Shown here piece by piece: positions 1 to 64,000 of a stretch of DNA of 64,000 bases (position 1 is the stretch's first letter; every line of letters starts with the position of its first letter). Source of the DNA: Lysobacterales bacterium (GTDB lineage Bacteria; Pseudomonadota; Gammaproteobacteria; Xanthomonadales; Marinicellaceae); the NCBI GenBank assembly GCA_027067055.1, contig JAMOMK010000104.1:123572-187571 (forward strand), written 5' to 3'. The notes beneath the pieces are model-generated. The model did no database searches and was not told where the DNA came from. It worked only from the letters and a program-made list of their open reading frames with translations. A program made the translations under genes and the position numbers.

Positions 1-1
1 T

Positions 2-1381
2 GCTGATTTTGGTGGAGCATTACCATCTGGTACGGCAAATTTTGCTGCAGGTGCGACTACTGCCACAATCACTATAAATGTTAGTGGTGACACAGATATT
101 GAGCCAGATGAAACATTTTTAGTAACCCTATCAAATCCAACAGGTATTTCTTTAGGAGCAACTACTACCGATACAGGCACTATTACAAATGATGATGTCG
201 TAGCGGCTAATATTTCAATTAATGATGTCAATATCGCTGAAGGTGATGCTGGTACCACAACGCTTGATTTTACTGTATCTATTGATGTGACTGCTGATGC
301 GACTGTTCAAGTTGACACCTCTGATGCGACAGCGACAACTGCTGATAGTGATTATGTTGCTATTGCTGCTCAAACGGTGACATTTACTAATGGTGGCGCT
401 TTAACCCAAATCGTTTCTGTTACCATCAATGGTGATACAACGATTGAAACAGATGAAACATTCAATGTTGATTTAACCAATGCAGTTGGTGCGACAATTA
501 CTGATGCACTTGGTGTTGGCACAATTACCAATGATGATTCTGCAAGTTTCTCAATTGATGACGTTGCCATTGTTGAAGGCCTTGGTGGAACAACATCAAC
601 TTTAGATTTTACAGTTACAATAGACGTTGCTGCTAATGCATCTGTTGATGTTGCCACTTCAGATGGTACGGCTACAACGGCAGATAATGACTATGATGCT
701 ATTCCTGTAACCACGTTAAACTTTACTGTTGGTGGCGCTTTAACCCAAATAGTTTCTGTTACCATCAATGGTGATACAACAATCGAAACAGATGAAACAT
801 TCAATGTAGATTTAAGTAATGCAGTAGGTGCAACTATTACGGATGCACTAGGCGTTGGAACAATTACTAATGATGACACTATTCAAGCTACAATAGTTGC
901 TGAAAAATCTGTATCAGGAGATTTAGCACCTGGTGGGTTAATAACTTATACGATAGCATTAACGAATTTGGGTCCAAATATGCAAAATGACAACCCGGGT
1001 GATGAAATGACAGATACACTTCCATCATCATTAACATTTATAAGTGCTACCGCTTCATCTGGTACAGTGACTAATGTTGGCAATGTTGTCTCATGGAATG
1101 GCTCAATCCCATTTAATATTTCTTCAGAAATAATTACTATTATTGCCCAGGTTAATCCTAATGCTGCAGGCACAATTGAAAATACAGCTATTGTATTTTA
1201 TGACAACGATGGAGACAATATTAATGAGTCAACTGCCAATAGCAACCCTCCTGGTGTTATAAATGGACCGACGGTTTTCTTCATTCCGTTTATGGTTCCT
1301 AGTTTAGGTCAGTTTGCTTTATTGCTGTTAATGCTATCTTTGGTATCTGTTGTTTACTTTAAGACTAGAAAGAACGGCTAA
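2..1381 (+). CDS. Calx-beta/DUF11 surface protein, C-terminal part
   Basis: The frame is open from the left edge of the window, so only the C-terminal ~460 residues are visible and the start lies outside. What is seen is a run of Calx-beta-like repeats (each with an 'ETDETF' or 'EPDETF' turn and a closing 'TITNDD'), then a DUF11-type domain at about 890-1260 ('ITYTIALTNLGPN'). After that come a hydrophobic C-terminal segment and a short basic end (VPSLGQF..., then KTRKNG). That tail resembles the IPTL-CTERM sorting signals of Gram-negative bacteria, which are thought to direct processing at the inner membrane before surface display or release. Function is probably adhesion or matrix, but no specific ligand can be named. 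A strong terminator follows 21 bases after the stop. Confidence 0.85.
   Translation, partial: ADFGGALPSGTANFAAGATTATITINVSGDTDIEPDETFLVTLSNPTGISLGATTTDTGTITNDDVVAANISINDVNIAEGDAGTTTLDFTVSIDVTADATVQVDTSDATATTADSDYVAIAAQTVTFTNGGALTQIVSVTINGDTTIETDETFNVDLTNAVGATITDALGVGTITNDDSASFSIDDVAIVEGLGGTTSTLDFTVTIDVAANASVDVATSDGTATTADNDYDAIPVTTLNFTVGGALTQIVSVTINGDTTIETDETFNVDLSNAVGATITDALGVGTITNDDTIQATIVAEKSVSGDLAPGGLITYTIALTNLGPNMQNDNPGDEMTDTLPSSLTFISATASSGTVTNVGNVVSWNGSIPFNISSEIITIIAQVNPNAAGTIENTAIVFYDNDGDNINESTANSNPPGVINGPTVFFIPFMVPSLGQFALLLLMLSLVSVVYFKTRKNG
200..877 (+). repeat. Two tandem 339-bp Calx-beta coding repeats
   Basis: The two units (about 200-538 and 539-877) align at an exact offset of 339 bp (113 codons). 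For example, the segment at 392-421 recurs at 731-760 with one mismatch. The unit at 1-199 belongs to the same family but has diverged more. Near-identity at DNA level suggests recent duplication or gene conversion within the surface protein. Confidence 0.85.
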
Positions 1382-1401
1382 TAAAGTCCTTGGATTAAAA
1401 T

Positions 1402-1439
1402 AAAAAAGCCATGATGGTTATTCATCATGGCTTTTTTTA
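1402..1439 (+). terminator. Rho-independent terminator
   Basis: A 13-bp perfect stem (left arm 1404-1416, right arm 1423-1435) with a 6-base loop is followed directly by a T-run. It closes the Calx-beta protein gene. The A-run on the left arm would also allow leftward termination, but no leftward gene ends here. Confidence 0.9.
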
Positions 1440-1478
1440 TGTGCTATACTTCATTTGGATTAATTTCAGGAACAAGAG

Positions 1479-2024
1479 ATGAACAAAGAAAATCAAAAAA
1501 TGACTGGCATGACCATTTTCCTTCATTGGTTAATCGGTTTATCAATCATCACACTTATTGCTGTCGGGCTTTATATGTCCGAAAATGAAGTATGGGATTT
1601 GTATCCTATTCATAAATCAATTGGAATTATACTTTTTGTATTTATCCTATACCGTGTGATTAGACGCTTGATTCGAGGTTGGCCGGAGCCTGTAAGTCAA
1701 TACGCCAAACATGAAATTGTTTTATCAAAGATTATTCATTGGGTGTTATTGATTGGCACATTAATGTTTCCAATCTCTGGCATGATGATGAGTGGTGCGG
1801 GTGGGCATGGCATTGCGGTATTTGGTTTTGAGTTATTGGCATCAAATTATAATGCTGCGGGTGAAGCTATTGCATTAAATCCTACCCTAGCAGAGGTAGG
1901 CCATGAAACCCATGAAATTTTAGGCACTGTAATGATGATTGCTATAGCTTTGCATATTATTGGTGCATGGAAACATCATTTGGTAGACAAGGATAATACA
2001 CTGAAAAGAATGTTAGGGAAATAG
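1479..2024 (+). CDS. Cytochrome b561 family protein
   Basis: A 181-residue inner-membrane diheme b-type cytochrome of the bacterial b561 (CybB/YodB) family. Members pass electrons between quinol and another acceptor and some quench superoxide. Four hydrophobic segments are visible. Candidate haem ligands are His16 (FLHW), His45 (PIHKS), and a C-terminal cluster 'GHETHEILG' and 'ALHIIGAWKHH', the usual family arrangement. Length is normal for the family. It stands alone after a terminator and faces the dolP block tail to tail across a long hairpin. The physiological electron partner cannot be told from the sequence. Confidence 0.9.
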   Translation: MNKENQKMTGMTIFLHWLIGLSIITLIAVGLYMSENEVWDLYPIHKSIGIILFVFILYRVIRRLIRGWPEPVSQYAKHEIVLSKIIHWVLLIGTLMFPISGMMMSGAGGHGIAVFGFELLASNYNAAGEAIALNPTLAEVGHETHEILGTVMMIAIALHIIGAWKHHLVDKDNTLKRMLGK

Positions 2025-2041
2025 TATTCAGGTGACAGACA

Positions 2042-2085
2042 TTAGGTGTCAGGTGTCAGAAAAAAATCTGATACCTGACACCTAA
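2042..2085. repeat. 19-bp palindromic repeat between convergent genes
   Basis: The arms 2042-2060 and 2067-2085 pair over 19 bp with a single G-T wobble around an A6 loop. The arm is itself built of repeated 'aggtgtc' words, and 'acctaaa' words continue to about 2100. It sits between the stops of b561 and dolP, where it could end transcription from both sides, but the tandem-word structure looks more like an intergenic repeat family than a plain terminator. Confidence 0.75.
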
Positions 2086-2102
2086 AACCTAAAACCTGAA
2101 AT

Positions 2103-2684
2103 TCAAATATACTCAAATACTTTTACTACACGCTTTACACCACGTAAGTTGCGGATTTTTTCTACCACATCATCTGCTTCTTGTTTAGATACTTTCCCCA
2201 TAAGATAAACAACACCTCTTGTTGTCATTATTCTCACGCGTGTTGGATTAAAACCATCAAGTTTAACGGCTAACAGTGCTGATTTTGCTTTTGAGGTAAT
2301 ATATGAGTCTTTGGTTCTGCGTTTGATATTCGTTGGTATTGACTCTTTTAACTCATTTATAACACGAATAACTCCACTTCTTTGAGCTGCCGCATCCTCT
2401 GCATTAATTTTATCATTATGATTTTCAGCCTCTCCTGCCAGTAACACAACTCCATTGTAAGTCATAACTTTTATATGCTCATCATTACTAATGACTTTGT
2501 GAATTTCTTTTCTTACTTGTGTGGAGATTATTTTATCATCAATTACTTGACCTGCTGAACGTCTATCATTGGCAACTGTTATTCCAGAAACAACAGCCCC
2601 TCCTACCATAACTGGTGCGCAAGCACTCAATAATGTGATACTTGCAATACTAAGGCTTAATACTATTTTTTTCATATTATTCAC
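2103..2684 (-). CDS. dolP: BON-domain outer-membrane lipoprotein DolP (YraP)
   Basis: A 193-residue lipoprotein with a signal peptide and lipobox ending in 'LLSAC' (Cys about 21), followed by two BON domains (about residues 45-115 and 120-190), the layout and length of E. coli DolP (191 aa). DolP sits on the periplasmic face of the outer membrane at division sites and supports outer-membrane integrity and BAM function. The order lpoA-yraN-dolP on one strand, divergent from rsmI, matches the E. coli yraLMNP neighbourhood except that diaA is absent. An internal ATG at codon 4 (MKKIV) is an alternative start. Confidence 0.9.
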   Translation of the reverse strand: MNNMKKIVLSLSIASITLLSACAPVMVGGAVVSGITVANDRRSAGQVIDDKIISTQVRKEIHKVISNDEHIKVMTYNGVVLLAGEAENHNDKINAEDAAAQRSGVIRVINELKESIPTNIKRRTKDSYITSKAKSALLAVKLDGFNPTRVRIMTTRGVVYLMGKVSKQEADDVVEKIRNLRGVKRVVKVFEYI

Positions 2685-2700
2685 TTCAATTATTTATAAT

Positions 2701-3051
2701 TTAATAAAAAGCACCTTCAATCCAATTGATATCGGGATGCTGTTTACTTCCTTGAATAGACACAACATCAAAGCGGCAGTTCCATTGTTGGAATTTTTTA
2801 TTTTTCAATAAAAATAATTGCGCTGCTTTAATAATTCTTTTTTGTTTGGTTCGAGTTACTGCTTGTGCAGCAGAAACCCAATCATCATTTTTACGGTATT
2901 TTACTTCAACAAAGATTAAAAAATCGTTATCTGTCATGATTAAATCAATTTCTCCTGCTTTACAGTTGAAATTGCGCTGTATTTTCTTTAGTTTATGCTT
3001 CTTCAAATAATCTAATGCAACACCTTCCCAATAGTCACCCAAGATTCGCAT
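2701..3051 (-). CDS. yraN: UPF0102 family protein YraN
   Basis: A 116-residue member of the YraN/UPF0102 family, which has a predicted PD-(D/E)XK nuclease fold. The expected core is visible: 'AGEIDLIM' (the D of the motif), then 'FVEVKYR' (E-x-K), followed by a Gln-rich helix 'SAAQAVTRTKQKR'. The molecular role is unsettled in the family; nuclease activity is inferred from the fold. It is 6 bp downstream of lpoA and 16 bp upstream of dolP, so the three are probably one transcript. Length is typical. Confidence 0.92.
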   Translation of the reverse strand: MRILGDYWEGVALDYLKKHKLKKIQRNFNCKAGEIDLIMTDNDFLIFVEVKYRKNDDWVSAAQAVTRTKQKRIIKAAQLFLLKNKKFQQWNCRFDVVSIQGSKQHPDINWIEGAFY

Positions 3052-3057
3052 TGTTTA

Positions 3058-4812
3058 TTATTCCGCCTCTTGTGCCTGGCTTTCAACTTTAACAAGGTCA
3101 GGCAGTAAGACAGGAACACCTCTTTTATATTCCGACCATGCTAACTCACGATGAACCTTCCCTTCCCCATCCACTGTCAAAAACCCACTTAAACCTTCTA
3201 CTTTCTGTGATTGCATAATTTGCATCCACTCTAATCTTGGAATTAATGACACGGCATCATAACCAAAGGCAAAATACTTTTTATTACTTTTGACTTTATT
3301 GGGTGTAAAATTTAAAACGTCTTGCACTTTTTCTGGAGCAACAACAAAACGTGACTGGCAAAACCGAATACCATTCAAATCTTTGTCTAATTCAGGGTTA
3401 TTTTTGCTGGATTGAACTTGTGAAGTCGCATAAACAGGGACATCTTTTGCTTGAAAGAACTTCAGTTGTGGTTTCATCAATCGGGCATTTTTAGCTTTTG
3501 CCATAACAAAAATAGCATCCATATCAGGTCTAATTTGAGGCTTATTTTTAAAGGACTCACCTATAATTGTTTTCAGTGTTCTAGCACGTACAATTGAATC
3601 ATTAAGTCCTATTGCCTGTTTGATTTCTCGGGTGTAATCATGAGTTGATTCAGGATAAAAAGCATAGCTAACAACTTGCCCACCCAAATAGGCAAATTCT
3701 TTTTCAAAGAATATTGCAAGCTTTCTGCCTTGTTCTGACTCCGGCGCTAACAACATTACCCTTTTTTTGTTTTCTGCTGATAAACGTTTTGCAACATTGG
3801 CGACCTCGTCTTCTTTTGATAAAGCAAATTGGTAATAACCTAAATTCTGTGACTCTTGGTTGAGTTGATTAAGTGCCAAAACAGGAATACTGCTTGAATT
3901 TATTTGTGTCATTTGTTGAATTGAGTTTTTATCTAATGGACCAATAATAAAATCTGCACCTGACTCTATCGCACCATACCAAGCATAAGAAAAAGTTTCT
4001 CCACTCGAACCCGTATCAAAAAAGTTTAGTCTTTGATCAGAATTGTTGTTTTGTAAGGCTGCGACCATGCCTTGTTGAATGCTTCTGGCTATATTTTTGT
4101 ATTTACCACTTAAGGGTAGAAGCACTGCAACATTGTTGTATTGATTGTTTTGGTTAAATAAAGCAATAGCTGGATGTTCTTGCCACCTTGATTTCCACTC
4201 ATTAATTGATTCTTGAAATTGAGACTGTGCTGCAATGGCTGCCTGAATCCAGCCTTGTTGTTGCACACTTAAATCTAGATTAAATAAAGCAGTAGACAAC
4301 TCTTGGCTTGGAGCTAGCATGATAGTGCTGATGATTTCGTTGCTATAATCAAGAGAACTATCTAACTCTGACAATTCGATATAAGACAAGGATGCCGACA
4401 AATAATCTTGACTGGCTTTTTCATTTTTTGCCTTAATCATTAAATAACGTTCTCGATACTCTCCATTGATTTCATTGAAATGAAAATCATAACTGCCGTT
4501 TACAAAGTTGAGTTCTGCTTGAATAATTTGTTTTAATGGATGATTTTTTGACCTAACTTGTGACAGATATTCTTGCGCTTGTTGGTATTGCTGTTGCTGT
4601 AAAAAACTATCGGCTGCCAACAAGGCAAAGCGATCTTCCCTATACTCATTAAACAAACCGACATAAGATGACGCTGCATTAACAAAATCACCACTGCGGT
4701 AATAACTTTGTGCTTGTTGTAAACCGATATAATCTTGTCTATCTGGGCGAATTGTTTGGTTGCCGCAGGCAGAAATGAGTAAAATAAAACAAATTAAATA
4801 GACAGTTCTCAT
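3058..4812 (-). CDS. lpoA: LpoA, lipoprotein activator of PBP1a
   Basis: An outer-membrane lipoprotein of 584 residues that in E. coli reaches across the periplasm and stimulates PBP1a transpeptidase. I start it at 4812 (MRTVYL...), which gives a short signal peptide with lipobox 'LISAC'; longer readings run deep into rsmI on the other strand and add no signal sequence. The N-terminal part (about 25-230) is TPR-like helices. The C-terminal part (about 260-570) has the periplasmic-binding-protein fold of the LppC family ('VAVLLPLSGKYKNIA', 'DFIIGPLDKNSI'). Its partner PBP1a is encoded 2.4 kb to the right in the window. The ATG overlaps the divergent rsmI ATG by two bases. Confidence 0.93.
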   Translation of the reverse strand: MRTVYLICFILLISACGNQTIRPDRQDYIGLQQAQSYYRSGDFVNAASSYVGLFNEYREDRFALLAADSFLQQQQYQQAQEYLSQVRSKNHPLKQIIQAELNFVNGSYDFHFNEINGEYRERYLMIKAKNEKASQDYLSASLSYIELSELDSSLDYSNEIISTIMLAPSQELSTALFNLDLSVQQQGWIQAAIAAQSQFQESINEWKSRWQEHPAIALFNQNNQYNNVAVLLPLSGKYKNIARSIQQGMVAALQNNNSDQRLNFFDTGSSGETFSYAWYGAIESGADFIIGPLDKNSIQQMTQINSSSIPVLALNQLNQESQNLGYYQFALSKEDEVANVAKRLSAENKKRVMLLAPESEQGRKLAIFFEKEFAYLGGQVVSYAFYPESTHDYTREIKQAIGLNDSIVRARTLKTIIGESFKNKPQIRPDMDAIFVMAKAKNARLMKPQLKFFQAKDVPVYATSQVQSSKNNPELDKDLNGIRFCQSRFVVAPEKVQDVLNFTPNKVKSNKKYFAFGYDAVSLIPRLEWMQIMQSQKVEGLSGFLTVDGEGKVHRELAWSEYKRGVPVLLPDLVKVESQAQEAE

Positions 4813-5668
4813 GATCACTATGAATGATTCCATTAAAAAGACAGGTACATTATATATCGTTGCCACACCAATTGGCAATTTAGATGACATTAGTGAACGC
4901 GCATTAAAGACATTAGCACTTGTTGACATCATCGCTTGTGAGGATACACGCCATTCTGGTCGCATGCTTGCTAGTTATAGCATCAAAAACAAACTGATGA
5001 GTTTTCATGCACATAATGAGAACCAAAGTGCACATAAATTTATTGAATTACTTAATCAAGGCAATGACATTGCTTTAGTCTCTGATGCTGGCACGCCATT
5101 AATTAGTGACCCAGGTTACCCATTAGTCAGACAAGCCCATGAAGAAAACATCACTGTTGTACCCATTGTGGGTGCCAGTGCTATTATTGCTTTATTAAGC
5201 TGTTGTGGTCTGCCGACCAATGAATTTCATTTCATTGGTTTTTTAGCTGCCAAAAGTACACATCGGAAACAACAACTTGCCACAATAAATACCTATTCAG
5301 GCACAACCGTAGTCTACGAATCCACTCACCGCATTCTCAAAAGTTTAGCAGATATGCAAGAAGTGCTTGGAGATGACCGTCTAATTGCCATCGGCAGGGA
5401 GCTAACCAAGACATTTGAAACGGTAAAACTTGGTACAATTAGTGAGATTAGATCTTTTGTTGAAAGTGACAGCAACCAACAAAAAGGTGAGTTTGTAATC
5501 GCCATATCAGCAAAAGAAATTGTTGTCGTTGATACAGTAACCACACAACAAAAAGAACTGGTGCAATTGTTGAGTAATGAATTACCTCCCAAAAAGGCAG
5601 CTAAAATAACCGCTCAATACCTCAATGGCAAAAGCAAAGACATCTACAATTATTTACTTAAACACTAA
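4811..5668 (+). CDS. rsmI: 16S rRNA 2'-O-ribose C1402 methyltransferase RsmI
   Basis: Methylates the ribose of C1402 in the decoding centre of 16S rRNA using SAM. The 285-residue protein carries the family landmarks: 'YIVATPIGNLDD' near the start, 'ACEDTRHSG', 'SDAGTPLISDPG' and 'VVPIVGASA', all part of the tetrapyrrole-methylase fold. A start at 4820 (MNDS...) is equally possible and would remove the two-base overlap with lpoA. No clear Shine-Dalgarno is visible for either start. The gene is divergent from lpoA, as in many gammaproteobacteria. Confidence 0.94.
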   Translation: MITMNDSIKKTGTLYIVATPIGNLDDISERALKTLALVDIIACEDTRHSGRMLASYSIKNKLMSFHAHNENQSAHKFIELLNQGNDIALVSDAGTPLISDPGYPLVRQAHEENITVVPIVGASAIIALLSCCGLPTNEFHFIGFLAAKSTHRKQQLATINTYSGTTVVYESTHRILKSLADMQEVLGDDRLIAIGRELTKTFETVKLGTISEIRSFVESDSNQQKGEFVIAISAKEIVVVDTVTTQQKELVQLLSNELPPKKAAKITAQYLNGKSKDIYNYLLKH

Positions 5669-5731
5669 CTATTGATTCACATGCCTTGTGCTATAATCAA
5701 GCTTAATTAATCATTAGTTCAGGTGCAATTC

Positions 5732-6970
5732 GTGAATAAACTTTTAATAGCATTTCTTTTTTTCAGCCTTGTTTCATGCAATCAATCCGATATTGACACC
5801 ACTGATTCTCATAGCATTACGGGACAATGGCGAGGCGTTTTACAATCTCCAGGTGGTGAACTACCCTTTGGGATTGAAATAACCAAAAAAAATGGCATCT
5901 ATTCGACTAAGATACTTAATGGCCCAGAGCGCGTCGATACATCAAGTACAACATTTGAAAACAATCATTTGCAGATAAGCATGTCGTGGTTTGATGCTAT
6001 TATCGAAGCAAGAATGATAGATGGAGGCAGGAAATTATCAGGGACATGGACAAAAACCACTTCAGGAAAGAATAAATCATCCAGCCTTCCCTTTACTGCA
6101 TCGCGTAATTATGAATACCGTTTCCAGCAAGAGCTCAAACAACCCAAAGACACGCCAGTAACAGGTTCATGGAAAGTTGTTTTTTCAGATGAAAATAGCG
6201 ACAGTAAAGCCGTTGCCGAATTCTCTCAACAAGGACAAATTGTTAATGGCACGTTTTTAACGGCAACTGGTGACTACCGTTATTTAGCAGGTGTTGCCAA
6301 CGATGGCAAGCTACACTTATCAGCTTTTGATGGGGCACATGCCTTTTTATTCAAAGCTGATATTGATGGTGATAAAATCAGTAATGGCCACTTTTGGTCA
6401 CGAGACTCTTACCATGCTACTTGGACGGCACTTAAATCCGATGATACCAGTGGTTATTTACAAAATAGCTGGGAAATGAATAAAGCCACTGGCAAGGTGA
6501 AATTTACTTTTGAAGACATTGATGGAAAACTTGTCTCATTAACAGATGAACGATTTAAAAACAAACCCGTTTTAATTAATCTATTTGGAACATGGTGTCC
6601 AAACTGTAACGATGAGGCTCCTGTTTTAGCCAAATTATACGACCAATACCATCAACAAGATTTAGAGATTATTGGACTTGCCTTTGAATTCACCCAAGAT
6701 ATACAACGTGACAAAAAACAATTGGCTATTTTCAAAAAACGCCACGGTATTAATTATCCACTTTTATTAGCTGGTGGTAACGACAAAAGCAGTGCCACCA
6801 AAGTATTGGGATTTCTTGATAAAGTCAAGTCATATCCCACCACTTTATTTTTGGATAGAAACCACGATGTAGTCAAAATCAACACTGGTTTTTCAGGACC
6901 TGGAACTGGCGAATATTACACCCAACTTGTTAATGAACTTGAAGAGGAAATCAAAAAGTTACTAAATTAG
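5732..6970 (+). CDS. TlpA-like thioredoxin-domain lipoprotein
   Basis: A 412-residue lipoprotein with lipobox 'LVSC', a beta-rich N-terminal region of two similar halves (about 30-245, each with 'GQW' or 'GSW' openings), and a C-terminal TlpA/ResA thioredoxin fold with the redox pair C289-x-x-C292 (WCPNC). It probably reduces or isomerises disulfides in the periplasm; the substrate is unknown. I chose the GTG at 5732 because 'aggtg' lies six bases upstream and the signal peptide then starts correctly; a GTG at 5723 is also in frame. The last 20 bases overlap the convergent membrane-protein gene. Confidence 0.85.
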   Translation: MNKLLIAFLFFSLVSCNQSDIDTTDSHSITGQWRGVLQSPGGELPFGIEITKKNGIYSTKILNGPERVDTSSTTFENNHLQISMSWFDAIIEARMIDGGRKLSGTWTKTTSGKNKSSSLPFTASRNYEYRFQQELKQPKDTPVTGSWKVVFSDENSDSKAVAEFSQQGQIVNGTFLTATGDYRYLAGVANDGKLHLSAFDGAHAFLFKADIDGDKISNGHFWSRDSYHATWTALKSDDTSGYLQNSWEMNKATGKVKFTFEDIDGKLVSLTDERFKNKPVLINLFGTWCPNCNDEAPVLAKLYDQYHQQDLEIIGLAFEFTQDIQRDKKQLAIFKKRHGINYPLLLAGGNDKSSATKVLGFLDKVKSYPTTLFLDRNHDVVKINTGFSGPGTGEYYTQLVNELEEEIKKLLN

Positions 6971-7211
6971 AGATTAAAGCAAATAAAGAAACAAAACTGG
7001 CAACAACTAAAATTAAACCAATTAACTGAGCCATAAAACTAACAGCATACTTATAATCAATGTCATAATTTTGCCTTACATAGCTGATAACTGAAACGGT
7101 TGCAGCACTAGCAATAATAATCGACAACGTCACAGGAGCAATAAAAACCATACTGATTATTAATGCAAAAACGACTAAACTGATGGTAATTTTATTCTTT
7201 GTAATGAACAT
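6951..7211 (-). CDS. Small three-helix membrane protein
   Basis: An 86-residue protein I do not recognise. It has three hydrophobic segments (about 9-28, 28-46, 58-82) separated by a short polar loop 'RQNYDIDYKYA'. A good ribosome-binding site (AAAGAGG, about 8 bases before the ATG) supports it as a real gene. Its 3' end overlaps the TlpA-like gene by 20 bp on the opposite strand. Confidence 0.6.
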   Translation of the reverse strand: MFITKNKITISLVVFALIISMVFIAPVTLSIIIASAATVSVISYVRQNYDIDYKYAVSFMAQLIGLILVVASFVSLFALISNLVTF

Positions 7212-7371
7212 TTGATGCCTCTTTATTGTTGGAATAACTGCAGTTTAGAAGCCATGATTCTCAAAACATGAGAATGATTTAAAATAATTGTAAAACTTGG
7301 CATTTAAATCACATATTGCCAGTTAACTTCTATACAATTAACCTTTTAAGAACATATCACGCATTAACTCT

Positions 7372-9849
7372 ATGAAAAGACTGTTTAAAATCTTGTGGTT
7401 TTTTACAAAACTGGGCTTGTTTTTTGCTATTTTAGGCATTGCAACTCTGTATATAACCTACAAAATAATGGAAAAGGACTTGCCATCAGTTGAGTCTATT
7501 CGCGAATATAAATTACAAGTACCACTAAGGGTTTATTCCAAAGACGGCAAATTAATCCGTGTTTTTGGTTCAAAACGACGTTCTCCTGCAGCCATAGAAG
7601 ATGTACCACAACATTTGATTAATGCTTATATTGCTGGCGAAGATGCCAACTTTTACAACCATTATGGTGTTGATCCAAAAGGGTTGTTTCGAGCCGTATG
7701 GGAACTTATAACCACAGGACATAAAAAAACAGGTGGTTCAACCATCACCATGCAGTTAACAAGAAATGTCTTTTTAACCTTAAAACAAACCTATACACGT
7801 AAGCTCAAAGAAATATTTCTTGCAATTAAACTAGAGCAAACCATCACTAAAGATGAAATATTAGAGCTGTACTTAAATAAAAATTTCTTGGGTCATCGTT
7901 CATATGGCATTGTTGCGGCGGCTGACATGTATTATGGCAAAAAGCTCAATGAGTTAACTCTAGCAGAGTGTGCCATGTTGGCAGCACCTCCAAAAGCACC
8001 ATCAACTATCAATCCTATTACCAACCCTGAACGAGCACTTAAACGCCGCAATTACATCTTGCGTCGCATGTTGGAATTGGATTATATTAGCCAAGAACAA
8101 CACGACCAAGCGGTGGCAGAAGAAGACACTGCACAAAAACATGAGCCAGCTATCGAACTCAATGCCCCTTGGATAGCAGAAATGGTTCGTGCTGAAATGT
8201 TAGAAAAATATGGTGATGGCATTTATACCGACGGTTATGTCATTACTACCACCATAGATTCAAAGTTACAACAAGCAGCAGAAGTCGCCGTTCAAAAAGG
8301 CTTACAAGTATACGATAAACGTCATGGTTACCGAGGTGCGATTAAGCATTTTGAGATAGACACAAATAGTGAAACAAGTACTGAAGAATCAATTAACACA
8401 GCATTAGAATCAATCAAAAGCTTGCCTACAACAGCTGGCTTACAAGCAGCATTAGTGACATTTATTGAAAAAGAATCCATGATAGTTCGACTTCTAGATG
8501 GACAAGATGCAGTTATTCAATTTGAGGCCTCCAAATGGGCTGCACCCTATATTAGTAATAAAAAAGTAGGTGACAAACCAAAGAGTATGAATGACATAAG
8601 CCAGTTAGGTGATGTTGTAATGGTGAAACGAGACGAGTCTGGTGATTTTGTTTTAGCTCAAATACCTCGAGTACAAGGGGCGCTAATATCTTTAAACCCC
8701 AATAATGGAGGCATTAATGCTCTGATTGGCGGATTTGCCTTTAACTTAAGTAAATTTAATCGTGTAACGCAAGCCAAAAGACAACCAGGTTCTGGCTTCA
8801 AACCATTATTGTATTCAGCTGCTATTGACGCTGGCTTAACCGCTTCGACCTTAATCAATGATGCTCCCATTGTATTTGATGATAAGTTGCTCGAAGATAC
8901 TTGGCGACCACAAAATGCCAACATGAAATTTCTAGGGCCAATACCATTACGCGAAGGCATTGTTCATTCTAAAAACCTTGTTTCAATTCGTGTACTCGAA
9001 CGCATTGGCATCGACAAGGGCCGAAACCACATGCTGAAATTTGGATTCAACCCTGAGGACATTCCTCGCAATCTATCTATTTCATTAGGTACACCAAATA
9101 TTACACCACTAGAAATGTCTCGTGCATTTTCTGTTTTTGCAAATGGTGGCTACCTCATCAAGCCTTACTTAATAGAAACAATCACCAATCAAAATGGAGA
9201 ACTTCTTTTTCAACAACCCAAAGTTATCTTATGTGATGACTGCCAAGAACAGTTAGCGGAAGAAACAAAAGAACAAATCACAATTGAAAGAAATGAAGAA
9301 AATAACAATAAAGAAAATGTACCCAATTCTTCTGTTTTAAAGGATGAACCTGAGATTATTTACCCTCCACGTATCATTAGTGCTGCCAATCAATTCATCA
9401 TAGAGTCATTTATGAAAGATGTGGTTAAACGAGGAACGGGTTACAAAGCCATGGCACTCAAAAGACATGACCTAGCGGGAAAAACAGGCACAACAAACGA
9501 TCAACGCGATGCATGGTTCAACGGCTTTCAACGCAATATTGTCACCCATGCTTGGGTTGGCTTTGATACACCAGAGGAAATGGGCCGTGGTGAATATGGT
9601 GGGAAAGTTGCCTTACCTATTTGGATTGACTTTATGCGGGTTGCACTTGATGGCGTACCAGAGTATCAACGCCCCATCCCTCCAGGAATTATTGCAGCAA
9701 AAATCAACCCAAGCACAGGGAAACTAGCCGCACCAGGCAAAAGCAACACCAAAATGGAATATTTTCTTGTAGGTCATTTACCAGAAGAAGAAAGTACCGA
9801 AACTCAAGCAATTGAATTAGATACAGAAACAGAGGATGATTTATTTTAG
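7372..9849 (+). CDS. mrcA: Penicillin-binding protein 1A
   Basis: A class A bifunctional peptidoglycan synthase of 825 residues anchored by one N-terminal membrane helix (about 12-35). The GT51 glycosyltransferase domain (about 55-235) has the catalytic Glu90 in 'GEDANFYNH' and 'GGSTITMQL'. An OB-like insert follows (about 310-430). The transpeptidase domain has Ser474-x-x-Lys477, Ser533-Lys-Asn535 and Lys704-Thr-Gly. A charged insert (about 625-665, rich in E/N/K) precedes the KTG box, and the C-terminus is acidic. lpoA nearby encodes its expected activator. Confidence 0.95.
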   Translation: MKRLFKILWFFTKLGLFFAILGIATLYITYKIMEKDLPSVESIREYKLQVPLRVYSKDGKLIRVFGSKRRSPAAIEDVPQHLINAYIAGEDANFYNHYGVDPKGLFRAVWELITTGHKKTGGSTITMQLTRNVFLTLKQTYTRKLKEIFLAIKLEQTITKDEILELYLNKNFLGHRSYGIVAAADMYYGKKLNELTLAECAMLAAPPKAPSTINPITNPERALKRRNYILRRMLELDYISQEQHDQAVAEEDTAQKHEPAIELNAPWIAEMVRAEMLEKYGDGIYTDGYVITTTIDSKLQQAAEVAVQKGLQVYDKRHGYRGAIKHFEIDTNSETSTEESINTALESIKSLPTTAGLQAALVTFIEKESMIVRLLDGQDAVIQFEASKWAAPYISNKKVGDKPKSMNDISQLGDVVMVKRDESGDFVLAQIPRVQGALISLNPNNGGINALIGGFAFNLSKFNRVTQAKRQPGSGFKPLLYSAAIDAGLTASTLINDAPIVFDDKLLEDTWRPQNANMKFLGPIPLREGIVHSKNLVSIRVLERIGIDKGRNHMLKFGFNPEDIPRNLSISLGTPNITPLEMSRAFSVFANGGYLIKPYLIETITNQNGELLFQQPKVILCDDCQEQLAEETKEQITIERNEENNNKENVPNSSVLKDEPEIIYPPRIISAANQFIIESFMKDVVKRGTGYKAMALKRHDLAGKTGTTNDQRDAWFNGFQRNIVTHAWVGFDTPEEMGRGEYGGKVALPIWIDFMRVALDGVPEYQRPIPPGIIAAKINPSTGKLAAPGKSNTKMEYFLVGHLPEEESTETQAIELDTETEDDLF

Positions 9850-9886
9850 AAGGTTTTTGTTACATTGCATCATTAACCGTGATTTT

Positions 9887-9935
9887 TGTGACACACATCA
9901 CAGTTTTGTGAAGATTGAATTCTATAATATAGTGA
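9887..9935 (+). promoter_or_regulatory. CRP-type site with a -10 box at class II spacing
   Basis: Positions 9887-9902 read TGTGA-N6-TCACA, the exact palindromic CRP consensus. A perfect TATAAT lies at 9923-9928. With +1 at 9935 or 9936 the site centre falls at -40.5 or -41.5, the spacing of class II CRP-activated promoters, and no good -35 hexamer is present, as expected for activator-dependent promoters. There is no start codon for a long ORF until 10123, beyond a terminator. Confidence 0.65.
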
Positions 9936-10030
9936 GTTGTAATAACTTTGAATGGAACCCCATTCCCTATTAGTTTCATTTGAAATATGACTGCATTAAA
10001 AGGCTACTTCCACACACGGTAGCCTTTTTT
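9935..10030 (+). ncRNA. Candidate CRP-activated small RNA, about 95 nt
   Basis: The transcript predicted from the promoter just upstream would run to the T-run of the terminator at 9998-10030. It contains a 5' hairpin (arms 9950-9955 and 9960-9965, loop of four), a single-stranded A/U-rich middle and the terminator stem. No ORF of useful length is seen in it. This is an inference from promoter plus terminator geometry; no known sRNA family was recognised. Confidence 0.45.
9998..10030 (+). terminator. Rho-independent terminator
   Basis: The arms 9998-10007 and 10019-10028 pair perfectly over 10 bp around an 11-base loop and run into T6. It lies 148 bp after the PBP1a stop, so it may end the mrcA mRNA as well as the short transcript proposed here. 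Confidence 0.85.
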
Positions 10031-10122
10031 CTTGCCTAAAATTAGCTTAAATCATCCAATGACACAAGTTATTCTCAACCAATGTGATAAAATCGGCAAA
10101 TTATTATTTTCACACCATTCAA

Positions 10123-10689
10123 ATGCAAAAACAATCCAAAAATAAACTCACCCTTATCGCCCTAGCTTTTCTCTTTATCACGCCAGTTATTGTTGCAATA
10201 ATAATGAATTCCAAACTTATCAACTACTCACCAGAATCATTTAAAAACTACGGTAATTTCATCAAGCCTCCTGTAAAAATAACTGGCAAAAAAAGTCTAA
10301 AACCTTTTGAAGAATTCTGGACGGTTATTTATGCGCACACGGGAAGCTGCGATGATGCTTGCATGCAAATGCTAAACACATTGTATAGAATTCGCTTAAC
10401 CAAAGGGCACAAAATGAAACAAGTCAAGCTGCTTGTTCTACACCCTGAAGCCGATACATTATCAATTCCTGAACAGTACACTTCAATTGAACAGCAATCT
10501 TATGCAGCCACTGATGAATTAAACTCTGTTTTATCTAAACTTTCACCACAATCATTAGGTGAGGGTAACGGCTTGTATCTACTAGCTCCCGAAGGGTTTC
10601 TTATGATGTCTTATCCAAAAGATTTTGAACCCCGAGATGTGATTAAAGACTTAGGTTTGTTATTACGTGCACGAAAAAATAACGGTTAA
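10123..10689 (+). CDS. Membrane-anchored SCO-like thioredoxin-fold protein
   Basis: A 188-residue protein with one N-terminal membrane helix (about 9-27) and a periplasmic domain with C76-x3-C80 in 'TGSCDDACMQML'. That spacing is the copper-binding motif of SCO1/SenC/PrrC proteins, which help build the CuA centre of cytochrome c oxidase. The conserved distal His is not obvious, so copper chaperone function is inferred mainly from the motif and from the nearby ctaA-ctaB genes. I start at the ATG 10123, which puts the helix at the N-terminus; an in-frame GTG at 10084 adds 13 residues. Confidence 0.7.
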   Translation: MQKQSKNKLTLIALAFLFITPVIVAIIMNSKLINYSPESFKNYGNFIKPPVKITGKKSLKPFEEFWTVIYAHTGSCDDACMQMLNTLYRIRLTKGHKMKQVKLLVLHPEADTLSIPEQYTSIEQQSYAATDELNSVLSKLSPQSLGEGNGLYLLAPEGFLMMSYPKDFEPRDVIKDLGLLLRARKNNG

Positions 10690-10725
10690 AAGAAAACTAA
10701 AAAACCATTCTCAATCTGAGCTTCC

Positions 10726-11550
10726 TTAAACTCCAACTGAGGTAATAATTTTACCTGCTTTAAACACAAGTGATTGACCCGTTGTTAATGGCTTCCAATT
10801 TTCATCATTGAGTGGAACACTTGAAATTAACACAACGTTTTTTGATTGTTCATGCTTCAAACTTAAGCCTTGAATTGTTGCATTGTGTGATTTTCTTTGG
10901 CAACTGCGTTGTAATACATGTAAACCTGGAAGCGTGATAGTTTTATTTTTATCTTTTTTATCCTTAACCTCTCGTTTATCACTAAATACAAACACATATT
11001 CACTATCGGAATAAATAAAATTGGACAAGCCTAATGATTGCATTTCGAGTGCAAAATAATTAAAAACCTGAAGCCGCTGTTGTAGGCTCGGTACTTCTGG
11101 AGCATCCCAGATAGCAGACATCTGTGTCATCAAATAACAAAAAGCCGCTTCAGAATCTGTTTCTCCCACTGGCTGAAACCGACGAGAGAGGTATTTGGGG
11201 TTAGCGACAATACACTTTAAATCACCATTGTGTATAAAAACATGCTCACGGCCACCCAGTTCTCGTGTAAAAGGTTGAGTATTTCTGTAACTTATTTCTC
11301 CCTGAGTTGCGTAACGAATATGTGACATTATAATTTGGCTTTTCATCTTGTAATCTTTAATGAAATCCAAACACAAACTATCACTGGCCTGATGGGCTTC
11401 TTTTATAATTTTTACCGCATTTTCCTGGTAGTAAGCAATACCCCAACCATGTTTATGATGATCAGTTAAACCACCATGCTTAGAGAATTCATCTAAAGAA
11501 AATGAAATTTCGGTTGGGGTTGAACTTGATATAGCAAACAATTCGCACAT
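10726..11550 (-). CDS. Class II glutamine amidotransferase (YafJ-like)
   Basis: A 274-residue N-terminal-nucleophile amidotransferase. Cys2 is the expected catalytic residue after Met removal, and 'HHKHGWGIAYY', 'SHIRYATQG' and 'VFIHNGDL' form the GATase-II active site. Stand-alone YafJ-type proteins of this length have no established acceptor substrate, although related fungal and animal enzymes act on damaged glutathione. It is transcribed away from ctaA, with 93 bp between the starts, and faces the SCO-like gene tail to tail. Confidence 0.85.
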   Translation of the reverse strand: MCELFAISSSTPTEISFSLDEFSKHGGLTDHHKHGWGIAYYQENAVKIIKEAHQASDSLCLDFIKDYKMKSQIIMSHIRYATQGEISYRNTQPFTRELGGREHVFIHNGDLKCIVANPKYLSRRFQPVGETDSEAAFCYLMTQMSAIWDAPEVPSLQQRLQVFNYFALEMQSLGLSNFIYSDSEYVFVFSDKREVKDKKDKNKTITLPGLHVLQRSCQRKSHNATIQGLSLKHEQSKNVVLISSVPLNDENWKPLTTGQSLVFKAGKIITSVGV

Positions 11551-11643
11551 AATACGACCTAATTTTTGTAGAGTTAAAGAAAAAACAGTAGCGATGAAGT
11601 AAAATCTATCACCTTAGTACTATTATACATTAATTTATATCAC

Positions 11644-12621
11644 ATGAAAAATTATTCAAAACTGGCATGGTTTGGCGTTTTATTTACCTTATGCGTTATT
11701 GTTCTTGGTGCCTATGTGCGCTTAAGTGATGCAGGTCTTGGCTGCCCGGATTGGCCTGGTTGCTATGGGCAAATTGCTGTTCCAACTCATGTTGATGATG
11801 TGGCACAGGCAAACCAAGCCTTTCCAGAACGTGCAGTAGAAGCCCATAAAGCATGGAAAGAAATGGTTCACCGTTACTTTGCCGGAACCTTGGGTTTAAT
11901 TGTTTTGGCATTATTTATTTGGGCATTTAAAAAAAGGGATGAAATGTCTTTGACCATGCCCTTTATACTGAGTATTACTATTCTATTTCAAGCCGCTCTT
12001 GGTATGTGGACAGTTACTCTTCAACTTAAGCCCATCATAGTAATGGGGCATTTAATGGGTGGAATGTTGACATTATCCTTGTTGGCTTGGTTGGCTTTAT
12101 CTGCATCTAAAAACATTCACCCCTACCGTTATGGTGGGCATGTTAAACAATCCATGGTTGTCATCGGTCTTATATTGCTCGTATTACAAATCATGCTCGG
12201 TGGTTGGACAAGCTCTAACTATGCAGCCCTTTCTTGTGTCGGTTTTCCTTTATGTAACGGCCTGTTGATTCCTCCAACTGATTTTTCTGAAGCATTTATA
12301 TTATGGCGCGGTCTTGGAATTAATTACGAATACGGCGTATTGGATGCACCTGCTCGCATAGCGATACAAATGACGCACCGCATTGGTTTTGTTATCGTAT
12401 CACTCTACCTTATTTGGCTTTCTTTACGCTTAATGAAAAATCGCGAACTCATGCCATTGGGCATTACTGTTTTATCCCTACTTGGTATTCAAGTTGCCTT
12501 AGGTATTTCAAATGTCACTTTAGGTTTACCATTGCCCGTAGCAGTTGCACACAATGGAGTGGCTGCCTTGTTGTTATTGTCAATGGTGGCATTACTGTAC
12601 AAAACCCGTAAATCCACATGA
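11644..12621 (+). CDS. ctaA: Haem A synthase CtaA
   Basis: An eight-helix membrane enzyme of 325 residues that oxidises the C8 methyl of haem O to a formyl, giving haem A for aa3-type oxidases. The paired histidine motifs are visible: 'VHRYFAGT', 'GHLMGGM' in the first half and 'THRIGF', 'AHNGVAA' in the second, plus 'GLGCPDWPGC' in the first loop. It overlaps ctaB by four bases (ATGA). Only a haem-b/c cbb3 oxidase is encoded in the window, so an aa3 oxidase must lie elsewhere. Confidence 0.95.
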   Translation: MKNYSKLAWFGVLFTLCVIVLGAYVRLSDAGLGCPDWPGCYGQIAVPTHVDDVAQANQAFPERAVEAHKAWKEMVHRYFAGTLGLIVLALFIWAFKKRDEMSLTMPFILSITILFQAALGMWTVTLQLKPIIVMGHLMGGMLTLSLLAWLALSASKNIHPYRYGGHVKQSMVVIGLILLVLQIMLGGWTSSNYAALSCVGFPLCNGLLIPPTDFSEAFILWRGLGINYEYGVLDAPARIAIQMTHRIGFVIVSLYLIWLSLRLMKNRELMPLGITVLSLLGIQVALGISNVTLGLPLPVAVAHNGVAALLLLSMVALLYKTRKST

Positions 12622-13535
12622 GTCATAACACTTCCAAATTCAGTCAATACCTTGAGTTAACCAAACCTAAAGTGGTATTGCTTATAGTTTTTACCGCATT
12701 AGTCGGCATGCTATTATCTGTTGATAATGGTTTACCGCCTTTTGATAAAATGTTTTTTGGTCTTATTGGCATCGGCTTTGCCGCATCATCTGCCGCTGCT
12801 ATTAACCACTGGGCAGATCAAAAAATTGATGCCATCATGTTACGTACCCAACACAGGCCATTGCCACAGGGCGATTTATCTGACACCAATGTAATTATTT
12901 TTGCTTTTATCTTGTGTGCTATTGCGATGGCAGTTTTAGTTATAAAGATAAATATGCTCACCGCAGTGTTGACCTTCTTATCCTTAATTGGTTATGCCTT
13001 TATTTACACCTTTTTTCTCAAGCGTATTACTCCACAAAATATCGTTATTGGAGGTGCTGCAGGTGCTGCTCCTCCAGTATTAGGTTGGACAGCAATTACA
13101 GGTAACTTAACAGGTGACGCTCTGTTGTTATTTGGCATCATCTATCTATGGACACCTCCACATTTTTGGGCATTGGCAATCCATCGCGTAGAAGATTATG
13201 CCAAAGCTAAAATTCCCATGTTGCCAGTTACTCACGGAATACAACATACTTGGTTGCACATGGTTTTTTATACAATTTTGTTATTTTTACTCAGTGTTTT
13301 TCCTTACTTAGTCGGCATGAGTGGTTGGGTTTATTTGATTGGAGCTATTATTCTGGGCGCACGTTTTTTACAACTAGTCTGGCAAATGCGTACATCAACT
13401 GACCCAATGCTTCCTTGGAAAGTATTTAAATTTTCAATCTGGTATTTAATGATTTTATTTGCCTTATTAATTATTGATCATTATCTACCCGTACATGAAT
13501 TCAATCAAAAGGTCTTTCATTCGCCATTGTTATGA
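12618..13535 (+). CDS. ctaB: Protohaem IX farnesyltransferase CtaB/CyoE
   Basis: Adds the farnesyl group to haem B to make haem O, the substrate of CtaA. The 305-residue UbiA-family protein has about nine membrane helices. The first Asp-rich loop is 'NHWADQKIDAIMLRTQHRPLP' in form, i.e. Asn-x3-Asp-x3-Asp with the TxxRPLP end, and the second loop is 'DYAKAKIPMLPVTHG'. It is translationally coupled at both ends: ATGA with ctaA and again with the following zeta-like gene. Confidence 0.95.
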   Translation: MSHNTSKFSQYLELTKPKVVLLIVFTALVGMLLSVDNGLPPFDKMFFGLIGIGFAASSAAAINHWADQKIDAIMLRTQHRPLPQGDLSDTNVIIFAFILCAIAMAVLVIKINMLTAVLTFLSLIGYAFIYTFFLKRITPQNIVIGGAAGAAPPVLGWTAITGNLTGDALLLFGIIYLWTPPHFWALAIHRVEDYAKAKIPMLPVTHGIQHTWLHMVFYTILLFLLSVFPYLVGMSGWVYLIGAIILGARFLQLVWQMRTSTDPMLPWKVFKFSIWYLMILFALLIIDHYLPVHEFNQKVFHSPLL

Positions 13536-14113
13536 CAAAACCAACGTGTATAATAATTGCAGGACCAAATGGAGCAGGAAAAACAACCTTTGCTTTAGAT
13601 TATCTGCCACAAGTAGCGGGGTTTGATAACTTTATCAATGCAGATTTAATTGCATCGGGTTTATCGCCTTTATCACCAGAAAAACATTTATTAACGGCAA
13701 GTAAACTGTTCTTAAAAGAGGTGTACAAGGTTATTGAAGCCAGAGAAGATGTTTCTTTTGAAACAACCTTATCAGGAAAGTCATACCTGAAACTTATACG
13801 TAAATTAAAAAACAATGGTTGGGAAGTAGAACTAATTTATTTGTATTTACCATCAGTTCAGTTATCCATCAATAGAGTGGCAGAACGCGTTAAACATGGT
13901 GGTCATGACATCCCAAAAGAAACAATTATTCGCCGTTATCCACGGAGCCTGGACAATTTAGTAAATCATTATGCTAAACTATGCGATACAACCATTTGTT
14001 TAGACAACTCAAATCAACAGCAAAACATTATATTTTCGCAGAACTTTGAACTTAGGCAAATACAAAATGACAAACTCTATCAACAACTATTAAATAATAT
14101 AGACAATGAATAA
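13532..14113 (+). CDS. Zeta-toxin-like P-loop kinase
   Basis: A 193-residue P-loop protein with Walker A 'AGPNGAGKTTF' (residues about 10-20), 'FINADLIASGLSP', 'SFETTLSG' and a basic lid 'RRYPRSLDNL'. This is the pattern of the Zeta/AAA_33 group, whose toxic members phosphorylate UDP-N-acetylglucosamine. It overlaps ctaB by four bases and is itself overlapped by a 57-residue ORF. The genetic pairing suggests a toxin-antitoxin module or a housekeeping kinase captured in the haem operon; toxicity is not shown by the sequence. Confidence 0.75.
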   Translation: MTKPTCIIIAGPNGAGKTTFALDYLPQVAGFDNFINADLIASGLSPLSPEKHLLTASKLFLKEVYKVIEAREDVSFETTLSGKSYLKLIRKLKNNGWEVELIYLYLPSVQLSINRVAERVKHGGHDIPKETIIRRYPRSLDNLVNHYAKLCDTTICLDNSNQQQNIIFSQNFELRQIQNDKLYQQLLNNIDNE

Positions 14114-14279
14114 ATCAGAAGAACTTCAAAAAAAGTCTGAAATCGTTTTAGAGTCACTTAAAAAGAGTGTTGCAAAAGCTTTGGAAAGAAAAAGGCTATT
14201 GGGTCAGTATGCCGTCATTTCGCAAAATGGCAAAATCATTAAGCTTTTCAACGAAAAAGAAAAACAGCAATGTGATTGA
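14106..14279 (+). CDS. 57-residue partner of the zeta-like gene
   Basis: A small acidic/basic helical protein (MNKSEELQKK...) overlapping the stop of the zeta-like gene by eight bases and the GTG of tatD at its other end. It has a long predicted helix (about 3-33) and then 'GQYAVISQNGKIIKLF', a short beta hairpin. From memory, small ORFs with this helix plus 'YAVI...GK' layout often sit beside zeta-like kinases, so I call it a possible antitoxin, at low certainty for function. The overlapping position in a coupled operon supports that it is translated. Confidence 0.6.
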   Translation: MNKSEELQKKSEIVLESLKKSVAKALERKRLLGQYAVISQNGKIIKLFNEKEKQQCD

Positions 14280-15042
14280 TGCACATATTCACCTCGATGA
14301 TGAACGATTTGATGACAATCGAGGTGAGTTAATTGCACAAGCACGAGCCGCAGGAATAACACAATTTATTGTTCCTGCTGTCACTTTTTCAGGATTTGAA
14401 AAACTCAAAGACCTTTCTAAGCAATACGATTGCATCAAACCAAGTTATGGGCTGCATCCCTATTTCATCACACAACATACACAACAAGATATTGATTTGC
14501 TCGATAATTGGTTAGCACAAAACACCTCCTGTGCTGTGGGCGAATGTGGTTTAGATTTTTTCTTGAAAGATTTAAACAAGGACACACAACACTATTATTT
14601 TGAAGCACAAATCGCACTGGCAAAAAAACATGATTTACCATTAATCTTACATGCACGCGGTGCAGTTGATGCCGTTTTCACTGCATTAAAGCAAGCCAAT
14701 TATTTCAACGCCATGATTCACAGTTATAACGGCAGCATCCAACAAACCAAAGTATTACTCGATAAAGGCATCAAGTTCAGCTTTGGTGGTACTATTTACC
14801 ATCCAAAAGCTCACAAATTGCACAAGCTTGTTCAATACATACCGCTTGATGCCATAATGTTTGAAACCGATGCGCCCGATCAAAACCTTTATCCCAATTT
14901 TAAAGAAATAAATACCCCTCTTAATCTGATTAAAATTATTGAACACTACTCTCAGTTAAAACAGACAGATTTTGATGATTCTAGTAACAACGCTTTACAA
15001 GTTACACGGAAGTTCTTTAAAATCCCCGTCCATGACAGTTAG
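14272..15042 (+). CDS. TatD family metal-dependent hydrolase (YjjV-like)
   Basis: A 256-residue TIM-barrel hydrolase of the TatD DNase family. The first metal ligands 'DAHIHLD' lie at the very N-terminus, followed by 'GECGLDFF', 'LHARGAVDAV', 'MIHSYNGS' and 'FETDAPD', which complete the metal site. I start it at the GTG 14272, which gives the family's usual start and length (E. coli YjjV 259 aa); an upstream in-frame GTG at 14167 would add 35 residues with no family similarity, all inside the small ORF. Members act as 3'-5' exonucleases or D-aminoacyl-tRNA deacylases. Confidence 0.88.
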   Translation: MIDAHIHLDDERFDDNRGELIAQARAAGITQFIVPAVTFSGFEKLKDLSKQYDCIKPSYGLHPYFITQHTQQDIDLLDNWLAQNTSCAVGECGLDFFLKDLNKDTQHYYFEAQIALAKKHDLPLILHARGAVDAVFTALKQANYFNAMIHSYNGSIQQTKVLLDKGIKFSFGGTIYHPKAHKLHKLVQYIPLDAIMFETDAPDQNLYPNFKEINTPLNLIKIIEHYSQLKQTDFDDSSNNALQVTRKFFKIPVHDS

Positions 15043-15799
15043 TACAAAACAACGCTTTGGTGGCGTCACTCGATTACATGGAGTAACTGCCTTCGAAAAA
15101 CTCACAAAGGCACACGTATGCGTGATTGGTGTGGGCGGTGTTGGTTCGTGGGCGGCCGAAGTTTTGGCAAGAAATGGTGTTGGAGAAATCACTTTAGTTG
15201 ATGCCGATGATATTTGTGTGACAAATATTAATCGCCAAATTCATGCCCTAAGTTCCACTATTGGGCAAGAAAAAGTCTCTGCTATGAGTGATAGAATCAA
15301 AAGCATCAACCCTGATTGTATCGTCCATAAAAAAACTACTTTCTTTTTACAATCAACAGCTGAAGAATTACTTAAACCAAACTATGATTTTGTCATTGAT
15401 GCCATTGACAGTATTAAACACAAAAGTTTGCTCATCTCTTTATGTAAAGAAAAAGACATTCCGATGATTACCATCGGTGGTGCTGGTGGCAAAGTCAATA
15501 TTGCCGATATTCAAGTCTGCGACTTGGGGCGCAGTTATGATGATCGGTTATTATGTAAACTTCGCAAAGAACTACGTAACAAATACGGTTTTCCCAGATT
15601 TAAAAAGAAAAAATTTCACGTACAATGCGTTTTCTCTCCCGAAATGCCCAAATTGCCATGGTGCGAAACTGACAATAAAGAAAATCAAACCAGCTTAAAA
15701 CTTGATTGCAATAACGGCTTTGGAACCGACATTGCTGTGGTTAGTGTGTTTGGTATTACTGCGGCGCATTATGTTGTCTCTCAAATTGTTAACAAATAA
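15032..15799 (+). CDS. tcdA: tRNA threonylcarbamoyladenosine dehydratase TcdA
   Basis: An E1-like enzyme that cyclises t6A37 of tRNA to ct6A using ATP. The 255-residue protein shows the nucleotide-binding 'VIGVGGVGSWAAE', 'DADDICVTNINRQ', 'DAIDSIKHK' and the family segment 'GGAGGKVNIADIQV'. The ATG at 15032 overlaps tatD by 11 bp and matches the family N-terminus ('RFGGVTRLHG'). It is the last gene of the overlapping ctaA-to-tcdA run. Confidence 0.93.
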   Translation: MTVSTKQRFGGVTRLHGVTAFEKLTKAHVCVIGVGGVGSWAAEVLARNGVGEITLVDADDICVTNINRQIHALSSTIGQEKVSAMSDRIKSINPDCIVHKKTTFFLQSTAEELLKPNYDFVIDAIDSIKHKSLLISLCKEKDIPMITIGGAGGKVNIADIQVCDLGRSYDDRLLCKLRKELRNKYGFPRFKKKKFHVQCVFSPEMPKLPWCETDNKENQTSLKLDCNNGFGTDIAVVSVFGITAAHYVVSQIVNK

Positions 15800-15902
15800 A
15801 TAACACCTAATTTTCTTCTCTTTATAAATGTGGATTGCATCACATATTAATTAATGCGCTAAGAATAAACTTGATCGACAAATTTATTTTAAGAGAGAAA
15901 AT

Positions 15903-16055
15903 ATGTTTAGCTTCAGAGAAAAACCAAAATCTAAACCTTATCGTTTTACACTTGTTGTCATTATACTTTTATTCCAAAACAGTGTTGCACATGCAAATCA
16001 TGATTCTCTTTTAAGTGCAAGCTTGATAACAACCCTCAAAACTTTACTTAATTAA
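15903..16055 (+). CDS. Small secreted peptide, 50 residues
   Basis: A short ORF with a clear ribosome-binding site (AAGAGAG, about seven bases before ATG). The product has a basic N-region, a hydrophobic core (about 15-27) and an 'AHA' cleavage site, leaving a mature peptide of about 19 residues. Only ten bases separate its stop from the next start, so it is probably co-transcribed with the large secreted protein. I do not recognise it. Confidence 0.5.
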   Translation: MFSFREKPKSKPYRFTLVVIILLFQNSVAHANHDSLLSASLITTLKTLLN

Positions 16056-16064
16056 AAATACTCC

Positions 16065-19000
16065 ATGAAAAAATCACACTTAAATAAAAATTTAGTTCTA
16101 CTCAGTTTTATCTTATTTATCAGTACAAGTTCTGCCAGCCTTATTTTTTCAGATGGATTTGAAACAACTTCTCCGCTGGTAGTTGATGCTGGTATTGATC
16201 GAGTCACGCAAGTTAATCATACAATTACCTTGGTTGGTAGTGGTGTTGATACTACTGGTGGTGTTATTTTTTATGAGTGGCAAGATGATGGAGTTGTTAT
16301 CTCTACAAGTTCTTCTTTTCTTTACACACCAACAACTGTGGGACAACACCAGTTAACTCTAACCATATCTGATACCAGTGGTGGCTCGGCAAACGACGTC
16401 GCTTTAGTTGATGTCACTACATCATCCAGTGCAGAAAACCAAGCCCCTAAGGCTGATGCTGGTTTGGTCAAATACACGCCATATAACCAGGCAATAACAA
16501 TTACGGGCACAGGATTTGATAGCGATGGCACTATTGCTTCTTATCAGTGGACTCAAGGTGCTGTAGTTTTATCAAGTAATGCCACTTTTGATTTTACTGT
16601 AACTGCTTTAGGAGAACATATCTTAACGTTAACCGTAACCGACAATAATGGTGCAACAGCCAGTGATGATTTGGTGGTCTTTACTATCGGAGGAAACGCC
16701 AGTGCAATAACGGTTAGTGTCACCACAGTTGGTGGCGGTGGCAATTACGAATGTGATGGAGTTGATGATGATGTACAAATCAATCAAGCTTTATTGGATG
16801 TCGCTAATGCTGGAGGAGGAACAGTTCATATAGGTGCGGGTATTTTTACCATTGGCAATCCGATAGAATTTCAAGGCGACCATAGCACCTTAGAAGGTGA
16901 AGGCATGGCAAATACCACCATCAAGCTCAAAGACGAAGCCAATTGGGGCGAAATTGTCGGTACTGGTGCTACGGCAAAATACTTATTGGCTGATCCAATT
17001 ATTCGCAATAATGGCGCTTTACATAATATTTCCCTACGCAACTTAAAAGTGGATGGCAATAAGTACAACCAACATTACACTCACCCTATTGATGGACTTG
17101 TATTGGTCTCTGATGGTGTAGGAAACTACGATGGTGTGAGAATAGCGACAGATCAACCTAGTGTACGAGTAAGTAATATTTTGGTTTCTGCTGTTCACAT
17201 GTATGAAAACAACAGCGATGCCTTTATTGTTTTTAATGGCAGCCACATCATTGTTGAACACAGTAAAACCGAGCGTATTGGACACTCCGCCACCTACTTT
17301 TTAGACCCATTGGTCTCCTTGTCAGAACACAATGATATTACCATTGCGGCAAATTCTGGTATTCGTTGGTATGACGGCAACCACATTATTGTGCGTAACA
17401 ATTTTATTCAAGGCAACCCAAACAAAGATGGCAATTCAAACTTTGCCGTAGAAGTCACCAGTGGACAAAACGCTCGTGTACTAGATGACTTAATCATTGA
17501 AAACAATGAATTTCGATTTACCGCAGGAGCAGCTATTGCCTTAGATGCAAAAGACCCTGCACAGGCAAAAAATGCCATTATTCGCAACAACTTAATTTAC
17601 CAATGTGGCAACATAGGCACCTTTGTCAATCAACGCGAAACAGGTGCCATAAACCTAAAAAACTTCACCAACACCTTAATCGAAAACAACACGCTAGTTA
17701 ACAATATTGGTAGTGCAATCAGGTTAGGAGGAAATGTTGGATTTAATGATGCATGGGATGAAGTTCCTGGACTAACAGCGATTATTAGAAACAACATCAT
17801 TAGCAATAGCACCGATGATGATTCGGTTATTGAAGTTATTGATGTCTACGGCATTGATATTGCCAACGGCCACAGTGCCGTTTGTACCTACAACAACCTG
17901 TGGAATAACCACACAGCTAACTACCATAATTGCGAAGCAGGTATTGGCAGCATCTCTGTTGATCCGCGCTTGCAAGCCATCACTTTAGGTACTAACTTCA
18001 ACAATACAAACGACATCAACGCGGATTTACACCTGCAAAGTGAATTAGGCCGTTGGGATATCGCTACATCTAGTTGGGTGAATGATGCCCAATCCAGTAC
18101 ATCAATAAATGCAGGCAACCCAATAAGCAATTACATTAATGAAAACCCTTCAAACGGCAATCGCATAAACCTTGGAGCCTACGGCAATACCCAATACGCT
18201 TCAAAAGGAACAAAGTCACCTCCAATTGCACAAGCTGGAACAGACCAAAACTTAAGAACAGATTCAAAAGGTTACGTCCGAGTGACACTTGATGGCAGTC
18301 AATCCACTGATGACGGCACAATCGTTAGTTATTTATGGGAAACAAGTGGTATCTTTTTAGGCAACAGCGCCATATTAACCAACCAAGTGATGGGTGTTGG
18401 TATCCACACTATCACTTTAACCGTAACAGACAATGATGGCATCTCAACATCTGACAAGCTTATTGTTCGTATTAATCCAAATCTAGCCAACCAAAACCCA
18501 ATAGCGATTGCAGGCAATGACCAAGTCGTTACCGATAGCGATAACAGTGGCAGCAACTTAGTGTTGTTACGGGCGAATGACTCTAGTGATGTCGATGGAA
18601 TCATTGTTTCTTACCAATGGTTGGATGAGAATGGTGTGCAAATTGCCGACTCTGCAACAACAAGCCAAGATTTAGCCGTTGGCACACACCCTATCACCTT
18701 AAATATTATGGACAACGAAGGAGGCACGGATACGGATACTATTGAAGTCATTGTTAAACCAGAAAACGATTATGCATTAAACTTTGGAGGAGGTGAATTT
18801 GTCGTTATCGAAAATGCCAACATGCCGACTGTTGATTTAACCATAGAAATGTGGATAAAACAAAACAGCAGCACAGGTGACACCGATGGCATCCTCAACC
18901 TTGGTGCCAATGATGGCAAACGCTTGGTCTTAAAAACTGGTGGGTTGCCTTCTTGGGGATTGGATAATTATGCCGATACAGGCATAGTTATAGGCCAATG

Positions 19001-19385
19001 GCAACACCTCGCCTTTGTGGTAGAAAATTCACTCCTAACCAATATTTACATAAATGGTGTAGCGCAGAATCTAATCGGTGATGGCGTTATCGTTATGCCA
19101 GATGCTTACATGTCAATAGGCTCACTTTACCAAGGAGTCACATCTGCCTTTGACTTTGATGGCACAATTGACGAACTGCGCGTCTGGGATAGCGCTCGCA
19201 CCAGTGCCGAAATCAACGCCAGCAAAGACACCGAACTAGGCGGCAACGAAGCCAACTTAGTCGGCTATTGGAACTTCAACGACGGCAGTGGCACAAAACT
19301 CACCGACAAAGCCGGAACCCGTGATGGCAACCTAATCAACATGGAACAAACCGACTGGGTCTTGGGCGTGATAAATCCGCATTAA
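16065..19385 (+). CDS. Secreted PKD / right-handed beta-helix / LamG protein
   Basis: A 1106-residue exported protein. It has a signal peptide (about 1-24), then 'SLIFSDGFE', two PKD-like domains (about 35-205), a right-handed parallel beta-helix of the pectate-lyase type (about 212-640, with repeated 'IIRNN' and 'IIENN' Asn-ladder turns), two more PKD-like domains (about 715-897) and a C-terminal concanavalin/LamG domain (about 905-1100). Such layouts occur in polysaccharide lyases and carbohydrate-binding surface proteins. No catalytic set can be assigned with confidence. GC content rises and codon use becomes less AT-rich towards the 3' end. Confidence 0.85.
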   Translation: MKKSHLNKNLVLLSFILFISTSSASLIFSDGFETTSPLVVDAGIDRVTQVNHTITLVGSGVDTTGGVIFYEWQDDGVVISTSSSFLYTPTTVGQHQLTLTISDTSGGSANDVALVDVTTSSSAENQAPKADAGLVKYTPYNQAITITGTGFDSDGTIASYQWTQGAVVLSSNATFDFTVTALGEHILTLTVTDNNGATASDDLVVFTIGGNASAITVSVTTVGGGGNYECDGVDDDVQINQALLDVANAGGGTVHIGAGIFTIGNPIEFQGDHSTLEGEGMANTTIKLKDEANWGEIVGTGATAKYLLADPIIRNNGALHNISLRNLKVDGNKYNQHYTHPIDGLVLVSDGVGNYDGVRIATDQPSVRVSNILVSAVHMYENNSDAFIVFNGSHIIVEHSKTERIGHSATYFLDPLVSLSEHNDITIAANSGIRWYDGNHIIVRNNFIQGNPNKDGNSNFAVEVTSGQNARVLDDLIIENNEFRFTAGAAIALDAKDPAQAKNAIIRNNLIYQCGNIGTFVNQRETGAINLKNFTNTLIENNTLVNNIGSAIRLGGNVGFNDAWDEVPGLTAIIRNNIISNSTDDDSVIEVIDVYGIDIANGHSAVCTYNNLWNNHTANYHNCEAGIGSISVDPRLQAITLGTNFNNTNDINADLHLQSELGRWDIATSSWVNDAQSSTSINAGNPISNYINENPSNGNRINLGAYGNTQYASKGTKSPPIAQAGTDQNLRTDSKGYVRVTLDGSQSTDDGTIVSYLWETSGIFLGNSAILTNQVMGVGIHTITLTVTDNDGISTSDKLIVRINPNLANQNPIAIAGNDQVVTDSDNSGSNLVLLRANDSSDVDGIIVSYQWLDENGVQIADSATTSQDLAVGTHPITLNIMDNEGGTDTDTIEVIVKPENDYALNFGGGEFVVIENANMPTVDLTIEMWIKQNSSTGDTDGILNLGANDGKRLVLKTGGLPSWGLDNYADTGIVIGQWQHLAFVVENSLLTNIYINGVAQNLIGDGVIVMPDAYMSIGSLYQGVTSAFDFDGTIDELRVWDSARTSAEINASKDTELGGNEANLVGYWNFNDGSGTKLTDKAGTRDGNLINMEQTDWVLGVINPH

Positions 19386-19415
19386 AGCAATTATTTTTGA
19401 ACGAAAAATCTAAGC

Positions 19416-19453
19416 ATGGTGTCTATTTTATTACTCAATAAAATAGACACCAT
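19416..19453. repeat. Perfect 17-bp inverted repeat with 4-base loop
   Basis: The arms 19416-19432 and 19437-19453 are exactly complementary. It follows the secreted-protein stop by 31 bp and lacks a T-run on the right, so it is not a textbook terminator; it may be an RNA-processing hairpin or the edge of the accessory patch that begins here. Confidence 0.8.
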
Positions 19454-19514
19454 ATTCTTATCAATCTTACATTTGATGGTCGTGTTATAATTGTGGTTTT
19501 TGAAAAACAGCAAA

Positions 19515-19715
19515 ATGATAAAAAGAATATCATCCAACAATCTTAATAGGAAAGACAATACTATCCTAAAAAACGTTAAAAATTTTGATAAAACAAAACT
19601 TCAAAATTTACGATCAGCTTTAATAGAAGGTGAAGAAAGTGGTGACATTGAAAATTTTTGTATGAATAAGATCAAAACAAGTAATTTTAGTTACAAGGGT
19701 AATACTAACAAATGA
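19515..19715 (+). CDS. Remnant or recombinant Phd-type antitoxin C-terminus
   Basis: A 66-residue ORF whose C-terminal half 'LRSALIEGEESGDIENF' matches the toxin-binding end of the intact Phd-like antitoxin at 22923-23165 ('LRCALIEGEESGDIENF'), while the N-terminal DNA-binding half is not recognisable. It overlaps the next gene by ATGA. It is either a decayed antitoxin or a rearranged one that now neutralises the downstream product. The start is uncertain; a TTG at 19491 is in frame. Confidence 0.5.
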   Translation: MIKRISSNNLNRKDNTILKNVKNFDKTKLQNLRSALIEGEESGDIENFCMNKIKTSNFSYKGNTNK

Positions 19716-20776
19716 ACAAGTGGATTGAAGTTGAACTTAAAGCTGGCAGTATTCAACATAATTTAAAACAAATAGAAGATGAATTTGAGTATCATTATTA
19801 CCATACTAAATCTACGTATGTGATCTATAAAAATTTTGATAAATGGCTGAAGGTATTGCTAGAATTGGCTAAAGATGCAAATATTTCAATAGCTTTTATT
19901 CCATGTTTTTACGAAAGGTATGACACAGAAGTTAGCTATTATGAATCCTATGAAAGTTTTGATTATATAACCTATGTAAATCTTAATAAACTAATTTACA
20001 AACAGTCTGAAGTCGTAATATCACCCGATGAATCTGCAACCCAATTATGGAAAACCCCTTTTACCTATCCCTATAATGAATTGGTAGATAAAATCAAAAC
20101 ACACATAGTTTTAGCTAAGCCAAAGTGTAAATATAAAAACTTAATAAAGTTAGAAAGATGGGAATATAACAATCCATTTACATTTAATCCTTGGGATAGT
20201 CACGCTCAAGACAGGTTAGAAGTTCATGTCGACATAGATAAATATTTATGTCAACTAAATACAAAGCACCCTGATTATAAAAAGGCGCAAGCCATTATTG
20301 CAGAACTTGAGTTAAAAGAGTTTGAATATGAATTTTCTTTTAAAACATTTAAAAAATTTGACACTAAATCATCTCAAGATAATCGAATTCTTTGTTTTAT
20401 GGTTGATATATTAGACTCTAAAATTACGAATGCTTCTAATTTCATTGAGAATGATGCAAGAATCAATCTCAGAAAAGCCCTAAAAATTATTAAAAAAATA
20501 GATGGAAATAGCCACCCAAGTGAAGTGATTAACTTGGCAGCTATAATGAGGGATATTTTACAGCAACCTGATTATGAAAAAATGCTCGATGGCTTAGAAA
20601 ACATGTTTTCAAATGATGAATCCATTCAAAATAAAGCTCTTTTAAAGCTTGGAAAAATTTATTCAGGGACTTATGAAAGAGAACAAATAAAATCTGATGT
20701 TTTTAAAACTTACAATAACTTTTACCAAAAAATCACTTTATATTTAAAGCAAATTGGGTTAATACAATATGAGTAG
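19712..20776 (+). CDS. Hypothetical protein, 354 residues
   Basis: I do not recognise this protein. It is soluble, Lys/Tyr/Glu-rich, with an aromatic N-terminal half (about 1-190, 'EYHYYHTKSTYVIYKNFDKW') and a helical C-terminal half (about 225-354). No signal peptide, membrane helix, P-loop or nuclease motif is apparent. It is translationally coupled (ATGA) to the antitoxin-like ORF, in the place where a toxin would sit. An effector role is inference from position only. Confidence 0.7.
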   Translation: MNKWIEVELKAGSIQHNLKQIEDEFEYHYYHTKSTYVIYKNFDKWLKVLLELAKDANISIAFIPCFYERYDTEVSYYESYESFDYITYVNLNKLIYKQSEVVISPDESATQLWKTPFTYPYNELVDKIKTHIVLAKPKCKYKNLIKLERWEYNNPFTFNPWDSHAQDRLEVHVDIDKYLCQLNTKHPDYKKAQAIIAELELKEFEYEFSFKTFKKFDTKSSQDNRILCFMVDILDSKITNASNFIENDARINLRKALKIIKKIDGNSHPSEVINLAAIMRDILQQPDYEKMLDGLENMFSNDESIQNKALLKLGKIYSGTYEREQIKSDVFKTYNNFYQKITLYLKQIGLIQYE

Positions 20777-20878
20777 AAACCAAGTTGCACTTACACACTT
20801 TTCTATTTTTCAAAACAAGATTACTAAAGTCCTTTCCAAAATAAATGTTTTTTTAATCAAAATACTAAACCAATAAAG

Positions 20879-21388
20879 TTAGTCCCAACGCCAATCAAAA
20901 ACCATCAAATAAGACTTATCCTCAATATCTAATCGAATACCAATAGAATCCAGATCGTTTATTGCGATAGCTCTGTGCTCATAGTCATCAAGTGTATATT
21001 TTTCATGAAAGACAATACATTCATCAATATTTAATTCATTGAAAATTAGCTGGGTGATTTTTTTAGAGTAATTCTTATTAGCATAATTATCAGATATTGT
21101 GAGCATGCGTTTTTCAACAGAGTTATAACCACCATTTCTAATTCCTCCAAAAAAGAATAAATCAAGAACCTCTTCAAACTGTTCTTTATTGTATTTTCTA
21201 GTCATTAAATTTGGAGTAATTTCTTCATTATCAAAATATTCTTGCTCAAATTCGTTAAACATTTCTTGATTGCTTATACTCTGCTCAAATTTATTTTTAT
21301 AAAGCCAGCTTTGATTCTCTATTGGCAGTGAATAATAAGTAGCTAGATATAAGTTGAAAATTTTCTCAATTTCTTTTAGTAATTTCAT
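20879..21388 (-). CDS. Hypothetical acidic protein, 169 residues
   Basis: An unrecognised soluble protein with many Asp, Glu, Tyr and Phe residues and a Trp-rich end (VFDWRWD). It begins eight bases after the SUKH-HEAT gene stop and is clearly in the same operon. Small acidic proteins beside SUKH proteins are often immunity proteins of contact-dependent or polymorphic toxin systems, but nothing in the sequence proves this. Confidence 0.65.
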   Translation of the reverse strand: MKLLKEIEKIFNLYLATYYSLPIENQSWLYKNKFEQSISNQEMFNEFEQEYFDNEEITPNLMTRKYNKEQFEEVLDLFFFGGIRNGGYNSVEKRMLTISDNYANKNYSKKITQLIFNELNIDECIVFHEKYTLDDYEHRAIAINDLDSIGIRLDIEDKSYLMVFDWRWD

Positions 21389-21395
21389 AGGTGTT

Positions 21396-22796
21396 TTATT
21401 TCCAAAACTGATACCATTTCTTAGGTGAAAATTTCTCTAAGTCTTCGTAACTTATTCTTCTTATTTTAAATAAACTAAGCTTATATTTTTTGAGATTTTG
21501 TTTTAAGTTACAAAGGATATAGTCAGTTTCTTTCAGATATTTCAAAGCAATTTTTTTGTAGTATTTTAATAGTTTCTTATTCTCTATATCATACAAAGCC
21601 TGAATAGTTGTATGTACAACTTGATTAGAGTTATCCTGTAGTCCTATTATAAAAACATCTATAAACCTCTCTGGATTGTTCTGCTCTCCTAAATGGTAAA
21701 AAGCTGTATTTCGTATATCCTTATCTGCATGTTTAGTAAATGGAATAATAAAACCACTAGAATCAACCTTAGCATTTTCCATAATATAATTACAAAAGCA
21801 GAATGTATTATCATTACAGATTGGAGTTACTTGAGCCTCAATGAAATTGACCCAATCCTTTGATTTGTCTTTATGATACCAATGGACAGCTTGCAAAACG
21901 GTAAGCAGGTCTTTATTTGCATACGCAAATAAATAAGGCTTTGCTTTATTGTAATCAAACTTTGCCAAAATATGTAAAAATAAAAATTTAAGATCATCAT
22001 CACATTTATGATATTCTTGCTCAACAAATTTGTAAGTTGACTGACTTAGAACCCTCTTTTTGAGCAGTCCTATTAAACACCGAGATTTATTTTCTATATC
22101 AGCATTCTTATATTCCTCAATTAACGAGTCCTCTGTTCCTCCTTTATCATACCCAAAAGAAGCAGCATTTTTAGTAGTTAAATCACCCGATATTATTTCA
22201 TCCAACCAACGCTCATACCAATCTAAAAAATTATCTTCAAAACAAAAATGAGGTTTTTGAATTGATAAATCCAAATTAACAACTTTGCCCTTGTACTTAC
22301 CATTTAGAACTAAACCATGAAGATACGTACATCCCTGTGAACCAATAGGTAAAATTCCTGCAAATAAATTACCCAACCATTCATCATAATTTTCTTCAGA
22401 AATCTCTTCATCGTCCTCCTGACTTATTTCATCCCATTGTTTATCCGTCATTAAGGGGCTCAAACAACACTCTTTTTGTAAATAGGGTTTAGGATTTTCT
22501 ATAAGCTCATCAATATTACTTGCAAAAGGGTAAATTCCATAAAATGGTCCAACTGCTGAATTTCTATGTCCTTTGATACTGTTACCATTACCCACTAGAG
22601 TTAAAAACGCTTTGTAACAACTAGGCAAATCCAAGTTGTATTCTTGCTCAAAGTTTTCAATAGTTTTAATGTCTAGAGTCCTACCAATTCCGTACTTATG
22701 ACTATCAGCACCAAAGACTTTAAAGGTTGGGTCTTTTTGACGAACGATATCAAGCTTTTCAATTATTCGTTGCGTTTGTTGTTTATAATTTTCCAT
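21396..22796 (-). CDS. SUKH-domain (SMI1/KNR4) protein with HEAT-like repeats
   Basis: A 466-residue cytosolic protein. The N-terminal region (about 45-205) has the SUKH-1 pattern, 'IENFEQEYNLDLPSCYKAFL' in outline with 'GNLFAGILPIGSQGCTYL' further on. The rest (about 225-440) is a helical repeat of the HEAT type ('DIRNTAFYHLGE', 'QVVHTTIQALYDI'). SUKH proteins are best known as immunity proteins for polymorphic nuclease toxins. No matching toxin is visible in the window, so it may be an orphan. It shares a 126-bp divergent region with the Phd/ParE pair. Confidence 0.78.
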   Translation of the reverse strand: MENYKQQTQRIIEKLDIVRQKDPTFKVFGADSHKYGIGRTLDIKTIENFEQEYNLDLPSCYKAFLTLVGNGNSIKGHRNSAVGPFYGIYPFASNIDELIENPKPYLQKECCLSPLMTDKQWDEISQEDDEEISEENYDEWLGNLFAGILPIGSQGCTYLHGLVLNGKYKGKVVNLDLSIQKPHFCFEDNFLDWYERWLDEIISGDLTTKNAASFGYDKGGTEDSLIEEYKNADIENKSRCLIGLLKKRVLSQSTYKFVEQEYHKCDDDLKFLFLHILAKFDYNKAKPYLFAYANKDLLTVLQAVHWYHKDKSKDWVNFIEAQVTPICNDNTFCFCNYIMENAKVDSSGFIIPFTKHADKDIRNTAFYHLGEQNNPERFIDVFIIGLQDNSNQVVHTTIQALYDIENKKLLKYYKKIALKYLKETDYILCNLKQNLKKYKLSLFKIRRISYEDLEKFSPKKWYQFWK

Positions 22797-22922
22797 ATTG
22801 CCATGATTTTATAATAGCTTTAATTATATGTCATACATAAATCAGTATAACACTCTTTAGATTATTTGTAATACACCGTTATTTAGTTTAAAATAATTAC
22901 TTTAATTAAATTAATCAATATC

Positions 22923-23165
22923 ATGCAAATTGTTACTGCAAGCAATGCAAAAAGAGAGTTTGGTGAAATATTACTCAATGTTCAAAAATCACCTATAAGC
23001 GTTACCAGAAACGGCAAACCAATTGCTGTTGTTCTTTCAGATTCAGAATATAAAGAATTGAAGCTTCAAGCCTTGCGTTGTGCACTAATCGAAGGTGAAG
23101 AGAGTGGTGATATTGAAAACTTTTCTATGGACAGAATTATAGATGAGTTAGATGGCACTATTTAA
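22923..23165 (+). CDS. Phd/YefM family antitoxin
   Basis: An 80-residue antitoxin. The N-terminal DNA-binding and dimerising half shows the family pattern 'ASNAKREFGEIL', 'PISVTRNGKPIAVVLSDSEY', and the C-terminal tail (about 50-80) is the toxin-wrapping part. It would bind the toxin made from the next gene and repress its own promoter upstream. It overlaps the toxin gene by 14 bp. The C-terminal tail is nearly repeated in the ORF at 19515-19715. Confidence 0.92.
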   Translation: MQIVTASNAKREFGEILLNVQKSPISVTRNGKPIAVVLSDSEYKELKLQALRCALIEGEESGDIENFSMDRIIDELDGTI

Positions 23166-23442
23166 AGTTTCAAAAAAAGCGGGTTTTGATTTAGTTGAAA
23201 TAGGCCACTATACAGAAAACAAGTTTGGTATAAATCAAAGAAATAAGTATCTTCATTTAATCAATTCTAAATTTACACAACTTAGCCATGAACCTAGCAT
23301 TGGTTTCTCTTGCAATGAAATTCGCAAAGGATATTTCCGACTAACTATCGAGAAACACATTATATTTTATAGAAAACACAGCTATGGCATTAGAATTATT
23401 CGTGTACTCCATCATAAAATGGATTGGTCTAAGCATTTATAG
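23152..23442 (+). CDS. ParE/RelE superfamily toxin
   Basis: A 96-residue toxin of the RelE/ParE fold. It has the two N-terminal helices ('DLVEIGHYTENKFG...'), a central beta sheet 'YFRLTIEKHIIFYRK' and the ParE-like end 'IRVLHHKMDW'. ParE members poison DNA gyrase and RelE members cut mRNA on the ribosome; the 'RVLHHKMD' end favours ParE. It is partnered with the Phd-type antitoxin and converges on an EamA transporter gene with a six-base overlap. Confidence 0.9.
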   Translation: MALFKVSKKAGFDLVEIGHYTENKFGINQRNKYLHLINSKFTQLSHEPSIGFSCNEIRKGYFRLTIEKHIIFYRKHSYGIRIIRVLHHKMDWSKHL

Positions 23443-24312
23443 TTTCTTCTTCAAAGTCGCCAAATAAACGCCTGCCAGAACCATTGCCAGTCCAATTACA
23501 TCTAACAGACCTGTTGGGCGATTAAAGAATAATACATCCCAAAGCATGGATAGTCCAGGTTGCAGCAACAATAAAACACCGACGATTGATGCGGGTAGAT
23601 TAGGCATGGCATTAGTGATAAGTAACCAGCCGATGACTTGGCAGATGATGCCTAAAATCAATAGTGAAATAAGTGACTGAGTCGATGGAATATCAATGGT
23701 GTGCCCATCTGTTTTTAATTGAATAAATAAAATAACAGAACACAGCAATGACATGATGCCAAGATTGGCAACTGCCGATAAAGTGTTTTTACTGGCTTGC
23801 ACATGGCGCAGGGATAGCATAAAGCCAGTGTAAGCAATAGCCGTTAACAAACCAAACACCACACCGATTTTGTATTGTTCGCTTAAGTCTGACCAGTTGA
23901 TTCCGACTAATAAAAACAAACCAAGGATGGTCACCGACAAGCCAAAGATAAACTTCCAACCAATCACTTCTTTAAAAAACAGATAGCCAGCAAGCGCCAT
24001 CATAAAGACTTGAAAATTGCCTAATAAAGTCGCAAGACCAGGACCGACATAAAAAATACTGCGGTGCCAAAAGTACAAATCAATAGCAAAAAAGGCAGCA
24101 GACAAAAACAACCAGCCAAAATACTGCCATGAACGCCACAAATCAAAACGTTTAAATCCACAATAAGCTAACAATACACTGCCGCCAATAAACATGCGAT
24201 AAAAGCCAGAAACAGATGGATCAACTTGTGAAGTTTTCACCCACACCGATGAGGTGCTGATAATAACCGCCGCAATCAGCATCTTAATGACAAATTTGGA
24301 ATAGTTGGTCAT
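23437..24312 (-). CDS. EamA family (DMT) transporter
   Basis: A 291-residue inner-membrane protein with ten predicted helices arranged as two EamA repeats. The drug/metabolite transporter superfamily exports amino acids, nucleobases or drugs; the substrate here cannot be deduced. Characteristic segments are 'SGFYRMFIGG' in the first repeat and 'LLQPGLSMLWDVLFF' in the second. It is separated by three bases from the upstream zinc-ribbon gene, so the two probably form one transcript. Confidence 0.9.
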   Translation of the reverse strand: MTNYSKFVIKMLIAAVIISTSSVWVKTSQVDPSVSGFYRMFIGGSVLLAYCGFKRFDLWRSWQYFGWLFLSAAFFAIDLYFWHRSIFYVGPGLATLLGNFQVFMMALAGYLFFKEVIGWKFIFGLSVTILGLFLLVGINWSDLSEQYKIGVVFGLLTAIAYTGFMLSLRHVQASKNTLSAVANLGIMSLLCSVILFIQLKTDGHTIDIPSTQSLISLLILGIICQVIGWLLITNAMPNLPASIVGVLLLLQPGLSMLWDVLFFNRPTGLLDVIGLAMVLAGVYLATLKKKL

Positions 24313-24315
24313 GGC

Positions 24316-24510
24316 TTATGTAGAATTTTCCTTTGCTATGCGCACTGGTCTTTTTTCAAAATTACCACCGCAATTTGGGCATATTTTATTCAATTCTGTT
24401 TCCACACAGTGTTGACAAAATGTACACTCATAACTACAGATATAAGCATCCGTTGCATGAGAAGGTAAATCTTTATCGCATTTTTCGCAATTTGCTCGCA
24501 TTTCTAGCAT
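24316..24510 (-). CDS. DUF1272 zinc-ribbon protein
   Basis: A 64-residue protein with four Cys pairs: CEKC, an isolated pair in 'ICSYECTFCQHC', and 'CPNCGG'. The pattern and the start 'MLEMRANCEKCDKDLP' match the DUF1272 family, predicted to bind zinc; function is unknown. Eleven bases separate its start from the divergent cupin gene. Confidence 0.88.
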   Translation of the reverse strand: MLEMRANCEKCDKDLPSHATDAYICSYECTFCQHCVETELNKICPNCGGNFEKRPVRIAKENST

Positions 24511-24521
24511 ATAATTCGCCC

Positions 24522-24833
24522 ATGAAAATTATTAAAGCCAAAGATTTTACCGCAGCCAAAGCATGGGGAGCAATAGATATTGCCAACATGGGAGGAATTA
24601 CCACGCGTTTACATTGGACAAACAAACCTTATAAATGGCACATCAATGATGGCGAAGAAGTTTTTGTTGTACTCGATGGGCAAGTTGAAATGCAGTATAA
24701 ACAAAGTGATGAAGTTAAATCAGAATTATTGAATGCTGGGGATATATTTTATGCCAGTATCGGCACAGAACATATTGCTTCGCCTGTTGGTGAAGCACGG
24801 ATTTTGGTCGTTGAAAAAGAAGACAGTGTTTGA
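24522..24833 (+). CDS. Small cupin-domain protein
   Basis: A 103-residue single-domain cupin ('WHINDGEEVFVVLDGQVEM', 'GDIFYASIGTEHIASPVG'). The two conserved cupin motifs with their metal-binding His/Glu residues are visible. Small cupins of this type bind metals or sugars; no reaction can be given. I start at ATG 24522, which matches the family N-terminus; an upstream reading from 24333 only overlaps the DUF1272 gene on the other strand. Confidence 0.87.
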   Translation: MKIIKAKDFTAAKAWGAIDIANMGGITTRLHWTNKPYKWHINDGEEVFVVLDGQVEMQYKQSDEVKSELLNAGDIFYASIGTEHIASPVGEARILVVEKEDSV

Positions 24834-24945
24834 TTAAACTCACTGTGAACTGTTTCACACATTTAGAGTCAAATAACTTCCACCCTATATTTTTTACATC
24901 ATATAATTTATATTTATAGGTAATCATTAACTTATAGAAGAATCA

Positions 24946-26676
24946 TTGTACTTTCTAAAAATACTAATTATTTTGTTGGCTTCAAGCAATATTGCTTTTG
25001 CAGGTTCCTTCTGTGACAGAGATTATGCAACCGGAGATTACAAAAAAGCCTTAGTGAGTTGTGAACAAAAACTAACAAAACTGTCTACTGATGATAAAGG
25101 GGGATTATTCTTAAAACTAATTGATATAGCAAATGAATTAGGAGAAAGAAAAAAGCAAAAACTCTACCTCAATGCATTAAAAAAGATTCCATCTTTTAGT
25201 TCTACTCCTTTATACCAGTTTAAATGGAATAGCTGGAATGGCATATTAAATTATTACAATGACAACATAGAGCTAGCGGAAAAATATTTTCATGAGGAAC
25301 TTTCAATTGCATTGTTAAATAAAAATAAAAAATGGCAAGCCAAAAGCTACAATGACTTAGGAGTTATTGTAGAGGAGAAGGGAGACTATAAATTAGCTTT
25401 AGAAAATTATGTGCAAAGCATTAAACTCTATAAAGAAATAGGAAACAACTATAAAATTGGTATTGGTTACCATAATATAGGGCTAATTTATTCTTCTCTA
25501 GAAGAATATAAAAAAGCAAAGGAGTATTTTAATTTTTCTTTAGAATATTACAAAAAATACCAACAAACCACTATCCAAAGAACAAAAGCCTCTAAACAAA
25601 TAAAACACGCATATGAGTCGTTGTTACAAATTAGCCTGAAAACAAATGATCTTGCATCTACAAATAAATACAGCTCTTTGATAATTACACCCGAAAGCCC
25701 CAATACAGAAAACCTTGACCACTCTATCTTTGACTTTGTAAGACTTTACATTGCTCAAGAAAAATATGACTTGGCAGCCTATTTTTTATCAAAAGCTGAT
25801 GATGTTTTAAAAAATAATGACAATAAATTCAATACTGATTTTTTCTACTTAAAGGCTCGACTTCATCAAAAACGTAAGCAAGTTGGGCTGGCAATTGACG
25901 AATTAAAGACAGGTTTAAAGCATATAAAAGAAGGTAATTTTATAGCATTATCTAAATATTATTTGCTACTCTCTGAATTATATGAAAAAAGTGATAAAGA
26001 AAAATCTCTTAACTTTTTAAAAAAACACCATAAACAACGTGAACACCTATTAGAAAAAAAATACAACTCCAGTATTAAGACGATTCAATTCAAAACAGAA
26101 AAAAACAAAATTGAAAATGATTTAAACAAAGAAAAATTGAAACGGGTTACAGCAGTTTTAAAAATAAAAACACTCAATAATAAATTCCTTATTTCCAGTA
26201 TAATTGTATTCATCTTATTTAGTATACTGCTAAATCTTTATTTCGCTAAAAGAAGAGAGCAACGTCAGTTAAAAAACAAAATTAAACAGCATAAAGAACA
26301 ACTGTTGTTTTTAACCGAAAAATCTGATGAAAGAGACTATAAGAAAAATACATCTATTTGTAAAGAAGACTTTAATAGATATTTAGTGAAGACCATGAAT
26401 AATGCATTAATGATTTGGGAAAAACATACGAGGACAAACCGAATTGAGTTGGCTGATCAAAGTAAAATATGGACAATCTCAATAGATGATGGCACTCTTC
26501 GAACACGTTCATTAGATAAGTACTTATCTATTGACAAAATCCCAAAAAACCCACGATGGCGAAATGTTGTCAGAACCTGTCACTTTGTTTTATCTGATTC
26601 AACCCTAGATAAATCTAGCAGAAAAAAGCTAGAGAAAAATCTCTCTAGCTTAATTTCTTTATTTCAAAAAGTTTAA
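24946..26676 (+). CDS. TPR protein with one membrane helix and conserved C-terminal domain
   Basis: A 576-residue exported or membrane protein. It starts with a signal peptide (about 1-19) on a TTG codon with 'agaag' five bases upstream, and no ATG is available nearby. Then come tetratricopeptide repeats (about 75-370, e.g. 'YNDLGVIVEEKGDYKLALENY'), a coiled coil (about 360-400), a membrane helix (about 412-430), another coiled coil and a cytosolic domain (about 460-570). The last has 'RIELADQSKIWTISIDDG' and 'RTRSLDKYL', which from memory resembles a tail seen in TPR proteins of related bacteria. No kinase or cyclase motif is present. Signalling is inferred. Confidence 0.7.
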   Translation: MYFLKILIILLASSNIAFAGSFCDRDYATGDYKKALVSCEQKLTKLSTDDKGGLFLKLIDIANELGERKKQKLYLNALKKIPSFSSTPLYQFKWNSWNGILNYYNDNIELAEKYFHEELSIALLNKNKKWQAKSYNDLGVIVEEKGDYKLALENYVQSIKLYKEIGNNYKIGIGYHNIGLIYSSLEEYKKAKEYFNFSLEYYKKYQQTTIQRTKASKQIKHAYESLLQISLKTNDLASTNKYSSLIITPESPNTENLDHSIFDFVRLYIAQEKYDLAAYFLSKADDVLKNNDNKFNTDFFYLKARLHQKRKQVGLAIDELKTGLKHIKEGNFIALSKYYLLLSELYEKSDKEKSLNFLKKHHKQREHLLEKKYNSSIKTIQFKTEKNKIENDLNKEKLKRVTAVLKIKTLNNKFLISSIIVFILFSILLNLYFAKRREQRQLKNKIKQHKEQLLFLTEKSDERDYKKNTSICKEDFNRYLVKTMNNALMIWEKHTRTNRIELADQSKIWTISIDDGTLRTRSLDKYLSIDKIPKNPRWRNVVRTCHFVLSDSTLDKSSRKKLEKNLSSLISLFQKV

Positions 26677-27275
26677 TCATCTGACGGATCATCCATTACT
26701 AGTCTTACTCTTGGTATAGCGCACCAAAAAGTCACATTCGTACCAATAACATAATCAGGATTTTCATGATCAAATTCTAATTTTGGGGCAAAAAATGGCA
26801 TTTTATCTATGTCTTTAAATAGAATAAAATCATTTTCAGCTTTGAAATAAGGAACGACATCGTCACCTTCTAATGCCAAAAAATTATATTCTAAACAAGT
26901 ATTAGTCGCTGCAATGATTGCTTTAGTAATTGACACACTGGTATAAATATAAGTACCTCCAAACCCATAGATAATTTTATGGCACACATCATTTTCTTCC
27001 TCAGGATTTTGACCTGAAAAAGTATGCATTGAATGTATATCACATTCTGTGGCGAGTTGATTAATGTAATTAAGTTCAATGACATCAGTATTTGTGATTA
27101 CAACTTGCTTAAATTCATCAGGAGTAATCATAAACTCCTTACGATTAAATGATTCCTCTACAAAAGTAAATCCATTAAAACCTGTAGATTCAATATATAC
27201 ATCTGTTATTAGTTCATCACTATGTGAAACTCTTACTACCATAAGCATTAATAAAGTTAATAATATTTTTTTCAT
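26673..27275 (-). CDS. Secreted protein of unknown function, 200 residues
   Basis: A secreted protein that I do not recognise. The ATG at 27275 has an AGGA seven to eight bases upstream and a signal peptide ending 'VSHS'; the longer reading to 27404 lacks these. The mature part contains two Cys in 'ECDIHSMHTF' and 'DVCHKIIYG', 'TCLEYNF' and 'TFWCAIPRVR', probably disulfide-bonded. It overlaps the TPR gene by four bases tail to tail. Confidence 0.65.
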   Translation of the reverse strand: MKKILLTLLMLMVVRVSHSDELITDVYIESTGFNGFTFVEESFNRKEFMITPDEFKQVVITNTDVIELNYINQLATECDIHSMHTFSGQNPEEENDVCHKIIYGFGGTYIYTSVSITKAIIAATNTCLEYNFLALEGDDVVPYFKAENDFILFKDIDKMPFFAPKLEFDHENPDYVIGTNVTFWCAIPRVRLVMDDPSDD

Positions 27276-27560
27276 GTTGTTTTCCTGAATGTAAAATACA
27301 AATATTAAATTAATGTGACAAATAAGCAAACAATCCAAGTCATTAACTATGGTAAAAACTGGTAAAAATAATAATATTTTTATAATTATCAATAAGTTGG
27401 ACATTGTTCAATAAAACATGAAATCTAAATCTTGACCAATTTGTACCTGACTATTTTCTCACAAATCTTTTTATTTATCATAATATGAGATGGCATTTTG
27501 CAACAGTCATTAGTTTTTAAAAATATAAAATGACTTAATTCTAATTAAAGAGAAAAAATT

Positions 27561-28019
27561 ATGAATATTAAAAAAATATTATTAATACTTATAACCATCA
27601 GTATTGGAAACCTAGCCCAAGCTGTAATATATGGAGGGGGAGGATTTGGTGGAGCGGGTTATTATTATACTGTTATTGACGGAGGTGATCATGGTACAAA
27701 ACGCCCTGTTGGTCCTTTTGAATCAATGGAATCTTGTCTTATATCAAGAGAATCAGAACAAGGGGATGGTGATATTACTGTTCCATGGGCTGGTGCACCA
27801 GGGTGTTTTGAGGTGTTTGAGAGTGATTTAGAAGTATGGAATGAAATTTACTCATTAGCTAAACCAAACTTCCCATTGGATACAATAAGATTGCATATTT
27901 CAAAGATCATTACACTATTAAACAATATAGAGGATTTAGATGAAGCATACAACATAAACCAATACAAACAAGAACGTGAACAACTAATCCAAGATGCACT
28001 AAGATCTAGAAACCAATAG
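27561..28019 (+). CDS. Small secreted protein with Gly-rich N-terminus
   Basis: A 152-residue unrecognised protein with a signal peptide (about 1-21) and a mature start rich in Gly/Tyr ('YGGGGFGGAGYYY'), two Cys about 30 residues apart and a helical C-terminal tail (about 105-150). It has a good Shine-Dalgarno (AAAGAGAA). Twelve bases after it a second secreted-protein gene begins, so the pair is probably one operon. Confidence 0.65.
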   Translation: MNIKKILLILITISIGNLAQAVIYGGGGFGGAGYYYTVIDGGDHGTKRPVGPFESMESCLISRESEQGDGDITVPWAGAPGCFEVFESDLEVWNEIYSLAKPNFPLDTIRLHISKIITLLNNIEDLDEAYNINQYKQEREQLIQDALRSRNQ

Positions 28020-28030
28020 GAGAACGAATT

Positions 28031-28687
28031 ATGAAATACAAAACACATAAAATTTTAAGCTTTTTATTAATTAGCCTTTTTGTAACAAATAACGCTTATT
28101 CTGATACCGATGCCAATTGGTGCGAAGATGGTACCAAAGTACTTTTATCGGACAACAATTGGGATGAAAATATCATCCTTGCCAACTTTCCAGGGGATAT
28201 AGATTATTTACCTGATTGGTACACTGATAGCATAGTAACATCAGACTCAGTGGAAAACTATGCTAATTCATTTGTTGGCGGTGGTGGAGAAATACTTGGA
28301 TACGCTGTTACCAACTCAGGTGAAGTACACTATAATATTTACTCCCCTTCGTTATATCCAGATGATGCATATAACACTAATATGGGGATTCAATTTAGGT
28401 TAGTAAAGTGTTATACCATAGCACCAATGACAAAGACAAAATCACAGCTTGCTCAATCTCCAGGGAGCCCAGGAAGTACTGGTGGATATGATGACACTGG
28501 TATGGTTATAAATGTCACTCCCTTGGATGAGCTTGATTCACTCTGTCATTATTGGGATATTGTTGACCCAGATGATGAAGATGAAGATGAAGAAGATGAT
28601 GATGATGAAATGGGACAGGGTGGCTATAACAACCAAGTTGCCAACCCTCCTGTTACGATTATTATGCCATCTGCACGATGTCAATAA
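28031..28687 (+). CDS. Secreted protein with acidic Asp/Glu tract
   Basis: A 218-residue unrecognised protein with a signal peptide (about 1-24), four or more Cys, and near the C-terminus a tract of about 18 consecutive Asp/Glu residues with few interruptions (DPDDEDEDEEDDDDE). The tract could bind calcium. It follows the previous secreted-protein gene by 11 bases with its own AGGAG site. The acidic tract is encoded by gat/gaa runs, which are prone to slippage. Confidence 0.65.
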   Translation: MKYKTHKILSFLLISLFVTNNAYSDTDANWCEDGTKVLLSDNNWDENIILANFPGDIDYLPDWYTDSIVTSDSVENYANSFVGGGGEILGYAVTNSGEVHYNIYSPSLYPDDAYNTNMGIQFRLVKCYTIAPMTKTKSQLAQSPGSPGSTGGYDDTGMVINVTPLDELDSLCHYWDIVDPDDEDEDEEDDDDEMGQGGYNNQVANPPVTIIMPSARCQ

Positions 28688-28782
28688 AAGTAAACTAGCT
28701 AGAGGTTAAGGAAATAAATAACTCGTTAATGGCACAGGGATTGTGCCACTATCACATAAACTTATGTCCTTAAATATATAAA

Positions 28783-29409
28783 TCAACGCGTCCCAAAAAT
28801 CTTATCCCCAGCATCACCAAGCCCCGGCAAGATATAGCCATTTTCATTCAAGCGACTATCAACTGCTGCCACGTAAATTTCAACATCAGGATGCTTTTCA
28901 AATACAGCTTTTAATCCTTCGGGGGCAGCAACAAGAAATAAGCCGATGATATTTTTGCACCCTTTAGCCACTAAGGCATCCAATGTAGCAATGAATGTTC
29001 CACCTGTGGCAAGCATGGGATCAACAACAAGTACTTGTCTCTTGGTAATCTCTGGAACAAGTTTTTCATAGTAGGCTCGCGCTTCAAGCGTTTGTTCATC
29101 CCTTTCATAACCCACAACCGAAACTCTGGCATTAGGTACAACCTGCAAAACACCATCTAACATACCAAGTCCTGCACGTAATATGGGAACAATAGTCAGT
29201 TTTTTACCTGCGATTTGCTGCACTTGAGTTTTTCCTGCCCACGTATCTATGGTGGTGGTTTCTAAAGGTAAATTTTTAGTCGCCTCGTAAGTCAACAAAG
29301 TACTAATTTCGCCAGTGATTTCACGAAAAGATTTGATGCTAATATTTTTTTCACGCAACAAACCAATTTTGTGTTGCACTAAAGGGTGATTAATTTCATG
29401 TATTGCCAT
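28783..29409 (-). CDS. upp: Uracil phosphoribosyltransferase
   Basis: Salvages uracil: uracil + PRPP gives UMP + PPi, in the cytosol. The 208-residue protein carries the PRPP loop '[11 protein letters not shown]', the uracil-binding end '[16 protein letters not shown]' and '[12 protein letters not shown]'. Length equals that of E. coli Upp. It is divergent from the SNF2 helicase gene, with 44 bp between the starts. Confidence 0.97.
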
Positions 29410-29453
29410 TGCTTAGGTTTTTTATTTAAGTAGTCTTACATTATAATACATCC

Positions 29454-32400
29454 ATGAAAATTAGTACCTACCAAATCAGCGAAGCTGTTGAATTTAATGA
29501 TTACAAACGCGGCAAAAACTATTTTTTGCAGAGTAAAGTCCTTTCTTATGAAATTACAGAGAATACAGGCTATTCCTTAATGCTGCACTCAAAAGTCAAA
29601 GGCAGTTATAAAAACAACTACACTCAAGATATTGTCATCAATCAAAGTTTATTGGGCGATGATATTGAAATTGACGGCGATTGTAGCTGTCCTGTTGGTT
29701 ACAACTGTAAACATGTTGTTGCTACTTGTTTTCAATACCAATACGATTCTTCAACTCAAATGGTTAATAAACAAAGCAATACAACTAGCCTTGTTGATAA
29801 GTGGCTAAAAGATATGCTTTCTAAACAAAAAAGCAACACCGCTCCCGTAACAACACTAAACAGTGAGGATTTTATTCTTTATCGCTTATTCGAAAATAAA
29901 AATAGTGATGATTTAAAAATATACCGCTCGCGTATTTTAAAAAATGGTAAAGTTGGTAGAGGTAGTGTTATCAATTTCAGCTCATTTAATTATGCTCATA
30001 ATGAAATTTTGGATGCTCACGATGCACGTGTACAAGAAATTATTAATGCTACAGACAATTCTTATTATTACTACACAATAGCTGGTACAGTTGGCAATCT
30101 ATTAGTTAAATCCTTGATTAAAACGGGTCGTTGTTTTTTTCAAAAATCTAATCAAGCCCTTAAATTTAATACAAAAATAATCACACCAAATATCTATTGG
30201 GAAAAAAGCGATCACAAGCACAAACGACTGCAAATTGATTTCGGTTTAGGTAAAAGCACAATGATTGCAACAGAACCCGTGATGGTTATTGATAAAGAAA
30301 ACCATCAAATATATGAACTAAATGCCAATGTAAATTTTGAAACATTAAATGCTTTTTTTCAATCTCCTGATATTCCTAACAACGAAGTGGGTACAGTTTA
30401 TAAAAATTTAGCTATTGGATTAAAAAATGTCCAAGTTGAGACTCCAAAAGAATATAAAGTTAACACTTTGGATACCAAGCCAGTACCTGTCATTACTATT
30501 AGTCAGGAAGATCATAATAACAGCGTTAGTTTTGCCGTTGCATTGAATTTTCTGTACGACAACATTATTTGTGAATACCAACCGCGAGAAGAAAAAACAC
30601 ACGCCTTTGGTGATAATGCAGAAACTTTAATCACAAGACACTTAGATGAAGAATTTAAAGCATTAGAACAATTACAAAGCCTTGGGTTGACACAAGTTGA
30701 TGAAGAGCTAACCCGTTTAAGTTTTTCATTTGAAAAATCTGTACAACACGGTTTAGAACAATGGAATCACTTCCTGAGTCAAGAGATACCAAAGCTCGAA
30801 AAACAAGGCTGGAAGGTCAATATAGATGACTCTTTTAAACTTACCTTCAACACAGAGGCAGAAATTGTAGTCGAGAGTGAAGAAGACAGTAATGATTGGT
30901 TTTCATTATCCTTCGATATAAATGTCGATGGCAAAAACTATCCGCTTGCTCCCTTAGTAGAATCGGTCATCAATGACTTTGAAAATTTTGATGACCTCCC
31001 CGAAAAGCTATTGATTAGTATTGGCAATTTAAACTACATCGAATTACCAACACAACCACTCAAACCCGTCTTGAAAACCTTGTTTGAACTTTTTGACCGC
31101 CAAGATGAAAATAAAAATTTAAAAATTGGTGCCTTTGATGCTCACATGCTCGAAGACATGGAAGAGTCAGTTACATGGAAAGGCAGTAAAGAAATTCTCA
31201 AACTTGCAAAAAAACTCAAAAACTATGAAGGCATTGAAAACATAAAACCACCCTCTTGTTTAAAGCTTGAATTACGTGATTACCAACAACAAGGACTTAA
31301 TTGGCTGAACTTTTTATACGAATTTCGTTTCAGTGGAATCTTAGCCGATGATATGGGACTTGGTAAAACCGTACAAACCTTAGCACATCTTTCGCGCCTA
31401 AAAGAAGACAAAAAACTCAATAAACCAGCACTCATCATCGTTCCAACCTCTTTAATTGCCAACTGGAAAAATGAAGTGGCAAAATTCACACCCAATCTAA
31501 ACATCCTCACACTTTATGGATTTGAACGCAAAGAATTGTTTAAAGACATGGCAAATGCCGATTTAATCTTAACCACCTATACCTTGGTAAGTAATGATTT
31601 AGAACACCACGAATCACGAAAATACAGTTACATCATTTTAGATGAAGCCCAAAAAATCAAAAATCCACGCACCAAAATGGCACGCACCATCTGTGGCTTA
31701 AAAAGTGAAAATCGCTTGGCATTAACAGGCACCCCCATAGAAAACCATTTAGGTGAACTGTGGTCAATTTTCAACTTCCTGATGCCTGGTTTTTTACACA
31801 ATCAAAAATTATTCAATGACTATTACCGCAAACCTATTGAAAATAACTTTGATACACAAATGCAAGAGCAACTCAATAAACGCATCAAACCATTCATCAT
31901 GCGTCGCACCAAAGGCGATGTCTTAACTGAATTACCACCCAAGACCGAAATCATCAAACTCACCCAATTTGATGACAAACAATCCAAACTATACGAAACC
32001 ATCCGCATCGCCATGAATAAAAAGGTTCAAGATGCGGTAGCAGAAAAAGGCTTAAATAAATCGCATATTCACATACTTGATGCACTACTCAAACTTCGTC
32101 AAGTGTGTTGCGACCCATCAATTCTCAAGTTGAAACAAGCCAAAAAAGTCAAAGAATCCGCAAAGCTGACTCTATTTCTCGAACTTATTGATGAATTAAT
32201 GGCAGAAGGTCGTAAAGTCTTGGTATTTTCACAATTCACTACAATGTTATCCATTCTTGAGCGTGAAATTAAAAAGAAAAAAATCAGCTACGTCAAACTC
32301 ACAGGCTCATCCACTAAACGTGACAAGATTATTGATAAATTCACCAATGGCGAAGCCGACATATTTCTCATCAGTCTTAAAGCCGGCGGAGTTGGCTTAA

Positions 32401-32666
32401 ATCTAGTGGAAGCTGATACCGTTATTCACTACGACCCCTGGTGGAATCCCGCAGTCGAAAACCAAGCAACAGACAGAGCACACCGAATCGGGCAAAACAA
32501 AAAGGTTTTTGTCTACAAACTCATCGTCGAAAACACCATCGAAGAAAAAATCATCGAACTGCAAAAGAAAAAGAAAGCCCTGCAAGATGGCATCTATGAT
32601 AAAGGCGGAAAACTAGAAGACAAAAAATTCAATGGCAATGAATTAATGGACTTACTGAAAGGTTAA
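29454..32666 (+). CDS. SWIM zinc-finger SNF2 helicase
   Basis: A 1070-residue Swi2/Snf2 ATPase. The N-terminal SWIM zinc finger is C77-x-C79-x5-C85-x-H87. A long central region follows. The helicase core (about 605-1065) shows Walker A around Lys638 ('ADDMGLGKTVQ'), motif II 'LDEAQKIKNP', 'ALTGTPIENHLGELW', 'VFSQFTTM' and 'DRAHRIGQ'. Proteins of this layout are chromosomal and have no firm role in bacteria; remodelling of nucleoprotein or RNA polymerase complexes is assumed from the family. It precedes the type I R-M operon but is separated from it by 115 bp, so it may or may not belong to the defence island. Confidence 0.9.
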   Translation: MKISTYQISEAVEFNDYKRGKNYFLQSKVLSYEITENTGYSLMLHSKVKGSYKNNYTQDIVINQSLLGDDIEIDGDCSCPVGYNCKHVVATCFQYQYDSSTQMVNKQSNTTSLVDKWLKDMLSKQKSNTAPVTTLNSEDFILYRLFENKNSDDLKIYRSRILKNGKVGRGSVINFSSFNYAHNEILDAHDARVQEIINATDNSYYYYTIAGTVGNLLVKSLIKTGRCFFQKSNQALKFNTKIITPNIYWEKSDHKHKRLQIDFGLGKSTMIATEPVMVIDKENHQIYELNANVNFETLNAFFQSPDIPNNEVGTVYKNLAIGLKNVQVETPKEYKVNTLDTKPVPVITISQEDHNNSVSFAVALNFLYDNIICEYQPREEKTHAFGDNAETLITRHLDEEFKALEQLQSLGLTQVDEELTRLSFSFEKSVQHGLEQWNHFLSQEIPKLEKQGWKVNIDDSFKLTFNTEAEIVVESEEDSNDWFSLSFDINVDGKNYPLAPLVESVINDFENFDDLPEKLLISIGNLNYIELPTQPLKPVLKTLFELFDRQDENKNLKIGAFDAHMLEDMEESVTWKGSKEILKLAKKLKNYEGIENIKPPSCLKLELRDYQQQGLNWLNFLYEFRFSGILADDMGLGKTVQTLAHLSRLKEDKKLNKPALIIVPTSLIANWKNEVAKFTPNLNILTLYGFERKELFKDMANADLILTTYTLVSNDLEHHESRKYSYIILDEAQKIKNPRTKMARTICGLKSENRLALTGTPIENHLGELWSIFNFLMPGFLHNQKLFNDYYRKPIENNFDTQMQEQLNKRIKPFIMRRTKGDVLTELPPKTEIIKLTQFDDKQSKLYETIRIAMNKKVQDAVAEKGLNKSHIHILDALLKLRQVCCDPSILKLKQAKKVKESAKLTLFLELIDELMAEGRKVLVFSQFTTMLSILEREIKKKKISYVKLTGSSTKRDKIIDKFTNGEADIFLISLKAGGVGLNLVEADTVIHYDPWWNPAVENQATDRAHRIGQNKKVFVYKLIVENTIEEKIIELQKKKKALQDGIYDKGGKLEDKKFNGNELMDLLKG

Positions 32667-32781
32667 GGACACTTTGAAAAATAGAATTTCTCAGAGTTTC
32701 CTTAATATCACAGCAATATAAATTGCATAATAAAATCAAATTGTCTATATTAATTATCCACACACAGATCAATGCAAAAAT

Positions 32782-34248
32782 ATGTTTGAACAAACTTTTC
32801 GCAATATCGATGACATCCTCTACAAAGACTCAGGCGCAGATAGTGAGCTGGATTATATCGGTCAAACCTCATGGGTGATGTTTTTGCGTTATTTGGACGA
32901 ACTGGAACAAGAAAAAGCCAACAAAGCCCTACTCACAGGCAAAGACTATCAACATATTCTTGAAGAAAAATACCGCTGGTCAAACTGGGCGATGCCCTTG
33001 GGTGAAGATGGACAACTAGACCACCATGTTGCTATGACAGGTGTTGATTTGGTGCAATTTGTCGATGGTGAACTGTTTCCTTATTTGGCAAAATTTAAAC
33101 ACGAAACTGACGACTCACAAACCATCGAATACAAAATTGGTGAGATATTTTCCGAGTTAAAAAACAAAATCCAAAGCGGCTACAACCTGCGCGAAATTTT
33201 AGAATACGCCGATGAATTACCGTTTCGCTCCAGCAAAGACAAACACGAACTCAGTCACCTGTATGAAAGTAAAATCAAAAACATGGGCAATGCAGGTCGC
33301 AACGGCGGTCAATACTACACCCCAAGACCCTTGATTCGTGCCATGATTGAAGTCATCAAACCAGAAATTGGTGAAAAGATTTATGACGGAGCCGCTGGCT
33401 CATGCGGATTTTTATGTGAAAGTTACGACTATTTGTACCAGCGTATGCATTCCGAGGGCAAGGCAACGACCAGCAACCTCAAAACCTTACAAGAAAAGAC
33501 CCTCTACGGTAAAGAAAAGAAATCCCTTGCCTATGTCATCGGCATCATGAACATGATATTGCACGGCATCGAAGCGCCCAATATCATCCATACCAATACC
33601 TTGGGCGAAAACATCCGCGATATAGTCGAAAAAAACCGTTACAAAATCATCCTAGCCAATCCGCCCTTTGGTGGCAAAGAACGCAAAGAAGTGCAACAAA
33701 ACTTCGACATCAAAACCGGTGAAACCGCCTTTTTATTCCTGCAACATTTTATCAAATCCTTAAAAACAGGTGGACGTGCAGCCATCGTTATCAAAAACAC
33801 TTTTTTGAGCAACACCGATAACGCTGCCATCAGCTTACGCAAACATTTGCTCAACAGTTGTAATTTACACACCGTATTGGACATGCCAGCCGGAACATTT
33901 TTAGGCGCGGGTGTCAAAACTGTGGTACTGTTTTTTGAAAAAGGCGAAGCCACCAAAAACACCTGGTTTTACCAACTCAATCCTGGTCGCAATATGGGCA
34001 AAACCAACCCATTAAACGACAAAGACATGGCAGAGTTTGTCAATACGCAAATTAAAAAGCCAGAAACCGAACAATCTTGGAACCTAAAAATAGCCAACAT
34101 CAACCAAGAAACCTTAGATTTAAGCGTCAAAAACCCCAACACCCCAAAAGAAGCACCGCTAAGAGCCCCTGAAGAAATTTTAAAAGAAATGAAACAATTG
34201 GATAAGGAAACTCAAGGGTTATTGGTCAGTATTGAGGAATTGTTGTGA
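32782..34248 (+). CDS. hsdM: Type I restriction-modification methyltransferase subunit HsdM
   Basis: Adenine-N6 methyltransferase subunit of a type I R-M complex (M2S methylates, R2M2S restricts). The 488-residue protein has the HsdM N-terminal helical domain (about 8-150), SAM motif 'DGAAGSCGFL' and the catalytic N293-P-P-F ('NPPFGG'). The C-terminal helix that contacts HsdS is present, so it looks intact. It overlaps hsdS by GTGA. The HsdR partner in this window is broken. Confidence 0.96.
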   Translation: MFEQTFRNIDDILYKDSGADSELDYIGQTSWVMFLRYLDELEQEKANKALLTGKDYQHILEEKYRWSNWAMPLGEDGQLDHHVAMTGVDLVQFVDGELFPYLAKFKHETDDSQTIEYKIGEIFSELKNKIQSGYNLREILEYADELPFRSSKDKHELSHLYESKIKNMGNAGRNGGQYYTPRPLIRAMIEVIKPEIGEKIYDGAAGSCGFLCESYDYLYQRMHSEGKATTSNLKTLQEKTLYGKEKKSLAYVIGIMNMILHGIEAPNIIHTNTLGENIRDIVEKNRYKIILANPPFGGKERKEVQQNFDIKTGETAFLFLQHFIKSLKTGGRAAIVIKNTFLSNTDNAAISLRKHLLNSCNLHTVLDMPAGTFLGAGVKTVVLFFEKGEATKNTWFYQLNPGRNMGKTNPLNDKDMAEFVNTQIKKPETEQSWNLKIANINQETLDLSVKNPNTPKEAPLRAPEEILKEMKQLDKETQGLLVSIEELL

Positions 34249-35408
34249 GGGAAGGTTGGATTTCAGACAATTTGAGCAACTGTGTTAAATTGAAAAGCGG
34301 TGATGGATTAACTGCTAAAAAAATGATACCAGGGGTTTTTCCTGTTTATGGTGGAAATGGTATTGCTGGCTACCATAACGAATATAACTTGAAAGGTAAA
34401 AATATAATAATTGGACGTGTCGGAGCTTTATGTGGCAATGCGAGATTTGTAGATGATAAATTATGGGTAACTGATAACGCCTTTAAAATATCAGAGTTCA
34501 AATATGAATTTGAACTTAAATTTTTAAAATATTTATTAAATCATCTGAATTTAAGAAGTTATGCAAGACAATCAGCTCAACCTGTAATATCTAATTCATC
34601 TTTGAAAGATGTTATTTTAACTTTTCCAAAATCATTGTCAGAACAAAAACAAATCGTAGCCATTTTAGATAAAGCCTTTGCCGCCATCGACCAAGCCATC
34701 GCCAATACCGAAAAAAACACCCAAAATGCCAAAGACCTATTCCAATCCAAACTCAATGCCATTTTTTCTCAAACGGGTGAGGGTTGGGAGGAGAAGAGGC
34801 TTAGTGACATCGGAATCGTCCAAACAGGAACAACCCCACCGACTAAAGATAAAACTAATTATGGTGATTACATGCCATTTGTAAAGCCTCCACATTTTAA
34901 GAGTGACGGTTCAATAGATAGTAAAAAATCAATGTTAAGTAAAAAGGGGTTAGTAAAAGGTAGATTGATAGATAAAAATTCAATTTTAATGGTTTGCATT
35001 GGAGCAACAATTGGAAAAACTGGTTTTACGACTATACCAGTAAGTGCAAATCAACAAATTAATGCTTTAACACCTTCTGATAACTATATTCCTAAACTGT
35101 TATATTTTTGCCTCATTTCCCCATATGCTCAAAACCAAGTATTGCTTTCAGGAAGTAGTGCACAAGCCACTTTACCAATAATGAATAAATCAAAATGGTT
35201 GAAATTGAAAGTAAATCTCCCATCCGAGAATACCGAACAATCTAGAATAGTAAGACTACTAAATAATTTAAATTTAGAATGTAATAATGCTGAGTTAAAG
35301 TACGAAAGAAAAATAACAAACTTAGTAGAACTAAAAAAATCAATCCTACAAAAAGCATTTACAGGAGAATTGACCCGTAAGGTGGGCTTGCCCACCAACA
35401 GTGTTTAA
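34245..35408 (+). CDS. hsdS: Type I specificity subunit HsdS
   Basis: Determines the DNA target through two TRDs (about 1-150 and 190-340), each followed by a conserved coiled coil ('EQKQIVAILDKAFAAIDQAI', 'EQSRIVRLLNNLN'). The 387-residue length is in the family range. The start is a GTG overlapping the hsdM stop. The last ten residues (RKVGLPTNSV) and the stop codon lie inside the palindromic repeat element at 35377-35583; the normal family end ('AFTGEL') lies just before that point. The final residues are outside the TRDs, so the subunit should still function. Confidence 0.93.
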   Translation: MREGWISDNLSNCVKLKSGDGLTAKKMIPGVFPVYGGNGIAGYHNEYNLKGKNIIIGRVGALCGNARFVDDKLWVTDNAFKISEFKYEFELKFLKYLLNHLNLRSYARQSAQPVISNSSLKDVILTFPKSLSEQKQIVAILDKAFAAIDQAIANTEKNTQNAKDLFQSKLNAIFSQTGEGWEEKRLSDIGIVQTGTTPPTKDKTNYGDYMPFVKPPHFKSDGSIDSKKSMLSKKGLVKGRLIDKNSILMVCIGATIGKTGFTTIPVSANQQINALTPSDNYIPKLLYFCLISPYAQNQVLLSGSSAQATLPIMNKSKWLKLKVNLPSENTEQSRIVRLLNNLNLECNNAELKYERKITNLVELKKSILQKAFTGELTRKVGLPTNSV

Positions 35409-35583
35409 GCGACCTTGATATTCAATCTTAAAGAGATTCCTGCCTTCGCAGGAATGACGGCTTTTTCGGGATGATGTTACTCTTGATTAGATACACATAT
35501 GTAAGATGGGCCCCGCCCATCAGCAGTGTTTAAGCAACCTCGATATTCAACCAGTTGTATAATGGTGGGCAAGCCCACCTTAC
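35377..35583. repeat. 207-bp palindromic repeat element overlapping hsdS end
   Basis: The element starts and ends with 20-bp words that are exact reverse complements (35377-35396 and 35564-35583); each word is itself a GGTGGGC/GCCCACC palindrome. A second, diverged copy of the left 49 bp lies inside at 35501-35550, and a hairpin at 35436-35455 sits between them. No coding capacity is seen. It has the look of a small non-autonomous or REP-type element. Confidence 0.8.
35436..35466 (+). terminator. Hairpin with T-run inside the repeat element
   Basis: The arms 35436-35443 and 35448-35455 (ATTCCTGC / GCAGGAAT) form an 8-bp stem with loop CTTC, followed after six bases by T5. This word resembles the common proteobacterial 'attcctg..caggaat' repeat. 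It could end hsdMS transcription, separating it from the toxin genes downstream. Confidence 0.5.
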
Positions 35584-35630
35584 AGCTTTAAACTAATTTT
35601 GTTATAATACTTTTCTTTATCCTGTATTTT

Positions 35631-36218
35631 ATGTCTTCAAGAGTCAAAGAGTTGCATTGCATTATGCCGATTGAAAATATGGCTTCGGTGATGAGTCATG
35701 GGATTTTGTCGCATAATAAGTGTGAAAAGTTGGCTCATTGTGATATTTCTGATTCTCAGGTACAAGACCGAAGAAAGGACAAAGAAGTGCCCAAGGGTTT
35801 GAAGTTGCATGATTATGCCAATTTGTATTTTTGTGCCAGAAACCCAATGATGTATAAGCGCCAAGCAAATGCCGATAATTTATGCGTTTTACGAATTTCT
35901 TTAAAGGTCACTAAACAAGCAGGTGTTGTATTTACCGATAAAAATGCTGCCAGCGATTATGCGCGGTTTTTGTCTGTAAGTGAGGTAAAATCAAAAATTG
36001 ATTTTGATTTGGTCTTTGCAGACTATTGGACAGATGATGATCCGATTGAACAAATGAAGAAAAAAACCGCTAAATGTGCTGAGGTTTTAGTACCTCATGC
36101 CATCCCTGCTGAATATATTATTGGGGCTTATGTTGTTGATGAAAATTCTGTGCAAAAACTACAAAATCAAGGATTTAATTTACCAATTAGTGTAAACTCA
36201 GATATGTTCTTTCGTTAA
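35631..36218 (+). CDS. darT: DarT, DNA thymidine ADP-ribosyltransferase toxin
   Basis: A 195-residue toxin of the DarT (DUF4433) family that uses NAD+ to ADP-ribosylate single-stranded DNA at thymidine (or guanosine in some members), blocking replication. Landmarks are the N-terminal 'LHCIMPIENMASVMSHGIL', the NAD-binding 'ANLYFCARNPMMY' (about 63-75) and the catalytic Glu151 in 'KCAEVLVP'. It is seven bases upstream of its antitoxin darG. DarTG systems are known phage-defence modules. Its only upstream neighbour on the strand is the repeat element, which could carry its promoter. Confidence 0.9.
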   Translation: MSSRVKELHCIMPIENMASVMSHGILSHNKCEKLAHCDISDSQVQDRRKDKEVPKGLKLHDYANLYFCARNPMMYKRQANADNLCVLRISLKVTKQAGVVFTDKNAASDYARFLSVSEVKSKIDFDLVFADYWTDDDPIEQMKKKTAKCAEVLVPHAIPAEYIIGAYVVDENSVQKLQNQGFNLPISVNSDMFFR

Positions 36219-36225
36219 GGGGTTA

Positions 36226-37344
36226 ATGATGATTAAAGTTTTGATAGGTGATATTTTTGAAAGCAAGGTCAAAACCATTGTTAATACCATTAATTGTGTG
36301 GGTGTTATGGGCAAGGGCATTGCCTTAGAGTTTAAAAAACGCTTTCCTGATATGATGAAAGATTACAAAGCCAAATGTGATCAAAAACAGGTTAAGCCAG
36401 GGCAACCCTATTTTTATCAAAATCTTTTTGATCAATCCATCGTTAATTTCCCCACCAAAAACCATTGGCGTGCTGTGTCTCGCTTAGAAGATGTCATCAA
36501 TGGCTTGGATTTTTTTGTGGATAACTATAAATCATGGGGAATTGAATCGATTGCTTTTCCGCCTTTGGGTTGTGGTAATGGTGGCTTGGATTGGAAAATT
36601 GTTGGGCGCGTAATGTATCAAAAATTAGCCGATTTAGATATTGATGTGGAAATGTACGCTCCTTACGGCACAAAGAAAACACAACTAAGTCATGAATATT
36701 TATCCAAGGATATTGCTATTGACCTGCATACTAAAGGACACAAAAACAGCAAGCTCAAAAAAGAATGGGTGGCTTTACTTGAGGTTATCCACCGCATTGC
36801 AAATGAAGCACATGCAGCTCCAATTGGTCGGGTTATTTTTCAAAAAATTTGTTATGTGATGACTGAGCAAAATATTGCTACTGGATTTAAGTTTAAACAA
36901 GGCAGTTACGGGCCTTTTTCAGAGGATGTTAAAAATGTCATCTCTCTTTTTGCTAATGCTAATTTAGCATCAGAGGCACAGTTGGGACAAATGACACAAT
37001 TGAAAATTGGCTCACACTACGACAAAATCAAGCCAAAATATCAAGCTTATTTATCCAGTATTGAAAACAAAATATCTAAAACCGTTGATTTATTTAGTCG
37101 CATCAAAAACACCAAACAAGCAAAAGAAGTGGTTACTGTTTTTTATGCCATTAGACAACTCAAAGGAAAACACCAAAGTGTATCAGAAGAAGATGTACTA
37201 AGTTACGTTATCAACTGGAAAAAATCATGGGATACACCTGAGAAAAAAACAGCCATTGCTTCTGCCATTCGGCACTTACTGATGTTGCGTTGGATTGATG
37301 TTGAATTCAGCGAATCTTTGATTGCTGATGAGTTATTGATTTAA
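36226..37344 (+). CDS. darG: DarG, macrodomain antitoxin
   Basis: Antitoxin that removes ADP-ribose from DNA and also binds DarT. The 372-residue protein has an N-terminal macrodomain (about 1-155: 'VNTINCVGVMGKGIALEFKK', 'AFPPLGCGNGGLDW') and a C-terminal domain (about 180-370) of the SocA/Panacea type seen in DarG. ATG 36229 is an alternative start. A strong AAGGGG site precedes it. Both genes are intact, so this looks like a working pair. Confidence 0.92.
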   Translation: MMIKVLIGDIFESKVKTIVNTINCVGVMGKGIALEFKKRFPDMMKDYKAKCDQKQVKPGQPYFYQNLFDQSIVNFPTKNHWRAVSRLEDVINGLDFFVDNYKSWGIESIAFPPLGCGNGGLDWKIVGRVMYQKLADLDIDVEMYAPYGTKKTQLSHEYLSKDIAIDLHTKGHKNSKLKKEWVALLEVIHRIANEAHAAPIGRVIFQKICYVMTEQNIATGFKFKQGSYGPFSEDVKNVISLFANANLASEAQLGQMTQLKIGSHYDKIKPKYQAYLSSIENKISKTVDLFSRIKNTKQAKEVVTVFYAIRQLKGKHQSVSEEDVLSYVINWKKSWDTPEKKTAIASAIRHLLMLRWIDVEFSESLIADELLI

Positions 37345-37389
37345 ATAAAACCCAGTCTTTGCACATAGACTTGTATCACTAAATTTTGC

Positions 37390-37402
37390 TATAATGTCTT
37401 TT
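37390..37402 (+). promoter_or_regulatory. Putative -10 promoter element upstream of the mqsR region
   Basis: A perfect TATAAT occurs at 37390-37395 in the 215-bp gap after darG; a weak -35 (GACTTG, 37368-37373) sits 16 bases upstream. It would start transcription near 37402, ahead of the 52-residue ORF and mqsRAC. Confidence 0.45.
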
Positions 37403-37419
37403 TCCACACCACTAAACAC

Positions 37420-37578
37420 ATGCCCAATCAGGACTATAACAACCAAATCACCGATGAAAACCTCTCTATTTACTTGTTTTTTGCTAAAAACAACAAAATA
37501 AATGCCATTAAACCTAGAAAAATACGCATAAGTAACCATAATGGTTATATGGAGAATGTATGCCGCATTATGATTTAG
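37420..37578 (+). CDS. Small ORF of 52 residues before mqsR
   Basis: The ORF begins at ATG 37420, covers the operator-like palindrome at 37533-37547 and ends inside mqsR in another frame (overlap 19 bp). The product is Lys/Asn-rich and unrecognised, with no clear Shine-Dalgarno. It may be a leader peptide that couples translation to mqsR, or a chance ORF. Confidence 0.25.
   Translation: MPNQDYNNQITDENLSIYLFFAKNNKINAIKPRKIRISNHNGYMENVCRIMI
37533..37547. promoter_or_regulatory. Putative MqsA operator
   Basis: The palindrome TAACCAT-A-ATGGTTA (7-bp arms, one-base spacer) lies 13 bases before the mqsR start. E. coli MqsA recognises an AACC(T)...(A)GGTT palindrome, and this one keeps the AACC/GGTT halves with a five-base centre. 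That makes it a reasonable autoregulatory site. Confidence 0.6.
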
Positions 37579-37871
37579 ATATAGTTAGGGAATTAGCTAA
37601 ACGCAAGGCTATTGAATATCGAGGACCGAAGGTACGATTGAATATTGCTGTTTTGGGCTATGATTTAAATGATGTCGCTGATTGCATTACACAGTTAACT
37701 TGCCGTGATTTTCATAAATCAACAAAATATAAAAGTGGCGAGGTTGATGATGTATATAAATGCATTTACACAAAAATAAATAAAGAAGAAACAGTTAAAG
37801 ATGAACTCTTCATTAAGTTGAGTTTATACAAAGATTGCCTCACTATTGATTTGGGGTCATTTCACCTATAA
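37560..37871 (+). CDS. mqsR: MqsR family mRNA interferase toxin
   Basis: A 103-residue toxin of the MqsR family, a RelE-like ribosome-independent mRNA endonuclease (GCU-preferring in E. coli). The family outline is visible: N-terminal 'VRELAKRKAIEYR', 'ALGYDLNDVADCITQLTCRDF' in pattern, then 'FHKSTKYKSG...DVYKCIY' and the closing beta strand 'LFIKLSLYKDCLTID'. The ATG has GGAG five bases upstream. It is followed 33 bp later by mqsA, the toxin-first order typical of the family. Confidence 0.9.
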   Translation: MPHYDLDIVRELAKRKAIEYRGPKVRLNIAVLGYDLNDVADCITQLTCRDFHKSTKYKSGEVDDVYKCIYTKINKEETVKDELFIKLSLYKDCLTIDLGSFHL

Positions 37872-37904
37872 GGGTAAAAAAGGGTGAAAAAAGAGGATAA
37901 AATT

Positions 37905-38426
37905 ATGAATACTTGTAAAAAATGTCAATCAAAAGACGTTAAAACTTTGACAACAAATGAAATGGTTAAATACAAAGGTCATGACATCCCTTTTTTAATT
38001 GAGTATTCTATTTGCAATAATTGCCAGCGTGAGTTTGTCTCTAAACAGCAGATTCAAAGAGGCGATTGCCATCTTAGAGATGCCAAAAAGGTCATTGATG
38101 GTTTACTTACATCTGAGCAAATAAAACAAGCCAGAAAGCTGTTGGGTTTGACCCAAGAGCAAGCTGCTTTGGTTTTTGGCGGTGGCAAAAGAGCTTTTTC
38201 AAAATACGAAAGAGCTGAAGTTTCTCAAAGTGTTGCAATGGATACACTTATTCGCGTGTATTTGGATAACCCTAAAATATTTAAAAGACGTTTAGCTGAG
38301 GTTGGTTTAATTAATTCATTTACTCAAGTTGCTAAACAAAAGATTGCTTATCCAAAACAACACAAGCCAGTGAAGCTTCGATTAATCAAAAGCCTCCCAT
38401 CAATGCAAGAGTTAAAATATGGATAA
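37905..38426 (+). CDS. mqsA: MqsA family antitoxin with C-terminal chaperone-addiction extension
   Basis: A 173-residue antitoxin: N-terminal zinc domain with C4/C7 and C37/C40, then an Xre-type HTH ('LLGLTQEQAALVFGGGKRAFSKYE') that binds the operator. E. coli MqsA has 131 residues; here about 33 extra residues follow the HTH ('VAKQKIAYPKQHKPVKLRL...'). Such extensions in tripartite TA systems are the chaperone-addiction (ChAD) region, which makes the antitoxin unstable unless a SecB-like chaperone binds. I use ATG 37905 because AGAGGA precedes it; a GTG at 37884 is in frame. Confidence 0.9.
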   Translation: MNTCKKCQSKDVKTLTTNEMVKYKGHDIPFLIEYSICNNCQREFVSKQQIQRGDCHLRDAKKVIDGLLTSEQIKQARKLLGLTQEQAALVFGGGKRAFSKYERAEVSQSVAMDTLIRVYLDNPKIFKRRLAEVGLINSFTQVAKQKIAYPKQHKPVKLRLIKSLPSMQELKYG

Positions 38427-38901
38427 ATTATTAATTAGTGAAGCTGTTGAAAACCTAAAGTTGCTGGATATTTTTCTGTATTCGTCTGCGGTTAATAGGT
38501 TTGAAGAAATTTACAAATCAGATTATCCCGATGACATGTCACAACAGTCTCAAGTTTCTGTTAAAGTCGATGTTCTTGAAGCAGATAATGATGAAGCAGA
38601 TGAGAAGAAAAAATTTGTTCATGCTAAGGTTAATATTAGTGTTCGTTTTGTACAAGACAACAAAGATAAGGAAAAACCACTTTGTGAAATTGAAGCCTGT
38701 TTTGTGGCTAAATACCTACTGAGTAAAGAAATCTCAGAAGATGCCATTTCTGAATTTTCCCAGTATAATGTCATTCACAATATTTGGCCCTTTTGGCGTG
38801 AACATGCTTTTCGCATGTCACGAGAAGCTGAACTCCCCTTACCTATGATTTCTCTTTATAGCAACCATACTACTGAAGAAATGCAAGAGGAAGAAGAATA
38901 A
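38419..38901 (+). CDS. mqsC: SecB-like chaperone of the TA system (MqsC)
   Basis: A 160-residue SecB-fold chaperone, overlapping mqsA by eight bases. The family end 'WPFWREHAFRMSREAELPLP' is clear and the protein is acidic at the C-terminus. It is larger than a housekeeping SecB at the N-terminus and is not next to the usual secB neighbours (grxC, gpsA). Together with mqsR and mqsA it forms a tripartite toxin-antitoxin-chaperone system, of the kind known as MqsRAC. Confidence 0.88.
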   Translation: MDKLLISEAVENLKLLDIFLYSSAVNRFEEIYKSDYPDDMSQQSQVSVKVDVLEADNDEADEKKKFVHAKVNISVRFVQDNKDKEKPLCEIEACFVAKYLLSKEISEDAISEFSQYNVIHNIWPFWREHAFRMSREAELPLPMISLYSNHTTEEMQEEEE

Positions 38902-38913
38902 AGCTAAGCAAAT

Positions 38914-41341
38914 ATGAACGAATCCCAAACCAAACATGACCTGATTGATCCTGCTTTACGCAAGGCTGGTTGGGGTGTGGTTGCTGGTTCACGGATTCGT
39001 TTGGAGTTTCCTATTACCCAAGGGCGTTTGATTGGTCAGGGCAGACGCGCTCAACCGCTTAAAGCCGATTATGTTTTAGAATATAAAAACCGACGTATTG
39101 CGGTGATTGAGGCCAAAGCACGGGATAAATATTATACCGATGGAGTTGCTCAAGCCAAAGATTATGCCGAGCGTTTAACCATTCGATTTACTTATTCCAC
39201 CAATGGTGTACAAATCTATCAAATAGATATGGATGAGGGCACTGAAAGTGATGTTGTTCAATTTCCTACACCCGATGAGTTGTGGCAAATGACTTATCCT
39301 GCCGTCATTGATCCTGAACTTGAAGCAATGGAGTCTTGGAAAAAGAGATTTGATGCTGTTCCTTTTGAAAACCGTGGCGGTACTTGGAAACCGCGTTATT
39401 ATCAAGACAATGCAATTTCGCGCGTATTGGATGCGATTGCCAATAAAGAAGACCGTATTTTACTCACTTTGGCCACAGGCACGGGCAAAACAGCGATTGC
39501 TTTTCAGATTGCTTGGAAACTGTTCCATACCAAGTGGAATTTACGTCGTGATGGCACGCGATCTCCACGTATTTTGTTTTTGGCCGATAGAAATATTTTG
39601 GCAGACCAAGCCTTCAATTCTTTTAATGCCTTTGAAGAAGATGCTTTGGTGCGGATTTATCCTGGTGAGTTACCCAGCCAAAAAGAATTGGAACAATTAA
39701 AAAAGGGCACTATTCACAGCATCGCAAAAAAAGGCAAGGTGCCGAAAAATGGCAATTTATTCTTCACCATTTTTCAAACCTTTATGAGTGGTACAGAAGA
39801 TAAGGCTTATTTTGACGAGTATCCAAATGACTTTTTTGATTTAATTATCATTGATGAGTGTCATCGCGGTGGTGCGCGTGATGAAAGTTCGTGGCGTGAT
39901 ATTATGAAACACTTTTCACCTGCGGTGCAGCTAGGCTTAACCGCCACTCCTAAACGTGACATCAATGCCGATACTTATGATTATTTTAACGATCCTGTTT
40001 ATATTTATTCTTTAAAAGAAGGGATTAATGATGGTTATTTGACACCTTTTAAGTTTACTGAAATTGCCACCACAGGCGATAAATATATATTCACCTCTGA
40101 GGATGAGGTAATAGAGGGCGAGATTGATGAAACGCGTGAATACAGCAAAGAAGAACAGAACCGTATCATTGAGATCATGGATATTGAACGCTATCGAATT
40201 AAAATTTTGTTGAATCAAATCAATCAACGACAGAAAACCTTAGTCTTTTGCGCAACACAAATTCATGCTGCTGCCATTCGTGATTTAATCAATCAATGTT
40301 GTGATAGCAAAAACCCAAACTACTGCCACCGTGTCACAGCTGATGATGGCAAGATGGGCGAGCAACATTTACGGGATTTTCAAGACAATGAAAAGAGTAT
40401 CCCTACTGTTTTAACAACTTCTCAAAAACTAAGCACTGGTGTTGATGCACCAGAAATCCGCAATATAGTTTTGATGCGAAACGTTAAATCTATGGTTGAG
40501 TTTAAGCAAATTGTTGGGCGTGGTACACGTTTGTACGATGGTAAAGATTATTTTACCGTGTATGATTTTTTTGATGCTAATACTAAGTTTTTAGACCCGG
40601 AATGGGATGGTGAACCTGAAATCCCAGAATCACCCGTAGACTATCCTGATGATACTGTGATAGACAACGGCAGTATTAAAGAACCGCAACCTTGTTTAGT
40701 CTGTAACAATGACCCCTGTGTTTGTGAAAGATCACCAAGACAAATGATAAAGATTAAATTGTCAGCCAATAATGCCCGTCAATTGGATTCCATGATAAAC
40801 CTCCTTTTGGAGCCCTTCAGGTAAACCTATTTCATCTGCAGAATTTGTACAGCAATTATTTGGAGACATTCCGCGATTATTCAAAAGTGAAAATGAATTA
40901 CGTCAAATTTGGAGCTTGCCAAGCACCCGAGAACAACTGCTTGATTCACTGAGTGAAATGGGATATTCCTATTCACAATTAGAAGAGTTAACAAAGGTGG
41001 TGCATGGCGACGACAGTGACTTATATGATGTCTTGAACTATGTTGCTTATAACAAGGAGCTACTTCCTCGGTTAACCAGAGCTGAGAATGTTAGAAATCA
41101 CTTGTCTGATTACACCACAAAGCAACAAGATTTTTTAGAGTTTGTGCTTAAACAATATGTTGAACAAGGTGTCTATGAGTTAGCCGATGACAAACTGCCC
41201 AAGTTGTTAGAATTAAAATACCATGCTATTGCCGATGCACAAAAACAATTGGGTGATTTAACAACAGTTCGTGAAACTTTTATTGGGTTTCAACAGTATC
41301 TTTATAATAGTAATCTTGATGGTTCACAACCTTTTGCATAA
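38914..41341 (+). pseudogene. hsdR: Type I restriction subunit HsdR, frameshifted
   Basis: The DNA-translocating and cutting subunit (EcoEI-like). The 5' frame (38914-40824) encodes 636 residues with the nuclease core D52...E66-A-K68, Walker A Lys192 ('ATGTGKT'), DEAD-type D314-E-C-H and helicase motif VI ('QIVGRGTRLYDG'). It then stops early. The family sequence 'SFWSPSGKPISSAEFVQQLF' resumes in the +1 frame immediately after 40801 and runs to 41341. One extra base in 40797-40801 (the 'ataaacct' stretch) explains the shift: the total length is 3n+1. The lost part is the C-terminal helical domain that binds the MTase. It could be sequencing error, decay or an on/off switch. Confidence 0.9.
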
Positions 41342-41342
41342 A

Positions 41343-41367
41343 AAGAGCAGTCCATAAGACTGCTCTT
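41343..41367 (-). terminator. Terminator for the leftward secreted-hydrolase gene
   Basis: The arms 41343-41352 and 41358-41367 form a perfect 10-bp stem with five-base loop. Read leftward, the stem runs into T4; read rightward, T-rich sequence begins only after six bases. It lies between the convergent hsdR and hydrolase genes and probably serves both. Confidence 0.75.
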
Positions 41368-41381
41368 GTTGGTTGTTTTTG

Positions 41382-43697
41382 TCAATCTACTCTTTGTGCC
41401 TGATAAGTATCTCTATCGTAATAATCAAGTGGGTCTTGTTCCCAGTCGGTAAAGAACAACACGCGTTTGCCATCAGGGCTGGCGTTTACAAAGGAGTTCG
41501 TGGTGTTTAAGGTGTGAGTTTGGGCAAATCGATTGACTACGTGTTTACTTTGGTCTGCAAAGTTTATACGTAAGGCAAAGACTTCGCGATAACCCTCTTC
41601 GTTTGTACTCAAATAACACCAACCTGGGCGTTGATAGTTTCGACAAGAAACATGCCCGCCGTTGTATTTTGAAGGCAATAATTGGTGATGATAGACACTC
41701 ACGGGTTCGCCATCGGCAAATTTTTGCAGTCTTTCAGCATAAACGCCTTGAGTGCCACTAAATTGGAAATTTACAAAAATTTCTTCACCATTTTGGGCAA
41801 TGCCAAGGTCTCCGTGAGTCGCTTCATTCGATAATTGACCCAAATGGTTTAAGTTCATATCATAAAGTTCGAGGTTTCCACCTGTACTCATAATAATAAA
41901 ATTACCCAGTGGTGATACGGATACCCAATCAAATTCTTGCGGTACTGGATTTTCTGTCCAATTGACTAAAGCATTGCCATTGGTGCCATCAAAATCTTTT
42001 TCAACAACGGTGTCATTGATGATATCATAAATCATCACAGTAATGAATGTACCGCCAAACTTGCGGCCTACTAGTGCAACATATTGATCGTTAAAGTCAA
42101 TATTACCTTCAAATTTGCCTAAGCTGAATTTCTCAAAAGTATTGGCTACACCAAAGCTATGAACTAAATCATAACTAATTGTTTGTGCGACTCTATCAAT
42201 CGTACCTTTCTTAAACTGACCTTTTTTATCCCAAGTGAGATTTACCCCAAAGAACACATTTGGGTCTTGTGTTGACCATTTTTTTTCATTCAATGCACCA
42301 TTAATATAATACAAATCACCTGTATCCCATGTCTGCGTTGTTAATGGCAATGCTGGGTTTGCAGTTGGCTCTGTTAATGCTATTTCTTGCAAACTATCCG
42401 CATCATAAATACGGTAGTTCATGCGTATCATAGTCATATCGGCATTCCATGCTCCGGTTTTTGAATAAGGGTGATGATTACCTCTTGTGCCGCCATTCCA
42501 TGCTCCATTGTAACTATCTAATTGGTCTACTCGTTTAGTTAATCGTGTAATCGTTGTACCATATTCCAAATCCGTTGATGAACCAAGTAAAGGCGGTTGG
42601 ATAGTTGCATTATTAGTCGGATTAGCCGTGAATTGACTGGTATATGGATAACCTTTGATATCACAAAAATCAATATCATAATCCGTAAAATTAACACCAT
42701 TACATGGGTAGCCGACTGGATCATTAATCTGAGGATCATTGCGTGGAAATACCACTTGAATACCGTTGCCATTGGCATAAGGATCATCGTTGCCTTGTTC
42801 AAGTGCTGCATCATGTGCAACCATATCATTGGAGTCAACAAAGGTGTATTTCATCAACGCATCAAGAGGAGCAAGTATCACTTGTTTTGTTGTATAGTCA
42901 ACAACAACTGGTTGTCCAAGAACAACAGTGTCATATGGATAATAATGATTAAGGCTTGCATCACTATAGACTTGATAATCCTTTTTGTCATCTGCAATGG
43001 ATTCCAATAAATAATATTCCGTTAACGGTATTCTTGTATCGGTGGCATTGACGGAATTAAACCCATTAATACCGTATTGTTGTATGACCACATTCGTATT
43101 TGTAGGAAGAGTTAACATATCGGCTTGTTTCATATCAAAAGCAAACCAGGGTTCAATGGCAAAAATAAAACGACCATCCACACCATAGTTATAAGGGGCT
43201 GCACTGAGTAAATCTAAAATACCAAAGGTATGACCACCACCTAATGAATGACCTATCACACCAATTCGAGTGGTATCCAATAAAGGGTTGATACTGGCAT
43301 CATTAATCATGGCGATGTAATCAGCAACTTGATCTGAAGGGTGCCAATGGGTTTTGTCTTGAGCATAAATCACTGCATAACCATGACTGGCAATAAAGTT
43401 CATAATCGATTTATATTTATCTGGGTTTGAATTATTCCAACCTGGAGATAAAAACACCACGGGGACTTTATTGATCGCACTGGCATATGTTGGGTAATAG
43501 ATAGTTGCTTGATTAACTGGCTCTAAATATGGGGTAGCAACGGTATAAGTTCCTGCCTGTCCAAAAACAATTTGAGCCTCTCCATCTTCAAAGCCACTAC
43601 CAAAAATGAGTGCCGCATTTAAAGTAAATGGCAAGAAAACAAAACTTAATATTAAAGTAAAACTGTATTGTTTCCAAAAATTAAAACTATTGAACAT
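41382..43697 (-). CDS. Secreted alpha/beta hydrolase fused to a beta-propeller-like domain
   Basis: A 771-residue exported protein with signal peptide (about 1-29) and the motif 'ALIFGSGFEDGE' right after cleavage. An alpha/beta-hydrolase domain follows (about 50-320): 'VVFLSPGWNNSN' is the oxyanion loop, 'GVIGHSLGGGH' carries the nucleophile Ser, and an Asp/His end lies near 'SLNHYYPYD'. The second half (about 335-770) is a TolB/WD-like propeller ('ASPDGKRVLFFTDWEQDP'). It resembles chlorophyllase- or PHB-type hydrolases. The substrate is unknown; the propeller may bind polymer. Confidence 0.8.
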   Translation of the reverse strand: MFNSFNFWKQYSFTLILSFVFLPFTLNAALIFGSGFEDGEAQIVFGQAGTYTVATPYLEPVNQATIYYPTYASAINKVPVVFLSPGWNNSNPDKYKSIMNFIASHGYAVIYAQDKTHWHPSDQVADYIAMINDASINPLLDTTRIGVIGHSLGGGHTFGILDLLSAAPYNYGVDGRFIFAIEPWFAFDMKQADMLTLPTNTNVVIQQYGINGFNSVNATDTRIPLTEYYLLESIADDKKDYQVYSDASLNHYYPYDTVVLGQPVVVDYTTKQVILAPLDALMKYTFVDSNDMVAHDAALEQGNDDPYANGNGIQVVFPRNDPQINDPVGYPCNGVNFTDYDIDFCDIKGYPYTSQFTANPTNNATIQPPLLGSSTDLEYGTTITRLTKRVDQLDSYNGAWNGGTRGNHHPYSKTGAWNADMTMIRMNYRIYDADSLQEIALTEPTANPALPLTTQTWDTGDLYYINGALNEKKWSTQDPNVFFGVNLTWDKKGQFKKGTIDRVAQTISYDLVHSFGVANTFEKFSLGKFEGNIDFNDQYVALVGRKFGGTFITVMIYDIINDTVVEKDFDGTNGNALVNWTENPVPQEFDWVSVSPLGNFIIMSTGGNLELYDMNLNHLGQLSNEATHGDLGIAQNGEEIFVNFQFSGTQGVYAERLQKFADGEPVSVYHHQLLPSKYNGGHVSCRNYQRPGWCYLSTNEEGYREVFALRINFADQSKHVVNRFAQTHTLNTTNSFVNASPDGKRVLFFTDWEQDPLDYYDRDTYQAQRVD

Positions 43698-43826
43698 ACC
43701 TGTGACCTTTTAAAATAATGCTCAAAATATAACAAACATAAGCAGACATTACAAACAAACAAGGTAAACATTTGTCACCAATATTGGAAACTATGACAGC
43801 CGTCACATAAAAATCGAACAATCGCT

Positions 43827-44669
43827 CTATTTTTGAATCGGCAGATGCACAAGCGTACGTAAATTTTCTGGTTTAGTTCTTCGCGGATCTTTGTTTAGGT
43901 ATAAATCAAAACAAGGAACTAAACGTAATTGATAGCCACTATCTGGTAACCATTTATTAAAAGCATAGTTGTAGGTATTGCCTAGCTCACCGTAGCTGCC
44001 CTTATGCAGAAACTGAGCGTATTTACCTCCTGCAATGGTCATTTTTTTCAGCCCTTCTTGTCCTAAAATATCCACGTCCAAATCCAAACAGGCATCGTAT
44101 CGAATCTTATCTAAATCTGTTACATTTGGGTCATCATGAGTTATGCCAAAACGACGCACCTCACCTTTCATATGATCATTCCCATAGGCAAATTTCATAA
44201 TACGTCCCCATGCATCGGCTGCCACTTCATCAAAAAGCCCTACTCCACGTGCAGCAATCACCCTTGTTTCTACTAAATCAACTATTTCAACATTCATTTC
44301 TAAGCCCTCATCCAATTGTGGAAAATTGTATTTTTCAAATTTAATTTTATTTTGCCGAACTTCGGTTGGTGAATGCTTAAAAAGTTTTTTAAATGCCTTA
44401 TTGAAAGACGAATGGTTGTCATAACCACTGTCAAACGCAATTTCTGTCACTGATTTATCGGTGTATTGCAGAAATTTTACCGCCCGTTCGAGCAACAATC
44501 GCTTACGATAAGCATAAACACTTTCGCCTACATACGAACTAAAAATACGGTGAAAATGAAACTCCGAATAAAAAGCCATCTTCGCCAAAGATGAAACACT
44601 GACCTCCAAGTCCAAAGTCTCATCAATAAATTGAATTACTTTATTCATGCGTTGTGTGTGTAAGTTCAT
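43827..44669 (-). CDS. AraC family regulator with GyrI-like effector domain
   Basis: A 280-residue transcription factor: N-terminal AraC/XylS double HTH (about 5-105; 'LAKMAFYSEFHFHRIFSSY', 'VTEIAFDSGYDNHSSFNKAF') and C-terminal GyrI-like/SOUL-type ligand-binding domain (about 125-278). This two-domain layout is common in regulators that sense small hydrophobic molecules or drugs (Rob/SoxS relatives). Target genes cannot be told; the ytr-type operon is next to it on the same strand. Confidence 0.92.
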   Translation of the reverse strand: MNLHTQRMNKVIQFIDETLDLEVSVSSLAKMAFYSEFHFHRIFSSYVGESVYAYRKRLLLERAVKFLQYTDKSVTEIAFDSGYDNHSSFNKAFKKLFKHSPTEVRQNKIKFEKYNFPQLDEGLEMNVEIVDLVETRVIAARGVGLFDEVAADAWGRIMKFAYGNDHMKGEVRRFGITHDDPNVTDLDKIRYDACLDLDVDILGQEGLKKMTIAGGKYAQFLHKGSYGELGNTYNYAFNKWLPDSGYQLRLVPCFDLYLNKDPRRTKPENLRTLVHLPIQK

Positions 44670-44757
44670 GGTGTTATTTTACTGATTTGAGGTGATTGAG
44701 CTTTTCCATTTGTGCTTTTCTATAATAGTCTAATATTCAGCAAATAATTAAACTTGT

Positions 44758-46068
44758 TTAACTATTTTTCATTAACGCTTCAATGGATCGATTCCAAAAA
44801 AAGTATTGGGTGATGACTCTTAAGGTCATGCACACTAAAACAAATGCAATGATGTATTGTGATGCAAATACAATCGAACTATTTAATGCTATCCATTTAA
44901 CGCTTTTAAAGATAATAAATGCATACGAAAACATTATTACAATTAATGTAAATGAAATATTTACCCAATTTAAACAAATCAATAGTGGATACAATGACAT
45001 GGAAAAAAAGTAAATAAACACTAACGAGGTAAGCAATACTTTGGCAAACACAGCAATTGAGAATATTTTGATAATTGCAAATAAACCCACACACAAAACC
45101 AACACATTAACTGTTAAATTCTTATCAAGTGCAGTTAATATTTTATTTTTTAATTGCCTATGATTGACTCCCTTATATACGTGTGAAAACATTTTTGTTT
45201 GTTTAATTAAATGCCTAGACTCAATGATTATGCCAATCATCACCATAGGCAAAAAAGTTAAAGAAATAACCTGTGTGAATGGTTGTAATTTTTCTCCTGA
45301 AATGAGCATAAGTGCGAAGATACTGATTAAGTAAAATAGTGATATGAAAGATAATCTTGTATGTGGCATTAGTATTGCCCAGTCGATTCTTTTTTCTGAA
45401 ACCAGAATCCATCTTGCAACAACATCGCCAACCTTTGCATTAATGGCATTAAGTTGTGTCGAATTTAAACCTGTTGTCATAAAGGCAACAGTATTAGCAG
45501 AACTTTTGTTCTCAACACCTTGATTAACACCATAACTATAGAAAAGATTTTTATACATGCTAAAGATTAATACAACCGCACTAGCAAGAATCAACAAGAA
45601 ACTAGCATTTATGTCTAAGCCGTAATCACGTAACCAAATAAACATAACGGGAATGGCAGGTATTATTATTTTATACAGTATATTTTTACCTATAACCATT
45701 TGTGAGGCAAAAACAGATACACAAAATGGCATAAACAGGATTAACTTATTTAGTTTTAATTCTGGAGAGATAAGTAAGCCTAATAATGCATTAACAAACA
45801 AAATAATAAGAAAGAAAGCATTTAAATTTGAGTTTTTATACTTTGTATTGTTTTTCCACAAATAACTCTTTTTTAAACTAGTTAATCCTCCACCTAGGTA
45901 AACACCTAAGAAAATAGAGGCCTGAAAAACCAGTACCAATGCGTTAATTTCTGACATCTCCTTAAAAAACAAAAGCATTACGGTAAATATTATGTAAACA
46001 ACAATAGCTGCCAAAAACACTTTTGAATGCAGAAGCATTAGTTTTATTGATTGACTAATAGGATTCAT
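44758..46068 (-). CDS. ABC transporter membrane protein (YtrC/D-type)
   Basis: A 436-residue integral membrane protein with about 12 hydrophobic segments and few charged loops. No known domain stands out, but it overlaps the ATPase gene by 14 bases, so it is the obvious permease partner. The central Gln/Asn/Lys-rich loop (about 190-240, 'NSTQLNAINAKVGDVVAR') is cytosolic by charge. Substrate is unknown; YtrA-regulated systems often respond to cell-wall-active peptides. Confidence 0.75.
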   Translation of the reverse strand: MNPISQSIKLMLLHSKVFLAAIVVYIIFTVMLLFFKEMSEINALVLVFQASIFLGVYLGGGLTSLKKSYLWKNNTKYKNSNLNAFFLIILFVNALLGLLISPELKLNKLILFMPFCVSVFASQMVIGKNILYKIIIPAIPVMFIWLRDYGLDINASFLLILASAVVLIFSMYKNLFYSYGVNQGVENKSSANTVAFMTTGLNSTQLNAINAKVGDVVARWILVSEKRIDWAILMPHTRLSFISLFYLISIFALMLISGEKLQPFTQVISLTFLPMVMIGIIIESRHLIKQTKMFSHVYKGVNHRQLKNKILTALDKNLTVNVLVLCVGLFAIIKIFSIAVFAKVLLTSLVFIYFFSMSLYPLLICLNWVNISFTLIVIMFSYAFIIFKSVKWIALNSSIVFASQYIIAFVLVCMTLRVITQYFFWNRSIEALMKNS

Positions 46069-46942
46069 TACTTACCTCCAAATACCAATCCTCTAATGAT
46101 AAAGGAGAAATTTCAATTTGATGTTCAGCATGCTGAATAAACTCATCAATAGATTGCTGTAAAGGTCTTAACAATTTTGCTGTTGCACCCCTTTCAAAAG
46201 CGTGCCAACTACTTAATTCACTATAATATTCACTTTGTTGCAAGGGTTTATCAGCCTTAATCTTCATGTGTACAATATTTGATTTCAATTGATCAATTTC
46301 ATAATTTTGTGATATTTTTCCTTTATTTAGTATCACAACTTTGTTTGCCACTCGCTCTAAATCTGAAATGATATGGCTAGAAAAAATTATGGTTGTACTA
46401 TTTTCACAGGACAAATCCACTAGTTCTGAAATAAACTGTCTTCGCATAGCAGGATCTAGGTGAGCAACGGGTTCATCCAGTATCAGTAATTCTGGCTTTA
46501 TTGAAATAGCCTGAATCACATGTAATATTTGAGATTGACCGCCTGATAATTCACCTACTTTTTGGTTTTCGTCAATATTCCAGCGACTGCGTAGTTCTTC
46601 ACAATATTGTTTGTCCCAACTCGGAAAAAAACTACCCAAATAACTTAAAAACTGTTTAACCTTCATCCATTCAAATCCAACTGTATCTTGTGGAACAAAG
46701 CCGATTTTTGCTCTTTTTGTTTCAGATAAATCTTGCCATTTGTCACCCCAAATAGTGAGTTCACCTGACTGAAAATCCCGCAGATTCATTATAGATTCGA
46801 GCAAAGTACTCTTACCTGCTCCATTTCTCCCAAGCAAAGCAACAATGTCGCCTTTGTTAATATCCCAGTTTAAATCATCGATAACTTTTTTATCTTTGTA
46901 GGACTTGCTCATATTTTTTATTGAAATTATTGGATTAGTCAT
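46055..46942 (-). CDS. ABC transporter ATPase
   Basis: A 295-residue ATPase with Walker A 'LLGRNGAGKSTLL', Q-loop 'GFVPQDTVG', signature 'LSGGQSQ', Walker B 'LLILDEPVAHLDP' and H-loop 'SSHII'. The C-terminal 70 residues are a regulatory tail. It overlaps both the regulator (four bases) and the permease gene. Resembles YtrB/YxlF-type ATPases. Confidence 0.92.
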   Translation of the reverse strand: MTNPIISIKNMSKSYKDKKVIDDLNWDINKGDIVALLGRNGAGKSTLLESIMNLRDFQSGELTIWGDKWQDLSETKRAKIGFVPQDTVGFEWMKVKQFLSYLGSFFPSWDKQYCEELRSRWNIDENQKVGELSGGQSQILHVIQAISIKPELLILDEPVAHLDPAMRRQFISELVDLSCENSTTIIFSSHIISDLERVANKVVILNKGKISQNYEIDQLKSNIVHMKIKADKPLQQSEYYSELSSWHAFERGATAKLLRPLQQSIDEFIQHAEHQIEISPLSLEDWYLEVSNESY

Positions 46943-47352
46943 TTCTTATTCTCCTTTGTTTTTTTGCCTTTTAGCGATAAATGTTGTTGCACGAGTGTTG
47001 AGATTTCATCATCGGATAAATTATCATTTTGGGCGTCTTGTATAAATTGCGTTAAAGCTTCTTCTGTTTTTTGTGATAGTGCTGTGTCTTGTTTGGCTTG
47101 TGCGACCAACATGCCCACACCACGTTTTCTAACAAGCACTCCTTCAACCTCCAATTGAGCAAAAGCTTTTGAAATGGTCATAGGATTTATTTGCAAAGCT
47201 TTGGCAAGCCCTCGCACAGAGGGTAATTGTTCATGAGTGCTTAACAATCCCATACGAACGGCTTGTTTGATTTGATCAATCAGTTGCCGATAAATCGGAA
47301 TTCCTGATGAAACATTCAAAGAAAATAAGTTAATTGTTGATGATATAGTCAC
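46939..47352 (-). CDS. GntR family regulator, YtrA subfamily
   Basis: A 137-residue GntR repressor with the winged HTH (about 18-85: 'IYRQLIDQIKQAVRMGLL', 'LPSVRGLAKALQINPMTISKAF') and only a short C-terminal helical tail, which defines the YtrA subfamily. It starts on GTG. It leads the operon with an ATPase and a permease, the arrangement of autoregulated ytr-type operons. An inverted repeat upstream is a likely operator. Confidence 0.92.
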   Translation of the reverse strand: MTISSTINLFSLNVSSGIPIYRQLIDQIKQAVRMGLLSTHEQLPSVRGLAKALQINPMTISKAFAQLEVEGVLVRKRGVGMLVAQAKQDTALSQKTEEALTQFIQDAQNDNLSDDEISTLVQQHLSLKGKKTKENKK

Positions 47353-47373
47353 AAACCAGCATGATTAATATTA

Positions 47374-47395
47374 GTGTATCAATATAGTAATACAC
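47374..47395. promoter_or_regulatory. Inverted repeat, putative YtrA-type operator
   Basis: GTGTAT (47374-47379) and ATACAC (47390-47395) flank a 10-base AT-rich spacer, centred 33 bases before the start of the GntR gene. The same region holds 'tatatt'-like -10 sequences for the leftward promoter, so a bound dimer would block RNA polymerase. Confidence 0.55.
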
Positions 47396-47482
47396 CTTTG
47401 TTAATCATGTCAATTAAATTTATTGATTTTTAAAAAGAATTACTTATTCGACCCAGAGCCGCAGCATTGAGTCGAATAAGAT

Positions 47483-47896
47483 TTAAAGAAAGATTGGAAT
47501 AAACTTTGTCACCCAATAAAAACAGATACCAACTTGTATACTTAGGAAGGTAAAACGCACTGTCACCGCAGGGTTACTGGTTGAGATGAGGTGAATGGTT
47601 GACTGTAAAACGCGAGCCAATAATAAGGGTAATGCTAGTTGATCGGTTATTTGGGTATTGTTGGTCGCCAATGCTAACAATAGTAACCCACCAACATACG
47701 GCATGGCCTCTAGTGTATTGGCATGAGCGCGATGTAATCGTAGCTTAAAGTCTGAGACGTCATTGCCTTCTGGACTAAAACTGTTGGCTTGTCTTTTGCC
47801 CGAGAGTGTTAATACGGTGTGTATCATTACGATACTACTAAGCAAAATGAGAAACCAAGCGATAAACCCTGTTAATGCTAATGCGGTTAAGTTCAT
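47483..47896 (-). CDS. MAPEG family membrane protein
   Basis: A 137-residue four-helix membrane protein of the MAPEG family (membrane-associated eicosanoid/glutathione metabolism). The conserved 'RLHRAHANTLEAMPYV' with the central Arg-x-x-Arg-x-x-x-Asn-x-x-E pattern is clear. Bacterial members have glutathione transferase or unknown activity. It lies 130 bp from the ytr-type regulator and 41 bp from ccoI, and is a separate unit. Confidence 0.88.
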   Translation of the reverse strand: MNLTALALTGFIAWFLILLSSIVMIHTVLTLSGKRQANSFSPEGNDVSDFKLRLHRAHANTLEAMPYVGGLLLLALATNNTQITDQLALPLLLARVLQSTIHLISTSNPAVTVRFTFLSIQVGICFYWVTKFIPIFL

Positions 47897-47937
47897 GATA
47901 TTACCTGAGACTAAATCAGATGATTATAGCAGAAACT

Positions 47938-50346
47938 TTAGGGTTTAGATTTTATCAATATACGCTTGGCATTCAATACCACAAACAAGGAACTCAGAGA
48001 CATTCCTATAGCTGCCATCCACGGTGTTAAATAACCCATCATTGCCAATGGTGTCACACTTAAATTATAGACCAGTGCCCAGATGATATTTTGTTTGATT
48101 ATTCTATTGGTTTTATGACTAACTATTAATAAGTCTTCGATGCTACTCAGTGAGTTACCCATTAAAATAAAGTCCGATGCTGAACGGGCGAGTTGCGTGC
48201 CTTGATTAAAACTAATCGATACATCCGATTGCGCCAAGACAGGAGCATCATTAACGCCATCACCCAACATAACGGTTTTAAACCCCTGATCTTGGTGGTC
48301 TTTGATGATGTTTATTTTTTGTTCTGGTGATTTTTCTCCTAGATACTGACCAATGCGCAACACCCGTGCCACTATGGTTACCGCAGCTTCTTTATCACCA
48401 CTAATAATTGCAACATAGTTATCATTCTCTTTTAAGTGACTTATTAATTCTATACTGCCTTTTCTTATTTTATTTTCCAACTCAAAAGCTGCTACAATTT
48501 TATTGTTTCTACTTAAGTAAGTAATTACTTTTTTACTTGCAATAACTTTATCAGACTCTTGTCTACTCCATTTTAAAGAACCGATTTTCCAATTATCTCC
48601 ATTAACTAAAGCCTTTAAGCCCGAGCTTGATTTTTCAACAAATTGCGATATTTCAATATTTTCATCATAATAATCATTAAATGCACTAGCAATGGGATGA
48701 GAACTATTGTGTTCAAGACTTGCAGCAATTTTCAATAAAACTGTTTTGGGAATATCTGAAAGTTGATGTACTTTTGCAATTGACATAGAAGACTCTGTTA
48801 ATGTCCCTGTTTTATCAAAAAACCAATGTTTAACTTTAGCAATACCACTGATGGCATCTAAATTATTTATTAATATACCACTTTTCATCAAACGCACACT
48901 GGCTGCTGTTAATGCCGCAGGTGTTGCCAATGATAATGCACAAGGGCAAGTTGCGACCAAGACAGCAAGTACAGTAACTAGAGTTTTGTCGGGATTATAA
49001 ATAGCATAATAGATTGCAGTAGCAGCAGCCAGTATCAAGACTATTGCCACAAACCATGAAGCTATTTTGTCTACAAGCAGTAATGTTTTGGGCTTTTGTA
49101 ATTGGGCATTTTCGAGTAGATTACTTAGGTTAGCTAAAATGGTATCATTACCAATTGCTGTTGACTTTATACGGATAGTACCCGTTTGAATTTGGCTACC
49201 AGCCATGACGTGATCACCTATGGTGCGATTGATAGCTATAGACTCTCCCGTAATCATAGATTCATCAACTTTTGCATTACCGTCTATAATCACTCCATCC
49301 AATGCAATTGTCTGACTTTCTTCCACACGGATAACATCACCTTTAACGACATTATCAAGAGGAATATTTTGAAATTTTTCTCCACGTAAGACTGCGATAC
49401 TTGTCGGTATCATACTACCTAATGCATCCGTGCTACCCATACCTTGGTGACGAACTGACATTTCTACAAAGCGTCCAGCTAATAAGAAGAATACAAACAT
49501 AACCATTGAGTCGAAGTAAATCGTATGACCACTATGGGTAAAAACATTCCACACACTTACTCCATATGCCAAGGAGATTGATAGTGCTACAGGAACATCC
49601 ATGCCAAGGTGTTTATTTCGAAGGTCTCTTATAGCATTTTGAATAAAAGCATTGCCCGCATAAAAAAACACAATTGTAGCGGCAAGTAAGCTGACCAATT
49701 CAAAAAATCGTCGAATTTGTGGGTCAATGCCATTGTATTCACCACTGTAAAGTGGAACAGATAAAGTCATGATAAACATCATGCCTAGACCAGAAACAAT
49801 GAGTCTTTTTAAGGCGTTTTTTCGCTCTTGACTGACGATTTCTTGTGAATCTTGCTCATGACTCACAATCGGTTTATAACCTAAGAAATTAAGTGCTGTG
49901 AGAATTTGTGAAAGCTTAATTTTTTTTAAATCAAACTCAACACGCACAATTTTTGTTATGCTATTGAGTTTAACCTCATTTATTCCTTCAAGTTGTCGCA
50001 AATGTTTATCAATCAACCAACCACAAGCACTGCAGTACATCCCTTCTAATCGAATAGAGACTTGATAGGTAGAATCCTTGAGGTGCTTACTAAAGGTTTT
50101 GAATGAAACAGCTTCATCGTATTGCAACCATTTCTTTTGAGCTATTTCTGCTTTGTTTGCTGGTTTTGAATCACCACGGTAATCATAAAAATCACAATAA
50201 CCTTCATCACTAATAAACTCAGCCACTGCCTTACAACCATGGCAACACATTTTTTGTTGTTTACCATTGATGTCCGCATGAATATTGATTCCTGTCGGAA
50301 TCAATTCATTGCAATGAAAACAAGAAGAGCTTACTTTATTGTCCAT
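47938..50346 (-). CDS. ccoI: Copper P1B-type ATPase CcoI
   Basis: Exports copper for assembly of the cbb3 oxidase. The 802-residue protein starts at ATG 50346 (a TTG at 50364 is in frame). An N-terminal Cys-rich domain ('CFHCNE', 'CCHGCKAV') precedes the HMA domain with 'YCSACGWL'. Then come eight helices with 'TCPCALSLATPA', the phosphorylation site 'DKTGTLTE', 'SSHPIASAF' and 'GDGVNDAP'. It is last in the cco cluster, as FixI/CcoI usually is. Confidence 0.95.
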   Translation of the reverse strand: MDNKVSSSCFHCNELIPTGINIHADINGKQQKMCCHGCKAVAEFISDEGYCDFYDYRGDSKPANKAEIAQKKWLQYDEAVSFKTFSKHLKDSTYQVSIRLEGMYCSACGWLIDKHLRQLEGINEVKLNSITKIVRVEFDLKKIKLSQILTALNFLGYKPIVSHEQDSQEIVSQERKNALKRLIVSGLGMMFIMTLSVPLYSGEYNGIDPQIRRFFELVSLLAATIVFFYAGNAFIQNAIRDLRNKHLGMDVPVALSISLAYGVSVWNVFTHSGHTIYFDSMVMFVFFLLAGRFVEMSVRHQGMGSTDALGSMIPTSIAVLRGEKFQNIPLDNVVKGDVIRVEESQTIALDGVIIDGNAKVDESMITGESIAINRTIGDHVMAGSQIQTGTIRIKSTAIGNDTILANLSNLLENAQLQKPKTLLLVDKIASWFVAIVLILAAATAIYYAIYNPDKTLVTVLAVLVATCPCALSLATPAALTAASVRLMKSGILINNLDAISGIAKVKHWFFDKTGTLTESSMSIAKVHQLSDIPKTVLLKIAASLEHNSSHPIASAFNDYYDENIEISQFVEKSSSGLKALVNGDNWKIGSLKWSRQESDKVIASKKVITYLSRNNKIVAAFELENKIRKGSIELISHLKENDNYVAIISGDKEAAVTIVARVLRIGQYLGEKSPEQKINIIKDHQDQGFKTVMLGDGVNDAPVLAQSDVSISFNQGTQLARSASDFILMGNSLSSIEDLLIVSHKTNRIIKQNIIWALVYNLSVTPLAMMGYLTPWMAAIGMSLSSLFVVLNAKRILIKSKP

Positions 50347-50398
50347 AGGAAAATTACGATTCAAGAAATGTAGGGTAACACATCTTCACTGATTGTAT

Positions 50399-50581
50399 TT
50401 ATTTTTTATCGTCGTCTTTTTGATATGAGATATTGTGTTCTAAGACTTGTGGTGCATGCTTAGCAGCAATCACCAAAGTTGTAATTGAAGCAACAACTGC
50501 AATAGTTGGTAAGGCAATTACAAACCAAACAATGGGGTATTTATACCATGGCTTCTTATCAATTTTATTTTTTTGGTCCAA
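50399..50581 (-). CDS. Short FixH/CcoH-like membrane protein
   Basis: A 60-residue protein with the family start 'PWYKYPIVWFVIALPTIAVVAS' in form (Trp-Tyr-Lys then a membrane helix at about 16-38). Full FixH/CcoH proteins are much longer, about 150 residues or more, with a periplasmic domain missing here, so this is a shortened version of the same position in the operon. It overlaps ccoG by 17 bases. Confidence 0.65.
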   Translation of the reverse strand: MDQKNKIDKKPWYKYPIVWFVIALPTIAVVASITTLVIAAKHAPQVLEHNISYQKDDDKK

Positions 50582-51956
50582 AATATTTAGTCTCCTCAGT
50601 TATAGTTGTTCCACCTTCACCAACTACAGTAATTATTATTTCAATGTTTTGAATACGTCTTTTAACATCAGTTTTCAATGCTCTTACTTTTACTGGTAAG
50701 TTTAAAACATCACCAGAGGGTAATGCACGTTTTTTAAACTTATCATCAACTATAACAGTTAAATCCTTCCCAAAACCTTTAGCAGTGATGTTATATTGTT
50801 GAACAGACTTTCCTTTATTCATTATTTTGAGTTTATAAACGTTTTCAATTGTTTTAGCATCCACTTGACGATAAAAACTGTTTCTATCACGTAAGATATC
50901 CACAGCCATATCCTTACGATTAATTAAGGTATAAGAAAACAAACCAAGAAAAACACATAAAGCAAATGCATAAAGAATAATTCTTGGGCGAAGTATATGT
51001 GTTTTCTTGCCTTCCAACTGATTCTCAGTTGTGTATTTAATCAAGCCTGGCTCTTTACCAATTTTAATCATAACTTCATCACATGCATCTATACAAGCTG
51101 CGCAAGCAATACATTCGTATTGTAGACCATCACGAATATCAATACCTGTTGGACAAACTTGTACACAAGCTTGGCACTCAATACAATCTCCAGGATTATC
51201 AGCCTCTGCACGTTTCTTTTTACCACCAACGCGAGGTTCTCCCCGAGCAACATCATAAGAAATAATTAAGGTATCACGATCAAACATCGCACTTTGAAAA
51301 CGCGCATATGGACACATATGCATACACACTTGTTCACGTAAAAACCCAGCATTTCCGTAAGTAGCTAAGGCATAAAAGAATATCCAGAATGTTTCCCATG
51401 GTCCAAGTGCCCATGATTGCACATGGAAAAATAGTTCACGAATTGGTGAGAAAAAACCGACAAAAGTAAAACCTGTCCATAATGCCAATAACAACCAAAG
51501 TAATAACTTTAAACCACGTGTTTTAGCTTTGGCTAAATTCCAAGGCGCTTTATCAAGTTTTATGCGTTTATTTCTATCGCCTTCTATCCAGAACTCAATC
51601 CGAACAAACAACTCTGTCCATACGGTTTGTGGACAAGCAAATCCACACCAAACTCTTCCGGCTAAAGCGGTAACAAAAAAGAGTGTGAATGCTGCAATTA
51701 TTAAAGCCCAAGATAAAAATATAAAATCTTGAGGCCAAAATGTTATAAAGAATATATGAAATTTGCGTGCTGGCAAATCAAACAACACGGCTTGGTGACC
51801 GTCAAAGCTCAACCATGGTAACAAATAAAATATACCCAACAACATATAAAGAGATATTTTCCTGAGTCTTTGAAAAAAACCCTTAACATTGCGTGGATGA
51901 ATTTTCTTTCTTTTTTCGTATAACTGAATTTCTAACGGTTGTTTATTATCGCTCAT
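50565..51956 (-). CDS. ccoG: Cytochrome c oxidase accessory protein CcoG
   Basis: A 463-residue polyferredoxin-like membrane protein needed for cbb3 biogenesis, with cupric reductase activity in characterised members. It has five membrane helices, two 4Fe-4S motifs 'CIECQACVQVCP' and 'CIACAACIDACD', a membrane pair 'GFACPQTVW' and a C-terminal periplasmic Ig-like FixG domain (about 350-460). Confidence 0.95.
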   Translation of the reverse strand: MSDNKQPLEIQLYEKRKKIHPRNVKGFFQRLRKISLYMLLGIFYLLPWLSFDGHQAVLFDLPARKFHIFFITFWPQDFIFLSWALIIAAFTLFFVTALAGRVWCGFACPQTVWTELFVRIEFWIEGDRNKRIKLDKAPWNLAKAKTRGLKLLLWLLLALWTGFTFVGFFSPIRELFFHVQSWALGPWETFWIFFYALATYGNAGFLREQVCMHMCPYARFQSAMFDRDTLIISYDVARGEPRVGGKKKRAEADNPGDCIECQACVQVCPTGIDIRDGLQYECIACAACIDACDEVMIKIGKEPGLIKYTTENQLEGKKTHILRPRIILYAFALCVFLGLFSYTLINRKDMAVDILRDRNSFYRQVDAKTIENVYKLKIMNKGKSVQQYNITAKGFGKDLTVIVDDKFKKRALPSGDVLNLPVKVRALKTDVKRRIQNIEIIITVVGEGGTTITEETKYFGPKK

Positions 51957-51984
51957 TTGATTGCCCTCACGTGAGACATTTTAC

Positions 51985-52305
51985 TTAGTCTTGATTAGAA
52001 CGCATTCCTTTTGCCAGTTTAGTCCGTGGTAATACCATAACTAAACCAACCATTACTGCCGTAACTAGATTAAATAGCCAAAAGAAAATAAAGCCAAATG
52101 TATAGCCTTCAATTGCAGTTATATCAACACTAAATGTAGCTAATTGCCCCATTAATTCAGGTTCAAATGCTGCAAAAAACGCCATTGTTTGTATTGCAGC
52201 CACAATAAAAGAAACCCAAATTACGACAGCCAAGCGTCTATAAAATATACGCTTGATCTGTCTTTTGTTAAAATCTATATCTTGCAAGTTACTGCAATCA
52301 TTCAT
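51985..52305 (-). CDS. Unknown two- or three-helix membrane protein in the cco operon
   Basis: A 106-residue unrecognised protein. After a basic N-terminus (about 13-24) it has helices at about 24-47 and 68-92, with an acidic periplasmic loop between. It overlaps ccoP by eight bases and precedes ccoG by 28, so it is surely co-transcribed with the oxidase. A role in assembly or stability is inferred from position alone. Confidence 0.7.
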   Translation of the reverse strand: MNDCSNLQDIDFNKRQIKRIFYRRLAVVIWVSFIVAAIQTMAFFAAFEPELMGQLATFSVDITAIEGYTFGFIFFWLFNLVTAVMVGLVMVLPRTKLAKGMRSNQD

Positions 52306-53191
52306 GGCTTAACGAATACACATATGCTGCCAAGACTTTGATACTGCCTTCATCCAATATATTCCCGTGTGCCGGCATTTTACCTGATATACCTTCCAAT
52401 AAGATAGACTCAACACGTCCAGAATCAAATGAATGCAACCATGTTGCGTCAGTAAGATTTGGTGCACCCATTAAGTGATTACCTTTAGCATCCGCACCAT
52501 GACAGGCTGCACAGAACATAGCAAACTTGCCTTTACCTTTTGCAACCAAGTCCTCGTCCTGACCTTCTTCGCTGAAGTGACGGACATAAGCAGCCACCTG
52601 TTTAACACCATCATCACCCAAAGCTGATCCCCAAGCTGGCATCACGCCCACTCGTCCATTGGTAATTGTTTGCACCAAAGTATCAGGTTCTCCACCATAA
52701 AGCCAATCATTATCGGTTAGGTTTGGAAAACCTACTGCACCTTGTGCGTCAGAGCCATGACAGGTGCTGCAATGATTTGCAAACAAACGTTCACCAATTG
52801 CCATCGCTTTTTCATCTTGAATCATAGCTGGAATTGGCTTATCAATAAATGTACTAAATAGTTCAGCACGCTTGGCAAGAACCTGTTCATTCTCTTTTGC
52901 CCAAGCATTTTCTTCAGTCCAACCTAAAGTTCCTTTATAGTTTCCCATCCCTGGATAAAGAATCAGATAACCAATTGCAAAAATAATGGTAAAAATAAAC
53001 ATGAATAACCACCACCTTGGTAAGGGATTGTTGTATTCTTCAATTCCATCCCATTCATGCCCTGTGGTTTCACCTTCTTTGTGTCCATCAGACTTCATTT
53101 TTGAAGTTGACCATAAAAGATAAGAATAACCTATAATATGTGCAACAACAATTACAATAATAAATAAACTCCAGCCACTAGTCATTTCCAT
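52298..53191 (-). CDS. ccoP: cbb3 oxidase diheme subunit CcoP
   Basis: A 297-residue membrane-anchored diheme c-type cytochrome that carries electrons to CcoN. The haem motifs are C141-S-T-C144-H145 and C227-A-A-C230-H231; two N-terminal helices precede them (about 6-25 and 53-72), as in CcoP with the extra helix. The start at 53191 is preferred: GGAGG lies eight bases upstream, while the next upstream ATG (53197) is only two bases from it. Confidence 0.95.
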   Translation of the reverse strand: MEMTSGWSLFIIVIVVAHIIGYSYLLWSTSKMKSDGHKEGETTGHEWDGIEEYNNPLPRWWLFMFIFTIIFAIGYLILYPGMGNYKGTLGWTEENAWAKENEQVLAKRAELFSTFIDKPIPAMIQDEKAMAIGERLFANHCSTCHGSDAQGAVGFPNLTDNDWLYGGEPDTLVQTITNGRVGVMPAWGSALGDDGVKQVAAYVRHFSEEGQDEDLVAKGKGKFAMFCAACHGADAKGNHLMGAPNLTDATWLHSFDSGRVESILLEGISGKMPAHGNILDEGSIKVLAAYVYSLSHE

Positions 53192-53345
53192 TTTCATCAC
53201 CTCCAGTTTTTTCTGTATCAAAACCATCATCTAATGGCAAGTTAGACATGTAATCAAATTGTGATTTTTGTTTATCACTATATGCCCAAAAAATGATGCC
53301 AAAAAAAGCAATCATCATAACAATTATAAAGATTCCACTTATCAT
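53178..53345 (-). CDS. ccoQ: cbb3 oxidase small subunit CcoQ
   Basis: A 55-residue single-helix protein (helix about 3-22: 'GIFIIVMMIAFFGIIFWAYS') lying between ccoO and ccoP and overlapping both (ATGA with ccoO, 14 bases with ccoP). It has the size, topology and place of CcoQ, which stabilises CcoP in the complex. Confidence 0.9.
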   Translation of the reverse strand: MISGIFIIVMMIAFFGIIFWAYSDKQKSQFDYMSNLPLDDGFDTEKTGGDENGND

Positions 53346-53959
53346 TTGTAACTCCTTGGGATAGCAGTACCCAGTACTTGTAAATAGGCAATAACAGCCT
53401 CTAATTGAGTCTTTCCATCAACATCAGCTTGCGCACTATCTAATTGTTCTTGGGTGTATGGGACACCAAACCATTTAGCATGAACTTTCATACCAGCAGC
53501 AGTCTGTTCAGCATCAACTAATTTTTCAGCAAACCATGGATACCCTGGCATATTGGATTCTGGTACGACAGAGCGAGGATCCATTAAATGATACTCATGC
53601 CATTCATTTGTATATTTTCCTCCCACACGATGCAAGTCAGGCCCCGTTCTTTTTGAGCCCCATTGAAAGGGGTGATCATAAACAAATTCATTCGCTTGAG
53701 AATAATGACCATACCGTAAAGTTTCATCAACAAAGGGTCTTATTTGTTGCGAATGACAATTATAACAGCCTTCAGCAATATAAATGTCTCGACCAGCAAA
53801 TTCTAAAGCGGTATATGGCTTGAGATTTGGGTGAGCCTCAATAACACTGGTTTGAAACATTAATGGAACAATTTCAACCAAACCACCCATACTCACAACC
53901 AGAGCAATCAAAACCCCCATTAAACCTATGTTTTTTTCTATTTTAGCGTGTTTACTCAT
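53342..53959 (-). CDS. ccoO: cbb3 oxidase monoheme subunit CcoO
   Basis: A 205-residue c-type cytochrome with an N-terminal anchor (about 12-34) and one haem site C65-Y-N-C68-H69, plus the distal '[13 protein letters not shown]' segment with the axial Met. It overlaps ccoN by four bases. Confidence 0.96.
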
Positions 53960-55365
53960 GCCACTACTCCTGAAATATCTTTCGCATCACCTTTAGATTT
54001 AACCGTCATCATGAAGTTGTATAACATTATGCACATACCTGTTAAAAACAAGGTTCCACCAATGAAACGTGCAATATAGTATGGGTATGTTGCTTTGACT
54101 GTTTCAGCAAATGAATAAACAACAGTTCCATCTGCATTAATATCACGCCACATCAAACCTTGCATAACTCCCGCAATCCACATAGACGCGATATACAAAA
54201 CGATACCTAAAGTTGCAATCCAAAAATGTGTATTGATTAATTTAGTTGAGTACATTGCTTCTTTCCTCCAAAGCTTTGGAATCAAGACATACAAAGAACC
54301 AATAGTAATTAATGCAACCCAACCAAGAGCGCCTGAATGCACATGACCAATTGTCCAGTCAGTATAATGTGACAAGGCATTTACTGTTTTAATTGCCATC
54401 ATTGGGCCTTCGAAAGTCGACATACCATAGAATGATAGTGAAACAATTAAGAATTTAATAATAGGATCGTCACGCAATTTATGCCAAGCACCTGATAATG
54501 TCATAATACCATTAATCATACCACCCCAAGATGGAGCCAATAAGATTAATGAAAACACCATACCTAATGACTGTGTCCAATCTGGTAAAGAAGTGTAATG
54601 TAAGTGATGAGGACCTGCCCACATATAAGAGGATATCAAAGCCCAAAAATGCACAATTGATAATCTATAAGAATAAACTGGACGGCCTGCTTGCATTGGA
54701 ATAAAGTAATACATCATTCCTAAGAAACCAGCAGTTAAAAAGAATCCCACGGCATTATGTCCATACCACCACTGAACAATAGCATCAACAGCCCCTGGGT
54801 AAATTGAGTAAGACAAATGCCAATTAACGGGGATTTGTAGATTATTTACAATATGCAGTAAAGCAATCGTAATAATAAATGCAGCATAGAACCAGTTAGC
54901 AACAAAAATATGCTTTTCTTTTCTTTTGGTAATTGTTCCAAAGAAAACTACTGCATAAGAGACCCATACAACTGTTAAAAAGATATCAATTGGCCAAATA
55001 AGCTCTGCATATTCTCTGCTTTGAGTGTAACCAAATGGCAAGGTAAAAACTGCACCAACAATAACTAACTGATAACCCCAAAAGACAAATGATGCCAGCT
55101 TTGGCATGAACAAATCGGCTTTGCAAGTTCGGTAGACTACATATAAAGAGGTGCCAATTAATGCATTACCACCAAATGCAAAAATAACTGCATTTGTATG
55201 TAATGGTCTTAGACGGCTAAATGTCAACCATGGAATGTCAGCATTAAGTAATGGCCATGCCATTTCAGCCGCAATAAAAACGCCAACAAGCATGCCTACT
55301 ATCCCCCACAAAATTGTAGCAGTCGCAAACTTTTTGACTAATTCATCATTAAAGTTAGTTTTCAT
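53956..55365 (-). CDS. ccoN: cbb3 oxidase catalytic subunit CcoN
   Basis: The 469-residue haem-copper subunit that reduces O2. It has 12 helices and the haem and CuB ligand histidines, e.g. 'RPLHTNAV' (haem b), '[14 protein letters not shown]' (CuB His and the cross-linked Tyr region), 'GPHHLHYT' and '[11 protein letters not shown]'. The cbb3 enzyme has high oxygen affinity and serves microaerobic respiration. The promoter upstream carries a consensus FNR site. Confidence 0.97.
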
Positions 55366-55389
55366 TAAATACCCTCAAAATATAATAAT

Positions 55390-55438
55390 TCGGGATATTA
55401 TAAGCAAATGCTAATATAAGGATATTGATATTAATCAA
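55390..55438 (-). promoter_or_regulatory. Class II FNR-activated promoter of the cco operon
   Basis: The perfect FNR box TTGAT-ATTA-ATCAA lies at 55425-55438. On the leftward strand a perfect TATAAT occupies 55402-55397. With +1 at 55390 the box centre is exactly -41.5. The transcript leads into ccoN, whose start is at 55365. The divergent fnr gene is 84 bp to the other side of the box. Confidence 0.85.
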
Positions 55439-55521
55439 TTTTATTGAATTTTTGATATTATTGTTACATCTGAAGCAATACTTTGGCATAATCTATCCAA
55501 CCTCATAATAATACTTTTCAA

Positions 55522-56274
55522 TTGTCCACTTTATTTCAATCAAACTTAATCGTAAAAGATTTTAAAACAAAGATTCCTGAATCAAGGTGTCAATTATGTG
55601 CCGTCAATTCCATTTGCCTGCCTTCTGGATTGTCAAAAACAGAGCTTTGTGAACTTGAAAGCATTATGACCACATCAAAAGTTGTTGAAAAAAATGTTCA
55701 ACTTTTTAATGATGGGGAGCAATTTCATTCTCTCTACATTGTTCACTCTGGCATGTTTAAAAATAGCTCCCTAGATGAAAATGGCAAAGAACGTATTCTT
55801 CGCTTTTCTCTTCCTGGTGAAATAATGGGACTAGATGGCATTCATGCTGAAAGCTATCAATCTACCGCTATTGCACTAACAACCAGTTCCTATTGTAAGA
55901 TTCCATTTAACCAACTATTGGATGTCTCTGAAGAATTTCCCATTATTCAGAGGAATTTATTGAAAATTATGAGTAAAGAGATTTACTCAAACAAAAAAAC
56001 CTATATTGATTTGGGCAGTACCGCAAAACTGGCTTTATTTATTTACAATATTTCTCAACGATTTAAAAACAGAGGCTACTCAGAAAAAGAGTTCTACCTG
56101 CCAATTTCACAACGAGATATAGCCAACTATTTAGGAATGGCAGAAGAAACATTGAGTCGTATTTTTAAGAAATTACAAAAACTTGGAGCTGTTAATTATA
56201 AAAAACATATTCTCACCATACTCAACAAACAACAACTTAAAGAAATAGCACAACTAATCAGTGCAAGTGAGTAA
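55522..56274 (+). CDS. fnr: FNR/ANR-type oxygen-sensing regulator
   Basis: A 250-residue Crp/Fnr regulator. The [4Fe-4S] ligands are C23, C26, C32 and C125, which is the E. coli FNR pattern (C20, C23, C29, C122). The cAMP-fold sensor (about 40-150) is followed by the dimer helix and an HTH with Glu-x-x-Ser-Arg ('MAEETLSRIF'), which reads TTGAT half-sites. The start is a TTG with no clear Shine-Dalgarno. It faces the cco operon, whose promoter has the matching box. Confidence 0.95.
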   Translation: MSTLFQSNLIVKDFKTKIPESRCQLCAVNSICLPSGLSKTELCELESIMTTSKVVEKNVQLFNDGEQFHSLYIVHSGMFKNSSLDENGKERILRFSLPGEIMGLDGIHAESYQSTAIALTTSSYCKIPFNQLLDVSEEFPIIQRNLLKIMSKEIYSNKKTYIDLGSTAKLALFIYNISQRFKNRGYSEKEFYLPISQRDIANYLGMAEETLSRIFKKLQKLGAVNYKKHILTILNKQQLKEIAQLISASE

Positions 56275-56284
56275 TAATTTCTTT

Positions 56285-57208
56285 TTAATTTACAAGCAAA
56301 ACAAAAACAACGCCTGTCATTGTTATACCTATTCCTATTAATTTTTTTCTATCAATTTTTTCCCCTAACATCAACCAGGACAATAATAGAATAAATATTG
56401 ATGCAGTTTCATTTAGTATAGATGCAATAGATGCACTGGTATATTTATAGCCTGCAACCCACACCATCATTGATAAATATTGTCCAATAAATGCTCCAGC
56501 AACCAACCAAGAGCCGCCTGTTTGTTTAAAAACATGAAACAGTGCCAACGACTTTCTTAGCACTAAGCCATAAGCCAACATCGCAACCATTCCGCCTAAA
56601 GACCGAACCAATATTATCCAGAAGAATGGCAAATCATTGCTTAGCGGCTTTATCATTACAATACCTAATGCAGTAAAAAAAACAGCTAGAGACGCATAAA
56701 TAAAGCCCTTGATTGGTGGGTTATTAACTGTTAAAGATTTTTTTCTGTAGCCCACTAAAATAACACCTGCTAAGACAAGTATCATTCCAAAGTATTGCCA
56801 AGTATTTAATAACTCACCAAGAAATAAAAGAGACAACCCTACGACAAACGGACTATATAGGCTTGCTGTTATGCCAGTTAAACCTGCACCGATTAATTGC
56901 AACGCTCGCAAATAAAACATATCAGCAAGCATAATTCCGACTATACCACTAATGAAAATAATAAATAGCTGAGAATAGCCAAACTTTGGAAGCAAAAAAC
57001 CATAGAATTCAATAACACTGTAGCTTTGCATTGTAGAAAAAAACAAATCTGACACTAAAACCGTTGGAATCATCAAAACAACTACGAAAACAGACTTGAA
57101 TAAATTCATTTCATAAGCATCAAAATGATCGCCTGCTTTTTTATAATATATGACTGCAATTGCCCATAAAAAGGCACAAAACAGCGATAAAGCCTCGCCT
57201 ATACCCAT
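56285..57208 (-). CDS. EamA family (DMT) transporter
   Basis: A 307-residue inner-membrane protein with about ten helices in two EamA repeats. I start at ATG 57208, which shares one base with the oxyR stop (TAATG), so its translation is coupled. The substrate is unknown; linkage to oxyR suggests expression under peroxide-related control. The 3' end faces the fnr gene 10 bp away. Confidence 0.9.
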   Translation of the reverse strand: MGIGEALSLFCAFLWAIAVIYYKKAGDHFDAYEMNLFKSVFVVVLMIPTVLVSDLFFSTMQSYSVIEFYGFLLPKFGYSQLFIIFISGIVGIMLADMFYLRALQLIGAGLTGITASLYSPFVVGLSLLFLGELLNTWQYFGMILVLAGVILVGYRKKSLTVNNPPIKGFIYASLAVFFTALGIVMIKPLSNDLPFFWIILVRSLGGMVAMLAYGLVLRKSLALFHVFKQTGGSWLVAGAFIGQYLSMMVWVAGYKYTSASIASILNETASIFILLLSWLMLGEKIDRKKLIGIGITMTGVVFVLLVN

Positions 57209-58095
57209 TAACAAATATTGTTTTTTATAAATTGCCCTAACAACTTAAATTCTTTTGCTCGCGAACTACCCTTTCTCCAAACAAGTCCTATATCCCTATA
57301 AGCATTATCAACTGGCTGAGTAATTAAATTTGTATTCTTTAACATGAATGATTTAAGGGACATTTCTGGTAAGTAGGTGACTCCTACATCAATCTTAACC
57401 ATCTCAATCAATGTTAATATACTGCTCGCGGTGTAATGACTTATAGTATTTTGATTTTTGACTTTACAAGCACTTAAAGTGTGGTCTCGCATACAGTGAC
57501 CATCTTCCAATAAAAGTATACTGTCATCTGTTACTTTTGTACTTTTTCCTTTTTTATCAATCCATTTACTGGATTCACTATAAGTTAAATAAAACTTATC
57601 TCTAAATAAACTATAGGTCTCAACATTCTTCAAAGCATAAGGCAGAGCAATAAGCAATACATCTAAGTCACCTCTGATTAATTTATTATACAAATTTTGT
57701 GTGATGTCTTCATTTAAAAATAGTTCTAAATTTTTATAACTATCTTGCAACTTAAAAATAAATTTTGAAAGTAAAAAAGGAGCAATAGTCGGTATAATTC
57801 CCAGTGACAATTTGCTAGACAGCGGCTCTTTGTTTCCCTGAGAAATATTAACCAACTCTGAGAGTTCTGTGATTACAATCTTAGCTTGCGAATAGACTTC
57901 CCTACCCAAAGTTGTTACTGTTACAGATTTATTTGTTCTATCAACTAATTGACCGTTTAAAGTTATTTCCAACTCTTTAATTGCCACCGAAAATGCTGAT
58001 TGGGAAACAAAACAGCTCGCTGCAGCTTGTCCAAAATGATTCTTTTCAACTAAAGCAATAAAATACCTAAGCTGCTTTATTGTTGGGTAATTCAT
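57208..58095 (-). CDS. oxyR: OxyR, peroxide-sensing LysR-type regulator
   Basis: A 295-residue LysR protein with N-terminal HTH (about 1-60) and a C-terminal sensor. The sensor has the OxyR disulfide pair C201 and C210 with the same nine-residue spacing as C199/C208 in E. coli, inside 'LEDGHCMRDHTLSAC'. On oxidation the pair activates catalase and peroxiredoxin genes. It leads a two-gene unit with the EamA transporter. Confidence 0.93.
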   Translation of the reverse strand: MNYPTIKQLRYFIALVEKNHFGQAAASCFVSQSAFSVAIKELEITLNGQLVDRTNKSVTVTTLGREVYSQAKIVITELSELVNISQGNKEPLSSKLSLGIIPTIAPFLLSKFIFKLQDSYKNLELFLNEDITQNLYNKLIRGDLDVLLIALPYALKNVETYSLFRDKFYLTYSESSKWIDKKGKSTKVTDDSILLLEDGHCMRDHTLSACKVKNQNTISHYTASSILTLIEMVKIDVGVTYLPEMSLKSFMLKNTNLITQPVDNAYRDIGLVWRKGSSRAKEFKLLGQFIKNNIC

Positions 58096-58151
58096 AATAC
58101 TAACTTATTTAAAAAAATCACCATAACATGGTTAATGTATTTTTAACAGGC

Positions 58152-58188
58152 AAAAAAAATGCAAACTCGAAAGTTTGCATTTTTTTAT
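58152..58188. terminator. Bidirectional rho-independent terminator
   Basis: The arms 58159-58167 and 58172-58180 form a 9-bp perfect stem with loop CGAA, flanked by A8 and T7. It can end leftward transcription of the Ig-like lipoprotein gene as well as any rightward transcript. Confidence 0.9.
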
Positions 58189-58201
58189 TTTCAAAATTCA
58201 C

Positions 58202-61195
58202 CTATATACAGGTTACCGTTACATTAGAAACATTTGTATTGCCAACTGTTCCAGAAGCATTGGCCACAGTACACGTTTGACCCGGAGGTTGCGTTAGTAC
58301 TGAAACATTGTAAGCTGTTCCTGTATCTTGTATTGGGAAATTAAATGTTGTATTACCAGTTACATTAACGGTATCAGTACCATTGTTTTGTAAAACCAAT
58401 GGTCCTGCCGTTGTCATGCCACTAACCGATCCTCCAACACTGTATTGTGGTATATTGTTACACCCTGGAGGTAGCGGACTTGGTGGACTCAGACAAATAT
58501 CATTGCCACTAAAGCTTACTGTAACAGATGGACTCCCTGTTGATGTTGCAAAAGTACAAGAGCCACTTAGCGATGTGTTAATTCCATCAAGAGCTGCAAG
58601 AACTACAACCTCTGACAGTCCATCAACATCTGTTATAGTCGGTCCAGTTAACACCCCTAGAGACCCTCCTGAAATTGGATCACACTCTGCTGATATAGCG
58701 GCTCCTTCCACTACATTTCCAGAACCGTCATATAAAGTTAAGATGATTTTTTTCTGTCCTGATGTTGCAAAAGCCGAAGGACTTGCATTCAACACTCCAC
58801 CAGCAGCAGCAGAAACTCGTAAACAAATACCTATATTTTCTCCATCATTATCTTTACACGTCAAATCTCCCGATGTAAAAATAAATCCTGAGTCTGAACT
58901 GTCAACTAAACCAGTAGTCCTTGCCGTGGTGGTAATACAACCATTTGCATCTGTTGCATTTAATATTGTACCTGAACTTGTTTGCCCATCTATTATTCCA
59001 GAACCAGTACCTGTATAAGAAAAAGAAACAAACCTTCCAGCCATTGGATTTCGTGCAGAATCAACGATACAAACGGTAAAAGCAGACGATACATTGGCAG
59101 GAATAACATTAGGAGAAACTATCAAATTTGAAAAATTCCCTCGAAAGCCCTCAACTCCAGGAAAGGCTGTTAACTCAACATCAGTTACAGTTTTAACCAA
59201 TCCATTAGTTACAGTTCCCTGAGCTTTTACGTAAATAGCCGCTAATCGTCCCAGCTGTGAAACAGGGTAGTTTAACCTAGTTGTTGCAAGACCGTTTTCA
59301 TTTAATACAGCTGTTGCTTCAATATTGCCATCAACTGCTCGACCTACGGCATATGGCAATATGCCAAAGTCATTATTAATTGATCCGCTTTCATCATTAC
59401 GATTAAAACGTTCCATAATTGTAATGCTTGTTTGTGAATTTATATTTGATACTGTAACAGCAGATTCTAAGTCTTCATTACCTAGTGACTCTTCACCTAA
59501 TACTATCAATGTATCATTTGGCTGCACTCCACCTGCTGCAGTTATAAATGAACCACTAGCGGAGCTAAACCCAGAGCCTCCTTCTTGCGGATCTCCATCG
59601 TTTGACGAATGTACAAATTCCCCTGCCCCATTTAAAGGGTAACCTGAAAGCGGAGAATTTATCATTCCAAATTGAACCGTTTGCGGTAAGGCTGGATTTC
59701 CACCCTTATCTGTTCCAATCGCACTTACAATCAAACTATAAGTACCATCTTGGTATTCTAAAGCAGGGAATCCATCAACTACTATTGGGTTACCATCTTC
59801 ATCAAATGTTTGTGGCCCATTAACAGTCAAAGCATCAAGAGCTGGTGTTGTCAACTCTAAAGCCCATAACCTGCCGTCACTAACAACATATTGTGAAACA
59901 ACCGTTAGAGCATCTTGAATGCCATTATCTACATTATTATCTGCTTTATCAGTTGTCGCAGTTACAATTATTGTGTTTTGAGTTGTACCTGACTGTACTG
60001 ATGCGGTGGCAATTCCATTGGCAGTTGCAATGTTTATTAAATTACCTTGAACAGTCGCTCCAAATACATTAACACCTGTTAGCCTTTCCCCTGAGTTCGG
60101 ACTATCTGTAACAATTAACAATCTGACATTGTTGACCTGAGGGTCATTTACAGGTAAATTTCCTCCTTTTACTAAAACACTTAAATTTTGTGCAGTACTT
60201 CCCCCTGAGCCATTAACATACAATGCCTTGTTTGAATCTAAAATAGAAATGCTTGAAGGCAATGTTGGATCACTACCACCATCCACAACATTCATAACAA
60301 AAGATGTAGACAGCTCAAATCCAGAGCCTGCCTCAAGTGCCGATATGCTAACGGTAACATCAGCAGCTACATCCTTAGACCACAAAAACAAATTCCCGTG
60401 ACCGTTGACAATTTCTACAACTCCTTGTGTCTGCTGCGGTGTAAGAAACTCATTAACTGCTGTTGTAGGGTCATCATTAACCGTAAAGTACATTGAACTT
60501 GCAGGGCTTATAGACACAGTTGCTGCAGGAAATCCAACAGATGCATTTATTGCAGGATTTGTTAAATTACCAAAGACATCACGGATTTGTATATCGACTT
60601 CAGTCATAAATGGTGTTCCATTGTAAAAATCGACATTATTAGCATTTACAGGTAAAGAGTCTCGTGCTGCAACTCCTTGAATCTGTCTCACAGTTGGGTC
60701 AGGCCCTTCTGTTATTGTAAAGTTTAATGTGCCAAAATAGGTTCGACCTTCTGATGAGGCAGAAGCAGTATAAGTTACAACCCCAGGCGTTGCATTTGAA
60801 TGCAAAAAGAAATTAGCAATGCCACCTACAGTTTCATTGTTTTGAGTAATCCAAGCCGATGCAAACTCATTCACATCTTCTGTTTCTGGGTCATCAGGAA
60901 CTGATAGAAAACCTACTTCAATATTACTCGTTGTTAAGTTAACAACTGTTCCATCTGGTGCTACACTACCATTTGGAAAAGTCACTCTAACATTCATTGG
61001 AGTGAAAAATGGAGAGCTAGAAAATATGGGATAACCCAAGGTGTTGGCAGGCAAACTAGAGGCAATAGGTGTTAGAGTTAAAACCAAACCATTAGGTTGA
61101 GGGGCACCACCGGTAGCTCCATCACCACCGCCTCCACAAGAGGACAGCATAAATACAATGAGGAGAACTGATACGGTTGTTATTTGTCTTTTCAT
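58202..61195 (-). CDS. Large Ig-like-domain lipoprotein downstream of pilQ
   Basis: A 997-residue lipoprotein with lipobox 'FMLSSC' and then GGGG. It is made of bacterial Ig-like (invasin/Big_1-type) repeats of about 110-130 residues, ending with an 80-residue 'SVGGSVSGM...' module. It has a long stalk-like build and no catalytic motif. I start at ATG 61195, which gives a standard signal peptide; a GTG at 61228 with 'AAAGAGAG' upstream is in frame and overlaps the end of pilQ closely. Being next to pilQ, it may act at the pilus or in surface adhesion. Confidence 0.75.
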   Translation of the reverse strand: MKRQITTVSVLLIVFMLSSCGGGGDGATGGAPQPNGLVLTLTPIASSLPANTLGYPIFSSSPFFTPMNVRVTFPNGSVAPDGTVVNLTTSNIEVGFLSVPDDPETEDVNEFASAWITQNNETVGGIANFFLHSNATPGVVTYTASASSEGRTYFGTLNFTITEGPDPTVRQIQGVAARDSLPVNANNVDFYNGTPFMTEVDIQIRDVFGNLTNPAINASVGFPAATVSISPASSMYFTVNDDPTTAVNEFLTPQQTQGVVEIVNGHGNLFLWSKDVAADVTVSISALEAGSGFELSTSFVMNVVDGGSDPTLPSSISILDSNKALYVNGSGGSTAQNLSVLVKGGNLPVNDPQVNNVRLLIVTDSPNSGERLTGVNVFGATVQGNLINIATANGIATASVQSGTTQNTIIVTATTDKADNNVDNGIQDALTVVSQYVVSDGRLWALELTTPALDALTVNGPQTFDEDGNPIVVDGFPALEYQDGTYSLIVSAIGTDKGGNPALPQTVQFGMINSPLSGYPLNGAGEFVHSSNDGDPQEGGSGFSSASGSFITAAGGVQPNDTLIVLGEESLGNEDLESAVTVSNINSQTSITIMERFNRNDESGSINNDFGILPYAVGRAVDGNIEATAVLNENGLATTRLNYPVSQLGRLAAIYVKAQGTVTNGLVKTVTDVELTAFPGVEGFRGNFSNLIVSPNVIPANVSSAFTVCIVDSARNPMAGRFVSFSYTGTGSGIIDGQTSSGTILNATDANGCITTTARTTGLVDSSDSGFIFTSGDLTCKDNDGENIGICLRVSAAAGGVLNASPSAFATSGQKKIILTLYDGSGNVVEGAAISAECDPISGGSLGVLTGPTITDVDGLSEVVVLAALDGINTSLSGSCTFATSTGSPSVTVSFSGNDICLSPPSPLPPGCNNIPQYSVGGSVSGMTTAGPLVLQNNGTDTVNVTGNTTFNFPIQDTGTAYNVSVLTQPPGQTCTVANASGTVGNTNVSNVTVTCI

Positions 61196-61229
61196 AGCTT
61201 TAAGAATATTTAATTTATTAGTGATCACT

Positions 61230-63425
61230 TTATAAACTCTCTTTAATTATTGTTGGTGTTACAAATATGAGTAACTCTGCTTTATCGTTTTGAACGGCCT
61301 TATTTCTAAACAAAGCCCCTAATCCAGGAATATCACCTAATACAGGCACTTTTGACCTATCGGTTCTCTTAACTTGCTCATAAATCCCTCCTAGAACAAT
61401 TGTTTGACCATTATCAACCAATACTCTAGTTTCAATTTGTCTTGTATCAATTGTCGGTATAGAACCACCAAGTGAAGTTGGTACATTCTCACCAATGGTA
61501 TCATTATTTATTTTTAACGTTAAATCAACACGATCATCGGGCGTAATTAAAGGAGTCACTTCTAATGAAAGAACCGCTTCTCTAAACACTATTGCAGTAG
61601 CACCACTTGATGTGGCTTGCTCATATGGAATCTGCACACCCTGCTTGATTTTTGCTTCTTTTTGGTTGGTTGTAACCACTCTTGGTGTAGAAATAACTTC
61701 TCCTCTTCCTTCAGATTTCAGAGCAGACAACTCTAAATCCAATAAGTAATCAGCTGCCAAGATACTAAATGCCCACTTTGATGCTGTACTAGTCGCTGTT
61801 GGAAGATTTACATTCAATCTTTCCCCCAAGGAAGGCCCTACAATAGGAGTTCCTAGCGCACCCGGAGTAAAGTTTGGAAGACCTGATCCACTTGGACTAT
61901 TAATTTTATTTTCAATGGAACGAGAGTTGAGTTGATCTAGTGCAAGTAGCGACCCACCTGTACTAATAATATTGCCATATTTATCTTCTTTGGAACCATT
62001 TATTCCAAAACGCACACCTAACTCATTACCAAAATCATCGGTTGCAACGACAATTCGTGCCTCAATTTGAACTTGTTTTACAGCCACATCTAAATTCCTG
62101 ACTAATTCTTCAACCACCAACAATCGATCGGGAATATCTGAAATTAACAAGGTGTTCGTGCGCTCATCAAATGTCACTGTCCCTCGAGGTGATAACATTC
62201 CACCACCTTCCTCATTTCCATCAAGCAAAGTAGCAAGCTCTTCAGCTTTTGCATAATTAACTTGGATATAGATAGTTTTAAGTGGTTCAAATTCTTCTTT
62301 TTCTTTTAATGACAGTAAAACTTGTTGCTCTCTATCTGCAATTTCTTGTGCTGGAGCAATCCAAATCACATTATCTTTCTGTCTTTTGTCTAACTGCTTA
62401 CTATTTAGAACATTGTCTAAAGCTTGATCCCATGGAACATTATTCAAACGCATAGTCACATTACCTTGAACTGTATCAGCAACGATTATATTTAATTGAG
62501 AAGCATCGGCAATCAAGCTCAATACTGCTCGAACATCAATATCTTGGAAGTTAAAGGACACTCTTTCGCCTACATACTCAATTTCTTTATTCAAAGCCTG
62601 AGCACTGTTATCTAAATTATCTTGTTTTTCAGAAACCTCGACAACATATTCTGTGCCTGTTTGGTAAGATAAATATTCATAGTTACCTGTTGCTTGGATA
62701 TCAACAACCACATTACCATTTCTAGAGCGAACATCAATAAAAGAAACTGGAGTAGCAAAATCAATTACATCTAATTTATTATCATATTCTTCAGGTAGGC
62801 TAGTAGACTGAGCTTCCAATTTAATCTTATCGGCAGTCTCTCTTAAATTAACAATGACACCTGGCTTATTGAAAGAAATAATAATTTTCCCTTGTCCATT
62901 TTCACCTCGTCTAAAATCAACGCCTTGAATACTAAATACCTTATTTGCTGATGAATTGTTATTGGATTTTTTATTTCCGTAAACGGTAATTTTCATACGA
63001 TTTCCATCAACACTGATGCCATGACGCGATGCTTTAAATAAATCAATAACCGCTCTTGTCTTTACATTATTAGATACAATCCTCATGCTCTTTGTGTTGC
63101 CTTGTGACACTGGCAAAAGTTTTACTTTTGAAGTATTCAAAACACCTCTTAAATCAAAAGCTAATCGCGGAGGTTTAGAAGTAATAAAAGCTTCTGGCTT
63201 TTCAACAGTACCATCGAAAGTTAAATTGAATTCAACACTCCCATCCAAATTAGAAGTGTAATCAACAGTTTCTAAATTTATTTGTGCCATTATCGATGAT
63301 GATACCAACAAAAGTAATAGTGAAAAATAACTAACCCTTATTTTAGATTTTTTTGCAGTTGTTTTATTCATGTTTTTACCAAGCCTATTTTGAATAGTTT
63401 TCGATTTAATATTTAATATTTTCAT
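61230..63425 (-). CDS. pilQ: Type IV pilus secretin PilQ
   Basis: A 731-residue outer-membrane secretin through which the pilus exits. AMIN-type domains at the N-terminus, an STN/NolW region ('LNIIVADTVQGNVTM', about 310-380) and the secretin core ('VQIEARIVVATDDFGNELG', 'VDNGQTIVLGGIYE', about 440-725) are visible. The start at 63425 shares one base with the pilP stop (TAATG). A later ATG at 63371 gives a cleaner signal peptide ('LLLLLVSSSIMA'). Confidence 0.93.
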   Translation of the reverse strand: MKILNIKSKTIQNRLGKNMNKTTAKKSKIRVSYFSLLLLLVSSSIMAQINLETVDYTSNLDGSVEFNLTFDGTVEKPEAFITSKPPRLAFDLRGVLNTSKVKLLPVSQGNTKSMRIVSNNVKTRAVIDLFKASRHGISVDGNRMKITVYGNKKSNNNSSANKVFSIQGVDFRRGENGQGKIIISFNKPGVIVNLRETADKIKLEAQSTSLPEEYDNKLDVIDFATPVSFIDVRSRNGNVVVDIQATGNYEYLSYQTGTEYVVEVSEKQDNLDNSAQALNKEIEYVGERVSFNFQDIDVRAVLSLIADASQLNIIVADTVQGNVTMRLNNVPWDQALDNVLNSKQLDKRQKDNVIWIAPAQEIADREQQVLLSLKEKEEFEPLKTIYIQVNYAKAEELATLLDGNEEGGGMLSPRGTVTFDERTNTLLISDIPDRLLVVEELVRNLDVAVKQVQIEARIVVATDDFGNELGVRFGINGSKEDKYGNIISTGGSLLALDQLNSRSIENKINSPSGSGLPNFTPGALGTPIVGPSLGERLNVNLPTATSTASKWAFSILAADYLLDLELSALKSEGRGEVISTPRVVTTNQKEAKIKQGVQIPYEQATSSGATAIVFREAVLSLEVTPLITPDDRVDLTLKINNDTIGENVPTSLGGSIPTIDTRQIETRVLVDNGQTIVLGGIYEQVKRTDRSKVPVLGDIPGLGALFRNKAVQNDKAELLIFVTPTIIKESL

Positions 63426-63955
63426 TATTCTTCTCTTAAAGCAATACTTGCTTCTCTTTTTGTCCATCCACCCAAACCATCTGACAACCATTCTGACACT
63501 GTTATCTGATCTTCTTCAATTTTTATGATTTCACCATAGTTTTGCCCGAGGTATTGCGAAACAGCTACACGCTGCACTCCTCCTTCGGGATCTTCTATCA
63601 AACCCCAAAAACTCCCTTCCTGTACATAAGTCCCAACCATATATAAACTATCTAATGGATATGCTTCTAACATTTCTTTACGTCTATTAGTATTTGGACC
63701 AACACCATCTTTTGTAATAACTGGTTGAATATTTTGTTCTTCAGATATTTGCAAATCATTGGAAAACGGATCTCTAATATCTTCCGCTTCATAGATAAAA
63801 ATTTCTGGAGAATTTATTTCAGGCAAAGGTTCGATTTGTTGTGCTGGTATTTTTTTTGCATCGGCAAAATATTTATCCAAATCACTCATGTCTGACTTAC
63901 AAGAGATAAGACTAAATATCGCAGAAAGTAGAATTGTTTTATTGATTGTATTCAT
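63425..63955 (-). CDS. pilP: Type IV pilus lipoprotein PilP
   Basis: A 176-residue lipoprotein (lipobox 'LISC') that links PilNO of the alignment complex to PilQ. The family segment 'DIRDPFS' and the C-terminal beta-domain ('MVGTYVQEGSFWGLI', 'VAVSQYLGQNYGEIIKI') are visible. Confidence 0.93.
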   Translation of the reverse strand: MNTINKTILLSAIFSLISCKSDMSDLDKYFADAKKIPAQQIEPLPEINSPEIFIYEAEDIRDPFSNDLQISEEQNIQPVITKDGVGPNTNRRKEMLEAYPLDSLYMVGTYVQEGSFWGLIEDPEGGVQRVAVSQYLGQNYGEIIKIEEDQITVSEWLSDGLGGWTKREASIALREE

Positions 63956-63958
63956 AAC

Positions 63959-64000
63959 CTATTTCTTACCCTTTTTAGCAGCAGCGACTTTGGCATCCAT
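63959..64000 (-). CDS. pilO: C-terminal end of the upstream pil gene (probably pilO)
   Basis: The frame ends at 63959 with 13 residues visible (MDAKVAAAKKGKK) and continues beyond the window. It lies four bases before pilP, in the position PilO normally occupies. The Lys/Ala-rich tail fits but is too short for proof. Confidence 0.5.
   Translation of the reverse strand: MDAKVAAAKKGKK

Follow-up and report, generated by a model that had tools for sequence, protein, structure and literature searches.

Positions 9887–10030 of the window (the whole stretch of DNA analysed, 64,000 nucleotides) raise the question of whether the space after mrcA holds a gene of its own and, if so, what drives it and what its product does. 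A preliminary description, made from the letters of the window, had proposed a CRP-controlled small RNA gene built like Spot 42 or CyaR. The locus was analysed by promoter anatomy, RNA folding, covariance modelling and comparison across its genus, family, order and class. 9887–10030 is very probably a real gene, and the comparison gives good support to reading it as an sRNA gene of its own with a CRP-type class II promoter; kinship with Spot 42 or CyaR found no support, and the catabolite link, part of the same proposal, is unproven.

Anatomy of the transcription unit

The upstream gene mrcA (PBP1A family, PF00912/PF00905) stops at 9849, and the downstream frame, orf2, spans 10084–10689 with a conserved ATG at 10123. 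The mrcA of the window has named relatives at 74–91% identity in seven MAGs, of which three carry the label Lysobacterales, three Alcanivoracaceae and one Gammaproteobacteria. All features between them described here lie on the forward strand. The exact CRP palindrome of the preliminary description is present as a CRP/Clp-type site, TGTGACACACATCACA, at 9887–9902. Its 3' end is followed after 20 nt by a TATAAT -10 box (9923–9928), and its centre lies 40.5 bp upstream of the predicted start, A9935, so that the class II distance and the purine start were read correctly. A -35 box was likewise rightly called absent; the best candidate agrees with TTGACA at 1 of 6 positions. The arrangement (TGTGA-N6-TCACA near -41.5, a -10 box, no -35 box) is that of a class II promoter. 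Composition alone is unremarkable: exact palindromes number two in the window, and sites with up to 2 mismatches number 32, fewer than in shuffled sequence (mean 40.8). The site at 9887–9902 was therefore accepted because it is conserved. The second exact palindrome, TGTGAACTGTTTCACA, was found at 24844–24859.

The candidate RNA (9935–10030, about 96 nt) is delimited by the predicted start and by fold and conservation. It is predicted to form an outer stem (9935–9941 with 9986–9992) around a covarying hairpin (9947–9984; arms 9947–9958 and 9973–9984) that carries the C-rich loop CCCCATTCCCTAT (9958–9970), the proposed target-pairing site; in the predicted fold the loop appears as CCCATTCCCTATTA, with one more C before. 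An intrinsic terminator follows at 9998–10030, in which 9998–10008 pairs with 10018–10028 around a loop of 9 and the T-run occupies 10025–10030. The distance from A9935 to the end of the T-run is 96 nt, in agreement with the strong terminator placed earlier at about 95 nt. It was not listed by the automatic terminator scan, which admits loops of 3–8. The folding energy of 9935–10031 was -22.6 kcal/mol versus -13 in shuffles, and the fold was better than that of 200 of 200 shuffles (z -3.5).

Frames starting with ATG within the RNA were inspected for a short peptide gene. The longest has 12 codons and is confined to the window's species (G000); an 11-codon frame, MT.LKGYFHTR, recurs in 5 of 10 genus loci (G000, G003, G004, G007, G009). 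The frame is absent or different in the other five and runs through the terminator hairpin, the pairing of which explains its conservation, and a peptide gene is accordingly very improbable.

Conservation, fold and genomic setting

The locus was recovered in six relatives by DNA similarity search (E 4.3e-7 or better), and the copy in G010 was located from the sequence upstream of orf2. A covariance model, R1, was built from eight transcripts without their promoters, the training loci having been obtained either through DNA similarity or through their place ahead of orf2. R1 matched 10 of 11 genus genomes (E 4e-23 to 3.5e-6), 8 of which were training genomes and two of which, G001 and G002, were not; there was no match in G005, a genome 74% complete. 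In all ten loci the loop CCCCATTCCCTAT is invariant and the CRP site is found at the same place and distance, with 0–1 mismatches, so that the conservation sought for 9887–10030 was found. CCCCATTCCCT occurs exactly once per genome in the 10 genus genomes, always within the RNA gene. The RNA begins with AGTTGT in 8 aligned genomes and AATTGT in G001, and this 5' end and the loop are among its most conserved parts.

The promoter was also tested by anchoring on the predicted transcript start alone and looking through the 75 nt before it for the closest match to a CRP site, at 11 loci (10 of the genus and that of G017, of a sister genus). The best match had 0 mismatches in 8 of 11 loci and 1 in the remaining 3, and its centre lay 40.5 nt upstream of the start in 9 of 11 and otherwise 41.5 or 43.5 nt. 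Aligned with the window, seven relatives have the centre at -40.5 or -41.5. In the 8-species alignment TGTGA and TCACA are fully invariant and the -10 box is invariant at 5 of 6 positions; the spacer between them is not invariant except for two T.

RNAalifold gave 28 pairs, 6 of them with double changes, a number reached by 5 of 500 shuffles; the covariation score was 0.293 versus 0.213, and 0 of 500 shuffles reached 0.293. Further pair types were not above shuffles (364 of 500). These statistics were computed on 7 distinct rows. In the alignment 94.7% of cells pair, falling to 41–56% when slid by 1–3 columns. Native stem arms had a mean energy of -16.5 kcal/mol versus -8.2 for arms swapped between species (21 loci), although in individual genomes as many as 5 arms from other species gave stronger pairing than the native one. 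Because the sequences are few and related, the covariation is taken as support for the hairpin, not as proof.

Gene order was then set against two readings in which the RNA is part of a neighbouring gene. In the genus, the RNA lies between mrcA and orf2 in five genomes, between other genes and orf2 in three, and at another locus in G001 and G002. The first reading, raised already in the preliminary description as a possible refutation, is that the locus is nothing but the 3' end of mrcA, a terminator beside a chance CRP site. With mrcA upstream in 5 of 10 genomes (G000, G003, G004, G007, G009), the terminator may well serve in those genomes to end mrcA read-through too; promoter, hairpin and terminator nevertheless persist in G001, G002, G006, G008 and G010, where mrcA is not upstream. 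In G001 and G002 a different penicillin-binding protein, about 36% similar, lies about 1 kb downstream of the RNA. Because five genomes without upstream mrcA keep the gene, mrcA was rejected as the sole explanation, and the chance that it suffices is remote. The second reading makes the RNA a CRP-driven 5' leader or attenuator of orf2, with hairpins controlling read-through into orf2 ahead of ctaA and ctaB. Orf2 does lie just downstream in 8 of 10 RNA-bearing genus genomes, but G001 and G002 carry the RNA and orf2 on different contigs, the RNA among other genes, and in sister genera it is located elsewhere. An extended -10-like element, TGTGATAAAAT (10083–10093), is a possible separate promoter of orf2, and the exact TGTGNTAAAAT was present in 5 of 10 orf2 loci scanned. 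A leader of orf2 is thus quite improbable, and the RNA is treated below as a separate gene. Orf2 itself gave a weak match to the PA0111 family (28.9 bits versus a cut-off of 230) and is followed by a glutamine amidotransferase on the other strand and then by ctaA and ctaB. The last codon of ctaB is overlapped by a small frame for a Zeta-toxin-like kinase (13532–14113; PF06414, 47.6 bits versus a cut-off of 22.3).

Outside the genus, G017 gave a weak R1 match (24.1 bits, E 0.04) with the CRP site and spacing in place. A pattern joining the promoter to CCCC matched 9 of 18 genomes of sister genus g3 and 2 of 3 of g4, and overall 21 of 33 family genomes versus 1 of 33 for the reversed control; the genomes without a match were 9 of the 18 in one sister genus, one of three in another and the only genome of a fourth. 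When folded, the 11 sister-genus loci give a hairpin of some 9 to 14 pairs whose loop is C-rich, and after it a terminator hairpin; the pattern required neither structure, so the folds count as support. The 9 g3 loci are no test of the promoter, since they were found through it. Their loops have other sequences that are still C/pyrimidine-rich, giving three genus-level versions (CCCCATTCCCTAT; ACACACCCTTTCCCCC; CCCATCCCTCCCCATTCCCT). R1 was run on five sister-genus loci and matched three at the RNA (24–31 bits), leaving two unmatched; two further matches in that run were to something other than this RNA. Common descent of the genus and sister-genus RNAs is likely, not proven. Within about 4 kb upstream, the g3 copies have groEL (5 of 9) or rpoH (4 of 9), with adk downstream in 8 of 9 (each gene named from one representative), and both g4 copies have groEL upstream.

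A stricter pattern (CRP site, 20–22 nt, TANNAT, CCCNNNCCC) matched 17 of 398 order genomes, all within the family, and its reversed control gave no match among the matches listed; among the 365 genomes of the order that lie outside the family, none matched the C-loop pattern. Within the genus the loose CCCC pattern had three additional matches, at G000:C121, G000:C132 and G007:C436, of which G000:C121 was folded and lacked such a hairpin and terminator. Across 299 order genomes R1 gave E up to 0.1 in 25, 15 of them outside the genus; the outside matches look like terminator matches (the CCCATTCC core was sought in five loci, and the surrounding sequence was read in seven). A class-wide pattern search (369 genomes) matched five genomes, the reversed control one; the matches in G326 and G415 do not fold into the hairpin-terminator build. 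In one distant genome of the class (G517:C76, L177) two tandem copies begin at 1249 and 1501, each made up of a CRP site, TANNAT, a hairpin bearing TTTCCCCCATAGG and then a terminator. The pair is flanked by a phosphoglycerate-kinase-like gene, from which one frame of 320 codons separates it, and by a pilT-family gene. In G309:C178 (L174), from 1501, a CRP-site promoter is followed by two hairpins with terminator loop ACCCTCCTCCTCCCACC; this locus fits the build only partly, having a short first hairpin and its C-rich loop in the terminator. Neither the G517 copies nor the G309 locus had an Rfam match at gathering score.

The loop and comparison with known small RNAs

The loop keeps a CCC-AUU-CCC character and stays in the loop while the stem changes around it, which argues for a function of the loop in pairing or binding. 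A rival local hairpin, formed by the loop folding onto its own stem (GAATGG/CCATTC, 9950–9965), is possible in G000 and could hide the loop in that species.

Places with up to 1 mismatch from AGGGAATGGGG numbered 178 versus 88 for the reversed control in 11 genomes, own antisense copies included; G005 showed no excess over the control. Inspection covered 87 of these places (17 in G000, all non-self; 14 in G009, 16 in G004, 20 in G008 and 20 of 26 in G010), and no convincing shared target emerged among them at this near-full complementarity. Ten clusters of places were common to species, one in three genomes and nine in two; judged by eye without gene annotation, none fell at the start region of a shared gene on the sense strand. 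The result thus bears on near-complete pairing, and on some of the matching places.

A sponge for an RNA-binding protein, like the Csr/Rsm RNAs, would leave the gene as described and change the role of its loop from mRNA pairing to titration. Such a role would fit the strong conservation of loop and 5' end, the lack of a target among the 87 places of 5 genomes, and loops that differ between genera yet stay C/pyrimidine-rich. Known sponges repeat their binding site, however, whereas the RNA of the window has a single such loop. In sX13, loops rich in C act on G-rich mRNAs (PMC3771888), and a sponge appears unlikely beside mRNA pairing.

At gathering score Rfam gave 0 matches across the window; with the limit relaxed to E 10, 9850–10083 gave 12 sub-threshold matches, the best at 21.7 bits versus a cut-off of 51.4. 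The preliminary description had itself seen no homology to Spot 42 or CyaR. The likeness to CyaR and Spot 42 that it drew is limited to CRP-family control of an intergenic sRNA: this RNA matches neither, does not lie beside polA and has a C-rich loop, a distinctive element that resembles sX13. Spot 42, moreover, is repressed by CRP, whereas the promoter here has activator geometry.

The closer comparison is with sX13 (RF02232), an Xanthomonadaceae sRNA of the same order, of about 100–115 nt and with its own terminator. Both RNAs have stable hairpins with C-rich loops (CTCCCATCCCCTGG in sX13, CCCCATTCCCTAT here, CCCCATCCCTCCCCCATTCCCT in the sister genus). C-rich loops of sX13 act on G-rich motifs near start codons, with mutants and reporters as evidence (PMC3771888), and sX13 does so independently of Hfq. 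In the window, by contrast, the RNA has two hairpins with C runs in the first loop only, as against three C-rich loops in sX13, and it lies between mrcA and orf2, not downstream of polA. At polA, RF02232 matched all 8 genomes tested from a neighbouring family of the order, but none of the 4 tested from the window's family (L323–L326: G013, G000, G008, G020). Given sX13 in that neighbouring family, the order is taken as Lysobacterales/Xanthomonadales, and the window's family is presumably Marinicellaceae. None of the 8 sX13 loci had a CRP-type site with up to 2 mismatches between polA and the RNA (520 nt after polA). RF02232 gave no match in the window, none at E up to 10 in 9850–10083, and, with a limit of E 3, none in four loci from sister genera, one outside locus and the L163 RNA region. 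This RNA is not an sX13 member, because three defining features were tested and none was found; homology was rejected by R1 (0 matches in 8 sX13 loci) and by RF02232. By analogy, it nonetheless probably works like sX13.

More distant designs share the C-rich character. RsaE/RoxS of Firmicutes belong to a different phylum and have a different promoter; they are alike in being C-rich sRNAs of metabolism, and have no Rfam match in the window. Alphaproteobacterial ar14 has apical C-rich motifs, but neither it nor related C-rich-loop sRNAs match this RNA, the ar14 model scoring 28.6 versus a cut-off of 58.8 on an sX13 locus only. Apical C-rich motifs are also described for the alpha-r7 family (PMC3771888). 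The gene is a conserved sRNA gene in no Rfam family, one that varies existing designs and does not found a new class. For the combination of a CRP-family promoter and a C-rich-loop sRNA in one gene, no published case was found in listings of the open-access literature.

The candidate regulator and the meaning of the gene

Four proteins with an HTH_Crp_2 domain were found in the G000 genome. One, encoded on contig C132, passed the NCBIfam CRP model NF008732 (294.2 bits versus a cut-off of 266) and is the only one of the four that was scanned with it. Among solved structures the chain closest to it is 3iwz (named 'catabolite activation-like protein'; E 1.5e-71; 54% identity over 210 residues), which we take to be Xanthomonas Clp, ahead of Vfr (8e-66) and CRP (about 1e-61). 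Control by a CRP-type protein is likely. Another of the four (HTH_Crp_2 domain at window 56026–56247) has N-terminal cysteines that look FNR-like and is presumably an Anr/Fnr regulator, so that the site might be bound by FNR/Anr or another CRP/FNR protein. FNR-type half sites are TTGAT/ATCAA and CRP-type ones TGTGA/TCACA, and those at 9887–9902 are TGTGA/TCACA; among the four proteins the C132 protein carries CSREMAGRVLK, which we take to be a CRP-like recognition helix, and it passes the CRP model. A regulator other than a CRP/Clp protein is distinctly unlikely on these grounds, and the C132 protein is retained as the candidate.

E. coli CRP has S83 at the position of Clp E99. Xanthomonas Clp, a c-di-GMP receptor, loses DNA binding on c-di-GMP (PMC6637768), and a list of its ligand and DNA residues (D70, E99, R150, R154, D162, V165, R166, D170, R195) was drawn from the same paper. 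The C132 protein is identical at 5 of these 9 (E99, R150, R154, R166, D170) and substituted at the others (E for D70, G for D162, A for V165, K for R195). Class I adenylate cyclase (PF01295) was found in 0 of 9 family genomes; among 14 controls only E. coli matched. With the candidate regulator nearest to a Clp-type protein among solved structures, though passing the CRP model, and with PF01295 at 0 of 9, 'catabolite' control is doubtful, and the description of the RNA as catabolite-linked is unproven. The switch signal may, on weak indications, be c-di-GMP rather than cAMP.

A mechanism can be proposed on this basis. A CRP-family protein of CRP/Vfr/Clp type, the C132 protein, would bind 9887–9902 and, as anatomy and conservation suggest, activate RNA polymerase at this class II promoter, which lacks a -35 box. 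The RNA of about 96 nt would end at its own terminator and hold its C-rich sequence open on the long stem that covariation supports. By analogy with sX13, the loop would most likely pair with G-rich stretches at the ribosome-binding sites of several mRNAs and block their translation. A stand-alone, trans-acting sRNA gene, activated by a CRP-family protein and pairing through a C-rich loop with G-rich ribosome-binding regions, is the reading we hold to be moderately probable. More tentatively, and on balance doubtfully, the RNA may serve the whole family as a riboregulator: a Clp-like CRP protein, with c-di-GMP and not cAMP as its gating ligand, would drive a C-rich loop against ribosome-binding sites; the RNA would replace sX13 in a family without sX13 at polA, and similar CRP-driven C-loop RNAs would have arisen elsewhere in the class (the twin copies of G517, perhaps one in G309).

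The gene joins two known designs, the CRP-family promoter and the C-rich-loop sRNA. Its three genus-level loop versions amount to a natural experiment on which letters of the loop matter, and it offers a concrete candidate for a route from a second messenger to post-transcriptional control in the order.
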